DNA of 64,000 nucleotides from NCBI GenBank assembly GCA_034231615.1, contig CM067299.1:16942555-17006554 (forward strand). Direction: 5' to 3'. Each line of letters starts with the position of its first letter. The stretch's first letter is position 1. This DNA is from Meghimatium bilineatum (taxonomy: Eukaryota > Mollusca > Gastropoda > Stylommatophora > Philomycidae). The translations under genes were made by a program, and so were the position numbers. The notes under the pieces are model-generated. The model did no database searches. It worked only from the letters and a program-made list of their open reading frames with translations, and was not told the DNA's origin. This document shows positions 1 to 64,000 of this stretch, one piece after another.

Positions 1-112
1 ACTAATGGTATTATTATAAGCATTTCAAATGAAGTAATAACTAAATGTATTATTATAACCATTTCAAATGAAGTAATGATTAATTGTATCATTAATAAAC
101 ATGTCAAATGAA
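1..112. repeat. Imperfect tandem repeat in the 3'-most intron
   Basis: There are about two and a half copies of a roughly 45-bp unit containing atttcaaatgaagtaat and a tattattat run. The remaining bases to 396 are AT-rich intron in which I see nothing else. Confidence 0.6.
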
Positions 113-396
113 ACTTCTTTTGATGGCTTGTATCATCTTATATCATGTGATAATGTGCTTATATCATGTGCGTTTATTCGACATTGATAACACAATGTTG
201 GTACATAGATTTATTTTATGATTTGCCTTTTGGTTTCCATTGGGAAAGTCTTTCAAGATTGGTTAAGTTCATAATTTACATTGTTGGCCTTTTGAATTCT
301 TGTCCTGATCTCTTGTTATATTGATTTCACAATATTGAACTATCTGACTATACTGAACTATTTTGCTAAATTGAATCTATTTTGCTATATTCTCAC

Positions 397-594
397 CTGT
401 TTAGAAAGTTTCTCCCATGTTTTCTTGAGTCTATACACAGAACTATTTACAAATGCTGCACATATCTGCAGAACACCATTATAGTTGTGCATGACACGAC
501 ATATGTCAGCAATGGCCGCCCACTTTTCTATGCATGCCACTCTGTCTTGCATGTTTGATCTGCACACAATCTCCGAAACAACCAATCGGCTCAC
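397..594 (-). CDS. RASGRF: RASGRF exon 12: CDC25 catalytic core, first half
   Basis: This 198-nt exon (66 codons, phase 0/0) lies between acceptor gactttag and donor gtgaga. It encodes VSRLVVSEIVCRSNMQDRVA, then CIEKWAAIADICRVMHNYNG, then a segment ending VYRLKKTWEKLSKQ. I-E-K-W-x-x-(V/I)-A-D-I-C-R-x-x-H-N-Y-N and Y-R-L-K-K-T-W are hallmark RasGEF helices next to the Ras-binding site. The following catalytic-hairpin exons lie before position 1. Confidence 0.95.
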
Positions 595-980
595 CTAAAG
601 TCAAATAGCCAAGAATTAAAAGAATAAGGTTAGATTAATGCATTTTCCAACAAAGCATTTACATAGTAATTCTTATCCACTATTTTCTGACATTTACCAT
701 GATGCTACATTAAGATAGATTATTTATCTCAGTGCTTACTAATCACTTGGAACCGTCTTAGCACTGTGATGTTTATACTGACTTCCAATTCCTGAGGGTT
801 TGATTTTCAGTTGAGATGAAGTTTATCATCAACAAATGGTTCTTTGGTTGGTTCAGCTATATAAAATCCTGGAAAAAGTGAAAGTAGCTAGCACAATGAT
901 GCCCGTACCACAGCTAACATGATCTATGGGTTTAGAAAACTACAGGCCTACCACCATATTGTTCAACTACAGATGAGAGG
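595..980. other. Intron sequence without recognisable element
   Basis: AT-rich intron between exons 12 and 11. I see no coding frame or repeat in it. Confidence 0.5.
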
Positions 981-984
981 ACAA

Positions 985-1180
985 CTATAGATGTCCGGCT
1001 TTGTGGTAAAGAGTGCATCTGTGATGGCCAAAGTACTGAGTTCGATCCCTGCCACAGGCAATTGTGCATCAGGAAAATTCAGAAAGTATTGGCATACTAC
1101 TGATATTTAAATTGCCTAGAAAATTCACTACAGCCAAAAAATTCTGGGTTGATGGCTACATCCTGAAATGAATACACTAC
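985..1180 (+). repeat. tRNA-derived SINE-like element
   Basis: The copy begins with a Pol III A-box-like ttgtggtaaagagtgc and has a B-box-like gagttcgatccctgcc. It continues into a tail containing aattgcctagaaaattcac and ctgggttgatggctacatcc. Related copies occur at 1195-1375, 27045-27230 and, in reverse, 18515-18640. The internal promoter layout is what tRNA-derived SINEs show; the parent tRNA cannot be identified. Confidence 0.6.
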
Positions 1181-1194
1181 TAATTTATTTTGTT

Positions 1195-1375
1195 CAACAG
1201 ATGAGAGAAATAGAACAAGTTTTTACAGACAAGGCACCAGGTTCAGCTTTCTCGAACAGACAATTATGCATCTGAACCATTAAGAAAACAATGGTAATCT
1301 ATTCAATGTAAAATATTGTCTAGAAAATCAGTAAAATGAAAAATTTCTGGGTTTATTACAAATTACCATACACCT
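1195..1375 (+). repeat. Second, degenerate SINE-like copy
   Basis: It shares gacaattatgcatctgaacca, the (ca)atggtaat stretch, tgtctagaaaatca and a ttctgggt tail with the copy just upstream. The B-box region is eroded, giving a tandem pair of related SINE-like copies. Confidence 0.45.
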
Positions 1376-1614
1376 CATCTACATGAAATGAACTTAATTT
1401 ACTACTATATATTATTACAAATCACTTGAGCATTGATTTCTCTTGATGTTAATCTTTCCTCCAGGCATTCTTCCAACAGAGAACTGTACCTTATTGTATT
1501 TAAATATGTTTCAATATTTTCCTTTTCCCAATAATTTTACATTGCTGATCGGGTCCAAAAAAGTAGAATTAAATGGTTACATTGTGACCTGTCATAAGAG
1601 ATCACTAACAAAAC

Positions 1615-1745
1615 TTGGGGATGGAGATGACTAGCTCTCTGTATCTGTAGGTCAAAGTGACCCAAAAATCACACAAGGTCAGATGTGTCCAGTCAAAAGT
1701 TGCAAATATAACATCCAAGCTGTGAGCAATGATGTGAGATTGATG
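1615..1745 (-). repeat. Copy of dispersed repeat family A (reverse orientation)
   Basis: Contains ctgtaggtcaaagtgaccc, a cagatgtgtc segment and a truncated remainder. The reverse complement matches the copies at 41285-41530 and 45985-46200. Its type is unknown. Confidence 0.45.
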
Positions 1746-2175
1746 TTCTTCCTCTATTTTCAGAAGAGTGAATCATGGTCGCTCTCAAGAATGCAAGAGA
1801 TTGATGTTCTTCTTCTGAATTAAGTTCTCAAACTGCTGCATATTAGCAAGATGTAGTCTGCATAATTAAATTGTTGTTCCTCCATCACAAGTGATGATGA
1901 CCATTTGTTTCATCCACTTTTGAAAATTCAATTAGAGTTATGTCCTTGATGTAAAATTGACTTGCATAATTAAATACACTGTTATGGTCTATCATTGGTG
2001 TAAAGATTGGAACAGTTCATCAAGAACAACATAACAGATATACAAAGATACTGATAAACCAGCATCGAACTGAAACTATCAGTTGATACACTCTAATGGA
2101 TTTGCAGAGGAACTGATAAAAGTACCCATGGACTTGGTGTCTAGTGATTGTATCCTGCAGCGATAACTCATAAGG
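1746..2175 (+). mobile_element. RNase H-LINE 3' fragment interrupted by a repeat
   Basis: The pieces gaatcatggtcgctctcaag (from about 1750) and gtaaagattggaacag (from about 2000) also lie next to each other, uninterrupted, at 30365-30425. Between them is about 190 bp of another dispersed repeat that includes tcacaagtgatgatgacca. It looks like a decayed LINE tail with a later insertion. Confidence 0.5.
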
Positions 2176-2275
2176 AATATAAAAATGGTCTGAAGTAACA
2201 AGAATTCATTGAATTCTTCTTTTGAAAGACAGGAACAAAATCAGAAAACAATGATGTTACTACTTAAAGCATTAC

Positions 2276-2360
2276 CTCATTAAAACGTTTACTGACTAGA
2301 AGAACATGTTGAGCTTTATGGCATTTGTCTGGTTTCATCCAAGCTTGACATAGTAGTTCT
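2276..2360 (-). CDS. RASGRF: RASGRF exon 11: CDC25 domain, second segment
   Basis: This 85-nt exon runs from acceptor ttcaacag to donor gtaatg. It encodes ELLCQAWMKPDKCHKAQHVL followed by LVSKRFNE, and ends in phase 0. It corresponds to the EEFLGQGWMKLDK...FN segment of the RasGEF domain. Cys replaces the usual Gly before Gln-x-Trp-Met-Lys. It was found by asking which sequence should join exon 10 to exon 12; the phases and the conserved QAWMK core both fit. Confidence 0.9.
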
Positions 2361-2479
2361 CTGTTGAATGGATATAAAAGGAAATAATATAACATTCAAC
2401 TTTAATCTAAATGCTGATAGTAACACCCTGACTTTTCATGAATATTGTGAGGCGCGGCTATGGATGTTTGGCATGGAGG

Positions 2480-2800
2480 GTGGCTATCCCTCCCTATCTG
2501 TAGGTCAAGGTGACCCAACAGTATGTCAGATGTCTCAGGTCACAAGGTACAGATAATGCAGTAAAGCTGTGAATATTTACCTAACACACTCCCATCTCTG
2601 AACTACATTCTGCTAAACAGCATTTCACTTATATTCTACACATAATTCCGTCAAAATTGTATATGTTGGGTCATGGGTGTAAATAAAGCAGTGACACAAC
2701 ATGTTTCCGTTCTCTGATCTACATTCTGCTGGAAATCTAGTACGACCATTGTCCTGCTACAAGAGAGATAAGTTTGAGAACGAATGAAAAGAAAGAAAGG
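2480..2800 (+). repeat. Two adjacent dispersed repeats of family A
   Basis: The first part (2480-2640) carries ctgtaggtcaaggtgaccc. The second (2645-2795) carries the motifs gtgacacaac, attctgctggaaatctag and cctgctacaagagagat, seen again at 4975-5105, 32165-32310 and 62570-62735. Confidence 0.55.
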
Positions 2801-3064
2801 ACACATAATCACAAATGATGGTGGATGTGAAACAGATGTATTGAGAGATAACAATGCTTAGACACTTTACGACAATGAATCACTACCAGCCATCTATAAG
2901 ACTGTATAATACAATGTACTTCGGTTATAGATTCAAGGGGAAAATCAAGAAAATGCTGGATATACAATATCAAAATACAAATACACTGAATAGACATGAA
3001 CTCAGTCCAACTATTGCAACTTATTCGGCATTGGAGGCCACATTCAAGTTCCCACTTCTGTTGT

Positions 3065-3140
3065 TTGTCCAACACAAATGATGATGACCATTTGTTACAC
3101 CAATCATATTAAATTTAGTTAGAGGTATGACCTTATCTAT
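3065..3140 (+). repeat. Dispersed repeat with central near-palindrome
   Basis: Carries acaaatgatgatgaccattt and a following gttacacc segment. Related copies lie at 1885-1960 and, reversed, at 41215-41265 and 62035-62115. The core atcacaagtgatgat is nearly self-complementary. Confidence 0.45.
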
Positions 3141-3269
3141 GACTCTGTAGGTGGCTGATAAGCCATATGGTGGCCCTAAAGGTCCATAGACAGAATGACC
3201 ATAGGATGATCACTTTTGATGATGTTTACCTTTTTAGCTAGTCCTTGTTGATGAGCAAGTGTATTTCTC

Positions 3270-3455
3270 AAATTTTTTTTATTACAGAGTACCATGTAGC
3301 TCTGCTTCTTCTCTTGTTTCATGGTCTATGTCAAAAGCTTTCAGTGAGATCTATGAGTCCTTGTATTGCGTCTTTTGTCCACCTTGAGAGCTCATGCCCT
3401 TCTTCATCTCACCATAGAGAAGTATTTTTCTTAGTGTCTAGAATACATAATATAT
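3270..3455 (-). mobile_element. LINE C-terminal fragment
   Basis: On the minus strand the segment YGEMKKGMSSQGGQKTQYKD and then LKAFDID is visible. This matches the C-terminal tail of the plus-strand LINE at 39260-40640. It is short, truncated and non-functional. Confidence 0.55.
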
Positions 3456-3649
3456 GACAAGTACTTCATCCCACATTTATGCTTACCAACAGATATGTAA
3501 ATCAAGTACATCCACCTGGGGTTAAGCAATCAACAATTATACTGTTGTCTTGATCTTTTCATAAAACTAGTCTTTCTATTTACTATTGACTTCTACTAAA
3601 AATATTGCTTAAAAAGCCTAAGGCAAGGGGAAAATTGAAAAAAATCTGT

Positions 3650-3835
3650 GACAACTATTACAAAACTATATTTTCATAGTGGCCACATATGGTTGTGAGA
3701 CTTGAGCAATGAGTATACACAATTCACAGCGCAGAAGAAAATATAAGCTTTTGAAAATTAGTGCTATGGGAAAGTCCTAAGAATATATCATGAGAGAGAG
3801 AGTCCAAAACAAACATCCACAATGAGTTTACTGAA
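3650..3835 (+). mobile_element. LINE reverse transcriptase thumb fragment
   Basis: A plus-strand frame contains a decayed Y-G-C-E-T motif followed by an in-frame stop and Arg/Lys-rich sequence, typical of the region after the RT domain in LINE ORF2. The fragment is heavily degraded. Confidence 0.4.
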
Positions 3836-4059
3836 CATAAAGTATAATGAGATGTACTGAAAGATTTTACTGAACATAAAAGCAGATTGGCTCCTCAAAA
3901 CCATAAAAAATAAACTAACATATTTCTGACATTTAAAATGACACTTTCTTTATCTTTCTGTTTTAGCCATGTGTGTCGTGAAGTGTCATGAGAAGCCAAA
4001 GATTATATTCTTAGCCAGATGAGAGGCTTCAGTGGAATTTAGATTGTGTCTCTTTAAAA

Positions 4060-4610
4060 TATCTTTGATGTTGTCAATCCACCTGCATCTTAGTCGCCCT
4101 TTCACTCTTTATCCAGGCATTCTTCTGTTGTATGCTGCTGCTGAGAGTTTCCCTGGGTTCATTCTTTTTAGATGGCACAATCACATTACCTTTTGTCTCT
4201 CTATGTAGTTTATGCACGGAAAATAAAGTACCCACCATTTTTCTTACATTGTCATTGGAGATTTTATCTCTATGTATGATTCCTACTGTTTTTCTGAAGC
4301 ATTTCAGCTCGCATACTGTGATCTTTCTCTCAAGTTCTATTGTCAAAGTCCAAGTCTTGCATTGGTAACTGGGTTGGAATCAAGATAGAGTTGATCAACG
4401 TTTATTTGATTGCCATATCTATATGTTTGTGTGTAACGTCAGTTGGTAAAGGACCACATTTGCTTTATGGCATGTATGTCCATTTCTCGATCAAATTTTC
4501 CTTCTTCATTAAATATACTTCCTAGGTATCTAAACTCTTGCACTTGTTTTAGTGTTATCTTCCAATTATATGTTTAGCATTTCTGTTGTCCTACTAACTC
4601 GCATTGTTGC
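4060..4610 (-). mobile_element. LINE C-terminal fragment
   Basis: On the minus strand, TIELERKITVCELKCFRKTV and then NDNVRKMVGTL resembles the conserved LINE segment after the RT (E-L-K-C-F-R-K; N-E-x-V-R). The upstream part continues with a cysteine/tryptophan-type QCKTWTL motif near 4345-4370. Several stops are present. Confidence 0.6.
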
Positions 4611-4779
4611 CATTTTTTTGTTTATTTTCATATTGTATTCTCTGCCAGATTTTTCTAAAAATAATTAAAATGCAATAAAGTGATAAAAAAAAATTGTTTA
4701 ATGATTAAAATGACACACTGTTAAAAATTAGTAATCATGGCGTGAAAGGTTCCAGAAAAGATATTGAAGGAAACAGGAT

Positions 4780-4900
4780 ATCGTAGACCGTTTAAAAATG
4801 GTACTGGAAAGAAGCCGGACAGCTTGCACAAAACCAAGAGGCATACAGAGTAGCAGTGAGATCAACATTCTGTAAAAGACATATTGCATAGAAAATTGCT
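4780..4900 (+). mobile_element. LINE ORF2 extreme C-terminus
   Basis: Plus-strand WKEAGQLAQNQEAYRVAVRS matches the R-W-x-x-A-x-x-x-A-x-x-R ending of a LINE ORF2. A near-identical ending recurs at 5195-5290, so two fragments of one family lie about 400 bp apart. Confidence 0.5.
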
Positions 4901-4974
4901 ATTTTTTTATTTTTTTCAAAAAATAAAATTGCAATGTTAGATCTTTTTTAAATAACTAAAATCTGCTGAAAATG

Positions 4975-5105
4975 GATGTGTTGGGCCATTGGCACAATTA
5001 AATGGTGACACAACGCATTTCCAGTCTATGGATTACATTCTGCTGGAAATCTAGTTGGACAATGATCCTGCTACAAGAGAGATCCAGCGGGAGTTTGAGA
5101 AACAA
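4975..5105 (+). repeat. Dispersed repeat family A, long form
   Basis: Contains gtgacacaacgcatttcca, attctgctggaaatctagtt and cctgctacaagagagatcca. It is one of at least five copies in the window. Confidence 0.6.
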
Positions 5106-5194
5106 TGGAACCAGCAAGCTATATGAACAATCTGTATTTATATTTTTCTAGATCTGCTATTACAGCCTATCACAGAATATATTATAGGTCGTTG

Positions 5195-5290
5195 ATTCAT
5201 GCTAGAAGAAGCTGGACAGCATGCACAGAACCGAAAGGATTACAGAGTGGCAGTGAGGACATGTTCTGTAAAGGACACATCACATAGAGA
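5195..5290 (+). mobile_element. LINE ORF2 extreme C-terminus, second copy
   Basis: It repeats the 4780-4900 ending (agctggacagcatgcacagaa, then agagtggcagtgag) and ends at a run of gatagagag repeats. Confidence 0.5.
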
Positions 5291-5355
5291 GAGATCACAT
5301 AGATAGAGAGAGAGAGATCACATAGATAGAGAGAGATAGAGAGAGAGAAAGAGAT
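5286..5355 (+). repeat. (AGATAGAG)-type microsatellite
   Basis: Simple purine-rich repeat of agaga/gatagagag units following the LINE end. Confidence 0.85.
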
Positions 5356-5365
5356 CTGCTATGTG

Positions 5366-5995
5366 AGACAGAGCTGTGTTTTACAGTTGGTTCAATGCAG
5401 AGGGGTGTGTGCAGAGGAAGATAGTGGTTTTGTCTATACAACCACTAGTATTATGATGATGGAGGTGATGGCAATGATATGCTTGGAGTCTGAGGATGCT
5501 ACTGGTGTCAGTTTTCTTTCTGATTCTATGAGTATGCTTCAAAAGATTCAATCGGCCTATCTATGCAGTCAGCGGCTGGAGTCTATTAAATCTGTACTGA
5601 AGAGTCACTTTTGTTTTTGTAACTCGACACATTTGAGGAATTAGAAATATTAGAAAGAGCAGACAGACTTGCCAGTATGGCCAGTGACTAGTGGTAGTTT
5701 AATGGACCGTTCTGATAATTTGAATTGAATTAAGGAATTAAACTATTTGGAAGATAGAGAGTGTATTTCTTCTTCTGTGTCTATGGCTAGAATACAGGAC
5801 CTAGGAGTTGAGTGTGGTGTTACAAGAAATGAATGGCATATAAGAATCAAAAGAAGAGTTATCAACCAGCACAGAACTGGAACAGTCAGTTACCACATGC
5901 TGAAGTACATACTGACTATGAGATCAAAGCACCCATGGACCTTGGAGAGACATGATGATGATCTGACGAATAACTAACTACTAACGGTTCAATTA
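5366..5995 (+). mobile_element. Non-LTR retrotransposon 3' part with RNase H domain
   Basis: Decayed plus-strand frames contain RGVCAEEDSGFVY, TTSIMMMEVMAM and VSFLSDSMSMLQKIQSAYL, which correspond to the D, E and D catalytic regions of a LINE RNase H. A later piece (RIQDLGVECGVTRNEW) leads to a terminal DDDLT motif and an actaacta-rich tail. The same 3' end occurs at 51060-51135 and, reversed, at 20580-20620. The ORF is broken in several places. Confidence 0.72.
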
Positions 5996-6123
5996 ATCAA
6001 TTTCTAAAACACATTTGACAAGTTATCAAGAGATTTTGATCATAAAGCCACAGTGTCATGCTGCTAGTAATTACTCAAATTGTTGCAGATTATCAATGAG
6101 ACATATAAGTGACATATACTCAC

Positions 6124-6221
6124 TCGCTCCTTATTGCAATAAAAATCTGATGATCGAGGTAAGTCAGCTGTTCTGCAATATCCAGTGCAAATAAGGTGTC
6201 CAAGTTATCTTTCGATGGTGA
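6124..6221 (-). CDS. RASGRF: RASGRF exon 10: first CDC25 (RasGEF) helix
   Basis: This 98-nt exon lies between acceptor ttttgcag and donor gtgagt and encodes SPSKDNLDTLFALDIAEQLT followed by YLDHQIFIAIRSE. The A-L-(D/E)-I-A-E-Q-L-T-x-L-D-H-x-x-F motif marks the start of the RasGEF catalytic domain in RASGRF. It ends two bases into a Glu codon completed by exon 11. Confidence 0.93.
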
Positions 6222-6329
6222 CTGCAAAAATATAAATTTGTCTACATGTAATAATGCATTTCTGAATGCAGTGTAGATAGATTCTTAAAAATACCCCAAA
6301 TTGATAACACAGATGGGACTTTAAAATGC

Positions 6330-6786
6330 AACTTTCTTGTTAGGAACTGCTTGATCATTATACACGGAGCATTCCCATGAATGCTCTGCTCTTGCCATTC
6401 CATCAGCTATCTGAAAGTATCCAATGGTTGTGGATTCTTCTTCTTCAAGTGAGGACACACTTTCTCCCCTGGTGACTCACATTTCTATTATTCTCTGAAC
6501 ATGTACTTTGTTCACCATCCTCTTAATTATTTTGTAGCGTATCCATAACTCCTTTAAATAATTTAGCCTGATCACTTTTTTCTCATCACTTCGCCATCAG
6601 CTATAGCTATACCCACCAATGTGTCAGCTCTTTCATTACTCCTGACTCCCTCACATGATCAGGACAGTAGATCCATGTTATGTTCTTGGCATTGTTGAGA
6701 AGAGGTCCCACTATTTTCTTATCATGTATTTTCCTATCTCGCACAATATATTCTGGGAGTCTGATATAATTACTGTAGGTAAAACC
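6330..6786 (-). mobile_element. RNase H-LINE 3' fragment
   Basis: The minus strand shows TVIISDSQNILCEIGKY (the catalytic-Asp strand of RNase H). It continues to a decayed terminal segment with IIEMGVTRGESVSS and AEHSWECSVYND, the zinc-knuckle-like end of this LINE family. Its upstream edge abuts the large minisatellite exactly at 6786/6787. Confidence 0.65.
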
Positions 6787-9150
6787 TTCAACAGGTCTTC
6801 ATCATTACTTATATCTCCACCCCTCCCTTGCTCACCTCCCTTCAACAGGTCTTCATCATTACTTATATCTCCACCCCTCCCTTGCTCACCTCCCTTCAAC
6901 AGGTCTTCATCATTACTTATATCTCCACCCGTCCCTTGCTCACCTCCCTTCAACAGGTCTTCATCATTACTTATATCTCCACCCCTCCCCTGCTCACCTC
7001 CCTTAAACAGGTCTTCATCATTACTTATATCTCCACCCCTCCCTTGTTCACCTCCCTTAAACAGGTCTTCATCATTACTTATATCTCCATCCCTCCCTTA
7101 AACATGTCTTCATCATTACTTATATCTCCACCCCTCCCTTGTTCACCTCCCTTAAACAGGTCTTCATCATTACTTATATCTCCACCCCTCCCTTAAACAT
7201 GTCTTCATCATTACTTATATCTCCACCCCTCCCTTGTTCACCTCCCTTAAACAGGTCTTCATCATTACTTACTTCTCCACCCCTCCCTTGCTCACCTCCC
7301 TTCAACAGGTCTTCATCATTACTTATATCTCCACCCCTCCATTGTTCACCTCCCTTCAACAGGTCTTCATCATTACTTATATCTCCACCCATCCCTTGCT
7401 CACCTCCTTTCAACAGGTCTTCATCATTACTTATATCTCCACCCGTCCCTTGCTCACCTCCCTTCAACAGGTCTTCATCATTACTTATTTCTCCACCCCT
7501 CCCTTGCTCACCTCCCTTAAACAGGTCTTCATCATTATTTCTCCACCCCTCCCATGCTCACCTCCCTTCAACAGGTCTTCATCATTACTTATATCTCCAC
7601 CCCTCCATTGCTCACCTCCCTTCAACAGGTCTTCATCATTACTTATATCTCCACCCCTCCCTTGCTCACCTCCCTTCAACAGGTCTTCATCATTACTTAT
7701 ATCTCCACCCGTCCCTTGCTCACCTCCCTTCAACAGGTCTTCATCATTACTTATATCTCCACCCATCCCTTGCTCACCTCCTTTCAACAGGTCTTCATCA
7801 TTACTTATTTCTCCACCCGTCCCTTGCTCACCTCCCTTCAACAGGTCTTCATCATTACTTATATCTCCACCCCTCCCTTGCTCACCTCCCTTAAACAGGT
7901 CTTCATCATTACTTATATCTCCACCCCTCCCTTGCTCACCTCCCTTCAACAGGTCTTCATCATTACTTATATCTCCACCCGTCCCTTGCTCACCTCCCTT
8001 CAACAGGTCTTCATCATTACTTATATCTCCACCCATCCCTTGCTCACCTCCTTTCAACAGGTCTTCATCATTACTTATTTCTCCACCCGTCCCTTGCTCA
8101 CCTCCCTTCAACAGGTCTTCATCATTACTTATATCTCCACCCCTCCCTTGCTCACCTCCCTTAAACAGGTCTTCATCATTACTTATATCTCCACCCCTCC
8201 CTTGTTCACCTCCCTTAAACAGGTCTTCATCATTACTTATATCTCCACCCCTCCCTTGCTCACCTCCCTTCAACAGGTCTTCATCATTACTTATATCTCC
8301 ACCCCTCCATTGCTCACCTCCCTTCAACAGGTCTTCATCATTACTTATATCTCCACCCCTCCCTTGCTCACCTCCCTTCACTAGGTCTTCATCATTACTT
8401 ATATCTCCACCCGTCCCTTGCTCACCTCCCTTCAACAGGTCTTCATCATTACTTATATCTCCACCCATCCCTTGCTCACCTCCTTTCAACAGGTCTTCAT
8501 CATTACTTATTTCTCCACCCGTCCCTTGCTCACCTCCCTTCAACAGGTCTTCATCATTACTTATATCTCCACCCCTCCCTTGCTCACCTCCCTCAAACAG
8601 GTCTTCATCATTACTTATATCTCCACCCCTCCCTTGTTCACCTCCCTTAAACAGGTCTTCATCATTACTTATATCTCCACCCCTCCCTTGCTCACCTCCC
8701 TTCAACAGGTCTTCATCATTACTTATATCTCCACCCGTCCCTTGCTCACCTCCCTTCAACAGGTCTTCATCATTACTTATATCTCCACCCATCCCTTGCT
8801 CACCTCCTTTCAACAGGTCTTCATCATTACTTATTTCTCCACCCGTCCCTTGCTCACCTCCCTTCAACAGGTCTTCATCATTACTTATATCTCCACCCCT
8901 CCCTTGCTCACCTCCCTTAAACAGGTCTTCATCATTACTTATTTCTCCACCCCTCCCTTGCTCACCTCCCTTCAACAGGTCTTCATCATTGCTTATATCT
9001 CCACCCGTCCCTTGCTCACCTCCCTTCAACAGGTCTTCATCATTACTTATTTCTCCACCCCTCCCTTGCTCACCTCCCTTCAACAGGTCTTCATCATTAC
9101 TTATATCTCCACCCCTCCCTTGCTCACCTCCCTTCAACAGGTCTTCATCA
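6787..9150. repeat. 54-bp minisatellite, about 44 units, with higher-order structure
   Basis: The unit begins aacaggtcttcatcattact and continues to ctcacctcccttc; its period is 54 bp. Units differ at a few diagnostic positions (ccctcc, ccgtcc or ccatcc; tatatc or tatttc; cttcaa, ctttcaa or cttaaa). The order G-A-G-C-C recurs, with the A-type unit at 7387, 7761, 8031, 8463 and 8787, spaced 7 (minus 4 bp), 5, 8 and 6 units apart. Two units lack 13 bp (near 7095 and 7190) and one lacks 4 bp (near 7530). Because 54 is divisible by 3 and the unit lacks stops in several frames, long open frames appear on both strands: an 18-residue Ser/Pro repeat on plus and a Gly/Asp/Glu repeat on minus. I read these as by-products. 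It lies in the intron between RASGRF exons 9 and 10. Confidence 0.95.
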
Positions 9151-10203
9151 AGTTATTACATATTTTTAATGTTCAAAATATTTTGTTTTTCAATTTCTGT
9201 TGCCTGAACTAATACATTTTTATACTAAGTGTTGCTAGAGCTTCTTTCTCTTTCTCTCTTTCTATGTTGTCCTTCATCAACCTCTCATAGGCATCAATTG
9301 TTATTTAGCTTTTTACTAATAAAATGTAATAATAAAAGATAAATGTCTATGCATAATACTTGATGTAGCAAGTAAACTTGGAATAAGAAATGATGATAGG
9401 AAGAGTATGGGCACCACAGCAGTTTAGATTTCATTTGGATATCATCTAATGAGACAACCTATAAGTAGTCCACCTAAAAATACAATGACACTGAGATATA
9501 GCAAAAGATAATGACTGAAGGCTTCAACAGGAATCCAACAGGAAAAACGTGGAAAAAAGGTAATTAAACTTCGCTAACGATTGGTAAGTGGATGATTATG
9601 CAGCTTTGCTAGATGCTTATGCTGTGTTCTTGATAAAGGCCCTATGGTTGATACCTATGTGTCATTTTGTGTGTTACCAGTGATTAGGAAAACTTCATTA
9701 TATTTTGTGGGGTAATAGAGAAAAGATGTACTATTTCAAACATGAGAGGGAGACTTAACATCTTCATCTGTGATGTCTTCATAACATCATAAACATGACA
9801 TAGCAAAACAAAGTCACAAATACTGAAGTGTTATATTCTGTTCAGTTTCCATCTTCCAAAGAAAATACTTTATAGATAAACATAGACTTTGATGACGGTG
9901 TCACAAAGTAAAATTCAATGGCTGTGTCAATGTGTCAATATCAAAAGTCTGTGTTATTGAAAAACAAGTATCATTTAGGTGAACTTTCTGAATTTCTGAA
10001 AGGAAACAGGTCCATGATAGAGCACTTCTGAAGTACATGTGTGCATGCATGCGCATACACACACACACAGAGAGGGAGAGAGAGATATGTACGTCAATGA
10101 AAGAATCCTCCTCTATTGACACTACAAATAGGGAAGCATTGGCTGGTGACTCCACTGCTAGAAACAAATTCTATGCACTTGTGCAGAGTATTTTAGGAAT
10201 ACT
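9151..10203. other. Intron, mostly featureless
   Basis: The segment at about 9505-9600 (aatccaacaggaaaaacgtgg) is similar to 23240-23310, suggesting a shared dispersed repeat. A CA/GA microsatellite lies at 10058-10086. I see nothing coding. Confidence 0.45.
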
Positions 10204-13200
10204 ATGATTTTTTTTTTTAATGGAAAAAAAAGAGACAGATGCAAACACAAATGTTCTTTGGTTATAAGTCATCACCCAAGACGGCTATGGACATGGAAAA
10301 GTCCAGATAATAAGACATGCAATCAAATAGATTACATCATAATAAATAAAAGATTCCGAAATTCACTGAAGTCTGTTAAGACACGTCCAAGTGCTGATTG
10401 TAACAGTAATCATGTTCCAGTTGTGGGAAAGATTAATATTAGGTCAAAGAGATTAAAAACTACAAGGGCAGATAACAAACCTAATGTGAATATGCTGACA
10501 AAGAATACAGAATTACAAGAACAGTGGAGTGAAAGGCATGGAATGCCAATATACTTTCAGACCCATGTGAAAGGAATACTAAGCGAGGACGAACAGAACA
10601 GTGTGCAGCGAATGACAGTCACCCTCAGTTTCCTGGATGAGGAATATCCACAAGATATATGGGTCAGAGTGTACACAGATGGGTCAGCACAGAATGCCAT
10701 GAGGAATGGAGGTGCAGGTGTATATATAGAATATCCACACAAGCCTAGAGATACAATCAGAACACTGACGGGAAAATTCTGCAATAATTATGATGCAGAA
10801 ATCCAGGCAATTAGTGTGGCAGCTAAAAAACTGCTGAACTCCAACTCTGGCCTACAGCCTGTGGTATTCCTGACAGATGCAAGGTCAGTGCTTCAAGCTC
10901 TCCAGTCTGGAAAACTAACAGACTTGAAAAAATTACTTAGCGCATTGTCTTACCAGTATAGGGTAACCATGCAGTGGATACCCTCTCACTGTGGAATATT
11001 AGGAAATGAAAAAGCAGACCAACTGGCTAAGGAAGGTGCTGCCGAAGACTAACCAGATATACCAATCACCTACCATCAGAAAAAACAGATGATCAAGTCA
11101 ATAAGAAAGCCACAAACACCAACACAAGATGACTATCACATTATGAACAGATCAGAACAAGTTATAATTCTACGTCTCAGAACAGGACACAACCGACTCC
11201 GCAGTCACATGTATACAAAGTTCAAGATTGGCAACATGGCCATGTGTACATGTGGACAGGCAGCACAGAGTGCCAAACATATACTTCAAGAGTGTTCTGA
11301 GCATGAAATGCTGAGGCAGACATATTGGCCAGAGGAAACAACACTGGAATCAAAGCTCTATGGGACACTGTATGAACTACAAAAGACAGTGAGTTTTATT
11401 AAGGAGACAGAATTACAGATATAGACATGTTTCAAGTGAACGAAAGAAGAAGAAGAAGAAGAAGAACAAGAACAGTATAACATAACAATTAAAAATAGTT
11501 ACAATGCAATAGAAAAATAGAAACCATTGAAGAACAGTGGACGATGTTAAAAGAATTATTGCAGCAAACTTCTAAAGAGATCCTGCCGCCTAAGTAACAT
11601 CTCAATAAGAAAGACTGGATGACAGAAGATATTTTGAATATGATGAAGAAAAGAAGTCAGATGAAGAATAACATTGAACAATACAACAAGATGAACAAAG
11701 AAATTAAACATAAGTGCACCAAGGCTAAAGAGTACTGGTTAAACGCAAAGTGCAGTGAAATAGAAAAACATTATCATAGAAATACAAGTGATACACATTT
11801 ACAAATAAAGGAATTAACAGGCAGAGGGCAGGCTCACAAGACTGGGTGTCTGAAATCTAAGCAGGGACACATACTAATAGGAGAAAATGAAGTTATGCAC
11901 AGATGGGAAGAATATCTTAAAGAATTGTACGAAGATAACAGAAATGATATTAACTTAAATTATAACAATGAAGGTCCAAGTATTTTAAAAGCAGAAGTAA
12001 AGGAAGCCATACAACACTTAAAAAACAACAAATCATCGGGTCCAGACAAGTTTACAAAAGAAGAATTAGAAGCCCTGGGAGATTATGGTCTTGAAATTAT
12101 TACCAAAATGTTAAATGACATCTACAACAGTGGCTATATTCCATCGGATTTGCTACAATCAATTTTCACAGCCCTACCAAAGAAACCTGGTGCAGTAGAT
12201 TGCGAAGACCACAGAACAATCAGCCTTATGAGTCAGATGACCAAGATTCTACTGCATATAATAATGAGGCGTATAAGAGGAAAAATAAAACCAGAGATAG
12301 CAGATGAACAATGCGGATTCGTAGAAGGAAAAGGTACAAGAAATGCCCTATATATAGTAAGAACATTAATGGAGAGGGCCATAGAAGTACAGCAAGACCT
12401 TTATCTGTGCTTCATAGATTACAGCAAAGCATTTGACAAGGTGAAGCATTCAGAGATTATAAAATTGCTAGAAAGTCTTAACGTTGATGGGAAAGATCTA
12501 AGAATAGTAAAAAATATGTATTGGAAACAAACAGCTGCGATGAGAGTTAACAACACTATAGGCAGGTAGATTTCAAAAGATAGAAATGGGTGTCAGGCAA
12601 GGTTGTGTAATGTCACCGGACCTTTTCTCCCTGTATACAGAATACATTATGCGAAATATAGAAGATATGTCCGGAATAAAAGTGGGAGGATACAATTAAA
12701 TAACTTGAGATATGCTGATGACACAGTACTGATCACAGGAAGCGAACAAGAAATGCAAGCCCTATTAGATAAAGTAGTGAAGGAAAGTGAAAACAAAGGC
12801 CTCAGTTTAAACAAGAAGAAAACAGAAATAATGGTTGTATCAAAGAGACATACACCACCAAGATGCAACATAATAATTAATAACACAAAATTGGCACAAG
12901 TTGAAAAAGTGAAATATCTTGGCACCCTGTTAACATCAGAAGGTAGATGCTCAAGTGAGATAAAGAGCCCAACAGCACAAGCCAAATCAACATTCCAAAA
13001 AATTAGAACCATTTTTTGCAATGGAAGTCTATCAATGCAGACCCGAATTCGGGTGCTGAGATGTTATATCGAACCGATTCTGTTTTATGGATGTGAAGCA
13101 TGGACTATAAACAAGAAAATTCAAAGTGAATTGGAGCCTACAGAAATGTGGTTTCAGAGAAGAATTATGAAAATACCATGGACAGCCAAGAAAACTAATG

Positions 13201-13495
13201 CAGAGGTTCTCATTGATGCTGGCGTAAAAAGATCTATCATATCAAACATTAGAGGCAGACAGTCAAAGTTTCTAGGGCATGTGCTGAGAAGAACACAGCT
13301 TGAACACTTAATAACCACTGGAAAGATCAAAGTGAGAAGAGATAGAGGTCGACAAAGAGAAAAGTTACTAGATGGGCTTGTATCGTGTCACGGTAGAAGC
13401 TCACCAACCGAGCTTATTGACAACACAAGAGACAGTGAGTCGTGGAGAAACATGATCGCCTATGCCAGTCGGCATGGCACTTGATTGATTGATTA
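10204..13495 (+). mobile_element. 5'-truncated endonuclease-reverse transcriptase LINE (host of a nested insertion)
   Basis: The LINE covers 10204-10525 and 11466-13495 and is split by another LINE. The first part is the end of the AP endonuclease (NQIDYIIINKRFRN, then NHVPVVGK). After the insertion come the RT fingers (KNNKSSGPDKFTKEELEAL), the palm motif CFIDYSKAFDKVKH, the catalytic LRYADDTVLITGS, the thumb (YGCEAWTINKK) and a C-terminal GRGRQREK...RHGT end. The frame shifts out near 12570 and back near 12690, and a stop interrupts near 11530. The 3' end has a short tgattgatt tail. The family resembles RTE/BovB-like elements annotated as craniofacial development protein 2-like; the clade is tentative. 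Younger-looking relatives lie at 48930-49630 and 57920-58460. Confidence 0.85.
10526..11465 (+). mobile_element. Nested 5'-truncated LINE with RNase H and zinc knuckle
   Basis: This 940-bp insertion is flanked by the 11-bp direct repeat acaagaacagt (10515-10525 and 11466-11476) and ends in a (GAA)n tail, the signature of target-primed reverse transcription. It encodes RNase H with all four catalytic positions: VYTDGSAQ, AEIQAI, FLTDARS and GNEKADQLA, plus the WIPSHCG motif. A C-x-C...H...C zinc knuckle follows (CTCGQAAQSAKHILQEC). Only one in-frame stop (11050-11052) separates the two, so it is a fairly recent copy. It belongs to an I/Jockey-like group; a relative sits at 18895-19450. Confidence 0.88.
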
Positions 13496-13812
13496 TAAGT
13501 TAATCACATAGACAGTTCAATCATGAGAGATACTGCTAAACTAGTTTCTTCTCTTTGCATAAGGACTGTCTGTAAGACAGAATAAGGTCAAACAGAGAAT
13601 TACAACACTGTACATGGCAGAACCTTGAGAAATTTCTTTGTAACTTCCCCTTAAAGTGGGAAAACTGGATCAAAAAAGTGTATAAACATGTAGTGTATCT
13701 GTAATTGATTGGTTTTTGTTTTAATCAATTTTAAAAATTAATAAGTTCTTATATGTGATTCGAGAGCCAACGTAACTTAAATCTAAATTAATAAAGCAAC
13801 AGTTAGTCTTAC
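13496..13812. other. Intron adjacent to exon 9, no element seen
   Basis: AT-rich intron just downstream, in transcription sense, of the exon 9 donor. I see nothing in it. Confidence 0.5.
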
Positions 13813-13992
13813 ATTTGGAGGCATAAGAAGCTGGGCTAGATCAATTCGTTTTTCAGGAGAAGGCTCCTTGTTGATTGTTCGAAGTATGGAGGCAGCAGCT
13901 TTGTGTTCTGCTGGTAGAAGATTTACATTCACCACCATCTCTTCCAGTAAGTCAACAACTTGAGATTTGAGGTCAGTGTCAGATTCAAAGTC
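13813..13992 (-). CDS. RASGRF: RASGRF exon 9: end of REM / entry to CDC25 domain
   Basis: This 180-nt exon (60 codons, phase 0/0) has acceptor gttgacag and donor gtaaga. It reads DFESDTDLKSQVVDLLEEMV, then NVNLLPAEHKAAASILRTIN, then EPSPEKRIDLAQLLMPPN. It matches the RASGRF block D-F-E...L-K...LLEEV...LL..E.KA.A.ILR that links REM to the catalytic core. Both alternative exons 8a and 8b splice to its phase-0 start. Confidence 0.94.
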
Positions 13993-14064
13993 CTGTCAAC
14001 ATGAAATAAGTGTTCAAGATTTTATATACCGGTACTTGTTAAAACCTTTTAGTAAATACAGACA

Positions 14065-14545
14065 TAGAATAGAAATAGGCTTGGTGAAGAGAAGCAGAAT
14101 TGTAGATGTGAAATAGACTTGGTGAAGAGAAGAAGACTTGTAGATGTGAAATAGACTTGGTGAAGAGAAGCAGACTTGTAGTTGTGAAATTGACTTGGTG
14201 AAGAGAAGCAGACTTGTAGATGTGAAATAGACTTGGTGAAGAGAAGCAGACTTGTAGATGTGAAATAGACTTGGTGAAGAGAAGCAGACTTGTAGAAGTG
14301 AAATAGACTTGGTGAAGAGAAGCAGACTTGTAGAAGTGAAATAGACTTGGTAAAGAGAAGCAGACTTGTAGTTGTGAAATTGACTTGGTGAAGAGAAGCA
14401 GACTTGTAGATGTGAAATAGACTTGGTGAAGAGAAGCAGACTTGTAGATGTGAAATAGACTTAATGAAGATAAGCAGACTTGTAGATGTGAAATAGACTT
14501 AATGAAGAGAAGCAGACTTGTAGATGTGAAATAGACTTCTAGATA
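14065..14545. repeat. 36-bp minisatellite, about 13 units
   Basis: The unit agaagcagacttgtagatgt then gaaatagacttggtga repeats about 13 times with small changes (gatgt, gttgt or gaagt). It starts 70 bp from the exon 9 acceptor. A 202-codon minus-strand open frame over it is a product of the repeat, whose period is a multiple of three. Confidence 0.92.
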
Positions 14546-14786
14546 AGCAACAAGAATTGTAGAAAAGAAACATATTTCTACAAGAAAAACATACTTGTTT
14601 CTTGTAGAAGAGAGAAAGATTTGTATAAGAAAAACAGATTTGTACAAGAGAAACCGATTTTGAGAAAAAAACAGGCTAGAATAACAGAAACAGACTTATA
14701 GTAGAAAAAAAGACAAGAAATAATCCTATGAGAAAAGGAGGAATATGAAAATATTTTTCCTGCAGAATAAAACATATAAATAGAAT

Positions 14787-14855
14787 GGAACTTAAGATGT
14801 GTGGGTGGAACTTAAGATGTGTGGGTGGAACTTAAGATGTGTGGGTGGAACTTAG
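14787..14855. repeat. 20-bp tandem repeat, 3.5 units
   Basis: The unit ggaacttaagatgtgtgggt is repeated head to tail without change, then decays. Confidence 0.9.
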
Positions 14856-14989
14856 TATCCTTAAGAATAAAAGATAATAAAACGATTCTAAAACAGCAGG
14901 AGCAGTTATGAATAAAAAAAATAACTTTCATGCCTATAATATTTCCAGCTGAGTTTTCTATGTTATGTGCCCTTTGCAGAATGCTGTCC

Positions 14990-15545
14990 GTATCTATGTT
15001 TGCTTTATACCCCTTTACATCCTGCAGCATCAGGGGTAGAAGAGTTCTCTGGAGACAACCTTTTTTGAGTGCTTCATGTGTTTATTTTTGTTCACGCTTT
15101 TATTTCTGTGATCCATCTTTTGTATGGTCTGCCCCTGGCTTTGTGTGTCTCTTGGCACTGTGTAAGCTGTTCAGCTTCTTCTAATGTTAACATCAAAAGG
15201 TCTTCAATATCCTGTGCCCTTTGACGTATTTTGGTGGCCTCTTTTTCTCCTTCCTGGAATCTATCTCTTGATGATGAATCTTTTCAACCCATTGTGTCTT
15301 TACACATGCCCAAAATATGTTAGTTAGTGTTTCTAGTTTTTAAGGAGCCAATCTTCTACGTTCAGGTCTATTTGGATGACTGTGTTTGACCATAATTCTG
15401 CCATAATAATTTAAAACCTGTCTATAAGACTTTGAAAGCTGATATTTTCTTTTTAATTACAGATTTAATTATCCAAGTTTCACAACAATATATTACCACT
15501 GGAAAAATATAGCTTCATATCATGTGTTAACGGGTGCAGGGAGGA
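14990..15545 (-). mobile_element. LINE ORF2 C-terminal fragment
   Basis: The minus strand carries a thumb-like CCETWIIKSVIKKKISAFK near 15400-15490. A C-terminal basic region follows, and then the family's 3' end near 15005-15070 (ggtagaagagttctctggag in plus orientation). The same 3' end recurs at 17388-17460, 56130-56200 and 61305-61350, and in reverse at 29575-29640. Confidence 0.6.
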
Positions 15546-15747
15546 TTTAGTCTGATGTAATAAAGGCAGCTTTCCTGTGACTTTCAACACAGAATATGAG
15601 GGATGAAAATCTTGACCATGATTTCAGCTTGTGTCACCACTATTGTGAGATATGCATTCTATCTAACTATACACTACCACAGTAATGAATAACAGTGTTT
15701 TTAATAAATAAATAACTAACTTAAAACAATAGAAAAAGTGTATTTAA

Positions 15748-16170
15748 CCCCTTAGCTACCACATTGTTCATAGCGCACGATCTAAGATGTACCAATTTTT
15801 ATGACAATGACTTTCCCCTAGTGCTAATGACTTTTCTTGTCCTGAAAAATAAGAGCTTCCAATTTTATTAGCTTTTTTATTGACACCAGAAAATATTTAT
15901 TGCATTGGTGGAATGTTTAATCAACAATGGCAGTTGACAATTTCAGAATGGAAAAATGTTTAGTAATGGGAGGATAGAAAACAAAATTAAAGGTAGGTAC
16001 CATGGCAGCAACCTGCTGTCATGGTGAAGATAACTATTCATATGCTACACCACAGCAACTATTAGGTGGGGTGGCCAGTTCCCTTCCCTTGCTGTCAAAA
16101 GGGGATTAGTTAACTTGTCTGTAACAGCCAGATGGTGGAACAAGTAAACTCATGCATTGCTGCTAAAGGG
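15748..16170. mobile_element. piggyBac-type MITE with TTAA target sites
   Basis: The element is 423 bp and bounded by TTAA at 15744-15747 and 16171-16174. Its ends are inverted: ccccttagctacca on the left and tgctgctaaaggg on the right. TTAA duplication with CCCTT-type inverted ends is the piggyBac signature. There is no transposase frame, so it is non-autonomous. Confidence 0.7.
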
Positions 16171-16174
16171 TTAA

Positions 16175-16680
16175 ATTTCTTCACAATAACCTTACATAAA
16201 GGCTAAGCTGGATTACAAGTAGTTATCACATTATATATTCATAGATAAGTTAATTTTCTACCTGGTACATACAAGTACAGATTTTATGCATTTTGTACAG
16301 AAAATACTCAATTTTCATTGAATGTGCCCATATTAACCTTTTTTTTATCTTTAGTAAAGTATATTTATACAAAATTGTGTGTTAACATATATAATTTTAG
16401 AGCTATTTTGGTGAAATGCAAAATAACAATTATGGAAGTTCATTGTATGCAGTGTCAGGGGAAAAAAAAACTGGAAATTTATATTTATATGAATAATTTT
16501 TACACAACAGTTTGATTAATATTTATAATTTATATAATCTATTTTTATATAATTTATATAAAAAATGAATTTCAATTTTATAATAATTTATCTTATACTT
16601 ATACTCATAAGATAAACAATGTAAGTATTAAGTATTGTCTCTATTAGAAAATGTGTGGAAAGTGATAGTAAGAAGGGGAG
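16175..16680. other. AT-rich intron
   Basis: Very AT-rich with tandem tataatt-like runs. I see no gene or clear mobile element. Confidence 0.5.
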
Positions 16681-16682
16681 GG

Positions 16683-16815
16683 GGGAGGCCATATATTTCC
16701 ATGGAAACAAGATGGATAGTTGGATAGTGATAGGAGGAGGTTCCATATATTACCATGGAAACAAGTTTGATAATGATAGTAGGAGGAGCATATATTTCCA
16801 TGGAAACAAGATGGT
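16683..16815. repeat. Tandem repeat of about 58 bp, three units
   Basis: Each unit has catatatttccatggaaaca followed by a gatagt/gataatgatag stretch and a ggagga run; three degenerate copies are present. Confidence 0.7.
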
Positions 16816-17380
16816 TCATAATTAAGCAGGACATACACATAAAATGTAAGCTGAGTTTTCAAGTCTTCATCACGGTACTGGTGATACCATAATATTCAGC
16901 AGTCACATTAAAATGGCTAAATATAACTAATGTGCAAATTTGAAAAATTATACATATATAAATATTGCACTATTGGTATAAACAAAATATTGCAACATGC
17001 AACAATAAAAAAGATTGAAAATCATGCAAAACTTAGCAGATAACTATTTTGCTATATTTATTACAAATGCATAAAAAAAGGATGTGCTTGAATTTTAAAA
17101 GAAGAACATGTGACACAGGGACAAGGTCAAGAAACATTTACTTGTGAAAATATTAATGCCATAATCATTTACTTATTCATTATTATGATGATGGTGTTTT
17201 TCCTATGTAAGTGAAGGTGGGAAATGGAGTCAGAAAATGTAATTAGGTTTGGTGTTTGTGAGTCTGCAGATGGCTGGTGAGTTTGATCTTGGCTAAGAAT
17301 AATCTTTTATAACAGAAGTCTTGAGATAAGGGAATACTGACTTCTTTCATTTTTGTCTCTCTTGAGTTACCAGCAGTTTA
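16816..17380. other. AT-rich intron without clear element
   Basis: No coding frame or recognisable repeat seen. Confidence 0.45.
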
Positions 17381-17384
17381 TCTA

Positions 17385-17645
17385 TTCTCTAAACCCTTTG
17401 TTGCCTTTCAGTGTCAGGGGTAGAAGAGTTTTCTGGAGACAGCCTTGTGTTCGGAAAACCCTCCATTTTACTATCAGCACTTTTAGTTCTCACTGTCGGA
17501 TTGCTAATCCTGTCACAGTGTTGTGTCGGGAAAACCTCACCTGGCTACCCTGTGATCTCTAATTAATACATACATTAATGAGTCCACTTATTCCAGATGA
17601 AGAATCTTGAAACACCGAACTATACTTCCATTTGTGGCGACTGAG
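17385..17645 (-). mobile_element. LINE 3' end fragment (shared with 61295-61600)
   Basis: Starts ccctttgttgcctttcagtg and runs through gattgctaatcctgtcacag to a segment with atacattaatgagt. The same order of blocks recurs at 61295-61600, showing a shared element. The first block matches LINE C-termini elsewhere in the window. Confidence 0.55.
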
Positions 17646-18186
17646 AAACAACACAACCATCATCTCGTGCAATTTTACCGGAATCAATTTTACCGCTTGC
17701 CAGCAGTGCACTACTATTTCCAAAACTTTTAATACCTGCATTGATCTGACCATGCCAGGATGTGCAGTCATAACCTGTGGTTTACCAAGAGTTGGGTCAA
17801 CTAGCTGTAGTGCTTGAGAAGTGAAATTTTCTGACCTGAAAGCTTTCCAATGCACAACTCACCAATAGAACATTCTTTTGTGGAAAATGCTCGTTTGGCA
17901 TGGAAACAACATAATCATCCCAACAAAGTTGAGAACCTGATCAACAAAGTTTCGATGCTTTTCAACTTATACTTTTGTGTGATCTCCAAACCAGGATGTG
18001 ATCCTGTCATCGTATACCAAGGAGCTTTCTCAGGAATCAATTATTCAAAAATATTAAAATAGTTATGCCACTTTGCATGCCAGTCTAGGATTCTGCTGTT
18101 TAAGGTTAACTGCATGACTTTATTAGTTTGGTTTCCAAGCTGAAATCAAACCAGATACAAACATTTGCATAAATACCCCCCAAAGC

Positions 18187-18261
18187 TATAATAATAACAA
18201 TAACAATAATAACATTAATAATAATAATAACAATAATAATAACAATAATAATAATAATACC

Positions 18262-18314
<53 letters not shown>

Positions 18315-18316
18315 GT
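18187..18316. repeat. (AAT)n / (AAC)n microsatellite
   Basis: About 130 bp of aataat and aacaat triplets with one ccggt interruption. Confidence 0.95.
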
Positions 18317-18514
18317 TATAAATAAAAGAATTCATGTGAGAAACATTTTTCAATTATTTCAAATTTTTCAATTTACTGAAGGATTATTCTGTATTTCAGC
18401 TTAAAGTATCCCTAAAATTATACATTTTCTTGATTCAGAAATCCTTACATATTATGTAATATGGTAAATTGTTGCATATCTTATTCAGGACGTAGCCATA
18501 AATTCAGAATTGTT

Positions 18515-18640
18515 TGGCTGCCATAATTTTCTAGGCAATAGAAATATGTTCAGTAGCTTGCAATTGCTTTATGAATGGTCCGGATGCACAATTGCGTGTG
18601 GCGGGATTCAAACACAGTACCTTGGCCACAATAGTATAAA
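18515..18640 (-). repeat. SINE-like copy, reverse orientation
   Basis: The reverse complement holds a B-box-like gtttgaatcccgcc and the aattgtgcatcc...gcctagaaaat segment of the SINE family seen at 985-1180 and 27045-27230. Confidence 0.6.
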
Positions 18641-18719
18641 TGATACTTTACTAAATAAAAATACTAAATGCTAATACAGACATATTAAATTAAATACAAG
18701 TATTTTATGTACAGAATAT

Positions 18720-20540
18720 AGAAATCTATATTAGGATGGCTGTTAAGTAAGTTTCCAGAAGTAATTTCTTTCCTCTAGAAACACTGTTATACTTAGACCT
18801 GTAGATTCTATATACTTATTCCAAAGCTCCTGCCACTGAAAGAAGCTCCCCTAGCAGGAACTTTTCTGTAAATAACTCATTCATCACGATGCATTGTTTT
18901 GTCTAAATCAACTATCTGCCAACAATAAAGTTGTGCTGCAGTGGATCCCTGCACACTGTGGAATAGCAGGAAATGAAGGAGCTGACAGACTGGCAAAAGC
19001 AGGTGCAAAAAAGGAACAATTCCAGCACAGAATATCACTGACTGAAGCAAAAACCCTCATCAAAGGAAAATACAAACATACATGGAGTCAGAGAACAGGC
19101 AGTAACTTTCCACAGGACCCTATTCTAAAGCTAAACAGGTCACAACAAACCACAATTTTTAGACTTCGCACAGGACACTGCAGACTACAAGCATCTCCAC
19201 AAAATTAAGGCTGCCCAAACTGACCAATGCCCATGTCAAAAGGGTCCCCAGACTCCAGAACATATTCTGCAGACATGCCCACTCTTTGATGACGTGAGAA
19301 CCAAAATATGGCCTCAAGAGACAGATCTGAAGGTGAAGCTGTGGGGCAACCGTCAGGACCTCTTGCTGACGACTGAATTCATGGAGGCGGCCCACCTTCC
19401 TGTATAGACTTATGAGCATAGGAAACTGATCGCAGAAGAAGAAGAATCTCTTCAATGTCATTGAATCAATTACTTTTCATTGTTCCCGTTAAAGTTGCAG
19501 AAATAAGACAAAGTCACATGGAGAAAGATCTGGTGAGTATGGAGTTTGTGAGAGCAATGGAAAATATTTATTGTTGTGACAGATATGTGTGCTGATGCAT
19601 GAACATGATGCACACTTCAATTGCTTGTGGGCCACTTCTCAGGGTGATGTCTGCACAATGTTCTGTGGTTATGTTCCAGGACTGTTTTGTACAATTCTAC
19701 ATTAACACTCTGTCTCTTGGGGTGTATTCATAAGGGAAAAGCTCATCAACATCACAGAATGTTTTATAGATCATATTGCTATTGGATGTTACCTGTCATG
19801 ATGTTATTTGCCGCTAAGATGACATTAATGTTTGGTTTCTGGGTTATATCTGTACACCCAGCTTTCTTTACCAGTGATTAGCAAATACCTGATTCTTGAT
19901 TCAAGAATTCAGTGATTATCAAGGACCTGAAATTTACATCACTTTATGCTAGCCCATGAAGGTCAGCGCAAATGGATAATCAATAATCCTTCTGGTCCTC
20001 AGTTAGGTTACAGGTCATGACTTCTGCTATCGCCATCTGATGCGTAAAACTTCAGTTACAATTTTATGGCACATACCTACTGATATTCTAATATCCTCAG
20101 TACCATCTCTGATAGTCAGATGTCTGCCAGAATGTACAATTTCTTGTACACATGATATGATTTAGTTGGTGTGGGCAATTGATGGGCTGCCCAATGGGGA
20201 TCATCATCAAAAGATCTGCGCTCACTTTTTAAATGGAAGTACAACTCAAATGTTGAAGATTTAGTGAAACAGGACTCTCCAAAGCTGATTGCATCATTTC
20301 AAAAGTTTCTCTATCATTTCCAAGCTGAAAGCAGAAATCTTTGAGCACACATTGAAGACTAACATTCAATTTTGAAATATCATGAGCACTACTAGGTCAC
20401 AGTCACTTATAGAATCCCACACAGGGCATTAACATAGTTACATATTTCCAGTTTCATAAATCTGTTGGCATATAGTTATCACATGCACCTCGTCAATAGA
20501 AATGTTTTCTAAGTATTACAGTTTTCTGGAGAAAAAAAAT
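18720..20540. other. Probable degraded repeat split by a LINE insertion
   Basis: Sequence on either side of the RNase H LINE (18895-19450) has the look of one ancient element, with blocks such as ctggtgagtatggagtttgt. I could not identify a transposase. I see no host gene in it. Confidence 0.3.
18895..19450 (+). mobile_element. RNase H-LINE 3' end with (GAA)n tail
   Basis: Encodes VVLQWIPAHCGIAGNEGADR, the last catalytic region of RNase H. A frameshift near 19205 precedes the zinc-knuckle region (PEHILQTCPLFDDVRTK). It ends YEHRKLIAEEE with an agaagaagaag tail. It is the same family as the nested insertion at 10526-11465 but more truncated. Confidence 0.8.
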
Positions 20541-20574
20541 CAGTCGTTGAACTTATTGAACAGCCCTGGTATTT

Positions 20575-21935
20575 GATAGATAGTTAGTTAGTTAGTTAGT
20601 CGTCAGATCATCATCACTGCAAACTGGACACATCCATAGTTGCTCCGATCTCTCCTTGAGTGTATCCGCCATCACACTTCTGCTGACAGTACCAGTCCTA
20701 TGCTGGTTGACCATAACAATCTTTGCTCACACTGCGCAGCAGCCATAACCTTCATTGCTGCTAAGCCTTTGCCTGCCCTTATGATAATGTGGTCAACATG
20801 TTCCCTGAAACTCAGGCTTCTGTCAAAAAAACACACCCAGATATCTCATTGTGCTAGTTCTTTCTAAACTTTTCCCGGACAACGAATCTTGTGGCATGGG
20901 TGTCTTTACCATGTGATTGTTCAAGGAAAACCATGTCACGGATGCCTTAAACAGATTAACCACTGCTCCTGTATCTCGACACCAATTTGTCAGTCTGTCC
21001 AGCTCCTTCTGTAGTTCCACAATGCACTCTTCTCGATTTCTGCCCTGTCTATACACCAGGATATCATCGGCATATGACATCGTTCTGCCAACACCTGTGA
21101 TTTGATTGCCAGCGATATGTACTGTGTATACATTGAAAAGTATAGGAGATAGAGGCGATCCCTGTGGCAGGCCAGGGCTAATAACCGTTGGTGTAGATAT
21201 CCAGTTACCACACTTAAAAACTACAACCCTGTGCATCAGGGCGGCGCCAACCCAACGCATGACAAAAGGATTAACTGCAAGATTTAACAGCTGGTGCATC
21301 AAGATATCCAAGGACACCCTATTGTACGCATCCTCAAGGTCTTTTTGCGACCACACATGTCTCCATGCGCGAATCGAACCCCTCAAAAACATCCTGCGCA
21401 AATATGGCTGCATTCTGCCATGTCTTCTTTCCTGGACGATATCCTCCTAACAATGTTGGTAAACACTTATTTCTTTCAAGATAACACGATACCTTCCGGG
21501 CCACAATTTTTTCCAAAAGCTTGCCAATCGTATTCTGCATATTATTATTCTGTAGCCATGTATCCTGGTGTGGTCCTTCCCAGGTTTGGGTAGTGGAACT
21601 AAATAGCTGTGCAACCAGTCTTCTTTCACTGTGCCCTTTAGTAGGCTATTATTGAACATGTCCGCCAACTCTCCCAACTCCTCATCCGTTCTTCGACTAA
21701 TGTCATCGTATCTAATGCCATCTGGCCCTGGTGCTGTGTTTTTTGTACTTTTCAGTGCCTTCCTGATTTCTTCAACTGTGATTAGCATATGGTTTTCCAT
21801 GCTCAAGTTCTTACACGTGTCTGTGAGCGTTTTCCTGATTTCTTGATATGCCTCCACATTTCTCTGACCAATTTGTGCGGTGTAGTGTGCCAGCAACGCT
21901 GCACCTTTTGTCTCGTCCGTCTTCTGCTAGACGGT
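20575..21935 (-). mobile_element. Jockey/I-like LINE reverse transcriptase, degraded
   Basis: Minus-strand frames give in order: RT fingers (KNTAPGPDGIRYDDI; LVPLPKPGKD), GGYRPGKKTWQNAAIF, the palm (DLEDAYNRVS), LPQGSPLSPILFNVY, the catalytic MSYADDILVYRQG and NLFKASVTWFSL. At least two frameshifts occur (near 21400 and 21540). The thumb and RNase H part is lost: an internal deletion joins the RT to the 3' terminal tagttagttagttagt tail at 20583-20600. A related plus-strand copy is at 50225-51135. Confidence 0.85.
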
Positions 21936-23100
21936 AAATTTGATAGATATGTTAGCTAATGTGATAAAATAATGAAGTATAAAATAGTTATGCTACCTAC
22001 ATCATTTTATTACCCTTCCTAATTGTATATTAGAACAGTAATTTACGCACAAAAGTTAAAGTAGGCAGATATTTCAACTTTTACAAATATTATTCTACTA
22101 TAACAGTAAATATTTTACAAATCACATGAAATTTCTTGTTAAATGAATATCCTGCGAGTTAGTAACTTCTTACATGTTCTTGTGAACTCCTTGTATGTTA
22201 TTGAGCATCCTGCATGTCAGGGAATAAAGACATATGTCAGAGTGTCTTGTATGCCAAAGTGAATGTCCTGCAGGAATGTCAATGATTTAAATGTCACAAT
22301 AAATGACTTGCATGTCACAGTAAATATTTAGCAGAAGCAGGCAACTTTTATGGTCAGGCAGAGGGAGCGGGGCAAAATTCAAGTTAATGTGGCTGGGATA
22401 GAGTCAAAAGTATTGAGATTTCAAGATCAATGTAAAAGTTCTCGATACCTTTCCTGTCTAACCATTTTAGGCTGCAGAAAGACCAAACCCCCCCCCAAGT
22501 TATTTTTTCATTCATTCTGAACACTTATCACAACACTTGCAATGTCACATATTTAAAATAATCATTTTCTCTTTATCACTGATTAATTAGTGCCATGGTT
22601 TATTGCTTTCCTGAGATAGCTTTTGATGTGAAGGTAATGATAATATGAGTTATGAACCAGTATCATAGCATACAGTTTCCCATTGATGCTCAGCTGCCTA
22701 GTCAGTGGTTGACCAGAAACCGCCAACCTTTATTTTCATCCAACCTGTATTTTCTTTCTTGTCCTATCCATACAACTTGTGACATAAGTTGAGTAAGGTG
22801 ACACATAAAGTGCTTAGAACAGACAAGAAATATACCTAACAATTTCTGTTTGTGCATACTAAATATAACAATTTGTATGTCTGCTCTACCCAACAACAAA
22901 ATCATAAAATACAATTGTTGGCTGAAGGATTTCATTGGGTTAGGGTTAGACAGAATTAACCATAATTTCAAATTATGGGGGAAAAAACTGTTTAGGACAT
23001 GATAGTGAAATTACTAAATTCTATGCTTTGTGGATTGAGCATAAGTACAAAACAAAAGAAATGAATGAATGTTACCTAGACTGTAGAAATGTATGTTAAA
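21936..23100. other. Intron without clear element
   Basis: Degenerate tgtcagtg/atgtcaca repeats occur at about 22190-22330. The segment cagtggttgaccagaaaccg at 22693-22715 recurs at 33135-33160. Nothing else seen. Confidence 0.4.
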
Positions 23101-23103
23101 TCA

Positions 23104-23395
23104 GTGGTCCATAATGTGGGTCATATGGTCTGCTCAGGGGAGCTATAGATTTCCAGGGGACCACTATGAAATAAAATTGGAAAGGGGGGGGGGCAACAGA
23201 GAAAAGAAACCTGTCTAGGTCAATAATATGTACTCACTGCAGCTAAACTGAAATCCAACAGGCAAAACTTGGAACAGGGCAATGAAGTTTTGCTAGTGTC
23301 TAGGGTGTCCAGAAACTTGTCTAGGGTGGCCTTGACGACAAAGCAGTGCAAGAAACATTATCCCAAAAGGGGACCACTGGCAAAAATATGTTGAT
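23104..23395. mobile_element. hAT-like MITE, degraded
   Basis: Begins cagtggtccataatgtgggt, the CAGNGNTTC-type hAT end, and ends in a ttgataacc block. The inverted ends are imperfect, so the boundaries are approximate. Confidence 0.4.
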
Positions 23396-23399
23396 AACC

Positions 23400-23515
23400 G
23401 ATGAGTCAGATCGGAAGAAAACATGTTGATCCACTGAGTCAGATAATAGTGCTGAAGAGAACATGTTGATAACGACTGAGTCAGATCACAATGCTGAAGA
23501 GAACATCTAGGTAAT
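23400..23515. repeat. Tandem repeat of about 48 bp
   Basis: There are about two and a half units with agaacatgttgat, ctgagtcagat and aatgctgaagagaac. Confidence 0.75.
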
Positions 23516-23564
23516 AATCTAAAAATAATATAAAATAATAAGTAATAATTCTGTAGTCGTAACC

Positions 23565-23820
23565 TTCGATAACAGTTACCATGTTGTTCCGACAGGCCGA
23601 CATTGTGCTTGAACTAGTTACGGGCACTGCGTGGGTGGGCGGAACAACAAAGAAACCTGTCGCAAGGGTCAGAGTTGTACCCTGATGTCAACATCTGTTT
23701 CGGCAGCATTAGAATCAAAACACCATCATGGCTGGATGGCTGCTGAAACAGAGGGCGGAGCACTTATGGGAATGCCCCACGTGCTGTGAGGCCAGTTTCT
23801 AATCAAGAATCAAGAAGAAT
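23565..23820 (+). mobile_element. RNase H-LINE 3' end
   Basis: Plus-strand remnant of the terminal cysteine region (AEHLWECPTCCEASF) followed by aatcaagaatcaagaag. The same terminus recurs, decayed, at 59280-59335 and 59470-59535. Confidence 0.6.
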
Positions 23821-25726
23821 CTAAAAGATGATGTTATGAGATATAAGGGGAAACAAATTGAATGTAAAATCAGTGAAACGGTGTAAATGGAAACATAAAA
23901 ATATCAATTTTAATAGATTAAATGAAGTAAGGTTAATGTTATAGTCAACAATTTTTAAGAAATAAGTGTTCTGTGGGCGAATGTGTTAAATTATAAATGA
24001 AGTAGACAAAATTAAAATAGTACAAGGTGCAGTGTCCAGCGACATAGACTAATAATTGTCTAAAGTGATTGAGATGCGTTGCTTCTGGGTGAAGTCTTAA
24101 ATATTTGATAAAACATAGAACACAGATTTTCAAGCAGTGTATATTATACGGAAATCAGAAAATTAGATTAATGAGAAATCAAGAATCTGTTATGTTTAAA
24201 GTTAATGATACAAAGTCAATAACTTCCACATCAAAAACTTTTAACATTTATTGGGTTCTATTAAACATAAACCTATACTTTCTTTGTGGGAAGTCATTTA
24301 TATCTCTTCGATTTCCAACTTTTACTCATTCCTACCTGCCACCTAGACTTATACCCCACATGTGGCTCTACAGGTGATTTTCTTTATTGATTTTCAAAAT
24401 GCTAATTGCTGTTAATACTTTGCATTCATTAGTTTTCTATTTTATTTTCAACATTTAAGTGTTAGCGTCTTTATAAGCTATATAACTATTTGTGTCCATA
24501 CAATGCTTCTTCATTCTTGCATTTTCCAAACACGTCATGTCATAAGCATATTCCAAACACGTCATGTCATAAGCATATTCCAAACACGTCATGTCATAAG
24601 CATATTGATGGGATGTATGGGATACTAAAGTGTATGAAATGTATATAAACATTATAACTATTCCATCACAACCATGACACAAAAAACACCTGGCAACAAT
24701 TTAATCAGCAACGTTTACAGCACATGCATCTAAAATTATAACAAATTAAGCAAAGCAATATTTTTAAAATAATAAAAATCTGAGATTTAATTCCTGCGAC
24801 CCTTTCAGCTTCCACAAAAATACATTTAATTTTGAGTATTACACAGTGCTGGCTATTACAATTTCATGTTTTTCAAGAGTGAGTAAATGCAAGGGGTTTG
24901 TGTACAAAACATAGAACGTATTCCAAGCTAGTTTCCATATAAAATGTAGACCACTTAATTAGTGAAATAGTTTTCAATTCTGAAAATGTGGCAATGAATA
25001 GTATTAATCATTTAAATGGGTATCAGCGAGGTAGTAGTTGATAGTGAGCTCGATCGACAATACCCTCTTTTAAATAGGTGCTTCAAACGCTGACCATCTA
25101 CATTGTACTGACAATACAAATGGATGTATTATTCATGCTTCAAATTCATCAATAGTTGAATAGCAATATTCTGTACAGGATACGTTTCAATTATTTTTAC
25201 TTATTATTATTTAAATGGGGCCAACCTGAGACAATATATTCGATGATTGTGGTGAAATATTCAATGATAATGTTTTACACACCATCAACAGATAAACTCA
25301 CACACATATTATTGCAATATTTGTCTGTGTGTACAGTTCTGTGGATGATTAAATTACTTGACAGGCCTCCAACATCTTTAAATATCTGATCTATCTGGTG
25401 TTGAACAGTCAAAATGTGTAAAAATGTTGCATCCTTAAAGGAATTTAATGTAAGTATTCTGATTTTGAACATTCTGTTAGAGTTCCTTATAATCTGCATC
25501 ACTGCTTTCAACTAACAGCCATCTAGCAGAAGTAAAACAGCAGAACACATATTTATCGCTGTGATGTCAATGATTTCGGTGTACTAACATCATTTATGGA
25601 AAACCAGTTGCAACACTTTCTATTTTTTTAGATACAAACCTCATTCATGTAACAAAGAGTGATTTTAAAAAAATAAGACAACAGGTGAGGATTCTAATAA
25701 GCTGAGGATAAGAAAATGTTCATTAC
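23821..25726. other. Intron downstream of exon 8b, mostly featureless
   Basis: AT-rich. A 27-bp tandem repeat lies at 24522-24605. I see no gene in the rest. Confidence 0.45.
24522..24605. repeat. 27-bp tandem repeat, three units
   Basis: The unit attccaaacacgtcatgtca then taagcat is repeated three times without change. Confidence 0.92.
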
Positions 25727-25815
25727 CTCATAATTATTAAATATCCAATTTTTCAAGATATTAATGACCCTCAAAGTGCGAGCAGAACCAATAACAACGG
25801 ATGAGTTTGCCTGAC
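25727..25815 (-). CDS. RASGRF: RASGRF exon 8b: REM closing helix, divergent version (alternative exon)
   Basis: This 89-nt exon lies between acceptor ctgtgcag and donor gtaatg and encodes QANSSVVIGSAR followed by TLRVINILKNWIFNNYE. It aligns with exon 8a (MRVLNVLKHWVSKHQQ) at the R-V-x-N-x-L-K-x-W core and then joins the same DFESD sequence. It also starts in phase 1 and ends in phase 0. The longer vestibule of exon 8a is missing, and the helix C-terminus is changed from SKHQQ to FNNYE. The open frame and both splice sites are intact, so it reads as a functional alternative exon rather than a decayed duplicate. Its use needs RNA evidence. Confidence 0.82.
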
Positions 25816-26685
25816 CTGCACAGAGCACAAAACACAATGCACAACATTAAGCATAGCAAATGCCCAGGTTGGTGAATGCCATTACACAGCACGTGTACAC
25901 AGTAGTGGAGACTGCAAACCAACAGATCCAGATGTCTGATTCCTATGTATCACTATGCAGAAGATAATTTCAATGACAGCTCTGCATTAATATTCATTGA
26001 CCAAGGTAGTCTTATGGGCTAGGAATAATCTGTTTTCTGTATATAGACAAGTGATTTTTCAAGTTGTGAATGGCTAAAGTTACCAAGAATAAATGGAGCA
26101 AACAAATTATTTTCATTAAATTCCTTAGTTGTCCTTCAAGGAGTAGACTGCAGTAAAATTAAATACCAAAAGTAAAAGCACACAACATGAAAAAATAGTT
26201 TTTAAAAATAAATGTATAAAAATAAATGTTTTGACAAAAAGGCCTTACTCGTTAATCAAGCACAACACACGCACATAATTTGCATCAGTAAAATGTAAAG
26301 AGTATAGTATATGTTTATAAGTATATATAGTACTATAAGTATATATTAGTACTATATAAGTACTTTAATAGTATAGTTATATATATATATTCAATAGTAT
26401 ACTTATATAGTATAGTTTACAGTAAAAAGTAAAGTATATGTTTAGTTACATACATATGACAGAAATGGATAGGTTATAGTTCTTTATCACTGAAAAACAA
26501 GTACCATTTTTATATTTACTTTATTTAAAAAAGGCCTTTTGGTCAAAACATCAATGTTGACTGTTGCTATTCTTTGGAAAGACACATTATCTAGTTTTTC
26601 TTTTAATGTTAATTTCTCAACAAAAAACAATATGTTAAAAATAAATATACCTTCATCATTGGGCCTACAAATTAGAATTTGTAAG
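25816..26685. other. Intron between exons 8a and 8b, AT-rich part
   Basis: A tata/agtatatagt-rich stretch lies at 26300-26420. No element was identified. Because it flanks the alternative exon it may hold splicing signals that I cannot assign. Confidence 0.4.
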
Positions 26686-26687
26686 AA

Positions 26688-27010
26688 GCCAATAAAAGGA
26701 AGATTTATTGTAAGACGCCAACAAGGGGAAGATGTATTGTACGATGCCAGGGAAGATCTATTGTAAGAAGTAAATAATGAGAAGATTTATTGTAAGAAGT
26801 AAATAAGGGGAAGATTTATTGTAAGAAGTAAATAAGGGGAAGATTTATTGTAAGAAGTAAATAAGGGGAAGATTTATTGTAAGAAGTAAATAAGAGGAAG
26901 ATTTATTGTAAGAAGTAAATAATGGGAAAATTTATTGTAAGAGGTAAATGAGAGGAAGATTTATTGTAAGAAGTAAATGAGGGGAAGATTTATTATAAGA
27001 AGTAAATATG
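26688..27010. repeat. 29-bp minisatellite, about 11 units
   Basis: The unit aagaagtaaataaggggaag then atttattgt repeats with small changes. It lies in the intron between the alternative exons 8a and 8b. Confidence 0.92.
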
Positions 27011-27044
27011 GGTAACTTATTTGTAAACAAATATAGAAAGCTTA

Positions 27045-27230
27045 TCCTGTACTATGGCTATGTAGCGGCAGATTACAGAAGTGTCTCTGATGGTCTAGAC
27101 ACAGAATTCCCACTGCAGGCAATTGTGCATTCAGACCATTCCAAAAGCAATGGCAAAATAATGAAGTATTTGTTTTGCCTAGAAAATTATTACAGCTCAA
27201 AATGCTTGGTTGATAGTTATAACCTAAATA
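27045..27230 (+). repeat. SINE-like element
   Basis: Contains tgatggtctagacacagaat (degraded B-box side), aggcaattgtgcattcagac, tttgcctagaaaattatt and a ttggttgatagttat tail. It matches the 985-1180 copy through most of its length. Confidence 0.6.
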
Positions 27231-27935
27231 GGATATGCTACCAATTATCCCATACTAATTTGTGTTACTAATCACTTATATGTATTCTTATATTGGCACA
27301 GTTTGCATGTGAATGTTTTTCCATGCTACAAATGTATAATGCCCATACAAAAATCTATTATGCACATTATAACTAAAATAATTACCAGAACTACCATCTC
27401 GAAGAGTTACAAGAGAAATCAAGAAAGCATTCTCAGGTCTTTAATACAGTATATTATAGGTCTATACAATGAATGCATGGAACTAAAATTTTAAGAACAA
27501 GAGTGGGCGGTCACAAAGACAGAAGTACATTTGAAACCAGAATTAAAGTAACCAGTCTCATGAGCAGATAAAGAAAAATAATACCAAATAATGAGTGTGG
27601 ATATGAAAGAGAAAAAAGTAAATGAAAGTGCTATCAATAGTAAACATGACAAGATAGATGTTTTGATTTACAAAACCTTCACCAGGCTGAAAAGCACTGA
27701 GAAAACTATACAGAGACACACATATTATGTTTGTCCTTTGTTGTTTTTTTATCCTTATAAAGGATTTTTTAGAAATATTGTCTGTCTTGATTTTGCTGTT
27801 GTAGGCCTATATCATGTTATTATTTTCCATTCATACTCACATTAGCCCCTATATTTCCAACGTTTTGTGTTATCCCAGACACTGGTAGTATAATTCAATA
27901 CAAAATAGTAATTAGTGAAAAGCAATGTTATACTT
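27231..27935. other. Intron without clear element
   Basis: Nothing recognisable on either strand. Confidence 0.45.
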
Positions 27936-27940
27936 TACTA

Positions 27941-28208
27941 CAGTGGTTTTCAACATGGGCCATGGAGGTTTGATGTGGAACATATTGACAAATTTATAAA
28001 TTCTGGTGGGGGGAGGGCCACAGATCCATACATGGAGCTACAAAAAGGCAACAATTTGAAATATATAAAAAAAATTATAGCGCAGAAAGTTTAAAAAGTC
28101 TTGTTGACCGGCAAAGAAATTCAATGACTTTTTATGCACCAGTGAACCACAGGATAAAATTTGTCACAAAAGGGAACCACAGGTAAAAAAAAAGGCTGAA
28201 AATCACTG
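27941..28208. mobile_element. hAT-type MITE
   Basis: The left end is cagtggttttcaacatgggc and the right end, reverse complemented, is cagtgattttcagcc. These are imperfect inverted CAGTG(G/A)TTTTCA ends typical of hAT elements. The flanking 8-mers (ctttacta and ttttagtg) match at only about five positions. There is no coding frame. Confidence 0.6.
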
Positions 28209-28664
28209 TTTTAGTGAATGAAAGAGATGATGATAAAAGGCAAGATGGTGAACACACGAAAAAGTGGTTGAAATATGTTACAAATACAACACTATCATAC
28301 ACAAACAGTGAATGATGCCAAGTTAAAGTATAGGGAGATACAAATAAACTATAGGGCCTATATTATGTGCATTCAAACTCAGATTTTCAATCAACACATG
28401 CCTGGTAAATTCAACCATTTCAGTGTTAATATATTCATTTAGGTTTCTTCTATTGTGACACTGAGGCAGTGAATGATGCTGAAATATTTTTTGTGTGTTA
28501 AGGCAACTAAAAGAAAAGTTTACTTTTAATTAGTTTATTAAATTGTTTAAAAAATACTGTATGCATAGGTGTCAACTAGCACTGATTTTCTGTATTAATA
28601 TGGATTTCAGGGCTTAAAAAAAAAAAAAAAATGTGTGGAGTTCCCCAACATCTGATAAGCTTAT

Positions 28665-29645
28665 GTCAGAGCATATACATCAATAGTTAATGCGCAGAAA
28701 GAACGAGCACAGGTACATCCAATAATTTCTAAATTTACTTAGGAGTGAGGCAGGGATGTGTACTATTCCCTCCTTTCTATTGTTCATAACATACATAGAT
28801 CATATCTGCAAAATAGCAAAGACAATGGAAAAAACAATCTAATGGATAACTTAAATGAATTGCTATTTGCAGACGACCAAGCACTAGTAGTATCATCAGA
28901 AGAGCAACTACAAAAACAAATAGTTTACATCAAACATGCTTTACCTTTAGCATGAAGATAACTATAGAAAAGACCGAAGTAATGAAGATAGGAAGAACAG
29001 AAAGAAACACCAATATCTATATATATTATATATTGGAAACAAAAGACTTGAACAAGTGAAAAAAATCAAATACCTAGGAAGCAATACAACAACAGACGGC
29101 AAGAGTAGTAAAGAAATACATAATAGATGTAGTAAAGCATACCAAGCCCTAAGGCAAATGACATCAATCTTCAGAAACAAAAAATGTAGATTTAAACACC
29201 AAAATAACACTATTCAAAACGACTATTATGCCAACGCTGTGCTACCAATGCCAAACATGGACAATGATAGCACAAGACAAACATAAACTTGTGACAGCTG
29301 AAATGGCATGCATATGCAAAATCCTAGGAATAATGCTAAGAGACAGAGTGAGAAATGAGGACATTAGACAAAGAACCAGCACCACCCCAATCTTGGAATA
29401 TATTAAGAGACAACAAATTAAATGGTTTGCACACATCAGCAGACTACCACCAGACATCATACCACAGCAAGCTATGTTACACAGATACATTGAAGGTAGA
29501 CCTAGAGGCGGACCATATTAACGATGGACTACCAAAATAAAAGAGGCAACAAATTCCATAATATACTCAGCACACATGAGGGTCATCTCCAGAAAAATGT
29601 TCTACCCCTGACGCTGAATGGCAACAAAGGGTTTAGCGAAAAGAT
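28665..29645 (+). mobile_element. LINE reverse transcriptase C-terminal half, degraded
   Basis: Follows a (a)n run at 28616-28630. Decayed frames show GVRQGC, ELLFADDQALV (YADD as FADD), KTEVMKIG, KKIKYLGSNTTTDGKSS, LCYQCQTWT and ITRDR-like AEMACICKILGI, and finish with QIKWFAHISRLP and GRPRGG. It ends with the LINE C-terminus shared by several minus-strand fragments. Several frameshifts are present. Confidence 0.75.
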
Positions 29646-30129
29646 AGACTGTTGCTTAAAAACCCAGCGATTAACATGGCGTTACAAATATGTTGCCATT
29701 TTTTAACATCATACTTTTCCAGACAAGCTATATTTAGCAATGGGTGTGGCAGTATTTCTGATCTATCATAGTGTTTTCAATGATCAGTGAAATTGGTCAC
29801 CAAAGTTCTATAACAGATATTTTACGACCCTCATTAGTTATCAGTAAAGTGTTATGGGATTCCCCAGTATTATTAATTTTCTCTACCTCTGCACTTATTT
29901 ATAGAAAACGTTATACACTTTTGTTATATTTTGGACATTAAAGTCACATCCACGACTTAAACATGGATCTGCTTATACACGGAAACATACAGTAATAATT
30001 TACACTGAAGGTGAGTCATTCATCATTAACACCTATGGCTTTTTCTGCACAATCTGGTGGGAAAACTGCCAAAGAATCCAGCTGTGACTTCACCACAATC
30101 ATAAGCAGTCTTATGATGGTGGTAAAAGC

Positions 30130-30420
30130 TGTGACAAAGGCACTGTCATGGTTTATGTCACAATACTATTTTCATCATCCGTAAAGTTAAAGTGGGAGTC
30201 TGACAAGAAAGATTATCATACCTTCATATTCAAGCCTGGAAATGTGGGTGTTGAGGACAATGAGATACACTGGCGAGCATGGCCAGTGTCAAGAGGTACA
30301 TCACTAGATCGCTCTGAAATAGTTACTTCGCTGAAGATCTTAGCTGCTCAGAAGATTTTCGAAAGTGTAAATCATGGTTGCTCTCAAGACTGCATAAGAT
30401 TGGTATAAAGATTGGAACAG
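30130..30420 (+). mobile_element. RNase H-LINE fragment
   Basis: Plus-strand HTFIFKPGNVGVEDNEIHWR corresponds to the F-V-P-G-H-A-G-V-x-G-N-E-x-A-D strand of LINE RNase H, with the His and Asp lost. It is followed by SLDRSEIVTSLK. It is non-functional. Confidence 0.6.
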
Positions 30421-31158
30421 CCGGTAAAGAGAAGCATAATAAATACATGAAGAGACTGATAAATCAACATTGAACATGAACTGTAAGCTCTGATGGATTC
30501 ATTGAGATGGGTATATACGGCCATCCATATCTCTTATATTTTCTGTTGGGCTGCAAATGGCCAGTGGGGTGTATTTTGCCAACCCATTATCTACATGTTT
30601 CAATTTTCTAAGTATTACCAACATGTACTTATATCATAATTATCAGTCTAAATATATTACCTCTTTTTGGTTTTATTCTACAATGATACATATCAGAATG
30701 GAGTTATGTTTAACAAGAAATAAAAAAACAATACAGAATGAGAGGAAGCAAACAAATAAAACTGAATATGAAGTTAAAATGATGATGTCATAAAAGATTA
30801 TTATTATTGTATTACTCATAGGCTGAAGCTGCTGAACTTGTATATGTAGCATGCATAAACTGGTAAAGACATATTAGTCACATACAACAAATATTTCAGA
30901 ACATGATGCAGTTTGGTTAACATGATTATCATTCAAGACATACAACCCAAGAATATTCTTATACAGTTACAGGAAAAAATAAAGCAGTCCCATGACAAGG
31001 ACACATTCAATGCTGGAGATACCAAACAAGTAAGTGGATTACAGTGACATCACTCTCCAACCCCTGAAGCTACATCTGATGACATACATGGTGGCTACAC
31101 TTTCCAACACAGCTGCTAGACAGTGAGCTTGTCAGTGAGTCCATCTTTCTGTCCTTAC
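30421..31158. other. Intron downstream of exon 8a
   Basis: AT-rich with no element identified. Confidence 0.4.
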
Positions 31159-31268
31159 CTGCTGATGCTTTGACACCCAGTGCTTCAACACATTCAGAAC
31201 ACGCATGGTAGCAGCTGTGCTGATCACAGATTCACGTTTTTTCATGACAGGCTGTGCCTCTAAAGTAC
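31159..31268 (-). CDS. RASGRF: RASGRF exon 8a: REM closing helix, canonical version (alternative exon)
   Basis: This 110-nt exon runs from acceptor ataaacag to donor gtaagg. It encodes TLEAQPVMKKRESVISTAAT followed by MRVLNVLKHWVSKHQQ, closely matching the RVLNVLRHWVSKH helix of vertebrate RASGRF. It starts in phase 1 and ends in phase 0, joining exon 7 and the DFESD start of exon 9. Exon 8b encodes the same helix with the same phases, and using both would break the frame. A second acceptor 9 bases downstream is also in frame. Confidence 0.92.
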
Positions 31269-31980
31269 CTGTTTATTTTATATTGGGTGGAATATGTTCA
31301 TTCATAGGTATATCTACATTAACTAATTCAGGAAATATAACAGGTGGGATTGTGGGTATATTATTTCATATTTTTCAGAACACATGTAACATGTCAGAAA
31401 CACTCAAACCGTAAATAAAGTAAGTCAAAGAGAAGAGAAAACTAAAGATTAATTTAGTATTTAAGAATTTTTCTTGTGTTAAAACGTAGTTCTCTTTCTT
31501 TCTTCTATATCATCCTGCACTGATTATTAATATTTAAATAATTTTAGCATATCTTTAATCATACATCGGGCCTGCATATTTTTTTTTCAATAATCTATTT
31601 AATTTACTGAGAAAAGCATTTTCTGATTTTTATATTTCTTAAATTTGTTCAAATTGGTTTATTTTTATATAATTTTGTTTCATGTACAACTCATTATTTT
31701 GTATGAGTTTACCTGATGTTCTCAAGGACACTGCAATATCTTTGGTCCATCATCATTTGACAGCCCTTTTCACTGTTAGCAACAATCATTTATTCTATGA
31801 CTAGTTTCTCCATGATGCTATGTCTCTATATGACCAAAAGACTTCACCTTTCTTTTAAAGTTGTATAAGAGCAAACACTCTTTCAGATTTCTGATACTTA
31901 ACACATCCTGATTCGCTTTTTTCATTGCTCATATTTTCAATATTTTCTAGCATTTCTATAATTTGTTTCATGTACCAAAA
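31269..31980. other. Intron upstream of exon 8a
   Basis: T-rich sequence including the exon 8a acceptor region. Nothing else seen. Confidence 0.4.
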
Positions 31981-31984
31981 TTGA

Positions 31985-32315
31985 TTATGTTTTATATTGT
32001 GCATTCATTCTCTAACTCCTGCAGGTTAGCAGAATGTATTAAATAGAACTGAATGCTTTGTGTCATGGTATACAGCTTGACTTGGATTTCTATACCTTTC
32101 GACCGGACACATCTGTCTTCAGCACAGTTGTGTCACTTTGACCATTTATGTGATGGGACAGCTATCTCCTCTACCGCCGAAGACAAATGTGGTGCAAATA
32201 AAACAGCAACACAAAACATTTCAAATCTCTGGATTATGTCCTGCTGGAAATCTAGTAGGACCATTGTTCTGCTACAAGAGAGATCCAATGAGTTTGAGAA
32301 TGAATGCTGAAGATC
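31985..32315 (+). repeat. Two abutting copies of dispersed repeat family A
   Basis: 31985-32130 has ctctaactcctgcaggttag and tgtgtcatggtatacag. 32140-32310 has the opposite-facing block with tcctgctggaaatctagtag and tctgctacaagagagatcca. Facing copies also occur at 62150-62850. Confidence 0.6.
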
Positions 32316-33430
32316 TCCTCTCCAAAAAAAACTACTTAGTTGACTCTTATGACATGCAAGGCAGGTTGAGTATTGCTACATTTTCTCTCCTTTCAAGCCC
32401 TGGCAAAACATGGATGAATCTTTATATAATATGTTTCACACATCAAAATTAGTTTCTAATTTTCCTTAACATTATCGACAGTAAGTATCTTTCCATCCTT
32501 CCAGATGATAGCTCGACAATATTGTTGTGCTATAAGAAATATAATCTACAATAAATGATGATGATTGATGTGACTCCTAAGACCAATCCAAGCTACAGAG
32601 GGTCTTCCACAGTTGGTACAAGGAATCGCAGGCCCATTGCATCATTGTGTGCTGTTGTGTTTTCTTAGACAAGCAGCCCTTGAACTATCTGCTATCACTT
32701 TCTTCTTTGTCTTTGTTTTATACCACTCCTAATCTTTCCCCTCCATGCAACACAATCAATGACATCTAATTCCTATTATTCCATATCAAGGACTCTATCA
32801 TGCATATCTTATTTGCATATATTGTTGTACTGAAGTTGAGGTCGACCCCTAGATCCTTTCTGTAAGAGAATTATGCAAAATCTGAATTTTGTAAAAATTC
32901 TCTAAGAATTTACAAACTGTAATTATCCATAAAGTAAATGCTTCGGTATTTGGCATCTTCCATCCTTCTAGTGTGTCTCATCCATCTGAGTCTGCACATA
33001 ACATCAATTTGTTCTTGTTTCACAATGTATTCGAGCCCCTGTCTTCACATTGCATGCATGCTAAAATATACTAAATGCATCCTTCAAATGTTCCTCAAAC
33101 TACTTTTTCTCATATTTCGTAAGTGTTCAGCTGCCCAGCCATTGGTTGACCAGAAACCACCTGACTAGCATTGCCTTCAGCACCTCCTGAGTTGTTATGG
33201 TGACATTTATTCATCTTCCCAGAGCATGAGCCCTGGTACTCAATTATTAGTTTCTGAGTGGACTACATAATTTTGTGGGGTGGGGGGTTATGTAAATCAA
33301 AGATGATTTAGAAAGCCAAATCACCCCGGATGGCAGATAAGTGACTTACATAACACTACTGCAACTCCTGAATCTGATATGTATTGCATGATACACTCTG
33401 AGGTCACTATTACATCTGACAGTACTTGTA
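32316..33430. other. Intron with unresolved repeats
   Basis: The block at 33125-33165 is shared with 22680-22720. The segment at 32935-33070 may be an antisense LINE remnant but shows no clear motif. No gene seen. Confidence 0.35.
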
Positions 33431-33439
33431 GTGTGTCAT

Positions 33440-33760
33440 AAAGTAAAGGTTTAGGTATATGAAATGAGAGATGACAGAAGGATGTTGAGAATACCATAGA
33501 CAGCGAGAAAAATGAATAAAGAAGTAATAAGAGCATTACATTTTGAAGAGCATTGACTTTTAAACAACATCAGAACAAAAATAAGGTTTTTGACAGCTAT
33601 TTTTTCCCAAGGTTTTTGAGACCTAACAGCATGAAAAATTAATAGAAAGTGTGGTCCCATGTAACAGCGGCTATGGTCACACAAGAAAACAAAGGATAAG
33701 ATAAAACTCTTTAGGCATGCCATTGTCAATGTGATGACAGGTAAACTCATCCATAATTGG
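33440..33760 (+). mobile_element. LINE post-RT fragment
   Basis: Contains RMLRIP then TARKMNKEV in a decayed plus-strand frame. It matches the WTARKTN-V segment of the LINEs at 13190 and 49315. Heavily degraded. Confidence 0.5.
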
Positions 33761-34339
33761 GATTACAGAGAATCTATAAAGAAGACCACCTTCATGAAAG
33801 ATTCAACAAGAATAAATTTTGACATTCTGATAAAATATCTCCACCTGAGACTAAATAAATATACCAAAACTTAATATTAAAGTCAAACTGCAAAAAGATA
33901 AAAGCTAAACATGACAATTTTTAATAACAAAAACAAACTGGATGAGAGATATCTAGTAAAGAATATTTCTAGAATTTAGAAATCTAATTTTGAAATCAGT
34001 ATGTGATAGTAATACCAGAATGATCATCAATGGCACACATTTAGTTTTGAGAGACAATAGTTACCATCCATTAGGAATAATCTGAAGCTGTATCTGCTTC
34101 CATTTTCCAGTCTAGCAACAGCTGTTATAATTTAATTTATCCAGTTCTCACATAACATGCTTTCAGCTGGATCTGTATATTGCAAGCTTATTCTAGACTA
34201 CAAGCTTATTCTAAGAGGTGATCTAGACTACATTTATGTCTAGTGTCTTCAGATCCTACTGAAAGAAGTCAAAACTATGTACAAAAAATCTTTTGGGAGG
34301 CCACCACAATTCATTTCACATGATTGGTTGGTTGCTGAT

Positions 34340-34730
34340 CCTGCAGTTCATGGACTCATGCTATTTGATCCAAGTCCATTGTGTGATATATACATGTAAA
34401 TATACATATACATGAGCTGTTGTTTTGTTCCAAATAATGTGTTCCATTTATCTGGCCTTGGAGGGAGAAGCATTTTCCTGACATCATCCAGAGCGGGACA
34501 TTTAAGAAGGTCGTGGTCAACAGTTTCATAGGGATGAGTGCACAACCTGGACCCTAGAGTGTGTTGTGGTTGTATTCTGTGCAGGTGATTGTTAAGCTGT
34601 GTATGTTGTGTGCAAAGTCGGAAAATGATACTCTGGTTTTTTCTTGAGTGGAGGTTGAAGTCTTTAGGATGTGGACTGCTCATATATTTATAGATTTCTC
34701 TCTCTTGCAGTGTTTCCCCTGACTTTGTAA
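34340..34730 (-). mobile_element. RNase H-LINE zinc-knuckle region
   Basis: The minus strand encodes SIIFRLCTQHTQLNNHLHRI and then CTHPYETVDHDLLKCPAL. This is the C...H...C knuckle and leucine/arginine-rich end of RNase H-bearing LINEs. It is a different subfamily from 10526-11465. Confidence 0.65.
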
Positions 34731-34734
34731 TATC

Positions 34735-35565
34735 AACATCAATGATGTAGACACATTTACTGATGAGGTGACAAAAGCTATCAATGCAGCATCACAAAGC
34801 ATCCCAAAAGGAAGTAGAAGATCTTATAAATCATTTTACATTAAAGAAATGCAAGCTAGTATACTTGAAAGGAAAACATCAAGAGAAACCCTTGACATTA
34901 GACCATGATAGGAAGCAAAAATCCTTTACAACAAAACATGTGCTAAAGTAGAACTGATAGTGAAGGAGGTCAATATGACAAATGGACAAAAATGCGCTAA
35001 TTTAGATCTAAGGAAAAAATGGTAAAAAAGCTTGGGCACTTAGTAACAATTTGTCTGGGAAAAGAATAATAAATGATAAACTGTGGAACCAGAACAATCA
35101 CCAAAGATTAAGAAAAGGCAGAACACTTAAACCGCTTTTTTGCCAATGTGAACAGAGTAGGGAAGCAGTCTGAGGCTGACAAGAAGCATCTGTACCTACT
35201 TAAGATGCAAGAAAAGGTCTAAACTACTAACTCATCCATATTTGAAGATGACTTCAATTTGAAGGAACTCCAACAAGGGCTGAAGAAAATAAAGCATAGA
35301 AAATCGCATGGACCAGACAAAATTTATAATTAAATGTTAACACACATGGACATATTAGGAAAAAAGGACTCCTTAAACAAATAAATATGACTTGGAGAAG
35401 TGGAAAGCTGTCTAAAAACTGGAGAAATGTTTACATCTTTCCCATCCTGAAAAGTAACAAACCTCCAGATTAACCCATAAGCTACCGCTCCATATCCCTA
35501 ACATCATGATAAAGCTATAAAATTATGTTCTAATTTGGCTTGAAGCTAGAGCTAAATTCTAGACA
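34735..35565 (+). mobile_element. LINE, endonuclease-RT spacer and RT fingers, degraded
   Basis: Plus-strand frames contain a coiled Lys/Glu-rich linker and a KKIKHRKSHGPDKIYN motif near 35280-35330 (the K-x-x-G-P-D RT finger motif). A decayed proline-rich finger segment follows. Stops are frequent. Confidence 0.6.
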
Positions 35566-35661
35566 TCATTTATTTTACTAGTATAAATGATGAACTTCAA
35601 TCCACAAGAGCTGAAAAAAACTGAAAGAGGGTCAATAAATTTTAGCTGTGTGTATACATAC

Positions 35662-35771
35662 CTGTTCCAATACTTAGGTATCGAGCTATTCCCTTCTGTT
35701 GCTGATCAGCACAACTTGCTAAGCCTGCTGTAGCAGCAGCAAATGCTGAAGTTGCTGCTGATGAGCTTGAC
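35662..35771 (-). CDS. RASGRF: RASGRF exon 7: Ala/Ser linker preceding the REM closing helix
   Basis: This 110-nt exon lies between acceptor cttttag and donor gtatgt and encodes SSSSAATSAFAAATAGLASC followed by ADQQQKGIARYLSIGT. Vertebrate RASGRF proteins have a comparable SAFAIATAAAGH-like alanine-rich stretch just before the RVLNVLRHW helix, so the position is conserved. It ends with one base of a codon (phase 1), the phase required by both alternative exons that follow. Confidence 0.88.
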
Positions 35772-35874
35772 CTAAAAGTGAGTGGGATAATTTATGATTG
35801 ATTAAAAACATAAAAACCAGACTTTGCAGAAAAAACCAATAGTATGACTATAAAAACCAGGCTTTGCAGGAAAA

Positions 35875-36060
35875 ACCAATAGCATGACTGTTCTCAGACA
35901 AACCAATAACATTACTGTTCTCTGACAAACCAATAATATGACTGTTCTCAGACACACCAATAACATGACTGTTCTCTGACAAACCAATAACAGGACTGTT
36001 CTCTGACAAACCAATAACATTACTGTTCTCTGACAAACCAATAACACGACTTACATTCTT
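35875..36060. repeat. 27-bp minisatellite, about seven units
   Basis: The unit gactgttctctgacaaacca then ataacat repeats. It lies about 100 bp upstream of exon 7 in transcription sense. Two copies of a longer aaaaaccagactttgcag unit flank it at 35812-35875. Confidence 0.9.
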
Positions 36061-36109
36061 TGACAATTACTGTAACACAAATATAGACCCTTGGGCTAAC
36101 AGCCATGAT

Positions 36110-38125
36110 TGAGGACAAACTAAGAAGATGAAATATTGACATTGTTTGTGCTTTACCAGTCAACTATGTGATAGAGGTGCAGGTTATATATTCTTTTAAA
36201 GCCAGAGGAATATGGAGGAAAGACATTAAGTATGAGGCAAACTTACTGACAAACTTGCAGGTCTTCCAAAGGAACTAAACGATCACCTCATAATAAGTCT
36301 CCCTGCTCTTTGGTAGGAAATATGCAACTATTATCAGTATGTGTGCGCCAACAATGACAAATCCAGAGTAAGTTAAAAACAATTTCCCTTATGAACTATA
36401 CACAGTTATCACATCAATACCAGAGATTGGATATTTCTATACAAGAATATGTGCAGACAACAGAATGGTGTAATCGGGAGAAAAAATGTAGGTCATTGCA
36501 ATAAACTTCCCATATGCAACTGGACTCAGTGGATGTACTCTCAATCTCTCAATTGTGGCACTGGCACTTTATTGATTATTGATTGATTTATTGAGTAGTT
36601 TGCAGGAGAAAGGACCACCAAGATCTATGGAGTGACAAAATTCATGTGAAGTGCAGACTACTGGATCGTCCATCACCCCATTGTGTCAAAATTGAAATTT
36701 CTCATCCAGTCTGCTGGACACACTCATCAAAGTAAAGTATATAAACAGATAGTTGTCAGAAAACTAACACATGTAAATGTAAGGGAGTCGCTATCTTCTA
36801 CCGTAAACGAATGTATGCTATCTGTGTTATGAGAAACACAAAAGGACAAAAATGAACCTGAATAAAAAAATTTACAGCACTTCTACAAAGAGATTATGAC
36901 AAGCTATGCAAAAAACATAAGGACTGGTTTGATGATAATGATAATCAAATAACATAAATATTCAATGAAAAATAACATCTTTAAAAAAACATACCTCAAG
37001 TGATCCAAAATCAATTTATAAAAACCCATTCGACTGTAAATGCAAAGTAATTTACAACAAACTATGTCAGATAAAGGACTCACGGCTGAATAACAAATCA
37101 AAGAAGCTGCAAAGATTTGTAAACACTAATGATCTGAGATATTTCTATGATGCACTTAAAACTGTATATGGCTTAACCTCTGCAGGATCTTTTCCACTTC
37201 TCAATGCAAATGGAACAAAGCTAATCATGGAGAAAGATACAATTCTTTAAAGCTCGTTCGAAAATTTTGAACAATCCATCATCTATACTTAAAGACTATC
37301 AACCATCTGCACCAAGTTCCTCTAAATTAGCCTGTATGAGACTCGCCTGACATAGAAGAAACAAGTAAAGTGATTCACTAATTTTCCAGGGGAAAAGCAC
37401 TTGACTCAGAATCAATACTAACCAAAATCTATAAATATGGCAGCACAATGCTGATAGAGAAATTACTTATTAATTTTAACACATAAACTTTTAAAAAAAT
37501 CAATTGAACCATTTTAAAGAAGAAAGCAATTTGGATTTAGAAAACACATGGGATGTACAGATGCACTATTCACCTTAAGACAACTAAGCGAAAAGGCCAT
37601 AGAATATAACAAACAACCTAACATAGCCTTCATAGATCAGAAGGCATTTGACCAAGTAGACAGGAACACACTATGGTCTATAATGGAGGAATACAGAAAT
37701 CAAGAACAGTTACTGGATAATATCAGGACCTTTTACCAAAAATGTAGCAGTGAAGTAAGAACTGGCAAAAGACAGTCAGAAAAGTTGGAAATTAAATAAG
37801 GAGTGTGACAGGGCTGTGAGCTGTCACCACTACTATTCAACATTTACATGAACAAAATCAATACAGAGGCTAGACAAGAACAAAATACAGATGGTAGTGC
37901 AGAAGACAATGAAATAAATAAATTACTATTTGCAGACAACCAAACCCTTATCTACGACAATGCCTAACAACTACAGAGTCATGTCAATACACTAATGTCA
38001 TCTTGCGAAAAACACAATATGAAAATCAGTGTCACAAAAACTGAGATAATGAAAATCAGCAGAACAAACTGCCCAATAAACATATACTGGTAAATCAAAG
38101 ATTACCAACGTGAACAGGTAGGAGT
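36110..38125 (+). mobile_element. LINE ORF2, endonuclease to RT palm, heavily degraded
   Basis: Endonuclease-like sequence (frames around 36210-36420 with ISVCAPTMTNPE) is followed by a linker resembling YFYDALKTVYG near 37140. Then come RT motifs GCTDALFTLRQLSEKA, NIAFIDQKAFDQVD and SVTGL/GCELSP, a decayed FADN catalytic box near 37930, and KTEIMKISRT. The order is that of one or two overlapping LINE ORF2 copies. Almost every motif is separated by a frameshift or stop. Confidence 0.65.
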
Positions 38126-38653
38126 ATCAAGTGACATACTCTTTCCAGAACGTTGTCTTCGTCGAGGATACTCTGAAAGCCTCTCTGTTCTGGGCAAGCA
38201 GGTTTGCATTGGCCAGAACAAGTGCATACATTCTTCGATGTTGCTGGTCCAATGTCTTCTTGGTCTTCCTCCTCTTCTCTTATCTGGCACCCTACCCTTT
38301 AGAATCAGCCTTTCAATACCATCATGTCGCTTTAAGTGCCCAAAGTACTGTAGCTTCCTTTTTATGATGCTATTTAGACTCCACCCTTTAATTAGTTTCA
38401 GTAATTTCAATGTTTTTCTTTTTCTCTGTCCATGATATTCATAGGATCTTTCTGTAGCACTTTATTTCAAATGAATTTATTCTTTTGGATATTGTCTTGT
38501 TTAAAGTCCAAGTCTCGCATCCATATGTTGCCACTCTGCCAAAATGGCAGACAAAAATGAATGTGTTTTCCTTACAGCGTTAATGGACTTTTCTCCCTAA
38601 AGAAATAGCAACCAACAGAAGTAAAGTGCCTATAAATTCAGAATGGATACAGA
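38126..38653 (-). mobile_element. Minus-strand LINE 3' end inside plus-strand LINE sequence
   Basis: The minus strand encodes KLQYFGHLKRHDGIERLILK, then GGRPRRHWTSNIEE, the ORF2 C-terminus of an R/K-rich LINE. The same 3' end occurs at 60830-61260. It is flanked by the 13-bp direct repeat gaacaggtaggag (38112-38124 and 38654-38666), a possible target-site duplication. Confidence 0.65.
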
Positions 38654-39255
38654 GAACAGGTAGGAGAATTTAGATATCTGGGAAGTATTTTAACAGAGGA
38701 TTGAAAGCTGGATAGGGAAATTGAGACTAGATATCAAAAGGCAAATGTAATATCTTATCAACAGATACTACTGCTCAGACATCCGAACATCAGCATAACA
38801 ACTAAATGAAAAGTAATGAATAGCATTTTTATATCAACATTGTGCTACCAATATCAAACATGGACACTTTCTAAAACACAGAAAAGTAAGATTACAGTAT
38901 GTGAGATGAGGTGTGTAGAAAGATTTCCGGCATCACAGGAATGGATAGAATTTGAAATGATGACAACAGAAAATTGTAAGAACTACACCAGTCAATGACT
39001 ACATCAAAAGATAACAAATAAAATGTTTGGACATTTAATGAGAATGGAGTCTGCCTCCAATTGAGAGCGTATAACAGAAGAATATCTGTGATGAGGGCAA
39101 GAGGAAGACATAAATGGATCAACAATTTTAGAGACATTCTACAAATCCATGGGATTACAACAAGAACTGCAAGACATTTGGAAATAAAACAAACTTCAGC
39201 TCACCACAAAGTTTCACGGCAAAAGTTGCTGAGACAAGACATGGATGAACGAAAA
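38654..39255 (+). mobile_element. LINE thumb and C-terminal fragment
   Basis: Plus-strand frames show RYLGSILTED near 38670, LCYQYQTWTLSK, ITVCEMRC, NKMFGHLMRME and a GRHKWINNF ending. It may be the continuation of the element split by 38126-38653. Confidence 0.6.
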
Positions 39256-40645
39256 TGTTTCCCAAGACTTCAAAGGTGCAACAATTATCCACCTGTAAAA
39301 ATGCAAAGGTAATCATCAATCCTGAGACATATCTCTACTTTCAATCACAGGAAAAATATTTGCCAGAACTCGTCTGAATCTCATCTGAATACAGGACTGC
39401 CTGAAAGTCAGTGTGGATTCAGGAAAGAGCGTGGAACCACAAATATGGTCTATACTGAAAGACAACTCAAAAAGTGGGAAAAAAAAGAACCATGTGACCA
39501 GTACCCAGCCTTCATAGACTTAACAAAGGCATTTGCATTTGAAACGGTAAGTAGAGAGGGTCTGTGGAAGATTGTAGCAAAATATGATTGCCCTCAGAAA
39601 TTTCTCACAATGGTGCAGCAACTGCATGACGGAATGAAAGGTGAAGTTCAGGATAAAAGTGAATGATCTGTGACTTTCCCTGTTTCCAACAGTTAAATAG
39701 GAGTGCATGTTAGCATCTTCTACTCTGTTCAGCAGCATGTTTTCTTCTGAGCTGAATGTTGCATTCAGAGATTTGAATACTGGACTCCAGATCAGCTATT
39801 GCATTGATGGAAAACTGTTCAACCTTCAACAGTTTCGAGCAAAAAACATTGTAAAATTACACATGATTAGGGATCTTCCATTTGCTGATGACTGCCATAA
39901 ATCTTTACACTGAGATTGATCTACAAATCATCATAGATAGATTCTCCAAAGTCTGTACCAACTTACACCTCATGATCAAATAGAAATCATGTTCCAGCCA
40001 GCACCCGGAAAAATCTGTTATGAACCCTGAATAAAGGTAAATGGTGTGGCACTGGCAGTGGTGACTAGTTTCACATACCTCAGCAGTACACTATTAAAAC
40101 TCAGCCATGGTGGTGCAGATACCAGGATCTTCAATGCAAGCAGTACTTTTGTTTGGTGTTATGCAAATGTGTGGCATAGAAATGATATTAGCCTACAGAC
40201 AAAGCTGAAGGTTTACAGCAAAGTTGTACTATCAGTACTGTTATACACTGCTGAAACATGGACATGCACAGAAGCTCAATCACTTGCACACCATTTGTCT
40301 CTGGAAGGTGATGAACATCAGATATCAAGAGATGATTGCAGATACAGCTTTTCTTGACAGAGATGATATCCCTATCATTGACACTATTCTTGATCACTAT
40401 TTATAAAAGGATATCCTATATGGTGAGATGCAGAAAAGCATACATTCTCAAGGTAGCCAAAAAAAGCGCTACACGAACTCACTAAGAATCTCACTGAAAG
40501 TCTATGACATAGACCATTAAACTTAGGAAGACACTGCACGAAACAAAGCTTTTGGCAGTCAAAAAAAGGGGCAGCATCTTATGAAGAAAGGGGAAATGCA
40601 GCAGCTATGCAGCAGCTCAACAGCAGAAACTAGCTAGAAAGATAA
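39256..40645 (+). mobile_element. LINE reverse transcriptase, second family, degraded
   Basis: Starts with the finger-like DFKGATIIHL and GKIFART segments. It continues LPESQCGFRKERGTTNMVYT, FIDLTKAFAFETVSREGLW, ISYCIDGKLFNLQQFRAK and the catalytic LPFADDC, then VVLSVLLYTAETWT and IPIIDTILD. About four frameshifts. A minus-strand C-terminal relic of this family is at 3270-3455. Confidence 0.78.
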
Positions 40646-40900
40646 TAATAATAAAACACATAACCCATCAGGGACATAGGGGTGTCACACTGAGATATTT
40701 TATACAAGATCTTCACTCATCTCTATCCTCTACCACCCAGATGAGTTTGGAAACTTTACACTCTGTCCAGTCCTTGATATTATCCAACCATGTCTTCTTC
40801 TTGCCACCTCGTCTTCTTCCAACCTCAACCATTCCTTGAAGAACATCTGCCATCGATGAATGTCTCATCACATACAAGTACCACCATAGAACGATACAGG
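40646..40900 (-). mobile_element. LINE C-terminal fragment
   Basis: Minus-strand sequence HSSMADVLQGMVEVGRRRGG, then KKKTWLDNIKDWTE, is a typical R/K-rich ORF2 end. It lies tail to tail with the plus-strand element that ends at about 40645. Confidence 0.6.
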
Positions 40901-41039
40901 TAGATTAAACATCATCTAAAGTCATCATATCATGCCTCACTTATTCAAGCACTGTTTGGACCAGCATAGGACTTATTAGCCATTTGCAAACTCACAGACA
41001 AGGACATATCCCGGTAACTCTAACTGAATTTCATAAAGT

Positions 41040-41210
41040 GTAGACACCAATGATCAGAGATATTTCTATGACTTGAAATTGTATATGGCCTAACCTCTGC
41101 ACAATCTTTTTATTTTTTTCCACTTCTCAATGCAAATGGAATAAAGTTAATCATAGACAAAGATACAATTCCTCAAAGCTGAGTAAAACACTTTTGAAAC
41201 ATTGTGAACA
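41040..41210 (+). mobile_element. LINE linker fragment, duplicate of 37105-37275
   Basis: Shares gatatttctatga, cttctcaatgcaaatgg and aaagatacaattc with 37135-37245, so this is a second copy of the same LINE segment. Confidence 0.6.
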
Positions 41211-41214
41211 ATTT

Positions 41215-41535
41215 TTGCTATGTAACAAATGGCCATCATCACTTGTGATGGAAGAGCAACATGGATCAATGCAGTTGATATATTCTTCTTCTGAGTTTGT
41301 TCTCAAACTCCTGCAAATTAGCAAGATGTAGTCCAGAAAACAGCATGTGCCGTGTTATAGTTTACAGCACTGCTGCAACATCTCCGCCTTTCAGCCTCAC
41401 AAATTCGACTTCAACATGGCTTTAGGTCATTGTGACCCTATATAAGATGGAATAGCAAACTCCACCCTATAACCTCCTTAGTCACCTATTATGACATGCA
41501 TGGTAGGTAAACAGTGTTGCTATTATTTGCTCCCA
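41215..41535 (+). repeat. Dispersed repeat family A, full-length-like copy
   Basis: Runs from the acaaatggccatcatcactt block through gttctcaaactcctgcaaat, tgtgttatagtttacagc-like sequence and a cttcaacatggctttagg block to tcacctattatgacatgcat. It is the most complete copy and about 100 bp from the exon 6 side of the intron. Confidence 0.6.
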
Positions 41536-41649
41536 ATATAGTTGATATAAAACAGCAGTAACATATACTTATCCAAAGACAAAATCAAGTGCTAGTATAA
41601 GCTGTAACAAGCACATACACGAAGTGGTAAAAGAACAAACGTCCATTAC

Positions 41650-41794
41650 CTTCTCTTAGAAGCTCGAGAAGATGTTACAACAGTGCCAGCTTTAGCCCTG
41701 GTTGGTGGTGATCCTTCAATTTGAGCAAAGCTGCTTCGAGGTGTCGATACTATGCTGATACTTTCTGCTTCAGCACTGCCTCTCTTCCCTGAAA
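41650..41794 (-). CDS. RASGRF: RASGRF exon 6: Ser/Arg-rich linker
   Basis: This exon encodes about 48 residues including GKRGSAEAESISIVSTPRSS and RAKAGTVVTSSRASKRR. Acceptor ttctag gives a 145-nt exon. A second in-frame acceptor six bases further on (tttcag, exon start 41788) is equally phase-compatible. The donor is gtaatg. It starts in phase 1 and ends in phase 2, fitting both neighbours. It has no recognisable domain; it is placed in the family's disordered linker and contains possible basophilic and proline-directed phosphosites. Confidence 0.8.
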
Positions 41795-41814
41795 CTAGAA
41801 GAACACAAAGAACA

Positions 41815-42060
41815 TATTAGGATCTTTGTGTTCAATTATAAAACTAGAGACATCAGATCTTCCTGCATTATTAACATTTAACACTGTGGACATCAGATCT
41901 TGCAAATTAACAGTCAAATTTATAGACATCTGATCTTCATGCTTTATTAACAGTCAACACTATAGACATCTGATCTTCTGGCAATATTAAGTCAATATTA
42001 CAGACATTTAATCTCAGCACCACATTAAAAATACTTTCTGCTTTAGCATTAAAGGAAGTA
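41815..42060. repeat. Degenerate tandem repeat of about 55 bp
   Basis: About four units share acatctgatctt, then attaacagtcaa. It sits immediately upstream of exon 6 in transcription sense. Confidence 0.6.
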
Positions 42061-42479
42061 TTAATCATATTAATCTTGTATTAATCATACTGGAAGATCC
42101 CTAATCTATGGTGTTCATTGTTACTCATGCAAGAAGATTAGATGTCTATAGTGTTGATGTCTTCAGTGTCCTCAATCCATGCTTTGAAGAAGGCAAGTTC
42201 TACTCCAAAATAATTATGCACGTCAATCCTACACCTATCTTGGCTAATGCAACTAAGATTTGGTCACTCTGCATATACTTTGAAATGCCAGCCAATGAAA
42301 AGCACAGAAAATGTTGGATTAGTGAAGGTAAATGATGTTCAAGATCTGCATGCTAGAGAAGGACTTGAATACAGGGCTTGGCGCAAGTGACAGATTCTAT
42401 AAAGACACTAGACGACAACTACATGTGTTACTTGAAAATGGATGACAATCTTTTGATATTCTGATATAAATTTTATGGA

Positions 42480-42590
42480 TGGTAGTCAGTTTGAGATGAT
42501 TACACCATATATCTATTCACAGCATGATGGTGTCTTGTTTTATGATTACACTATATATCTACTCACAGCATGATGGTGTCTTGTTTTATG
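42480..42590. repeat. Duplicated segment of about 50 bp
   Basis: The sequence tatctattcacagcatgatg then gtgtcttgttttatga occurs twice in a row with few changes. Confidence 0.85.
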
Positions 42591-42599
42591 AAAATTTGA

Positions 42600-43855
42600 A
42601 AAATTAAAGGTAAAAAAATGAAACATTTTCAGAACCCTGAAACATTGATTGTAGTGTGTTTCATGATATAATTAAAGCTTCTTTTTTTTTTTGCAATGGA
42701 TATGTAGCTTTATTGTCTATTACAAATTGCTAAGCAGAACTCAAATAAAAGAACATTCAAGAGAAAAAAAGGTGGAGATGCAGTGTATCCCTACATGGGA
42801 TATGGTTATTCAATGTATATCCTCAGAAAAAATTTTTATTCTGTTACAAAATACTAGAATTTGCACTGCTTAACTGATTCATCCCGATACGTCTCATATG
42901 AGACGTAAAGTGCTATAAATTATGTGGATCTGTCTCATTTGAGACAAATAGTATATGACATTTGTTTTTGTTATTTATTTTTAGAAATTTACACTTACTA
43001 GAAATACTGCCAACAGAAAGTAAACAGGTCCTTTTCCAAAATAAGGGTCTAGCTACACACATTTTTTTTAAAATGTGCACAGATCAGCAATTTTGTGATG
43101 TTATTTACTGCTTGTTTAGGCCAAGATAAAAAAAATGGTTACCATAAATTTGTTAGAGATGTACAACAGTTCTGTTACAGAGCACTGTTGTTGGATTAGA
43201 TGATTTTCACTGAGAGTCCCCCCCTCCTCCCCCCATCTGCGTGCCATCCACTGAGAGACCCACACATACAACCCTCCTAAAATTAATGTCTCGACCCTGT
43301 ACCTTCTTCTTCTTTCCTTCCTCTTTTACCCTTTATGGGTGTCGAGGGATAATTTTGGAGGCTGGTATCTCGATTGTGAAGTATGGCCGTTGTTGTTAAC
43401 ATCGTTGTCCGCCATTGTTGGAATGTTCTCCACATGAAACTTATTTTAGCGAATTACTTGTTATGAACAGAATAAATCATCTACCGACTCGCTAGTTCTG
43501 TCATAGAGTTTCTGTAATAATGATGATAGGTACTTATAGACCAATTACATACAGCATAAAATTTGTAGTAAAGAAATTGCCTAAATGTCTTTCACTTTCC
43601 ACAAAATCGGTAGACCCTTATTTGGGAAAAGACCAGTAAACTTTTTCTTTGAGAAGCTCATGACTAAAGATTATATCAAATGTTTTATAACTGTGTTTCA
43701 TCTTGTGTTTACAATTCGTATAATGCAAGCAATCAGGAATATGGACTCTTATAATAAGTGTCCTCAACAAATTCTGTGTGTATAATTGCTTTTCAATCAA
43801 TTTTAACGTGTGAATAATTAAAAATCTATGAATTCATTTAACATATATAAGTTAG
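42600..43855. other. Intron, largely featureless
   Basis: Holds a 20-bp perfect palindrome at 42888-42907 and a C-rich tract at 43218-43240. No gene or element identified. Confidence 0.45.
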
Positions 43856-43857
43856 GC

Positions 43858-44590
43858 ATATGGCAACTGACAAAACTAAATCAAGACCCAAAATTAATAT
43901 TGAGAACTGCAATTTAGGAGAAGTAACACATTTTGATTATTTATTAGGAACTAATATAAACAATGGGGGTGACTGCGCAGTTGAGATTAAGAGAACAGCA
44001 ATGGCACTGTCAAAATTAAAACAGCTAAAGAAACTATGGCAGGGTACTAACACAAAAACAAAGTTGTGTTTACTACGAACATGTGTGTTTCCTGTGGCGA
44101 CATATGGATGGGAAGCATGCACACTAAATAAAACAGTGGCCAAAAGAATAACATCATTTGAATTAAAGTGCTATAGAAGTGTTCTGAGAATACCATACTA
44201 ATGGAAGAGATTGCATGGCAAAAAACCTGTTTATCTAGTTACCAGGCAATTCGGTGCCATTAGAATGAACTGGTTCAATTCCTGTTGGTCTCAAGACGTT
44301 TTAATTTATCCTCTTGCTTCCTACTTGAATTTACTTGTATGAGAATACTATGGACAGCAAGGAAAACAGACCAGAAGGTGTTTACTAGTGTTTTCTGTCA
44401 CATTAAGAGACAGCATGGAGACACATTAAGAGAGTGTTACTGGAGAGGGGATTATAGAAGGCAACAAGGGTAAAAGCCACCCAAAATGCCGTTGGACAAA
44501 GACCAACGAATGAATGCCTGTGCATGTCACTAAAAGAGGCAGGACAGCTTGCTCAAGATTGTGGAGAAGGGGCACGTGCAGCAATTGTTT
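43858..44590 (+). mobile_element. LINE post-RT and C-terminal region
   Basis: A 113-codon open frame starts with MATDKTKSRPKINIENCNLG and contains KRTAMALSKLKQLKKLW, RTCVFPVATYGWEACTLNK and LKCYRSVLRIPY. The remainder is degraded, with a terminal KRGRTAC-like segment. This is the thumb region of a distinct LINE family. Confidence 0.72.
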
Positions 44591-44814
44591 AGCAATTACT
44601 TATTGGATGACACCACAGGAATTGACTTCTCAAAATCATGATTGAAATCATTTGGAATATGACTTTTTGTGACTATAAATGGGCACCTGAGAGGATGAAT
44701 AACTTGTATAACTTGTGAGAGGTGAAAAATATAAGCAAGCATACTCTTTCAATTCTTACTATTACTGAGCATTCATGAACATGTGCATCTTCTTCTGTTG
44801 CAATCAAGTACTAA

Positions 44815-44872
44815 GAATCTAATGTCTGATATTGACCATGTACAGAGCATGATGTCTGATATTGATCATGTT
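44815..44872. repeat. Short tandem duplication
   Basis: The segment atgtctgatattga(c/t)catgt occurs twice. Confidence 0.75.
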
Positions 44873-44959
44873 TATTTTCTTTACATTGTGTTGCATTTAC
44901 ACTGTGTTTTACGTTCCGTGAAATTTAGACCTGCATTTTCTTACTTTAATGGTAATCTA

Positions 44960-45350
44960 ATCTGATAGGTTAGAAAATTACAAAAGCGTTGGAGAAGAAA
45001 TTTAGCTCATTTGAAAGTAAATGTTTTAGAAGACTTAAATAATGGTTGAGAAGAATTCAAGTTAAACTTGTAAGTAAGAGAAAACGTCAAACAGCAATAT
45101 GTTCCTCAACAATAGGAAGAAAACAAAGGACTTATATGGGGCATGTACTTAGAATGAATGAAAACAGACAACCACGAGCATTAAAATGGGTACCAAATAG
45201 CAAAAGAAAAAGAGGAAGACCATGACTTTTTGCAGAATAACCATCACAGGGTCAACAAGATAGGCCTACAAGAATTACAGACAGTAGCATCACATCGCCT
45301 GAACTGAAGAGCTCTGGTTTCTGTCCTATACACTGTGTTGGGCGCTGAAG
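44960..45350 (+). mobile_element. LINE C-terminal fragment (plus)
   Basis: Contains WVPNSKRKRGRP and a decayed ITGSTR/ELQTVASHRLN ending, with a gttgggcgctgaagga 3' end. The same family ends on the minus strand at 45745-45965, so the two 3' ends face each other about 390 bp apart. Confidence 0.6.
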
Positions 45351-45382
45351 GAACATAGATAGATAGAATCTAACGAGTATAT

Positions 45383-45460
45383 GATACTTGTCCACGAACC
45401 AGATACATAATACTTGGTCCACGAACCGGGCATATGATACTTGGTCCACAAACCTTCTGC
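45383..45460. repeat. Tandem repeat of about 30 bp
   Basis: Three imperfect copies of a unit with tgatacttggtccacgaacc. Confidence 0.65.
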
Positions 45461-45744
45461 AGATATGTTTAATTAACTATGAAAAAAAAATAATCTATAA
45501 TTTAATGACAAAATACTTATGTCTGCATTGTTTCGTGGTGCAACTGCAGAAAGACCTTAATATAAAATTATAATAAATACGAAATAATTAAAATCTACAT
45601 AGTCGCAAAAATTTATGTAAGAATAAAAATGCACAACATATCTATATCCCCAAAAAAGTGAGTGAAATTAGCAAAATATACATAAAGAGGATAAAGAGGA
45701 TTGAAATGTCACAAATATATCAGAAGCATATCACAATCATCTAT

Positions 45745-45965
45745 TTTTATTCAGCGCCGGATATGGTGCATAAACCAAAGCTCTCAAGTTCGAGTGATGA
45801 GATGCTACTGTATGTAATTCTTGCATGTTGTTGAGACCCATAGTCATACCCTCTTTGATGGTTGTCCAGCAAAGAGTCTTTCTTGGTCTTCCTCTTTTTT
45901 TTGTGGCCATCTGGCACCCATTTTAATTTAAGTAGTGAAGTTTCTGAAGTGACATCTCCTTATTA
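45745..45965 (-). mobile_element. LINE C-terminal fragment (minus)
   Basis: The minus strand encodes WVPDGHKKKRKTKKD and a segment ending in SGAE then stop. This is the same ORF2 end as the plus-strand copy finishing at 45350. Confidence 0.62.
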
Positions 45966-45984
45966 CATTTTGGGGTTAGGCCTA

Positions 45985-46560
45985 TTGATATTCTTCTTCT
46001 GTGTATGTTCTTAAACTTCTGCAGGTCAGCAGGATGTAGTCACAAAACAGAATTCGATGTGTTATAGTTTACAACTTGGCTGTGATATCTGCACCTTCTG
46101 CCTAATACATCCGACTCCCGCATGGCTTTGGATCGCTTTGACCCACTATATTCTCAACCAGGTGCTCACAAACACCTTGGTCCTATCATAGCGACATGTG
46201 GTGCTCATGTCATGTAAGTTAAACAGTGCTCGTGAGCACTAACAATCATGAATTCCCTCTACACCTCAAACTTTGTCATAGGAACCAGAAACAAATAGTG
46301 TTACTATCCAAAATTATGGGAAAAAGGAAGGGGTCAGGGTGTGACGAAGGTTATATGTTCAAAAATATAAATAAGTATTTATTTCCTATTATATGTTATG
46401 ATGCTCGCACACTCAGCATAACATGTGGTCCGTGCTCACAACCTGACAAGGTTGAGACTTCCTGCTCTATGGGATGAAACAGCCAACTATCTCCCCAAAC
46501 TCCTCCTTAGTGGCCTCTTAAAACATACATGGCACACTATAGTGTCGCTATTTTCCATTC
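45985..46560 (+). repeat. Dispersed repeat family A, split copy
   Basis: 45985-46200 matches the 41285-41450 copy (tcttaaacttctgcaggtca; tgtgttatagtttacaact). 46440-46560 matches its end (cctccttagtggcctcttaa). About 240 bp of unrelated sequence, partly duplicating the family, lies between. Confidence 0.5.
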
Positions 46561-46601
46561 CAATTCCCAACAACACATGAGTGGGTATGTTGATATGAAG
46601 C

Positions 46602-46800
46602 AGTGCTTCTCAACATGGGCCGTATGTATCAATAAACCAGTTTTGACCAAGGGGAAAATGAATCAACAATTGAAAATTGGGAACTCATCTGGGAGTGTGG
46701 CCACAAAAATTAAACTGGACAATATTTAACATACATAGGAAAATCAATAGTAAATCATAAATGGCTGGAAAAAGAAATGGTGAATAATAAATACAATACA
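46602..46800. mobile_element. hAT-like MITE, one clear end
   Basis: Begins cagtgcttctcaacatgggc, a classic hAT inverted-repeat end. The second end is not recognisable. Confidence 0.4.
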
Positions 46801-46829
46801 AGCATGAAAACTTAAAATTTTTTGACTGA

Positions 46830-47253
46830 AATTGTCCCTTTTTTCTCTATATAATTACCACCAACATTGATGCACTTTTTGTTCCTTATTTCTAAAAATT
46901 ATTTCTAACTACATTGATGCACTTATTGTCCCATTTTTGTCTCCATATATTTCCACCAACATTTATGCACTTATCCCATCAATTTATCAGTCTGGGAATA
47001 CTTGCAGAATAAAAATCTTTTGTCTGAATTTTCATTCACATTTTCACATCATATCAACCTCTATGATATTCATGAACTGTTTACCACCAAGGTTAGTTTT
47101 GAGGGAACCTAAAAAGGTGGAAATTGCTTGGGGATAGATCAGCACTATTAGATGTTCCCATAGTTTCCAAAGCATTTGGGCAATGCTGTCTTGGGTTAAT
47201 CGTGCCGTATCTGGTGTGGCTAAGTCATGGTGGAACTGTACTCCTCTGGTCAA
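46830..47253 (-). mobile_element. mariner-like (SETMAR-type) transposase C-terminus, degraded
   Basis: The minus strand encodes FHHDLATPDTARLTQDSIAQ then STFLGSLKTNLGGKQF. This corresponds to the mariner H-D-N-A-P-x-H-T-A and L-F-x-S-L-K-x-x-L-x-G-K blocks; the catalytic Asn and His are altered. A degraded C-terminal part with W-D-K-C-I-x-x-x-G-x-Y-x-E-K continues to about 46830. It lies about 300 bp from exon 5. Confidence 0.78.
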
Positions 47254-47554
47254 CAGGCCTGAACGTTTTCTTTGAATTGTATCAAATGCATCAATAGAAC
47301 TTTGCAGTATGATATTGTATTCACATGGTCCATTTTCTTTCGAAAATTGGTTATCATTCCATGATAATAGGTGAGCATATCATTTCCTGATGGTTCAACT
47401 TTAAATTTCTTGAAAGTGGGTGAAGAAGAACGCGTCCATATCATTGAAGTATGTTTTGATTCAGATTGATACCAATGCCAATCATTAAAGAAAATGTATG
47501 CAAAGAGCAATAATAGTAAAACAATAACAAAAAAATGAATGAGAACACACTCAC

Positions 47555-48355
47555 ATGGTCTTATCTTGATCTGAGGGGCTACGATGTTAGGAGATGAGTA
47601 ACTGTAGCTTATTGGAGAAGGTGCTCGTCGCAGTAGCTTCGGGCTGGAGGTAGGAGAGCGAGCGGGTGAGGTTGTGATACGACCTGGAGAGGATGCTCGT
47701 TTCTGTGTTCCAGGAAGTAAAGGGGATGGAATTCTTACAGGGGATGACAATGGCCGTGGCTTGATGATACGAATTGGGCTGCTGCTTGGAGATAGAGCAA
47801 GAGCATCCAAAGTGTATGAGGTTTCTGTGACTCTGTTTGGTGTTGAAGGTCGTTTTGGGCTTCCTGATGAGCTTCCATTAAGTTTACTGGTTTTTAAACC
47901 AAGGGCTAGCACCGGTACCCGTTTTGGACTACCACAAGGAGACACGATGGGTGAAACACGGGGTGAACCTGGAGTTCTAGGTGTTCCAGGTGTAAGAGTG
48001 TCTGAACTTATAGCTGAGGTAATTGTTCGTGGGCTGGACGGGGAGGCTAATGAGTCGAAGGAAGCTGACCCAGCAACAGAGGAAATCATGGAAGGTGGCA
48101 GGAGTCTGTTGTCATCTGTACTGTCTAAATTATCTGAGCTAGATTCATCATCAAGAAAGTCTCTGAGAATTATACCCGTAGAGTATGTTGGTGATACCAA
48201 CTCCTGTCGTGTGATGGATGGGATGTCTGGTATATCCTGGTCATTCAAAGTTTCAAATGAGGCTATAGGAGCCAGTAGCCTCTGTTTCGATGGTTGTAAA
48301 AGAGTTGTAATCTCAGATATGCTGTCATTACTGTCTAGTGATTCTCCACGTTCCA
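47555..48355 (-). CDS. RASGRF: RASGRF exon 5: large Ser/Pro-rich disordered linker exon
   Basis: This 801-nt exon (267 codons, phase 1 to phase 1) has acceptor ttctcttag and donor gtgagt. The first half is acidic (DDESSSDNLDSTDDNR). The second half is basic and Ser/Pro-rich, with 22 Ser-Pro or Thr-Pro dipeptides. About seven fit S/T-P-x-K/R, the proline-directed kinase consensus, for example SPKR twice, TPNR, SPIR, SPVR, SPGR and SPAR. The position matches the linker between the REM start and the REM closing helices in vertebrate RASGRF, where CDK5 phosphorylation is reported. As a multiple-of-three symmetric exon it can be skipped without changing frame. The opposite strand also shows a 247-codon open frame, most likely a by-product of biased codons. 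Confidence 0.88.
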
Positions 48356-48681
48356 CTAAGAGAAAGAATATATATATATGGTACCAATATGTTACTCATT
48401 TTGAGACAGCTTTGTGATGTTAAAAAAAAAGAAATTTTGATAAGAAGAATAAGTTATTACAAAACAATAATTAAAACGTGAGTTTCAAATTGAATGAAAT
48501 TGTACTTGAAAATTGAGTGCTTAAATAATTATAATTTATATAAGAAATTTAATTTCTCTCCTCTTAATATCTACTTTTATTTCTCTTATCTCTCCATTGC
48601 TTTCCTCCTCTTACCTTCAGGCTTGAAATGACTTTAGTAAATCAACCTGCTCTATCTATATTTTTTATTCTTTATTTAGAT

Positions 48682-48892
48682 CAGTGGTAGGAACAATATG
48701 TCCCACAAAGCCCTTTTTTATGGCCCACCTACTGATATAAAAGTACTATATGAGTTTTCGATAAAACTAGAAAAATAGACCTAATACTCTGAGCTCCATG
48801 GACTAAAAAAAGGCTTTTGGACCCATATCACATAAAAAAGCTCAATCAGGCTCACCTACTCATGAAGGTTGCTCACATGATTCTGATTTAGA
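48682..48892. mobile_element. hAT-like MITE, degraded
   Basis: Starts cagtggtaggaacaatatgt and ends gaaggttgctcacatgattctg, resembling inverted hAT-type ends. No coding capacity. Confidence 0.42.
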
Positions 48893-48929
48893 TCAACAAA
48901 AATTAGGAGTAATTCCTTATTTTATTCAT

Positions 48930-49635
48930 GTGTAAAGTTTAGATAATATCAAGAAAACAGAAGTAATGGTTATTTCAAAGAAAGAAAATAACACACCTTG
49001 CAAGATCATAGTGAATGATATAGTATTAAAACAGGTCCACCAATTCAAATATCTAGGTACAATTATAACAGCAGATGGAAGAAGTTCAACAGAAATAAGA
49101 TGCAGAATAGGACAGGCAAAAACAACATTCAGAAAAATGAAAAATATACTGTGTAATATGACCTTGTCATTAGAGGTGAGAAAGAGAGTTCTGCAGTGTT
49201 ATATAATCCCTATACTAACATATGGGTGCGAGTCTTGGACAATAAACAAACTGGAAAGTGGGAGATTGGAGGCAACGGAGATGTGGTTCTACAGAAGAAT
49301 GCTGAGAATACCATGGACTGCCAGAAAAACTAATGTAGAGGTGTTAAAAGAGTTAAATGCGAAACGGACCTTAATCAACAATATAAGAAAAAGGCAATCT
49401 TCTTTTTTTGGCCACTTCATGAGACAGGCAGGTTTAGAGAACATAATCACAACAGGCAAGATTGAAGGCACCAGAGACAGAGGGCGACAACGTGAGAAAA
49501 TATTAGACAGTTTGACAACCTGGCACGGCAAAGAAACAACAACGACTTTGATACATAATACTGTGGACAGAGAGCTGTGGAGAGCCATGACCGCCTACGC
49601 CACCCGGCATGGCACCTGATGATGATGATGAAAGT
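48930..49635 (+). mobile_element. 5'-truncated LINE ORF2 C-terminal half, nearly intact frame
   Basis: A 217-codon open frame starts inside the RT (MVISKKENNTPCKIIVN) and covers HQFKYLGTIITADGRSS, YGCESWTINKLESGR, EMWFYRRMLRIPWTARKTN and SFFGHFMRQAGLENI to GRQREK and the terminal YATRHGT. It ends with a (GAT)n tail. The uninterrupted frame suggests a recent insertion. The same family is at 11466-13495 and, decayed, at 57920-58460. Confidence 0.85.
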
Positions 49636-50220
49636 TTAGAAGGATAGATGTTAGTATCAGATGTTTTTTTCATATCCAGACAACTTCATCTCTTTTGGGT
49701 TTTCAGTATTTTGAAATAAAATAATCTTACACACAGAGAATGCCTATTGTAATGGGACATGCTACTCCTAATAGATTGTCCACAGACATTAAGATATTTT
49801 CACCTCGAAGATTGACCTTATTTAGGGTGCATCATCTTAGCCATTGGAACATAGGCCACACCAATCAATCGAGCCCTTAGGCCTTTTGGAGTGCTTACAC
49901 AGCCTTGAGTGCATAGGCCACAGAGAAGGATTTACCAGTTGTCTTTATCCTTGAATATGTTCTCAGCATCATTCTATGTGATTCCTATTGCTGTGAAGAT
50001 ATTCATGTCTCTCTTCTCTGTGTGCTCCTATGTCTTCATTATTTCCCTTTTTCCCTGTGGGTTTTGAATCATTGATCTTTTAGCTATATCTTTTACTGGT
50101 TTTCTGAGCTTCTTTTCTGTCCAATCAATTTCCACTTTCTCTCCTCAATCTCAGACAGATTGCTTGCAGTTGCCTCTTCCAGGAATAGTAGTTATTAAGT
50201 GTGGTAACTGGGTATCGGCA
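49636..50220. other. Intron with unresolved repeat
   Basis: No recognisable coding motif. The ccattggaacataggccaca-type segment looks repetitive, but I see no second copy in the window. Confidence 0.3.
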
Positions 50221-50224
50221 CCAA

Positions 50225-51135
50225 TGGTTATTAGCCATGGTCTGCCATAGGAATCGCCTTATCTTCTGTGATTTTCAATGTATACACAGTACATATCACT
50301 AGCAATCAAATCACAGGCGCTGGCAGAACGATGTGGTGCGCCAATGACATCCTGGTGTATAGCCAGGGCAGAAATCAAGAAGTCTGAGTTTCAGGGAACA
50401 TGTTGACCACGTTATCATAAGGGCAGGCAAAGGCTTTGCAGCAATAAAAATGATGGCTGCTGCACAGTGTGAACAGAGTTGTTATTTCTTTGTATCAGGG
50501 TTTGGTGGTGGCTGTGGTGGAATATGCACTAGCAATTCTGACTCTTAGTCAAACTCAGATCGAAAGACTGGATTGCCTTTGCTGTAACTACGAGTAGCAT
50601 GACCATGGAGATATGGTGGTGACCAGGGCACTTGAGTGGGTAGGCATGCAGAAGGTAACATAGGTCTGCATCTTGAATGACTCTATGAGCATGATTAGGA
50701 AGGTACAAATGGGTCTCGTTCGCGAACAGTGGATTGAGAAAGGCAAGGCTAAAATTGGTTAAATTTACTTTCGTGCTGGGTATGTGGGTGTTCAAGGCAA
50801 TGAAAGAGCAGATCAAATGGCATCATGCACGATTGTGGCACTGGGTGATGGAGTAATAGATCGAGCTGACATTTTGAACTCCTTAAGAGATACAGCACGC
50901 GAGAGTGAGGCTAGTGGATGATGATTCCTTTTTAATGGTCAGGATTAAAGATCAGGGTTTGAAATGCTGTGTTGCTAGAAGTGAACATTTTCGAAGGCAC
51001 AGAAGAATGATGGTCACCCAGCATAGGACCAGTATTGTCAGCAGAAGTGTAATCGCGGATACACTCAGCAACTATGGACATGTCTAGTTTCCAGTGATGA
51101 TGATCCGACGACTAACTAACTAACTAACAATCTTC
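50225..51135 (+). mobile_element. Jockey/I-like LINE, RT end plus RNase H end, degraded
   Basis: The nucleotide sequence parallels the minus-strand element at 20575-21935 (for example gctggcagaacgatg; catcctggtgtatag) and extends further into the thumb (gttatcataagggcaggcaa) and RNase H end. The terminal frame MVRIKDQGLKCCVARSE then RRHRRMMVTQHR leads to the gatgatgatccgacgactaa end and (ctaa)n tail. Many stops. Confidence 0.7.
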
Positions 51136-51688
51136 CAGGAAACATCATTTCATATTTTCGATAGATATAGTGTGACCAATAATGTGGTACCCTTACAATT
51201 CCTGATGGTCTACATCTATTTATTAATAGATAAGTGGATATCGGGTACGATTTTCATTTAATCTATCCATATCTAAAATAACCAATCAGTAGAGACAATC
51301 CTATGATACCATTCTTATATTACCAAATCAGCTAATTTAACACTTTTTAAAGAGAGAAAATTCAGAGACTAAGTGGAAGAAGCTGAATACATGGTAATTG
51401 AAAAATGTAAAGTGTCAAAGAAAGCAGAGAAAATGTTGATGGTTAAAAAGTGAGAAAAGGCTATAGAATTGGAGGAGGGTGAAAAATTTAAAAGTAAAAA
51501 TTAAAATGACAAAGGAAAAAGAATTTAAGATTAAAGTAACAATTGAAAAGTAATAAAAAAACCTGAAACATAGAAAGTGCAAAAGGATAAATAATGAAAA
51601 TTAGAAAAAACATTATAGAGAAATGAAAAAGTACAAAGTGAAAGCAAGTTGAAAATAGCAGATAACTGTAGGATTATAGAACACATAC
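51136..51688. other. AT- and AG-rich intron next to exon 4 donor
   Basis: Purine-rich at 51350-51660. No element identified. Confidence 0.4.
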
Positions 51689-51936
51689 GTCTTTGCGTGA
51701 GCGTGACAGGATGATGTTGCTGTAATAACCCCCTTGGTTCTGTACTAAAAGATGTCCTAGGGCTACTTGTACTGCTGCTAGTATCATCCTCTTCCTGTTT
51801 GGCACCCCCAGAACTAATCCGTCGGAGTTTTTCTGCCTGAGGTTTAATCACATATCGAGCATCCACCTCGGGAGGCTCACCCGTAAACTCAGAGAGCATG
51901 CTAACTTCTTCAACTGTTCCTCTCACTTCACCTTGG
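51689..51936 (-). CDS. RASGRF: RASGRF exon 4: post-REM linker with possible PKA site
   Basis: This 248-nt exon runs from acceptor aaataag to donor gtatgt and encodes about 82 residues starting QGEVRGTVEEVSMLSEFTGE and ending PVTLTQR. I find no folded domain. The segment EKLRRISSGG contains a textbook R-R-x-S basophilic (PKA-type) consensus, followed by an acidic and Ser/Thr-rich run. Vertebrate RASGRF linkers are known to be phosphorylated; that this site is used is inference. The exon ends in phase 1, which fits exon 5 and, if exon 5 is skipped, exon 6 as well. Exon status rests on ORF length, splice sites and phase rather than on strong homology. Confidence 0.8.
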
Positions 51937-52269
51937 CTTATTTCAGAAAAAACACAAGAAAGATAAATACATAACCAAAATGAAATTCCTAATTAACCAT
52001 ACAACATACAAATAACTGTCAAAGAACACATATTTTTCAAAATATTTCTTAAATATAGTTCTCATTTTACAAAGTACAAAAATAAAAAACAGGACTTTTT
52101 TCCTTAATCTAAGCTCACAAAATCACATTTGGACTTTTCCTTTAATGTAGGTTGTTAATTTACAATTTGGCTTTCCCCTTAATTTAAGAACACTAAATTT
52201 GATTATGTCTTTTTGCTTCATTGCAATGCTCCAAAATTACACTAAAGTTTCCCTCAAATACACATTCCC

Positions 52270-53780
52270 ACTACTACACTGTTCAAAAAAATGAATGTAA
52301 GATTATTGCAACGCTAATGGACACCAAATTAAAACGTGTACCAAAATTTTATTTTACGGAATTAATGTTTCAACCTCGGCATGAAGAACCTTTCAGACTT
52401 TAACAATGAAATGATGTTTATTAAATTTGGTTTGGACTTTTTATCCTTTGCAATTGAGGTCTCTGTTTCAGTAAGGTGTATGGCATACTCTGATCTCTAT
52501 CAGAGAATGACATCTCCTTGGCATGGATCCGATTAGCCGTTGAATCTGTTGTGGGATAGCTGCTCACTCTTTCCGCAGTACATTAGACAAATGATAGAGA
52601 TTGACTGGAGCCACATCTCGCTGGTGGAGTTATATATCAAGTTAATCCCATGAATGTTCTATGGGGTTATGGCTGGCCACAGAATTGTTTGGACATTGTT
52701 GTCAGCGAGGAATTGGTGGTGAGTTGTGCCACATGAGGTGGAGTGCTATCCTGCTGAAATGTTTACCCTCATGCAGACAAAATTGGAAGGACACGAAGAC
52801 AAACAATATCAGTGACGTATCGTTCGGCACTCATGCATCCTTCAATTCAATTTGCACCAGGTCACTTCTTCCCATGAGTTTGATCGCGCCCCCCCTCTCC
52901 CCCAAATCAGTACACCTCCACCACCATGTGGAGAAGTCTCATCAACAATGTTCTGGGTGTAGCACACTGCCACTGCAGTAAACTCTTCCTGGTATATCAT
53001 GTTGATGGGGCACAAAAATGATTAATCACTAAATCAAACCCTCTCCAGTCCTTCCTAACGGTCCATTAACGATGCTGGTTTGCCCACTGCAGTTGGTTCT
53101 AGCGATGTCGGTCTGTAAGAACAGGACCTCTATAGGATCTTCTAACCCAATTAACATTTTTGTACAGCTGGTTCCTGATAATTTGATCTGAAATTTGACA
53201 AGCTGCTGACATTGAGTGGACTGTGGAGGACACAGATGCAAAACAGTCCTGAGGTATCGCAGCTGTATGAAAAGGTCTTTGGCAGGAGTTGAATCTGGGT
53301 CTTCCACTGCGCAGCCGGTCTGCCACTGAGCCAGTTTGTTGAAATCACCTCCAAAGGCAACTAATTGTGCTTCTAACTACATTCAACTGTCTAGCCATTA
53401 CACGTTGTGATTGTCCAGTCTGTAAGTATCCAATGATGATGTATCATTGTTCTGTAGTGAGATGTGCCATACTTGTGCATTGAATTTTCAACTGAATTTA
53501 TGTGAGGACAAGCAATCTTTTATACACATTCAATAATATGGTCAGAGAGTTTTGTGTTCATGAAGGATTCTCATGAACATATGAATTATTGACATAAATG
53601 TTTTTACCCTGACCTCTTTCATGACCTCATGAATCATAAGTGAATACAATTCAGGTAACCACGAGAAATTAAGGACCAGGTGGACACGGGTGATAGGTTG
53701 AATGATATCCAATCAGCAAACATCTTTTATAAAAGTAACTCCCAAAAATTTGCAATTCTTTTTTTTTAACAGCACAAATT
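52270..53780 (-). mobile_element. Tc1-like DNA transposon remnant
   Basis: The minus strand gives, with several stops and shifts, QRVMARQLNVVRSTIS (paired-like DNA-binding helix), TGSVADRLRSGRPR (the G-R-P-R AT-hook-like motif) and IIRNQLYKNVN-RRSYRGP. A decayed catalytic part follows, with FQQDSTPPH and SPDLNPI-like remnants. The outer ends cactgttcaaaaaaatgaatg and the reverse complement of the 53745-53776 sequence (gctgttaaaaaaaaagaatt) look like degraded inverted repeats. The transposase is dead. Confidence 0.78.
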
Positions 53781-54244
53781 ACATTTTGGCAGCTCTCTTA
53801 TATATAAGCCCATTAATTTACATTTATAATAGGTAGAACTGCAAAATAAAGTATGATTCAAAAGGCAAAAAATGTAAAATGATAGGGTAATGAAGCTTTT
53901 GAAAATCAATGGAATAAAGGTGTTTCTGTTGAAATGTCAATTTATGTGTTTTCCAGTGTGCTTACAGTGTTTCACAAAATTTCTATACCCTGGGATTTTT
54001 ATTAACATTTAAGCTTTACCGTGAATGTAAGTTTATTAACTCCTTATCTTTGGAGAGTCATTAAAATGGCCAGTTAAGCTGACCCCTTCCGCTGGTAAGA
54101 CTTTAAAATCTATATTTTTATAGTTACTTCTAAATACAATTCGGTAGAAAACCCTGATATTAAGTGTAAATTTACCTGTATACAATTATGATAAATTATT
54201 TTTCACCTTCAAATTTACTCTTTAAAAAAAGTAACATTTCTTAC
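53781..54244. other. Intron next to exon 3 donor
   Basis: AT-rich. Nothing seen. Confidence 0.4.
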
Positions 54245-54462
54245 GGTGCAGCCACAGAATTGAGACTAGTGTTGATATTGCTAGAACTATCTTGACTTGC
54301 TCCTCCCTCATGGTTCTTGTACACTTTCTTGAGAGCATCTAAAAGAATGTGTCCAGTAGTAAATACTCTGTAGGTCAGGAGGAAGGTGTTGAGGAAATCA
54401 ATACTAAGGAACCTCAGATCGGTTAACCGGTCAAGCAGCCGTTCCACACTTGCATGTCGTAT
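54245..54462 (-). CDS. RASGRF: RASGRF exon 3: REM (RasGEF_N) domain, first helices
   Basis: This 218-nt exon lies between acceptor tattttag and donor gtaaga. It begins [20 protein letters not shown] and continues through [18 protein letters not shown] to a Ser/Asn-rich tail after VYKNHEGG. The core is the most diagnostic REM stretch of RASGRF. In the family the REM domain packs against the CDC25 helical hairpin and stabilises it. The exon ends in phase 2, and the next exon supplies the third base of a proline codon. Where vertebrates carry a RSLELFFATS-type extension, this protein has a low-complexity tail. Confidence 0.95.
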
Positions 54463-54684
54463 CTAAAATATCAGAGAAATATCAATTGCATGAGGAGAAG
54501 ACAAATATTTTAAAATTAAAATACAAACACTCCACATGCAGAAAGTCTGACTATTTACCTATCAGACCAATATGCTAATATAGTGAGGCTTTCATTTTGT
54601 AGAAGCTTTACAGTATTTCATCTGTACAATTAAATTTCTCTTTGTGATGCAATATTCAGAGAACCCAGAATTGTATATTAAGCT

Positions 54685-54698
54685 GGGGGGGGGGGGGG
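54685..54698 (+). repeat. 14-base poly-G tract
   Basis: Uninterrupted G run in the intron between exons 2 and 3. It lies about 220 bp from the exon 3 acceptor. Nothing else is visible in 54700-55240 beyond AT-rich intron. Confidence 0.8.
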
Positions 54699-55239
54699 AC
54701 CAGATGAGCTTCAGCCCTGATCATGGTCTTAGCTACCACCGTGTGTGTGGTACCCCAGATCTAAACAGGTGGTACATGAGATGTGTTGAAAAGCAACTAT
54801 GTGCAGGAAGTGATATTTCCAGGAAAATCTCAGCCATGCATAATTGGAGATTTTTGGATTGCGGAGAATGCATATTTCACTGCCCCAACATCCCAGTCAC
54901 CATGGCCGGAAGATGGGTCACTATGGACACCTCTTACAGGAAGGGATGTTTGCGAGGAGAACTCTCATAACTCCATCTAAGTTGTGAAAAAGGAGAAAAC
55001 TCACAAAATGCCTAGAATTTATCCCCTATGAGTAGCAGACTGCTTCTCAAAGCATTACACAATGCTGAGACTTTTGGTCTTCTGGGTATGAAATGAAGCT
55101 CTAGAGAAATCACTCCATGTAAAAGATAAGAGCTGCATTACTCGTAATTTCTGGGTATCAAAACAACAACAGTAATATAAAAACTATAAGACAGTTCTAT
55201 TATCTAATTAATTATAAAGGTATGTCCCATCGCAGCAAC

Positions 55240-55545
55240 CTGTCATTGGGGATGAAGATAACTCTTCATGTATTGGCTTTTTCAAGGAACAGCTGAGTGT
55301 AGAAGGAGATGAGGCAGACAAAGAAAATCCTGGATTGACAATGTCAAGGAACGGTCTGGGCATGATTTTCCTACACATCTTCAAATGACTGAGGACAGAG
55401 ATATTTGGGGGGCTTTTTATGTCTCTAGTGAGGTACCCCTACAACCCTGATGGGTTATAGGTCTCAGTATTTCCATTCTATGGACCAAATTCTGCTACAA
55501 GAACCAGTGCGAGTTTGAGAATGAACACGGAAGAAAAACGATCTA
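55240..55545 (+). mobile_element. LINE C-terminus followed by family A repeat
   Basis: Plus-strand remnants RRRQRKSWIDNVKERSGHDF and then TEDRDIWGAF, with a 3' end tgatgggttata, form the C-terminus of a LINE. At 55480-55540 the family A motif attctgctacaagaaccag and gagtttgagaatgaa follows directly. Confidence 0.6.
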
Positions 55546-56125
55546 ATCTCACTTTCTCCTTTGTTTATGTATGATTCCTGATCTTTCCATGCAACAGATT
55601 ATTGGTATCTTGTTCCCATGATTCCATGTCAATATCAGCATCACAAATATCCTATTTTCATACCATCCATAAACCCCTAACCAATCAGGGTCTTAAGGAT
55701 ACTACATTGGATACATCAGCCCACAGAGACTTACAGAGACCTCCACCGATCTCTAACTTCAGTGATGCAGATTAGTGAGGAAAAGTCTTGACATGTCGTC
55801 TTGGAATTTATTTGACCATGATTTTCTTTCCCTCCTCTCAGATTCTTCCACCATCAAGTGTTTCCTGCAAGATCATTTTTAACAATTTCATCATACATGC
55901 CCAAACCATGCAAGTTTTCATCATTTCACTAGTTTAAGAAATGATTCTTGTGAACCTGTATGCATCTCTAACTTATTTCTGTCCACATCTGACTTGTATT
56001 CTCTATAGAAAATTCAAGAAACCATCTGTAACATTTGTATTCAAAAGCCTGAATTTATTTCCCACATCAACAGTGAATGTCCAACTCTCACAACATTCTT
56101 TTCTTTGTTTTTGATTTATATCTCT
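55546..56125. other. Intron, unresolved
   Basis: No motif recognised. Possible remote antisense LINE sequence, but not supportable. Confidence 0.3.
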
Positions 56126-56129
56126 TTAT

Positions 56130-56260
56130 GGCTCAAAGTGTCAGAGGTAGAAGAGTTCTGTGGTGATAGCCTTTTTGTGTGCTTCATATATTTTCTGTTC
56201 ATTGACTCTTTTATTGCTGTAATCCATCTTTAGCATGATCTGCTCCTTGATTTGTATATA
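56130..56260 (-). mobile_element. LINE C-terminal fragment
   Basis: Minus-strand KMDYSNKRVNEQKIYEAHKK continues into the 3' end ggtagaagagttctgtgg (plus orientation) shared with 15015-15060. Confidence 0.5.
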
Positions 56261-56497
56261 TCGTGTCTGTACAGTAGGACTAATGCTTTTTAGGAGCACT
56301 GTGTGATGATAGTCTGGAAGAATATGAAAACCACTGATGTCACACAGGACCACAGTCCTGCCCAAGCAATCATTGGTGCTGAAGTCTGAGATACATACTG
56401 GGAGGTACACCAGCAACCATGGTATCATACAACACAACTAGATAACATGTCTTCACAACAACAACAAAACAAGACATATGATCCTACTATCAGGTAC

Positions 56498-56573
56498 CTG
56501 GGGCACTTTGCAAGAATTGAGTGTTCTGCTAAATTTAATATCAACATCATCACGAAAAAGCTTTGGATCAGAC
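56498..56573 (-). CDS. RASGRF: RASGRF exon 2: start of REM domain
   Basis: This 76-nt exon runs from acceptor atttcag to donor gtacct. It completes the split Arg codon and encodes SDPKLFRDDVDIKFSRTL followed by NSCKVPQ. The DVDI-FSRTLNSCKVPQ block is nearly invariant in RASGRF1/2, where it immediately precedes the REM (RasGEF_N) helices. It ends in phase 0 after CAG, matching the phase-0 start of the next exon. The identification is very secure for so short an exon. Confidence 0.92.
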
Positions 56574-57004
56574 CTGAAATAAAAGTAATTCATGTTTTAC
56601 TGGGGAAGTAGCACATTGCAGTACCATCAGGTTTATTTATCATTTAAGGTCAGAAAAGTGCATTCATATTCATTTGAATAAATTTGATGAAAGTAAATTT
56701 ACTAATTCATTGCACACATTTTTAATGAAATGTGTAAATGTTATGGGAAAAATTGAAATGATCTTTTATTTGTTTGTGGCATGAATTATACAAGATATAA
56801 TTTCTTTTCATTGTTGGTTATTAGCTGACATTACTGCATTCTGGGCAAACCCATAGGTACTTGGTCTTCAACAGCAGATGATGAAGGGTATCCATGTTCA
56901 TAGTTCCTGGTTAATCACACTGCTCACTCTACCATTCATGCTCCTGATCCTACCTTTGTCACATGTATTACCAAATGCGCCCAATTGGTAAATAAGTATG
57001 TCTT

Positions 57005-57350
57005 CAACTGTAGTGTCCACATCCAACAGATATGTCATCAACTATAGTTTCAACATCCAACAGATGTATCATCAACAATAGTATCAACATCCAACAGATA
57101 TTGATACTGAGATATTGAGTCATCAACTGCAGTGTCCACATCCAACAGATGTATCATCAACTGCAGTGTTCACATCCAACAGATGTGTCATCAACTGCAG
57201 TGTTCACATCCAACAGATGTGTCATAAACTGCAGTGTTCACATCCAACAGATGTGTCATCAACTGCAGTGTTCACATCCAACAGATGTGTCATCAACTGC
57301 AGTGTTCACATCCAACAGATGCGTCATCAGCTATAGTTTCAACATCTAAC
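57005..57350. repeat. 34-bp minisatellite, about 10 units
   Basis: The unit gtgttcacatccaacagatg then tgtcatcaactgca repeats with a few variant copies at both ends. A 34-bp period is not a multiple of three, so the frame rotates and several overlapping short open frames appear. Confidence 0.93.
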
Positions 57351-57419
57351 AGATGCCTATTAAGCAAATTCCATACATCTCCCTTATCCATCATCAACTC
57401 ACAAACATTAGGTGTTTTA

Positions 57420-57565
57420 ACACAATCATGTGTACTGGATAACCCAATCATGTGTACTGGATAACACACTCATTTGTACTGGATAACACACTCATGTGTA
57501 CTGGATAACACAATCATGTGTACTGGATAACACAATCATGTGTGCTGGATAACACAAAAATGTGT
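57420..57565. repeat. 22-bp minisatellite, six to seven units
   Basis: The unit aatcatgtgtactggataac then ac repeats. It begins about 70 bp after the 34-bp array. Confidence 0.92.
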
Positions 57566-57919
57566 GCAGAATAACTAATGATTTCTAGAAAATTATGCAT
57601 TTCTAATAGCTGGTTTCTTGTAAGATAATGTGTGTTGGTTATTAAATCAATAATTTAAGCAGTTCTTGCAGACTCATAATTCTAAACACCCCACACACAC
57701 TTATAGATGTTGAAGAGCAACATTCTCTCTCTAAGCAGCTTGGCTGCAACCAGAATTTATGAACCATGAATGTGTTGTCAGTCATTGAAAGAGGAGCAAA
57801 GAATATGACACTGTTACCTGCCATGCATGTTATGGGAGGTGACTAAGTAGGTTTGGACGATGGCATTTGCTGTTAATTCATAGAAAGTCAAAGTGACCAA
57901 TAGACCATGCTGAAGTAAA

Positions 57920-58465
57920 GTGCAGAAGCAGAATATGGCAGGCAAAAACAACATTCAGAAAAATGAGAAATATATTGTGTAAAATGATGTCTTTAGAGGT
58001 GAGGAAGAGTGTTCTGCAGAGCTATATAACTCCTATACTAACATATGGATATGATTCTTGGACAATAAACAAACACAAAATTGGGAAATTAGAAGCAGTA
58101 TAGATGTGGTTCTACAGAAGAATGCTGAGAATACCATGGAGTGTCAGAAAAACTAATGTGGAGGTGTTGAAAGAGTCAAATGTGAGACAGAGCTTAGTCA
58201 ATAATATAAGAAAAAGACAATTTTCATTTTTGGATACATTATGAGATGAGGAGGTTTGGAGAACATAGTCACAACAGGCAAGATTGAAGATTGAAGGCAA
58301 CAGAGATAGGGTAATTGCATGAGAAAATATAATATAATTTAACTACCTGGCATGACATGGAAACAACAACGATTCTGATACATAAAACTGGAGACAGAGA
58401 GTTGTGGAGAGCCATGATCATCTATGCCAGCTGACATGGCACCTGAAGATGATGATGATGAAGTA
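57920..58465 (+). mobile_element. LINE ORF2 C-terminus, decayed
   Basis: Matches 49105-49635 almost base for base over most of its length (ggcaaaaacaacattcagaa; gaatgctgagaataccatgg). It carries many frame changes and a gatgatgatgatgaag end. It is an older sister of that copy. Confidence 0.75.
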
Positions 58466-58469
58466 AGAT

Positions 58470-58570
58470 GTGTCAGGTCAAAAGGTGCAGATATTATAGC
58501 CAAGCAGTAAATCATAACCCAATGTATTCTATTCTCTAAATTATATCAAGCTAATTTGCAAGAGTTATAG
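58470..58570 (-). repeat. Family A repeat, reverse fragment
   Basis: Contains gatgtgtcaggtcaaaaggt and ctaatttgcaagagtta, complementary to the family A copies. Confidence 0.45.
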
Positions 58571-58659
58571 CATGATCACAGAAAAGGAACTTGGTACTGA
58601 ACATATGAAATATCATGTGAACTCACTATTGCTCGTGGGTGGACAGGAGAGTGAAGATC

Positions 58660-59540
58660 AGAACAATGGTAAAGTAAAATCTAAAATTCAACAACCATTA
58701 TCTGATAATAGACTGGATATGTCAAGGAGTGTTGTCGGACATTAGCGCAATATATGATATGAAATTAGTGGGTATTATTCTCAACATTGCCCAGAGAATA
58801 ACATGGATGGACTGTCAAATGCATGCGGGAGTCGAGGGCAAAATAAGAGCTGCTGCATTGATAAGCAAAGCTGCAATGGATGGCAAAGTGATAAGAAGAG
58901 AATGAGCAGAGTTAGAGAAATCATAGATACACTACTGAACAATGATACTGAAAGAGACAATGTATCAGAGGTTACAAAACAAGAGCTCACCCAGCTACAC
59001 ACGAAACCACAAGACATAATTATATGCACAGATAGCTCAGTCAACAGAAATACAAATAAATGTGGTTGGGACTTTGTTGCCTACCGAAACGGCTTGAAGT
59101 TGGTTTAGAGATCATCTGCGTTCTTCACTATCACAGCAAGCATGAGGGTGGAGATAGAGGGAGTTACAGTAGCACTAAGTTGGTTGATAACTGATACATC
59201 AACCCACTTGGTAATACTCACAGACTCTCAAAGAATGCTGTGCAAGATAGACAAGAACATGCTGAGAAAGGAATGATTTGCTCCGTGTATGTTCGTTATG
59301 GGAATGCCCTGTGTATTACGATGCTAGTTTCTAATCAAGATACAATGTACATGCACAGAAAATTATAGAAATGGGAGTGTTCAGAGGAGAACGAAGGAAG
59401 TATGTCCTCACTGGAAAGACTAGAAAAACCCACAACCAACAACTGCCTGGGACAGATAGTTGATGGAGTGGCATGCAGAACATTGATGGGAATGTCCATA
59501 GTGAAGTGATGCTAGTTCCAAATCAAGAAGTCATGGAGTG
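58660..59540 (+). mobile_element. RNase H-LINE fragment
   Basis: Plus-strand IICTDSSVNRNTNKCGWDFV holds the first RNase H Asp. SMRVEIEGVTVALSWL carries the Glu, and HLVILTDSQRMLCKID the second Asp. An EMGVFRGERRKYVLTG segment and two decayed terminal cysteine regions (59285-59330, 59475-59530) follow. Stops break the frame. Confidence 0.72.
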
Positions 59541-59639
59541 TACAAAATGGTGGCTGTGTGTTGTGTAGAGAAGTCATAATACTAACATTTATTCTAGCAT
59601 GCACATATCATATTTTGTTTAATATAGTGGAAGTTTGAA

Positions 59640-59875
59640 CAAGAACCCCCCTGAAATCAGGTACTGTGGTTTCCTAAGACCACTTTCTGATAGTAGTAGA
59701 GCACTGCTTCTACTTTTAGATATTTCGAAATACTTAAATGTAATCAAGGCTGTATACGACAACTCTAGATGCTGTGTTAGAACACATGAGAGTAAAGCTG
59801 AATGGTTACATACAAACAGAAGTAAAACAAGGCTGTATTATGTCACCATTGCTTTTTAGCTTAGATATACTGGGT
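59640..59875 (+). mobile_element. LINE RT palm fragment
   Basis: The 74-codon frame contains LNVIKAVYDNSRCCVRTHES and a KTRLYYVTIAF ending that decays from the V-K-Q-G-C-x-M-S-P-L-L-F motif. It is a truncated RT fragment. Confidence 0.6.
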
Positions 59876-60330
59876 TATCAATAATTACACCCAAAATGAA
59901 CATTTTGGCATAAAATTAACTCCTGGTACTCTTGGTTTTCCCGATGAGTTAGTATTATTAAATCTAATTCCTGCTACGGTGCAAGTTTGTGTGTTGTGAT
60001 CATTTCTATTCATCGTCTTTTGATGTTTAGTGTATATCTTGATAAAGACCATTTGGTTGAAATGTTGAAAATGTTTTGTGTATTGTTATTTATATTTTTT
60101 CTTGCTTACAAATCATAACCCCCTAGTTTTAGTGACAGTCCATCTTGTCTAAGTGGAATGCCTTAAAAACTTGTGTTTTACATTAAGTACAATTGTTGTT
60201 ACGTTTCACGCAGTATTACCTTATATTGATTGTTGTACTAAGGCACAAGGTATGCTGAATCAATTTTGTCATCTTTCAGAATAAATGTGCCTTCAAATCA
60301 ACACTTCCATGCCATAACAGTAACATCATG
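59876..60330. other. Intron without clear element
   Basis: Nothing recognisable. Confidence 0.35.
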
Positions 60331-60334
60331 AATT

Positions 60335-60825
60335 TTACTAACTGTATTGTTCAAATCACTCTTAAAGGAGAAACAATTCAGATAGTTGATAACTTTTCTT
60401 ATTTAAGCAGCAAAATGAGACAAGGTGGAGATACAACCAAATAGATTACTACCATTCAACCACCTAAAAGGTAAAGGTCCCATGGCATCTCAACCACCTA
60501 ATAAACATCTTGAAATAAAAAACAATAAGTAAGTATACCAAACTATGACTGTTTAACTCCAATGTAATATCTGTGTTAAAAAATGGTTGCGAAAGTTTGT
60601 AAATAACAAAAGCAATGTAGGAAAAATTAATTAATTTGAAAATAAATGTTTTAGAAAACTCTTAAATATTGATTGGGAAGAATTTGTGTCAAACAAGCAA
60701 GTAGGAGAAGACACCAAACAGCAATATATTTCTACAACAGTAAAAAGAAAATGGACTTTCTCCTGATTGACTTATTTTGGACATGCAATTAAAATGAATG
60801 AAAACAGACTGCAACTATATATAAA
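60335..60825 (+). mobile_element. LINE thumb fragment
   Basis: Plus-strand IVQITLKGETIQIVDNFSYL, then LSSKMRQGGDTT, is the x-x-Y-L-G-S-x-x-x-x-D-G motif region. KINKFENKCFRKLLNIDWEE and LTYFGHAIKMNENR follow, with stops. It is cut off at the junction with the minus-strand element next to it. Confidence 0.65.
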
Positions 60826-60827
60826 GT

Positions 60828-61265
60828 GACATATACTTTCCAGAACGTTGTCTTAATCGTAAATACGCTGAACACCTCTCTGTCCCGGGCAAGCAAGCCT
60901 GCATTGGGCAAAGACATGTTCGCATATTATTTGACGTTGCTGGTCCATCGTCTTCTTGGTCTTCCTCTTCTTCTCTTTCCAGACACTCTGCCATCCATAA
61001 TCAGCCTCTCGTTACCATCATGTCTCTTTAAGTGTCCAAAATACTGTAGTTTCCTTCTTGTATGCTGTATTTAGAAGCCACCCTTCATTTAGTTTCAGTA
61101 ATTTCAAAACTTCAATGTTCTTCTTTTTCTCTGTCTATGATATTCTTGAGATCTTTCTGTAGCATTTCATTTCAAATGAATTTATTCTTTTGGATATTGT
61201 CTCGCTTAAAGTCTAAGTTTCGCATCCATATGCTGCCACTGGGAAAACACATGATCTTAAAAGGG
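60828..61265 (-). mobile_element. LINE 3' end, sister of 38126-38653
   Basis: The minus strand carries YFGHLKRHDGNERLIM and a basic GRPRR-like tail, with the same 3' boundary (gtgacatatactttccagaa in plus orientation) as the 38-kb copy. The two copies share most of their 430 bp. Confidence 0.65.
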
Positions 61266-61294
61266 TTATCTTAGTGTCTATCTATCTATTTGCT

Positions 61295-61605
61295 AAAACC
61301 CTTTGTTGCCTTTCAGCATCAGGGGTAGAATAGTTTTCTGGAGTGTGCTGAGTATATTGTGGACTTTGTAGCCTCTTTTATTTCAGTGGTAACCCTCCAT
61401 TTGTTTATGAGCGTCTTGAGTTCTCACTGTCGGATTGCTAATTCTGTCACAGAGTTGTGTTGGGAAAACCTCACCTGGCTACTCTGTGATCTCTAATTAA
61501 CACATACATTAATGAGTACACCTATTCCTGATGAAGAATCCCAAACACCAAACTACACTTCCATTTGTGATGACTGAGAAATAATACAATTGTCATCTCG
61601 TCAAA
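61295..61605 (-). mobile_element. LINE 3' end, sister of 17385-17645
   Basis: Shares ctaaaaccctttgttgcctt, gttctcactgtcggattgct and aacctcacctggcta with the 17.4-kb copy, in the same order. Confidence 0.6.
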
Positions 61606-61765
61606 CTATAACAAAAATAGCCATCAATACACTCTTGCCTTTATTAAAATGTTTCTTTTTAAACTGTCAACGAAACAAATTTCTTTCATCAAAGCATGCG
61701 ATAGTCATGTTATAAATAATGATCTCTAAAAAAATATGGATAAGAATGAAGAATACAATATTCAC

Positions 61766-61848
61766 CTTACAGACTGGGGCATGGTAACTGATGATGATTC
61801 ACTCATCGAGCTGTTCAGTAGGTCACTGTAATGCAGATTCTCAATGCA
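61766..61848 (-). CDS. RASGRF: RASGRF exon 1 of window: DH/PH-to-REM connecting segment
   Basis: The exon starts in phase 0 after acceptor tatttcacag and ends with two bases of a codon before donor gtgaat. It encodes about 27 residues beginning CIENLHYSDLLNSSMSE and ending SSVTMPQSV. In RASGRF proteins this segment leads into the REM domain (the SENSSVT-type motif). The split codon AG|G gives Arg with the next exon, which matches the family's R-S-D-P sequence. An earlier potential donor (gtaagg, 5 bases upstream) would break the frame, so the gtgaat donor is preferred. Confidence 0.88.
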
Positions 61849-62034
61849 CTGTGAAATACATATAATTATAAATAACTGGCATGTCGGCCCCTACATATGT
61901 AAGCCCTACATATGTAAGCCCTATATATAAACAGTTAGCATGATACATTAACCTGCGAACACAGCATTGTGCAATTCTTGATCGTATATAATTATGTAGC
62001 TCAAATAGGGCTCATTAACAATCTACGAACTCAT

Positions 62035-62425
62035 AATCAAGGACATAACTCTAATTGAATTTTCAAAAGTGGGTGTAACAAATGGTCATCATCACTTGTG
62101 ATGGACGAACAACATAAATATGTAATATTTTGAATGTGGAAATGTACAGGTATGAGGATGTTATTTCAGAAATAGTTGTTGGCAGTTATCTTCTTCATGA
62201 TTGTTTCTGTTATGTTCATTCTCAAACTACTGTTGGTTATCAGGATGTAGTCCGGATAACAAAATGCATTGTGTCATTATTTACAGATTGACTGTGATTT
62301 CTGTGCCATTCAGCCTGACACTTTAACTTCAGCATGACTCTTGGGTTACTTTAATCTATGGGATGGGACAATCAACTCTCTCCCAACTTCTGTAATCCCA
62401 GCATGTAGGATGTTTTCAGGATTTT
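62035..62425 (+). repeat. Dispersed repeats including family A
   Basis: 62035-62115 carries tgtaacaaatggtcatcatc. 62200-62420 carries ttctcaaactactgttggtt, a gtgtcattatttacaga block and caatcaactctctcccaact, matching the 41285-41530 family A copy. Confidence 0.55.
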
Positions 62426-62564
62426 AAGGTCTGGTGATTTTTTCAAATAAAAATTATATTCTTGTCACAGACAATTTATACAGATTATTAAAGATTTGTA
62501 GTAAGAACAAAAATTGTTCTGGAAATATTCAAAATAACCGGCAGCAAGTTATTTTGGGTTCATT

Positions 62565-62850
62565 CTCAAACTTCTATCGTCCACCACAGACGAATGTGTC
62601 AGACCATTGACTCAAATTAAACGGTGACACAACACATTTTCATTCTCTGGACTACATCCTATAGAAAATCTAGTAGGACCACGGTCCTGCTACGAGAGAT
62701 CCAGTGGAAGTTTGAGAATGAACACTGAAGAAGAAACTCTTTTGTAGCAGGATGTTCCTACTAGATTTCCAGTAGGATGTAGTCCAGAGAATGGAAATGC
62801 ATTGTGTCACCGTTTAATTTGTGCCAATGACCTGACACATCCAACTTCTG
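62565..62850. repeat. Inverted pair of family A repeats (potential hairpin)
   Basis: 62610-62735 (acacaacacattttcattct through actacatcctatagaaaat to cctgctacgagagatcca) is followed at 62740-62830 by the near reverse complement (gtagcaggatgttcctacta through agaatggaaatgcattgtgt). The two arms are about 90 bp with a loop of roughly 50 bp. Confidence 0.7.
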
Positions 62851-63375
62851 TATTTGTAACTAATATATTCAGTGTTTTTGCCACTTCCACTAAACACTCG
62901 ACATTTGTAACGATATCGCTAGAAGTAGACCAACCATACGAGAGAACTTTTTCTTGTACTTACAAGCTGGTCAAAATGCTCAAAGTTAACCATGGTTAAG
63001 CATACTTAACATACATTGTTGCTGCTGTATTTTTTCACTATTGACATGGTCAGAATCCCAGAACAATTTGTTTGGTTACGAGTCAAAATAAATGGAATGA
63101 TAAGACTAGAAAAAGAATTAAAGAATGGGTGGGATGAACAAGGTATCACCCTACTAAGACTGACCTCTCAAAGCCCCCGCCACAGCAGGAACTCCCGTAC
63201 TATTCTTGAAAGCTGAGGAACACTGTGCAAGTATCTCACTGGCAGCAAATAAGAAAATGGTCTTGGGATAACAGAATTTCTCTGGTTTGGTTCATTGTTA
63301 TGAATCAATATCCCTACACTCCTGACATCCCCAGAGGAGCTGTCTCCCATACAAGACATGAAAAGGTAGGTCCTT
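62851..63375. other. Intron, unresolved
   Basis: Short decayed plus-strand frames near 63050-63360 may be LINE-derived, but no motif is secure. Confidence 0.3.
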
Positions 63376-63379
63376 GTCT

Positions 63380-63785
63380 TGTCTTATCCATTTATGACAT
63401 AAGGTGTCATAGGAAGTTTTCTTTCTTTTGCTAACTGTGATGCCGCTGCCATAGTGCAGCCTTAGTGTTCTAGTATTTCTCTGATGTCATCTATCCATCT
63501 TTGGGTCTTTTCCTGTTTCTCTTTTCTGATAATCTTTTATTGAAGGCTATCGATAAAATGCTATCTGGTTCCATTCTGATTAGGTGGTCACACTATATGA
63601 TCATTTGTGTGTTTATGTATTATTTGCACCATATTCTTTTCACCAGATTTCTCATAGTGGCATTGTTTATTCTATCTCTTTTTGTTCTCCCCCTCACACG
63701 CTGTTGTCAGCTTCATTCATTTCACATACAGCAAGTTTTTTGTTCTAATTTCTCTGTCAGGGTCCAGGTCTGGAATTGGTAGCAT
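63380..63785 (-). mobile_element. LINE thumb and C-terminal fragment
   Basis: The minus strand shows FQTWTLTEKLEQKTCCM, RGRTKRDRINNATMRN and a KTQRWIDDIREILEH ending. It meets a plus-strand LINE fragment head to head at about 63790. Confidence 0.55.
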
Positions 63786-63789
63786 GAAC

Positions 63790-64000
63790 ACTATGTTTAT
63801 TAACATTCTTTTCGAAATCTGGTATAAAACTGATATAATCCGTAATGTGTTGTATGGTTGTGAGAGTTGGACACTCACTGCGGACATGGAGAGAAGATTA
63901 CAGGCTTTCGAGTATAAATGCTACAGAAGAATTCTACGAATTTCCTATAGGGAACATAAGACCAATGTGTACGTAAGAAATAAAGTAGAGATGTGTGCAG
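63790..64000 (+). mobile_element. LINE post-RT fragment, continues beyond window
   Basis: Plus-strand NVLYGCESWTLTADMERRLQ, then AFEYKCYRRILRISYREHK, is a well-preserved thumb region. The element is cut by the window end. Confidence 0.75.

Follow-up and report, generated by a model that had tools for sequence, protein, structure and literature searches.

The RASGRF gene of this mollusc raises the question of whether one of its exons exists in two versions, 8a and 8b, that are used one in place of the other. The gene lies on the minus strand of the analyzed 64-kb stretch of DNA (the window, Table 1) and follows the RASGRF order of REM half, long linker, REM helix, and CDC25 domain, which it shares with RASGRF1 and RASGRF2. 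The two exons proposed by the first-pass annotation are borne out: both are bounded by AG/GT sites and encode the common motif R-V-x-N-x-L-K-x-W, which is followed by DFESD from exon 9. Exon 8a translates to (G)TLEAQPVMKKRESVISTAATMRVLNVLKHWVSKHQQ and exon 8b to (G)QANSSVVIGSARTLRVINILKNWIFNNYE, and their helix cores align up to DFE without a single indel. RASGRF here carries a candidate mutually exclusive pair, and two protein forms with one helix exchanged are the probable products.

Table 1. Features of the RASGRF locus in window coordinates. The C1 copy is the second RASGRF copy of the same genome, located on contig C1.
Feature	Position	Strand	Details
Exon with N-terminal half of REM domain	54462-54303	-	Start 54462 placed; 54303 is the minimum for the 3' end
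Exon 7, upstream partner common to both forms	35771-35662	-	110 nt, ends in phase 1, AG/GT
Conserved intron flank upstream of 8a	31306-31269	-	Contains ACATATTCCACC; from comparison with C1 copy
Exon 8a, version found in C1 copy too	31268-31159	-	110 nt, AG/GT
KKRESV segment of 8a	31242-31225	-	Kept in C1 copy, missing from 8b; read from translation
RVLNVLKHW, REM helix core of 8a	31203-31177	-	From translation; aligns to SOS1
Conserved intron flank downstream of 8a	31158-31109	-	From comparison with C1 copy
Exon 8b, alternative version	25815-25727	-	89 nt, AG/GT
RVINILKNW, REM helix core of 8b	25771-25745	-	From translation; weak SOS2 match
Exon 9, downstream partner common to both forms	13992-13813	-	180 nt, phase 0 at both ends, AG/GT, starts DFESD
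Exon 10, CDC25 side	6221-6124	-	
Exon 10b, CDC25 side	2360-2276	-	
Exon 11, RasGEF (CDC25) domain	594-397	-	Pfam RasGEF 75 bits

The exclusivity argument is one of reading frame. The lengths of both exons are 2 mod 3, and both are entered in phase 1 and left in phase 0, as originally described. Each is open in only one of three frames, which is the required one. Isoforms with 8a alone or 8b alone stay open across the nine modeled exons, E6 to E13 with exon 10b included. When both exons are skipped, a stop codon starts 5 nt inside exon 9; when both are included, a stop occurs 42 nt into 8b, 47 nt ahead of the 8b-9 junction and with more junctions downstream (these two products were modeled without exon 10b, which comes after their stops). 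The frame is thus kept only with exactly one of the two exons, as had been claimed, and exclusivity can be argued straight from the sequence. It cannot be enforced by steric hindrance, since 8a and 8b are 5.3 kb apart.

Splicing of the mutually exclusive kind is well known, and its occurrence in RASGRF looks new. A human survey of mutually exclusive exons that arose by tandem exon duplication (PMC5740500) and the search criteria of WebScipio (PMC3228551) describe, in their accessible parts, neighboring homologous internal exons of the same phase and similar length with GT/AG borders, which shift the frame when included together, so that nonsense-mediated decay (NMD) is predicted. All of this resembles 8a and 8b, which differ by 7 aa (the similar-length limit given for WebScipio is 20 aa), have mutually compatible splice sites with identical phases at entry and exit, and yield early stops in the both-in and both-out products. 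The present pair differs from the known ones in being located in a mollusc RASGRF, in being read from genome sequence alone, and in that the C1 copy is without the partner exon. Exons 3 and Ab of U2AF1, a different gene, are reported as a duplicated alternative pair whose splice signals are unequal (PMC5224494, accessible part), as they are in 8a/8b. An isoform of RASGRF1 or RASGRF2 that swaps the REM helix was not found in the literature searched.

The resemblance of 8b to 8a is not chance. Exon 8b reaches an anchored BLOSUM62 score of 51, while the best scores in 200 introns simulated with a second-order Markov model at the 17 kb of the real intron average 11.8 (sd 4.8) and reach 30 at most. 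When the introns next to 18 exons, nine per gene copy, are scanned in the manner of WebScipio, 8b scores 63, or 0.35 of the self-score; none of the other 17 exon sets exceeds 33 (0.20 of self or less), and the second-best hit within the introns flanking 8a has 34. The value for 8b lies above the relative score of at least 15% used by WebScipio, a comparison that is only rough because alignments are local here and global there. A third copy, 8c, was considered in the 11.7-kb intron between 8b and exon 9 (peptide ending at 17694), and its score of 20 is within the simulated range. It gives 61.6 bits in REM context versus 56.1 bits with no exon 8. A repeat with hundreds of candidate places (951, of which 40 were scored) starts no more than about 11 bases from the end of this candidate, which is regarded as a faint relic or a chance match.

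The Pfam RasGEF_N profile places the helix in the REM domain, in agreement with the first-pass annotation. It scores 82.7 bits with 8a and 74.0 with 8b, against the 56.1 with neither and 51.3 to 58.8 with six shuffles of 8b; the 8b peptide alone gives no Pfam match. A second 8b was not found in the genome, where part of the search was of a kind that finds close copies only (8a itself went unreported in it). Retrocopies with a 7-8b-9 junction were not seen, as 8b turned up at a single genomic place.

Within the REM domain, 8a aligns gap-free to LRVLNVCRHWVEHHFYDFE of SOS1 (PDB 1bkd_S). The positions of SOS1 L687/R688 are occupied by M-R in 8a and L-R in 8b, where the residue numbering assumes that the SOS1 chain begins at 568 (its 477 residues would then end at 1044). 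By this alignment and numbering, the swapped helix would correspond to the SOS1 helix that carries L687/R688 of the distal Ras site. The proposal that the helix belongs to a domain that packs on the catalytic hairpin is refined accordingly in one respect: its place in the REM domain stands, but the hairpin is not the only surface concerned, as the SOS1 alignment adds the distal Ras site. A REM(-) mutant of SOS1 is given as L687E/R688A/W729E in the accessible part of PMC5658395. Use of 8b would in addition drop the KKRESV segment just ahead of the helix, which the C1 copy keeps. We take this segment to fit a PKA-type consensus. A link to the serine-916 phosphorylation of vertebrate RasGRF1 is not claimed, as the vertebrate sequence is not known to have KRESV here. 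The vertebrate sequence at the 8a/8b place is presumably RVLNVLRHWVSKH, in which case 8a would be ancestral.

The C1 copy has a colinear 8a, and its exon 7 matches that of the window with 87% DNA identity over the matched stretch. In its 9.6-kb 8a-9 intron 8b is undetectable (best anchored score 3, with the WebScipio-like scan in agreement); the comparison for 8b conservation is this one copy of the same genome, which stands in for related species. At the 11 core sites that differ between the two 8a copies, 8b matches C1 at five and the neighboring 8a at three, a weak hint that 8b may predate the gene duplication.

Divergence is far greater in 8b than in 8a. Between 8a and 8b, 24 differences are found in a 57-nt core that was picked for its similarity, with 10, 2, and 12 of them at codon positions 1, 2, and 3; two or fewer at position 2 have a probability of 0.0005. 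When 8a is drifted neutrally to the same distance, an equally similar stop-free peptide is obtained in 37 of 200,000 trials, a figure that depends on the same choice of core. The scarcity of second-position changes is what selection on a coding exon should leave behind, and is a footprint of such selection in the past. Exon 8b could instead be a relic, a duplicate that was once spliced, is now left out, and has not yet decayed. Its absence from the C1 copy, the 24 diverged core sites, and a weaker donor (six of nine consensus matches versus eight of nine in 8a) speak for such a relic. We nevertheless consider it unlikely, as the frame, both splice sites, the phase, and the REM positions of 8b are intact, and the introns of the two copies are mostly unalignable beyond exons and repeats.

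The splice signals of the two exons are unequal at the acceptor as well. The pyrimidine share of 8a is the lowest among 11 window exons (0.45) and among 10 C1 exons (0.50), and the 8b acceptor has a normal tract that is fuller than that of 8a. The intron flanks of 8a are conserved against C1 with scores of 15 upstream and 18 downstream, where 90 mismatched pairs reach 14 at most on each side. The upstream flank of the exon with the N-terminal REM half also scores 15, so that 8a is not alone in its upstream conservation; its downstream score of 15 contains coding sequence and is not counted. Other high scores are 13.5 downstream of exon 9 and 13.5 upstream of exon 10. Flank scoring set aside the exon pairs 51921-51703 (aligned, bounds unsettled) and, upstream, 68854-68735, and the donor of the linker exon was left out of both flank and splice-site comparisons. 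The poor pyrimidine tract and the conserved flanks suggest that recognition of 8a may be regulated. Since the flanks are also conserved in C1, which is without 8b, they are no specific mark of the choice between 8a and 8b. A docking-site/selector pairing of the 8a and 8b flanks was rejected, the best duplexes being within the shuffled range of a weak control (four flank elements, each set against six mononucleotide shuffles for which the scanning step was coarser than for the real elements).

Regulation could also act through the frame shift itself, with both-in and both-out forms made on purpose to lower RASGRF via decay and the 8b protein being minor. The early stops of these forms agree with this, as do the weak 8a acceptor in both copies and the 110-nt length of 8a in C1, where skipping would likewise shift the frame. 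In NOVA double-knockout neurons of the mouse, Rasgrf1 is reported to be one of the transcripts that NMD degrades (PMC3552424, accessible part). A decay exon, however, has no need of a REM helix, a kept phase, or few second-position changes, which renders this explanation distinctly improbable. A short transcript that begins at 8b under an intronic promoter, with no splice from exon 7, is very improbable: the large introns on either side leave room and nothing positive was found, while the open frame at 25846-25697 has no methionine codon before or inside 8b and the acceptor carries its normal tract. The probability of a chance likeness of the intron to 8a is negligible, with nothing found in favor and the simulated introns, exon sets, and shuffles against it.

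Exon 8b is thus quite probably a tandem duplicate of 8a that is kept as a coding exon and spliced in its place. Exon 7 would be joined to either 8a or 8b and then to exon 9, and transcripts with both or neither would shift the frame, meet the early stop, and presumably be removed by NMD. Two proteins would remain that differ in 36 versus 29 residues. Exon 8a, which both gene copies have, is presumably the default, and 8b, with its fuller tract and weaker donor, may be taken when 8a goes unrecognized. The swap would replace the REM helix that bears part of the distal Ras site in SOS1 and remove KKRESV ahead of it. A tentative and rather doubtful extension is that of an old switch, in which the 8a form would combine a kinase-controlled KKRESV with one distal-Ras helix and the 8b form would be blind to the kinase and read Ras-GTP feedback differently. 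One copy would have lost 8b after genome duplication and kept only the 8a function, and Ras activation, perhaps neuronal, would be tuned by REM splicing.

If 8b is expressed, as we infer, the animal offers two naturally occurring RASGRF proteins whose sole difference is one REM helix with the segment preceding it, and one of its gene copies retains an alternative exon that the other lacks. The CDC25 domain of RASGRF1 is reported to be sufficient without REM, unlike that of SOS1 (PMC12227644, accessible part), and the two natural variants would allow the role of REM in RASGRF to be tested directly.

The RASGRF-type gene occupies the minus strand of the window and, on the marks obtainable from genome sequence alone, carries a genuine second exon 8, termed 8b. 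It is most likely one of a candidate pair of mutually exclusive exons with 8a. The REM halves joined together match Pfam RasGEF_N, and exon 11 matches RasGEF. The first-pass annotation had placed both versions at the tabulated positions with lengths of 110 nt (8a) and 89 nt (8b), entry in phase 1 and exit in phase 0, a common R-V-x-N-x-L-K-x-W motif and a shared continuation DFESD at exon 9, all of which proved right on re-checking the sequence.

Layout of the RASGRF-type gene (exon numbers follow the first-pass annotation and the present analysis, not any database)
Feature	Position	Strand
REM-domain N-terminal half exon	starts 54462	minus
Linker exon, long, serine-rich	about 48355-47555	minus
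Exons 6, 7, two exon 8 versions, 9	between linker and CDC25-side exons	minus
Exon 7	35771-35662	minus
Exon 8a	31268-31159	minus
Exon 8b	25815-25727	minus
Exon 9	13992-13813	minus
CDC25-side exons 10, 10b, 11	inside window	minus
Exons 12, 13	past window edge	

The similarity of 8b to 8a goes beyond chance. With the alignment anchored at the exon end, the pair scores 51; in 200 simulated introns the best score per intron averages 11.8 and none exceeds 30. A duplicate-exon scan of the introns flanking 18 exons of both gene copies gives 63 for 8b, compared to 33 for the best of the other 17 exon sets and 34 for the runner-up of 8a itself. On its own, 8b finds no match in a Pfam search. In protein context, using constructs built without the linker, the REM score rises from 56.1 bits with exon 8 skipped to 74.0 with 8b and 82.7 with 8a; six shuffles of 8b reach 51.3–58.8 bits. 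A weak REM-helix-like peptide, SMQVLKVLEIVVHCWQA, lies ahead of a GT at 17694-17800 (minus strand), adjoining a high-copy repeat; it may be fortuitous or represent a faint third copy of the exon.

Because the 57-nt core was picked for its similarity, the following figures are biased towards selection: 8a and 8b differ at 24 core sites, distributed 10/2/12 over codon positions 1/2/3 (P=0.0005 for two or fewer second-position changes, hypergeometric count), and neutral change of 8a to equal distance left an equally similar stop-free peptide in 37 of 200,000 trials. They bear on the past rather than on present use.

Either exon alone leaves the frame open across nine exons (E6-E13). Skipping both brings a stop that starts 5 nt into exon 9, and including both brings one that starts 42 nt into 8b, several exon junctions remaining further downstream. 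Exclusivity at the protein level would therefore require no special machinery, being given by the frame and presumably by nonsense-mediated decay (NMD). Frame shift with NMD is one route to mutually exclusive exons in a human survey (PMC5740500, in excerpt), and Rasgrf1 is listed among mouse transcripts degraded by NMD in the absence of NOVA (PMC3552424, in excerpt), thus providing a precedent for decay-coupled splicing of a RASGRF gene.

The assembly (1.61 Gb, 32 contigs) holds a colinear RASGRF copy on contig C1, the window lying on C2. Over exons 7-13 the copies share 83% nucleotide identity, with Ks of 1.13 (NG86) or 0.79 (LWL85), and the 8a proteins are 92% identical. The C1 8a-9 intron (9.6 kb) yielded no 8b in anchored scoring (best score 3) or in the duplicate-exon scan. 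A genome-wide search returned no second 8b; the protein search, which detects close copies only, retrieved 8b itself alone. Since the copies split, then, either C1 has lost 8b or C2 has acquired it. At the 11 core sites differing between the 8a copies, 8b agrees with C1 at five, with C2 at three and with neither at three. A late derivation of 8b from the C2 8a finds no backing in this pattern, which leans weakly towards loss from C1. Genome size, contig number and two clusters of haemocyanin exons suggest a land snail that carries the Stylommatophora genome duplication (PMC12042801 and PMC9392753, in excerpt). These mollusc-type haemocyanin clusters, at C15:48.7-49.2 Mb and C22:44.15-44.27 Mb, are in keeping with a duplicated genome. 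Pfam Haemocyan_bet_s, mollusc-type haemocyanin, gave 50 matches, on C15 and C22, which mark the genome as that of a mollusc; it gave none in 14 control genomes of unstated kind, a weak control.

The pyrimidine tract of 8a is the poorest among 11 window exons (0.45) and among 10 C1 exons (0.50), and its donor matches 8/9 consensus positions. In 8b the tract is usual (0.65) and the donor matches 6/9, as in exons 10b and 13. Across the ten exons compared between C1 and C2, most intron flanks are unalignable beyond chance. Those of 8a are conserved on both sides (15 and 18, versus a maximum of 14 each side in 90 mismatched pairs); the upstream flank of the REM-N exon also scores 15. Conservation on both sides of 8a favours the view that its splicing is regulated or assisted. 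It would not bear on the 8a/8b choice as such, because C1, without 8b, shares these flanks. No intron pairing stronger than shuffled controls was found.

Reverse-transcriptase-like frames of a non-LTR element were read by eye from the translation in the 8b-9 intron (20826-21926, minus). A 54-bp tandem array with 36 copies in its main part occupies 6785-9150 in the exon 9-10 intron, and a minus-strand frame stays open there for 555 codons (9152-7488; repeat ISNDEDLLKGGEQGRGG). Over 1-64000, CpG observed/expected is 0.28 and TG and CA are raised, a pattern which suggests that the region is strongly methylated.

Mutually exclusive exons arising from duplication are a well-described event (PMC5740500 and PMC3228551, in excerpt; PMC6071210; PMC9741552). 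Among titles and abstract openings on RASGRF/Rasgrf1 splice isoforms, the REM domain and mollusc, with few subscription journals, no such exon-swap isoform was found; the swap is likely new for RASGRF.

By phmmer, 8a aligns gap-free to the SOS1 helix LRVLNVCRHWVEHHFYDFE, and 8b weakly to its SOS2 counterpart (12.3 bits for that stretch). If chain 1bkd_S starts at residue 568, as we assume for SOS1 numbering, L687 and R688 correspond to M-R in the 8a version and to L-R in 8b. Both residues belong to the REM(-) triple mutant L687E/R688A/W729E (PMC5658395, in excerpt). For RASGRF1, the CDC25 domain reportedly suffices in the absence of REM, yet a RASGRF1 construct lacking REM gave no rise of Ras activation in cells (both PMC12227644, in excerpt). 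An SOS-like REM exon read by eye on C25 (L012 1509-1665; RVVNVFRHWVDHHFYDFE) seems to start within the same helix. Choosing 8b over 8a would also drop KKRESV (31242-31225), a segment identical in the C1 copy and a putative match to a PKA-type consensus.
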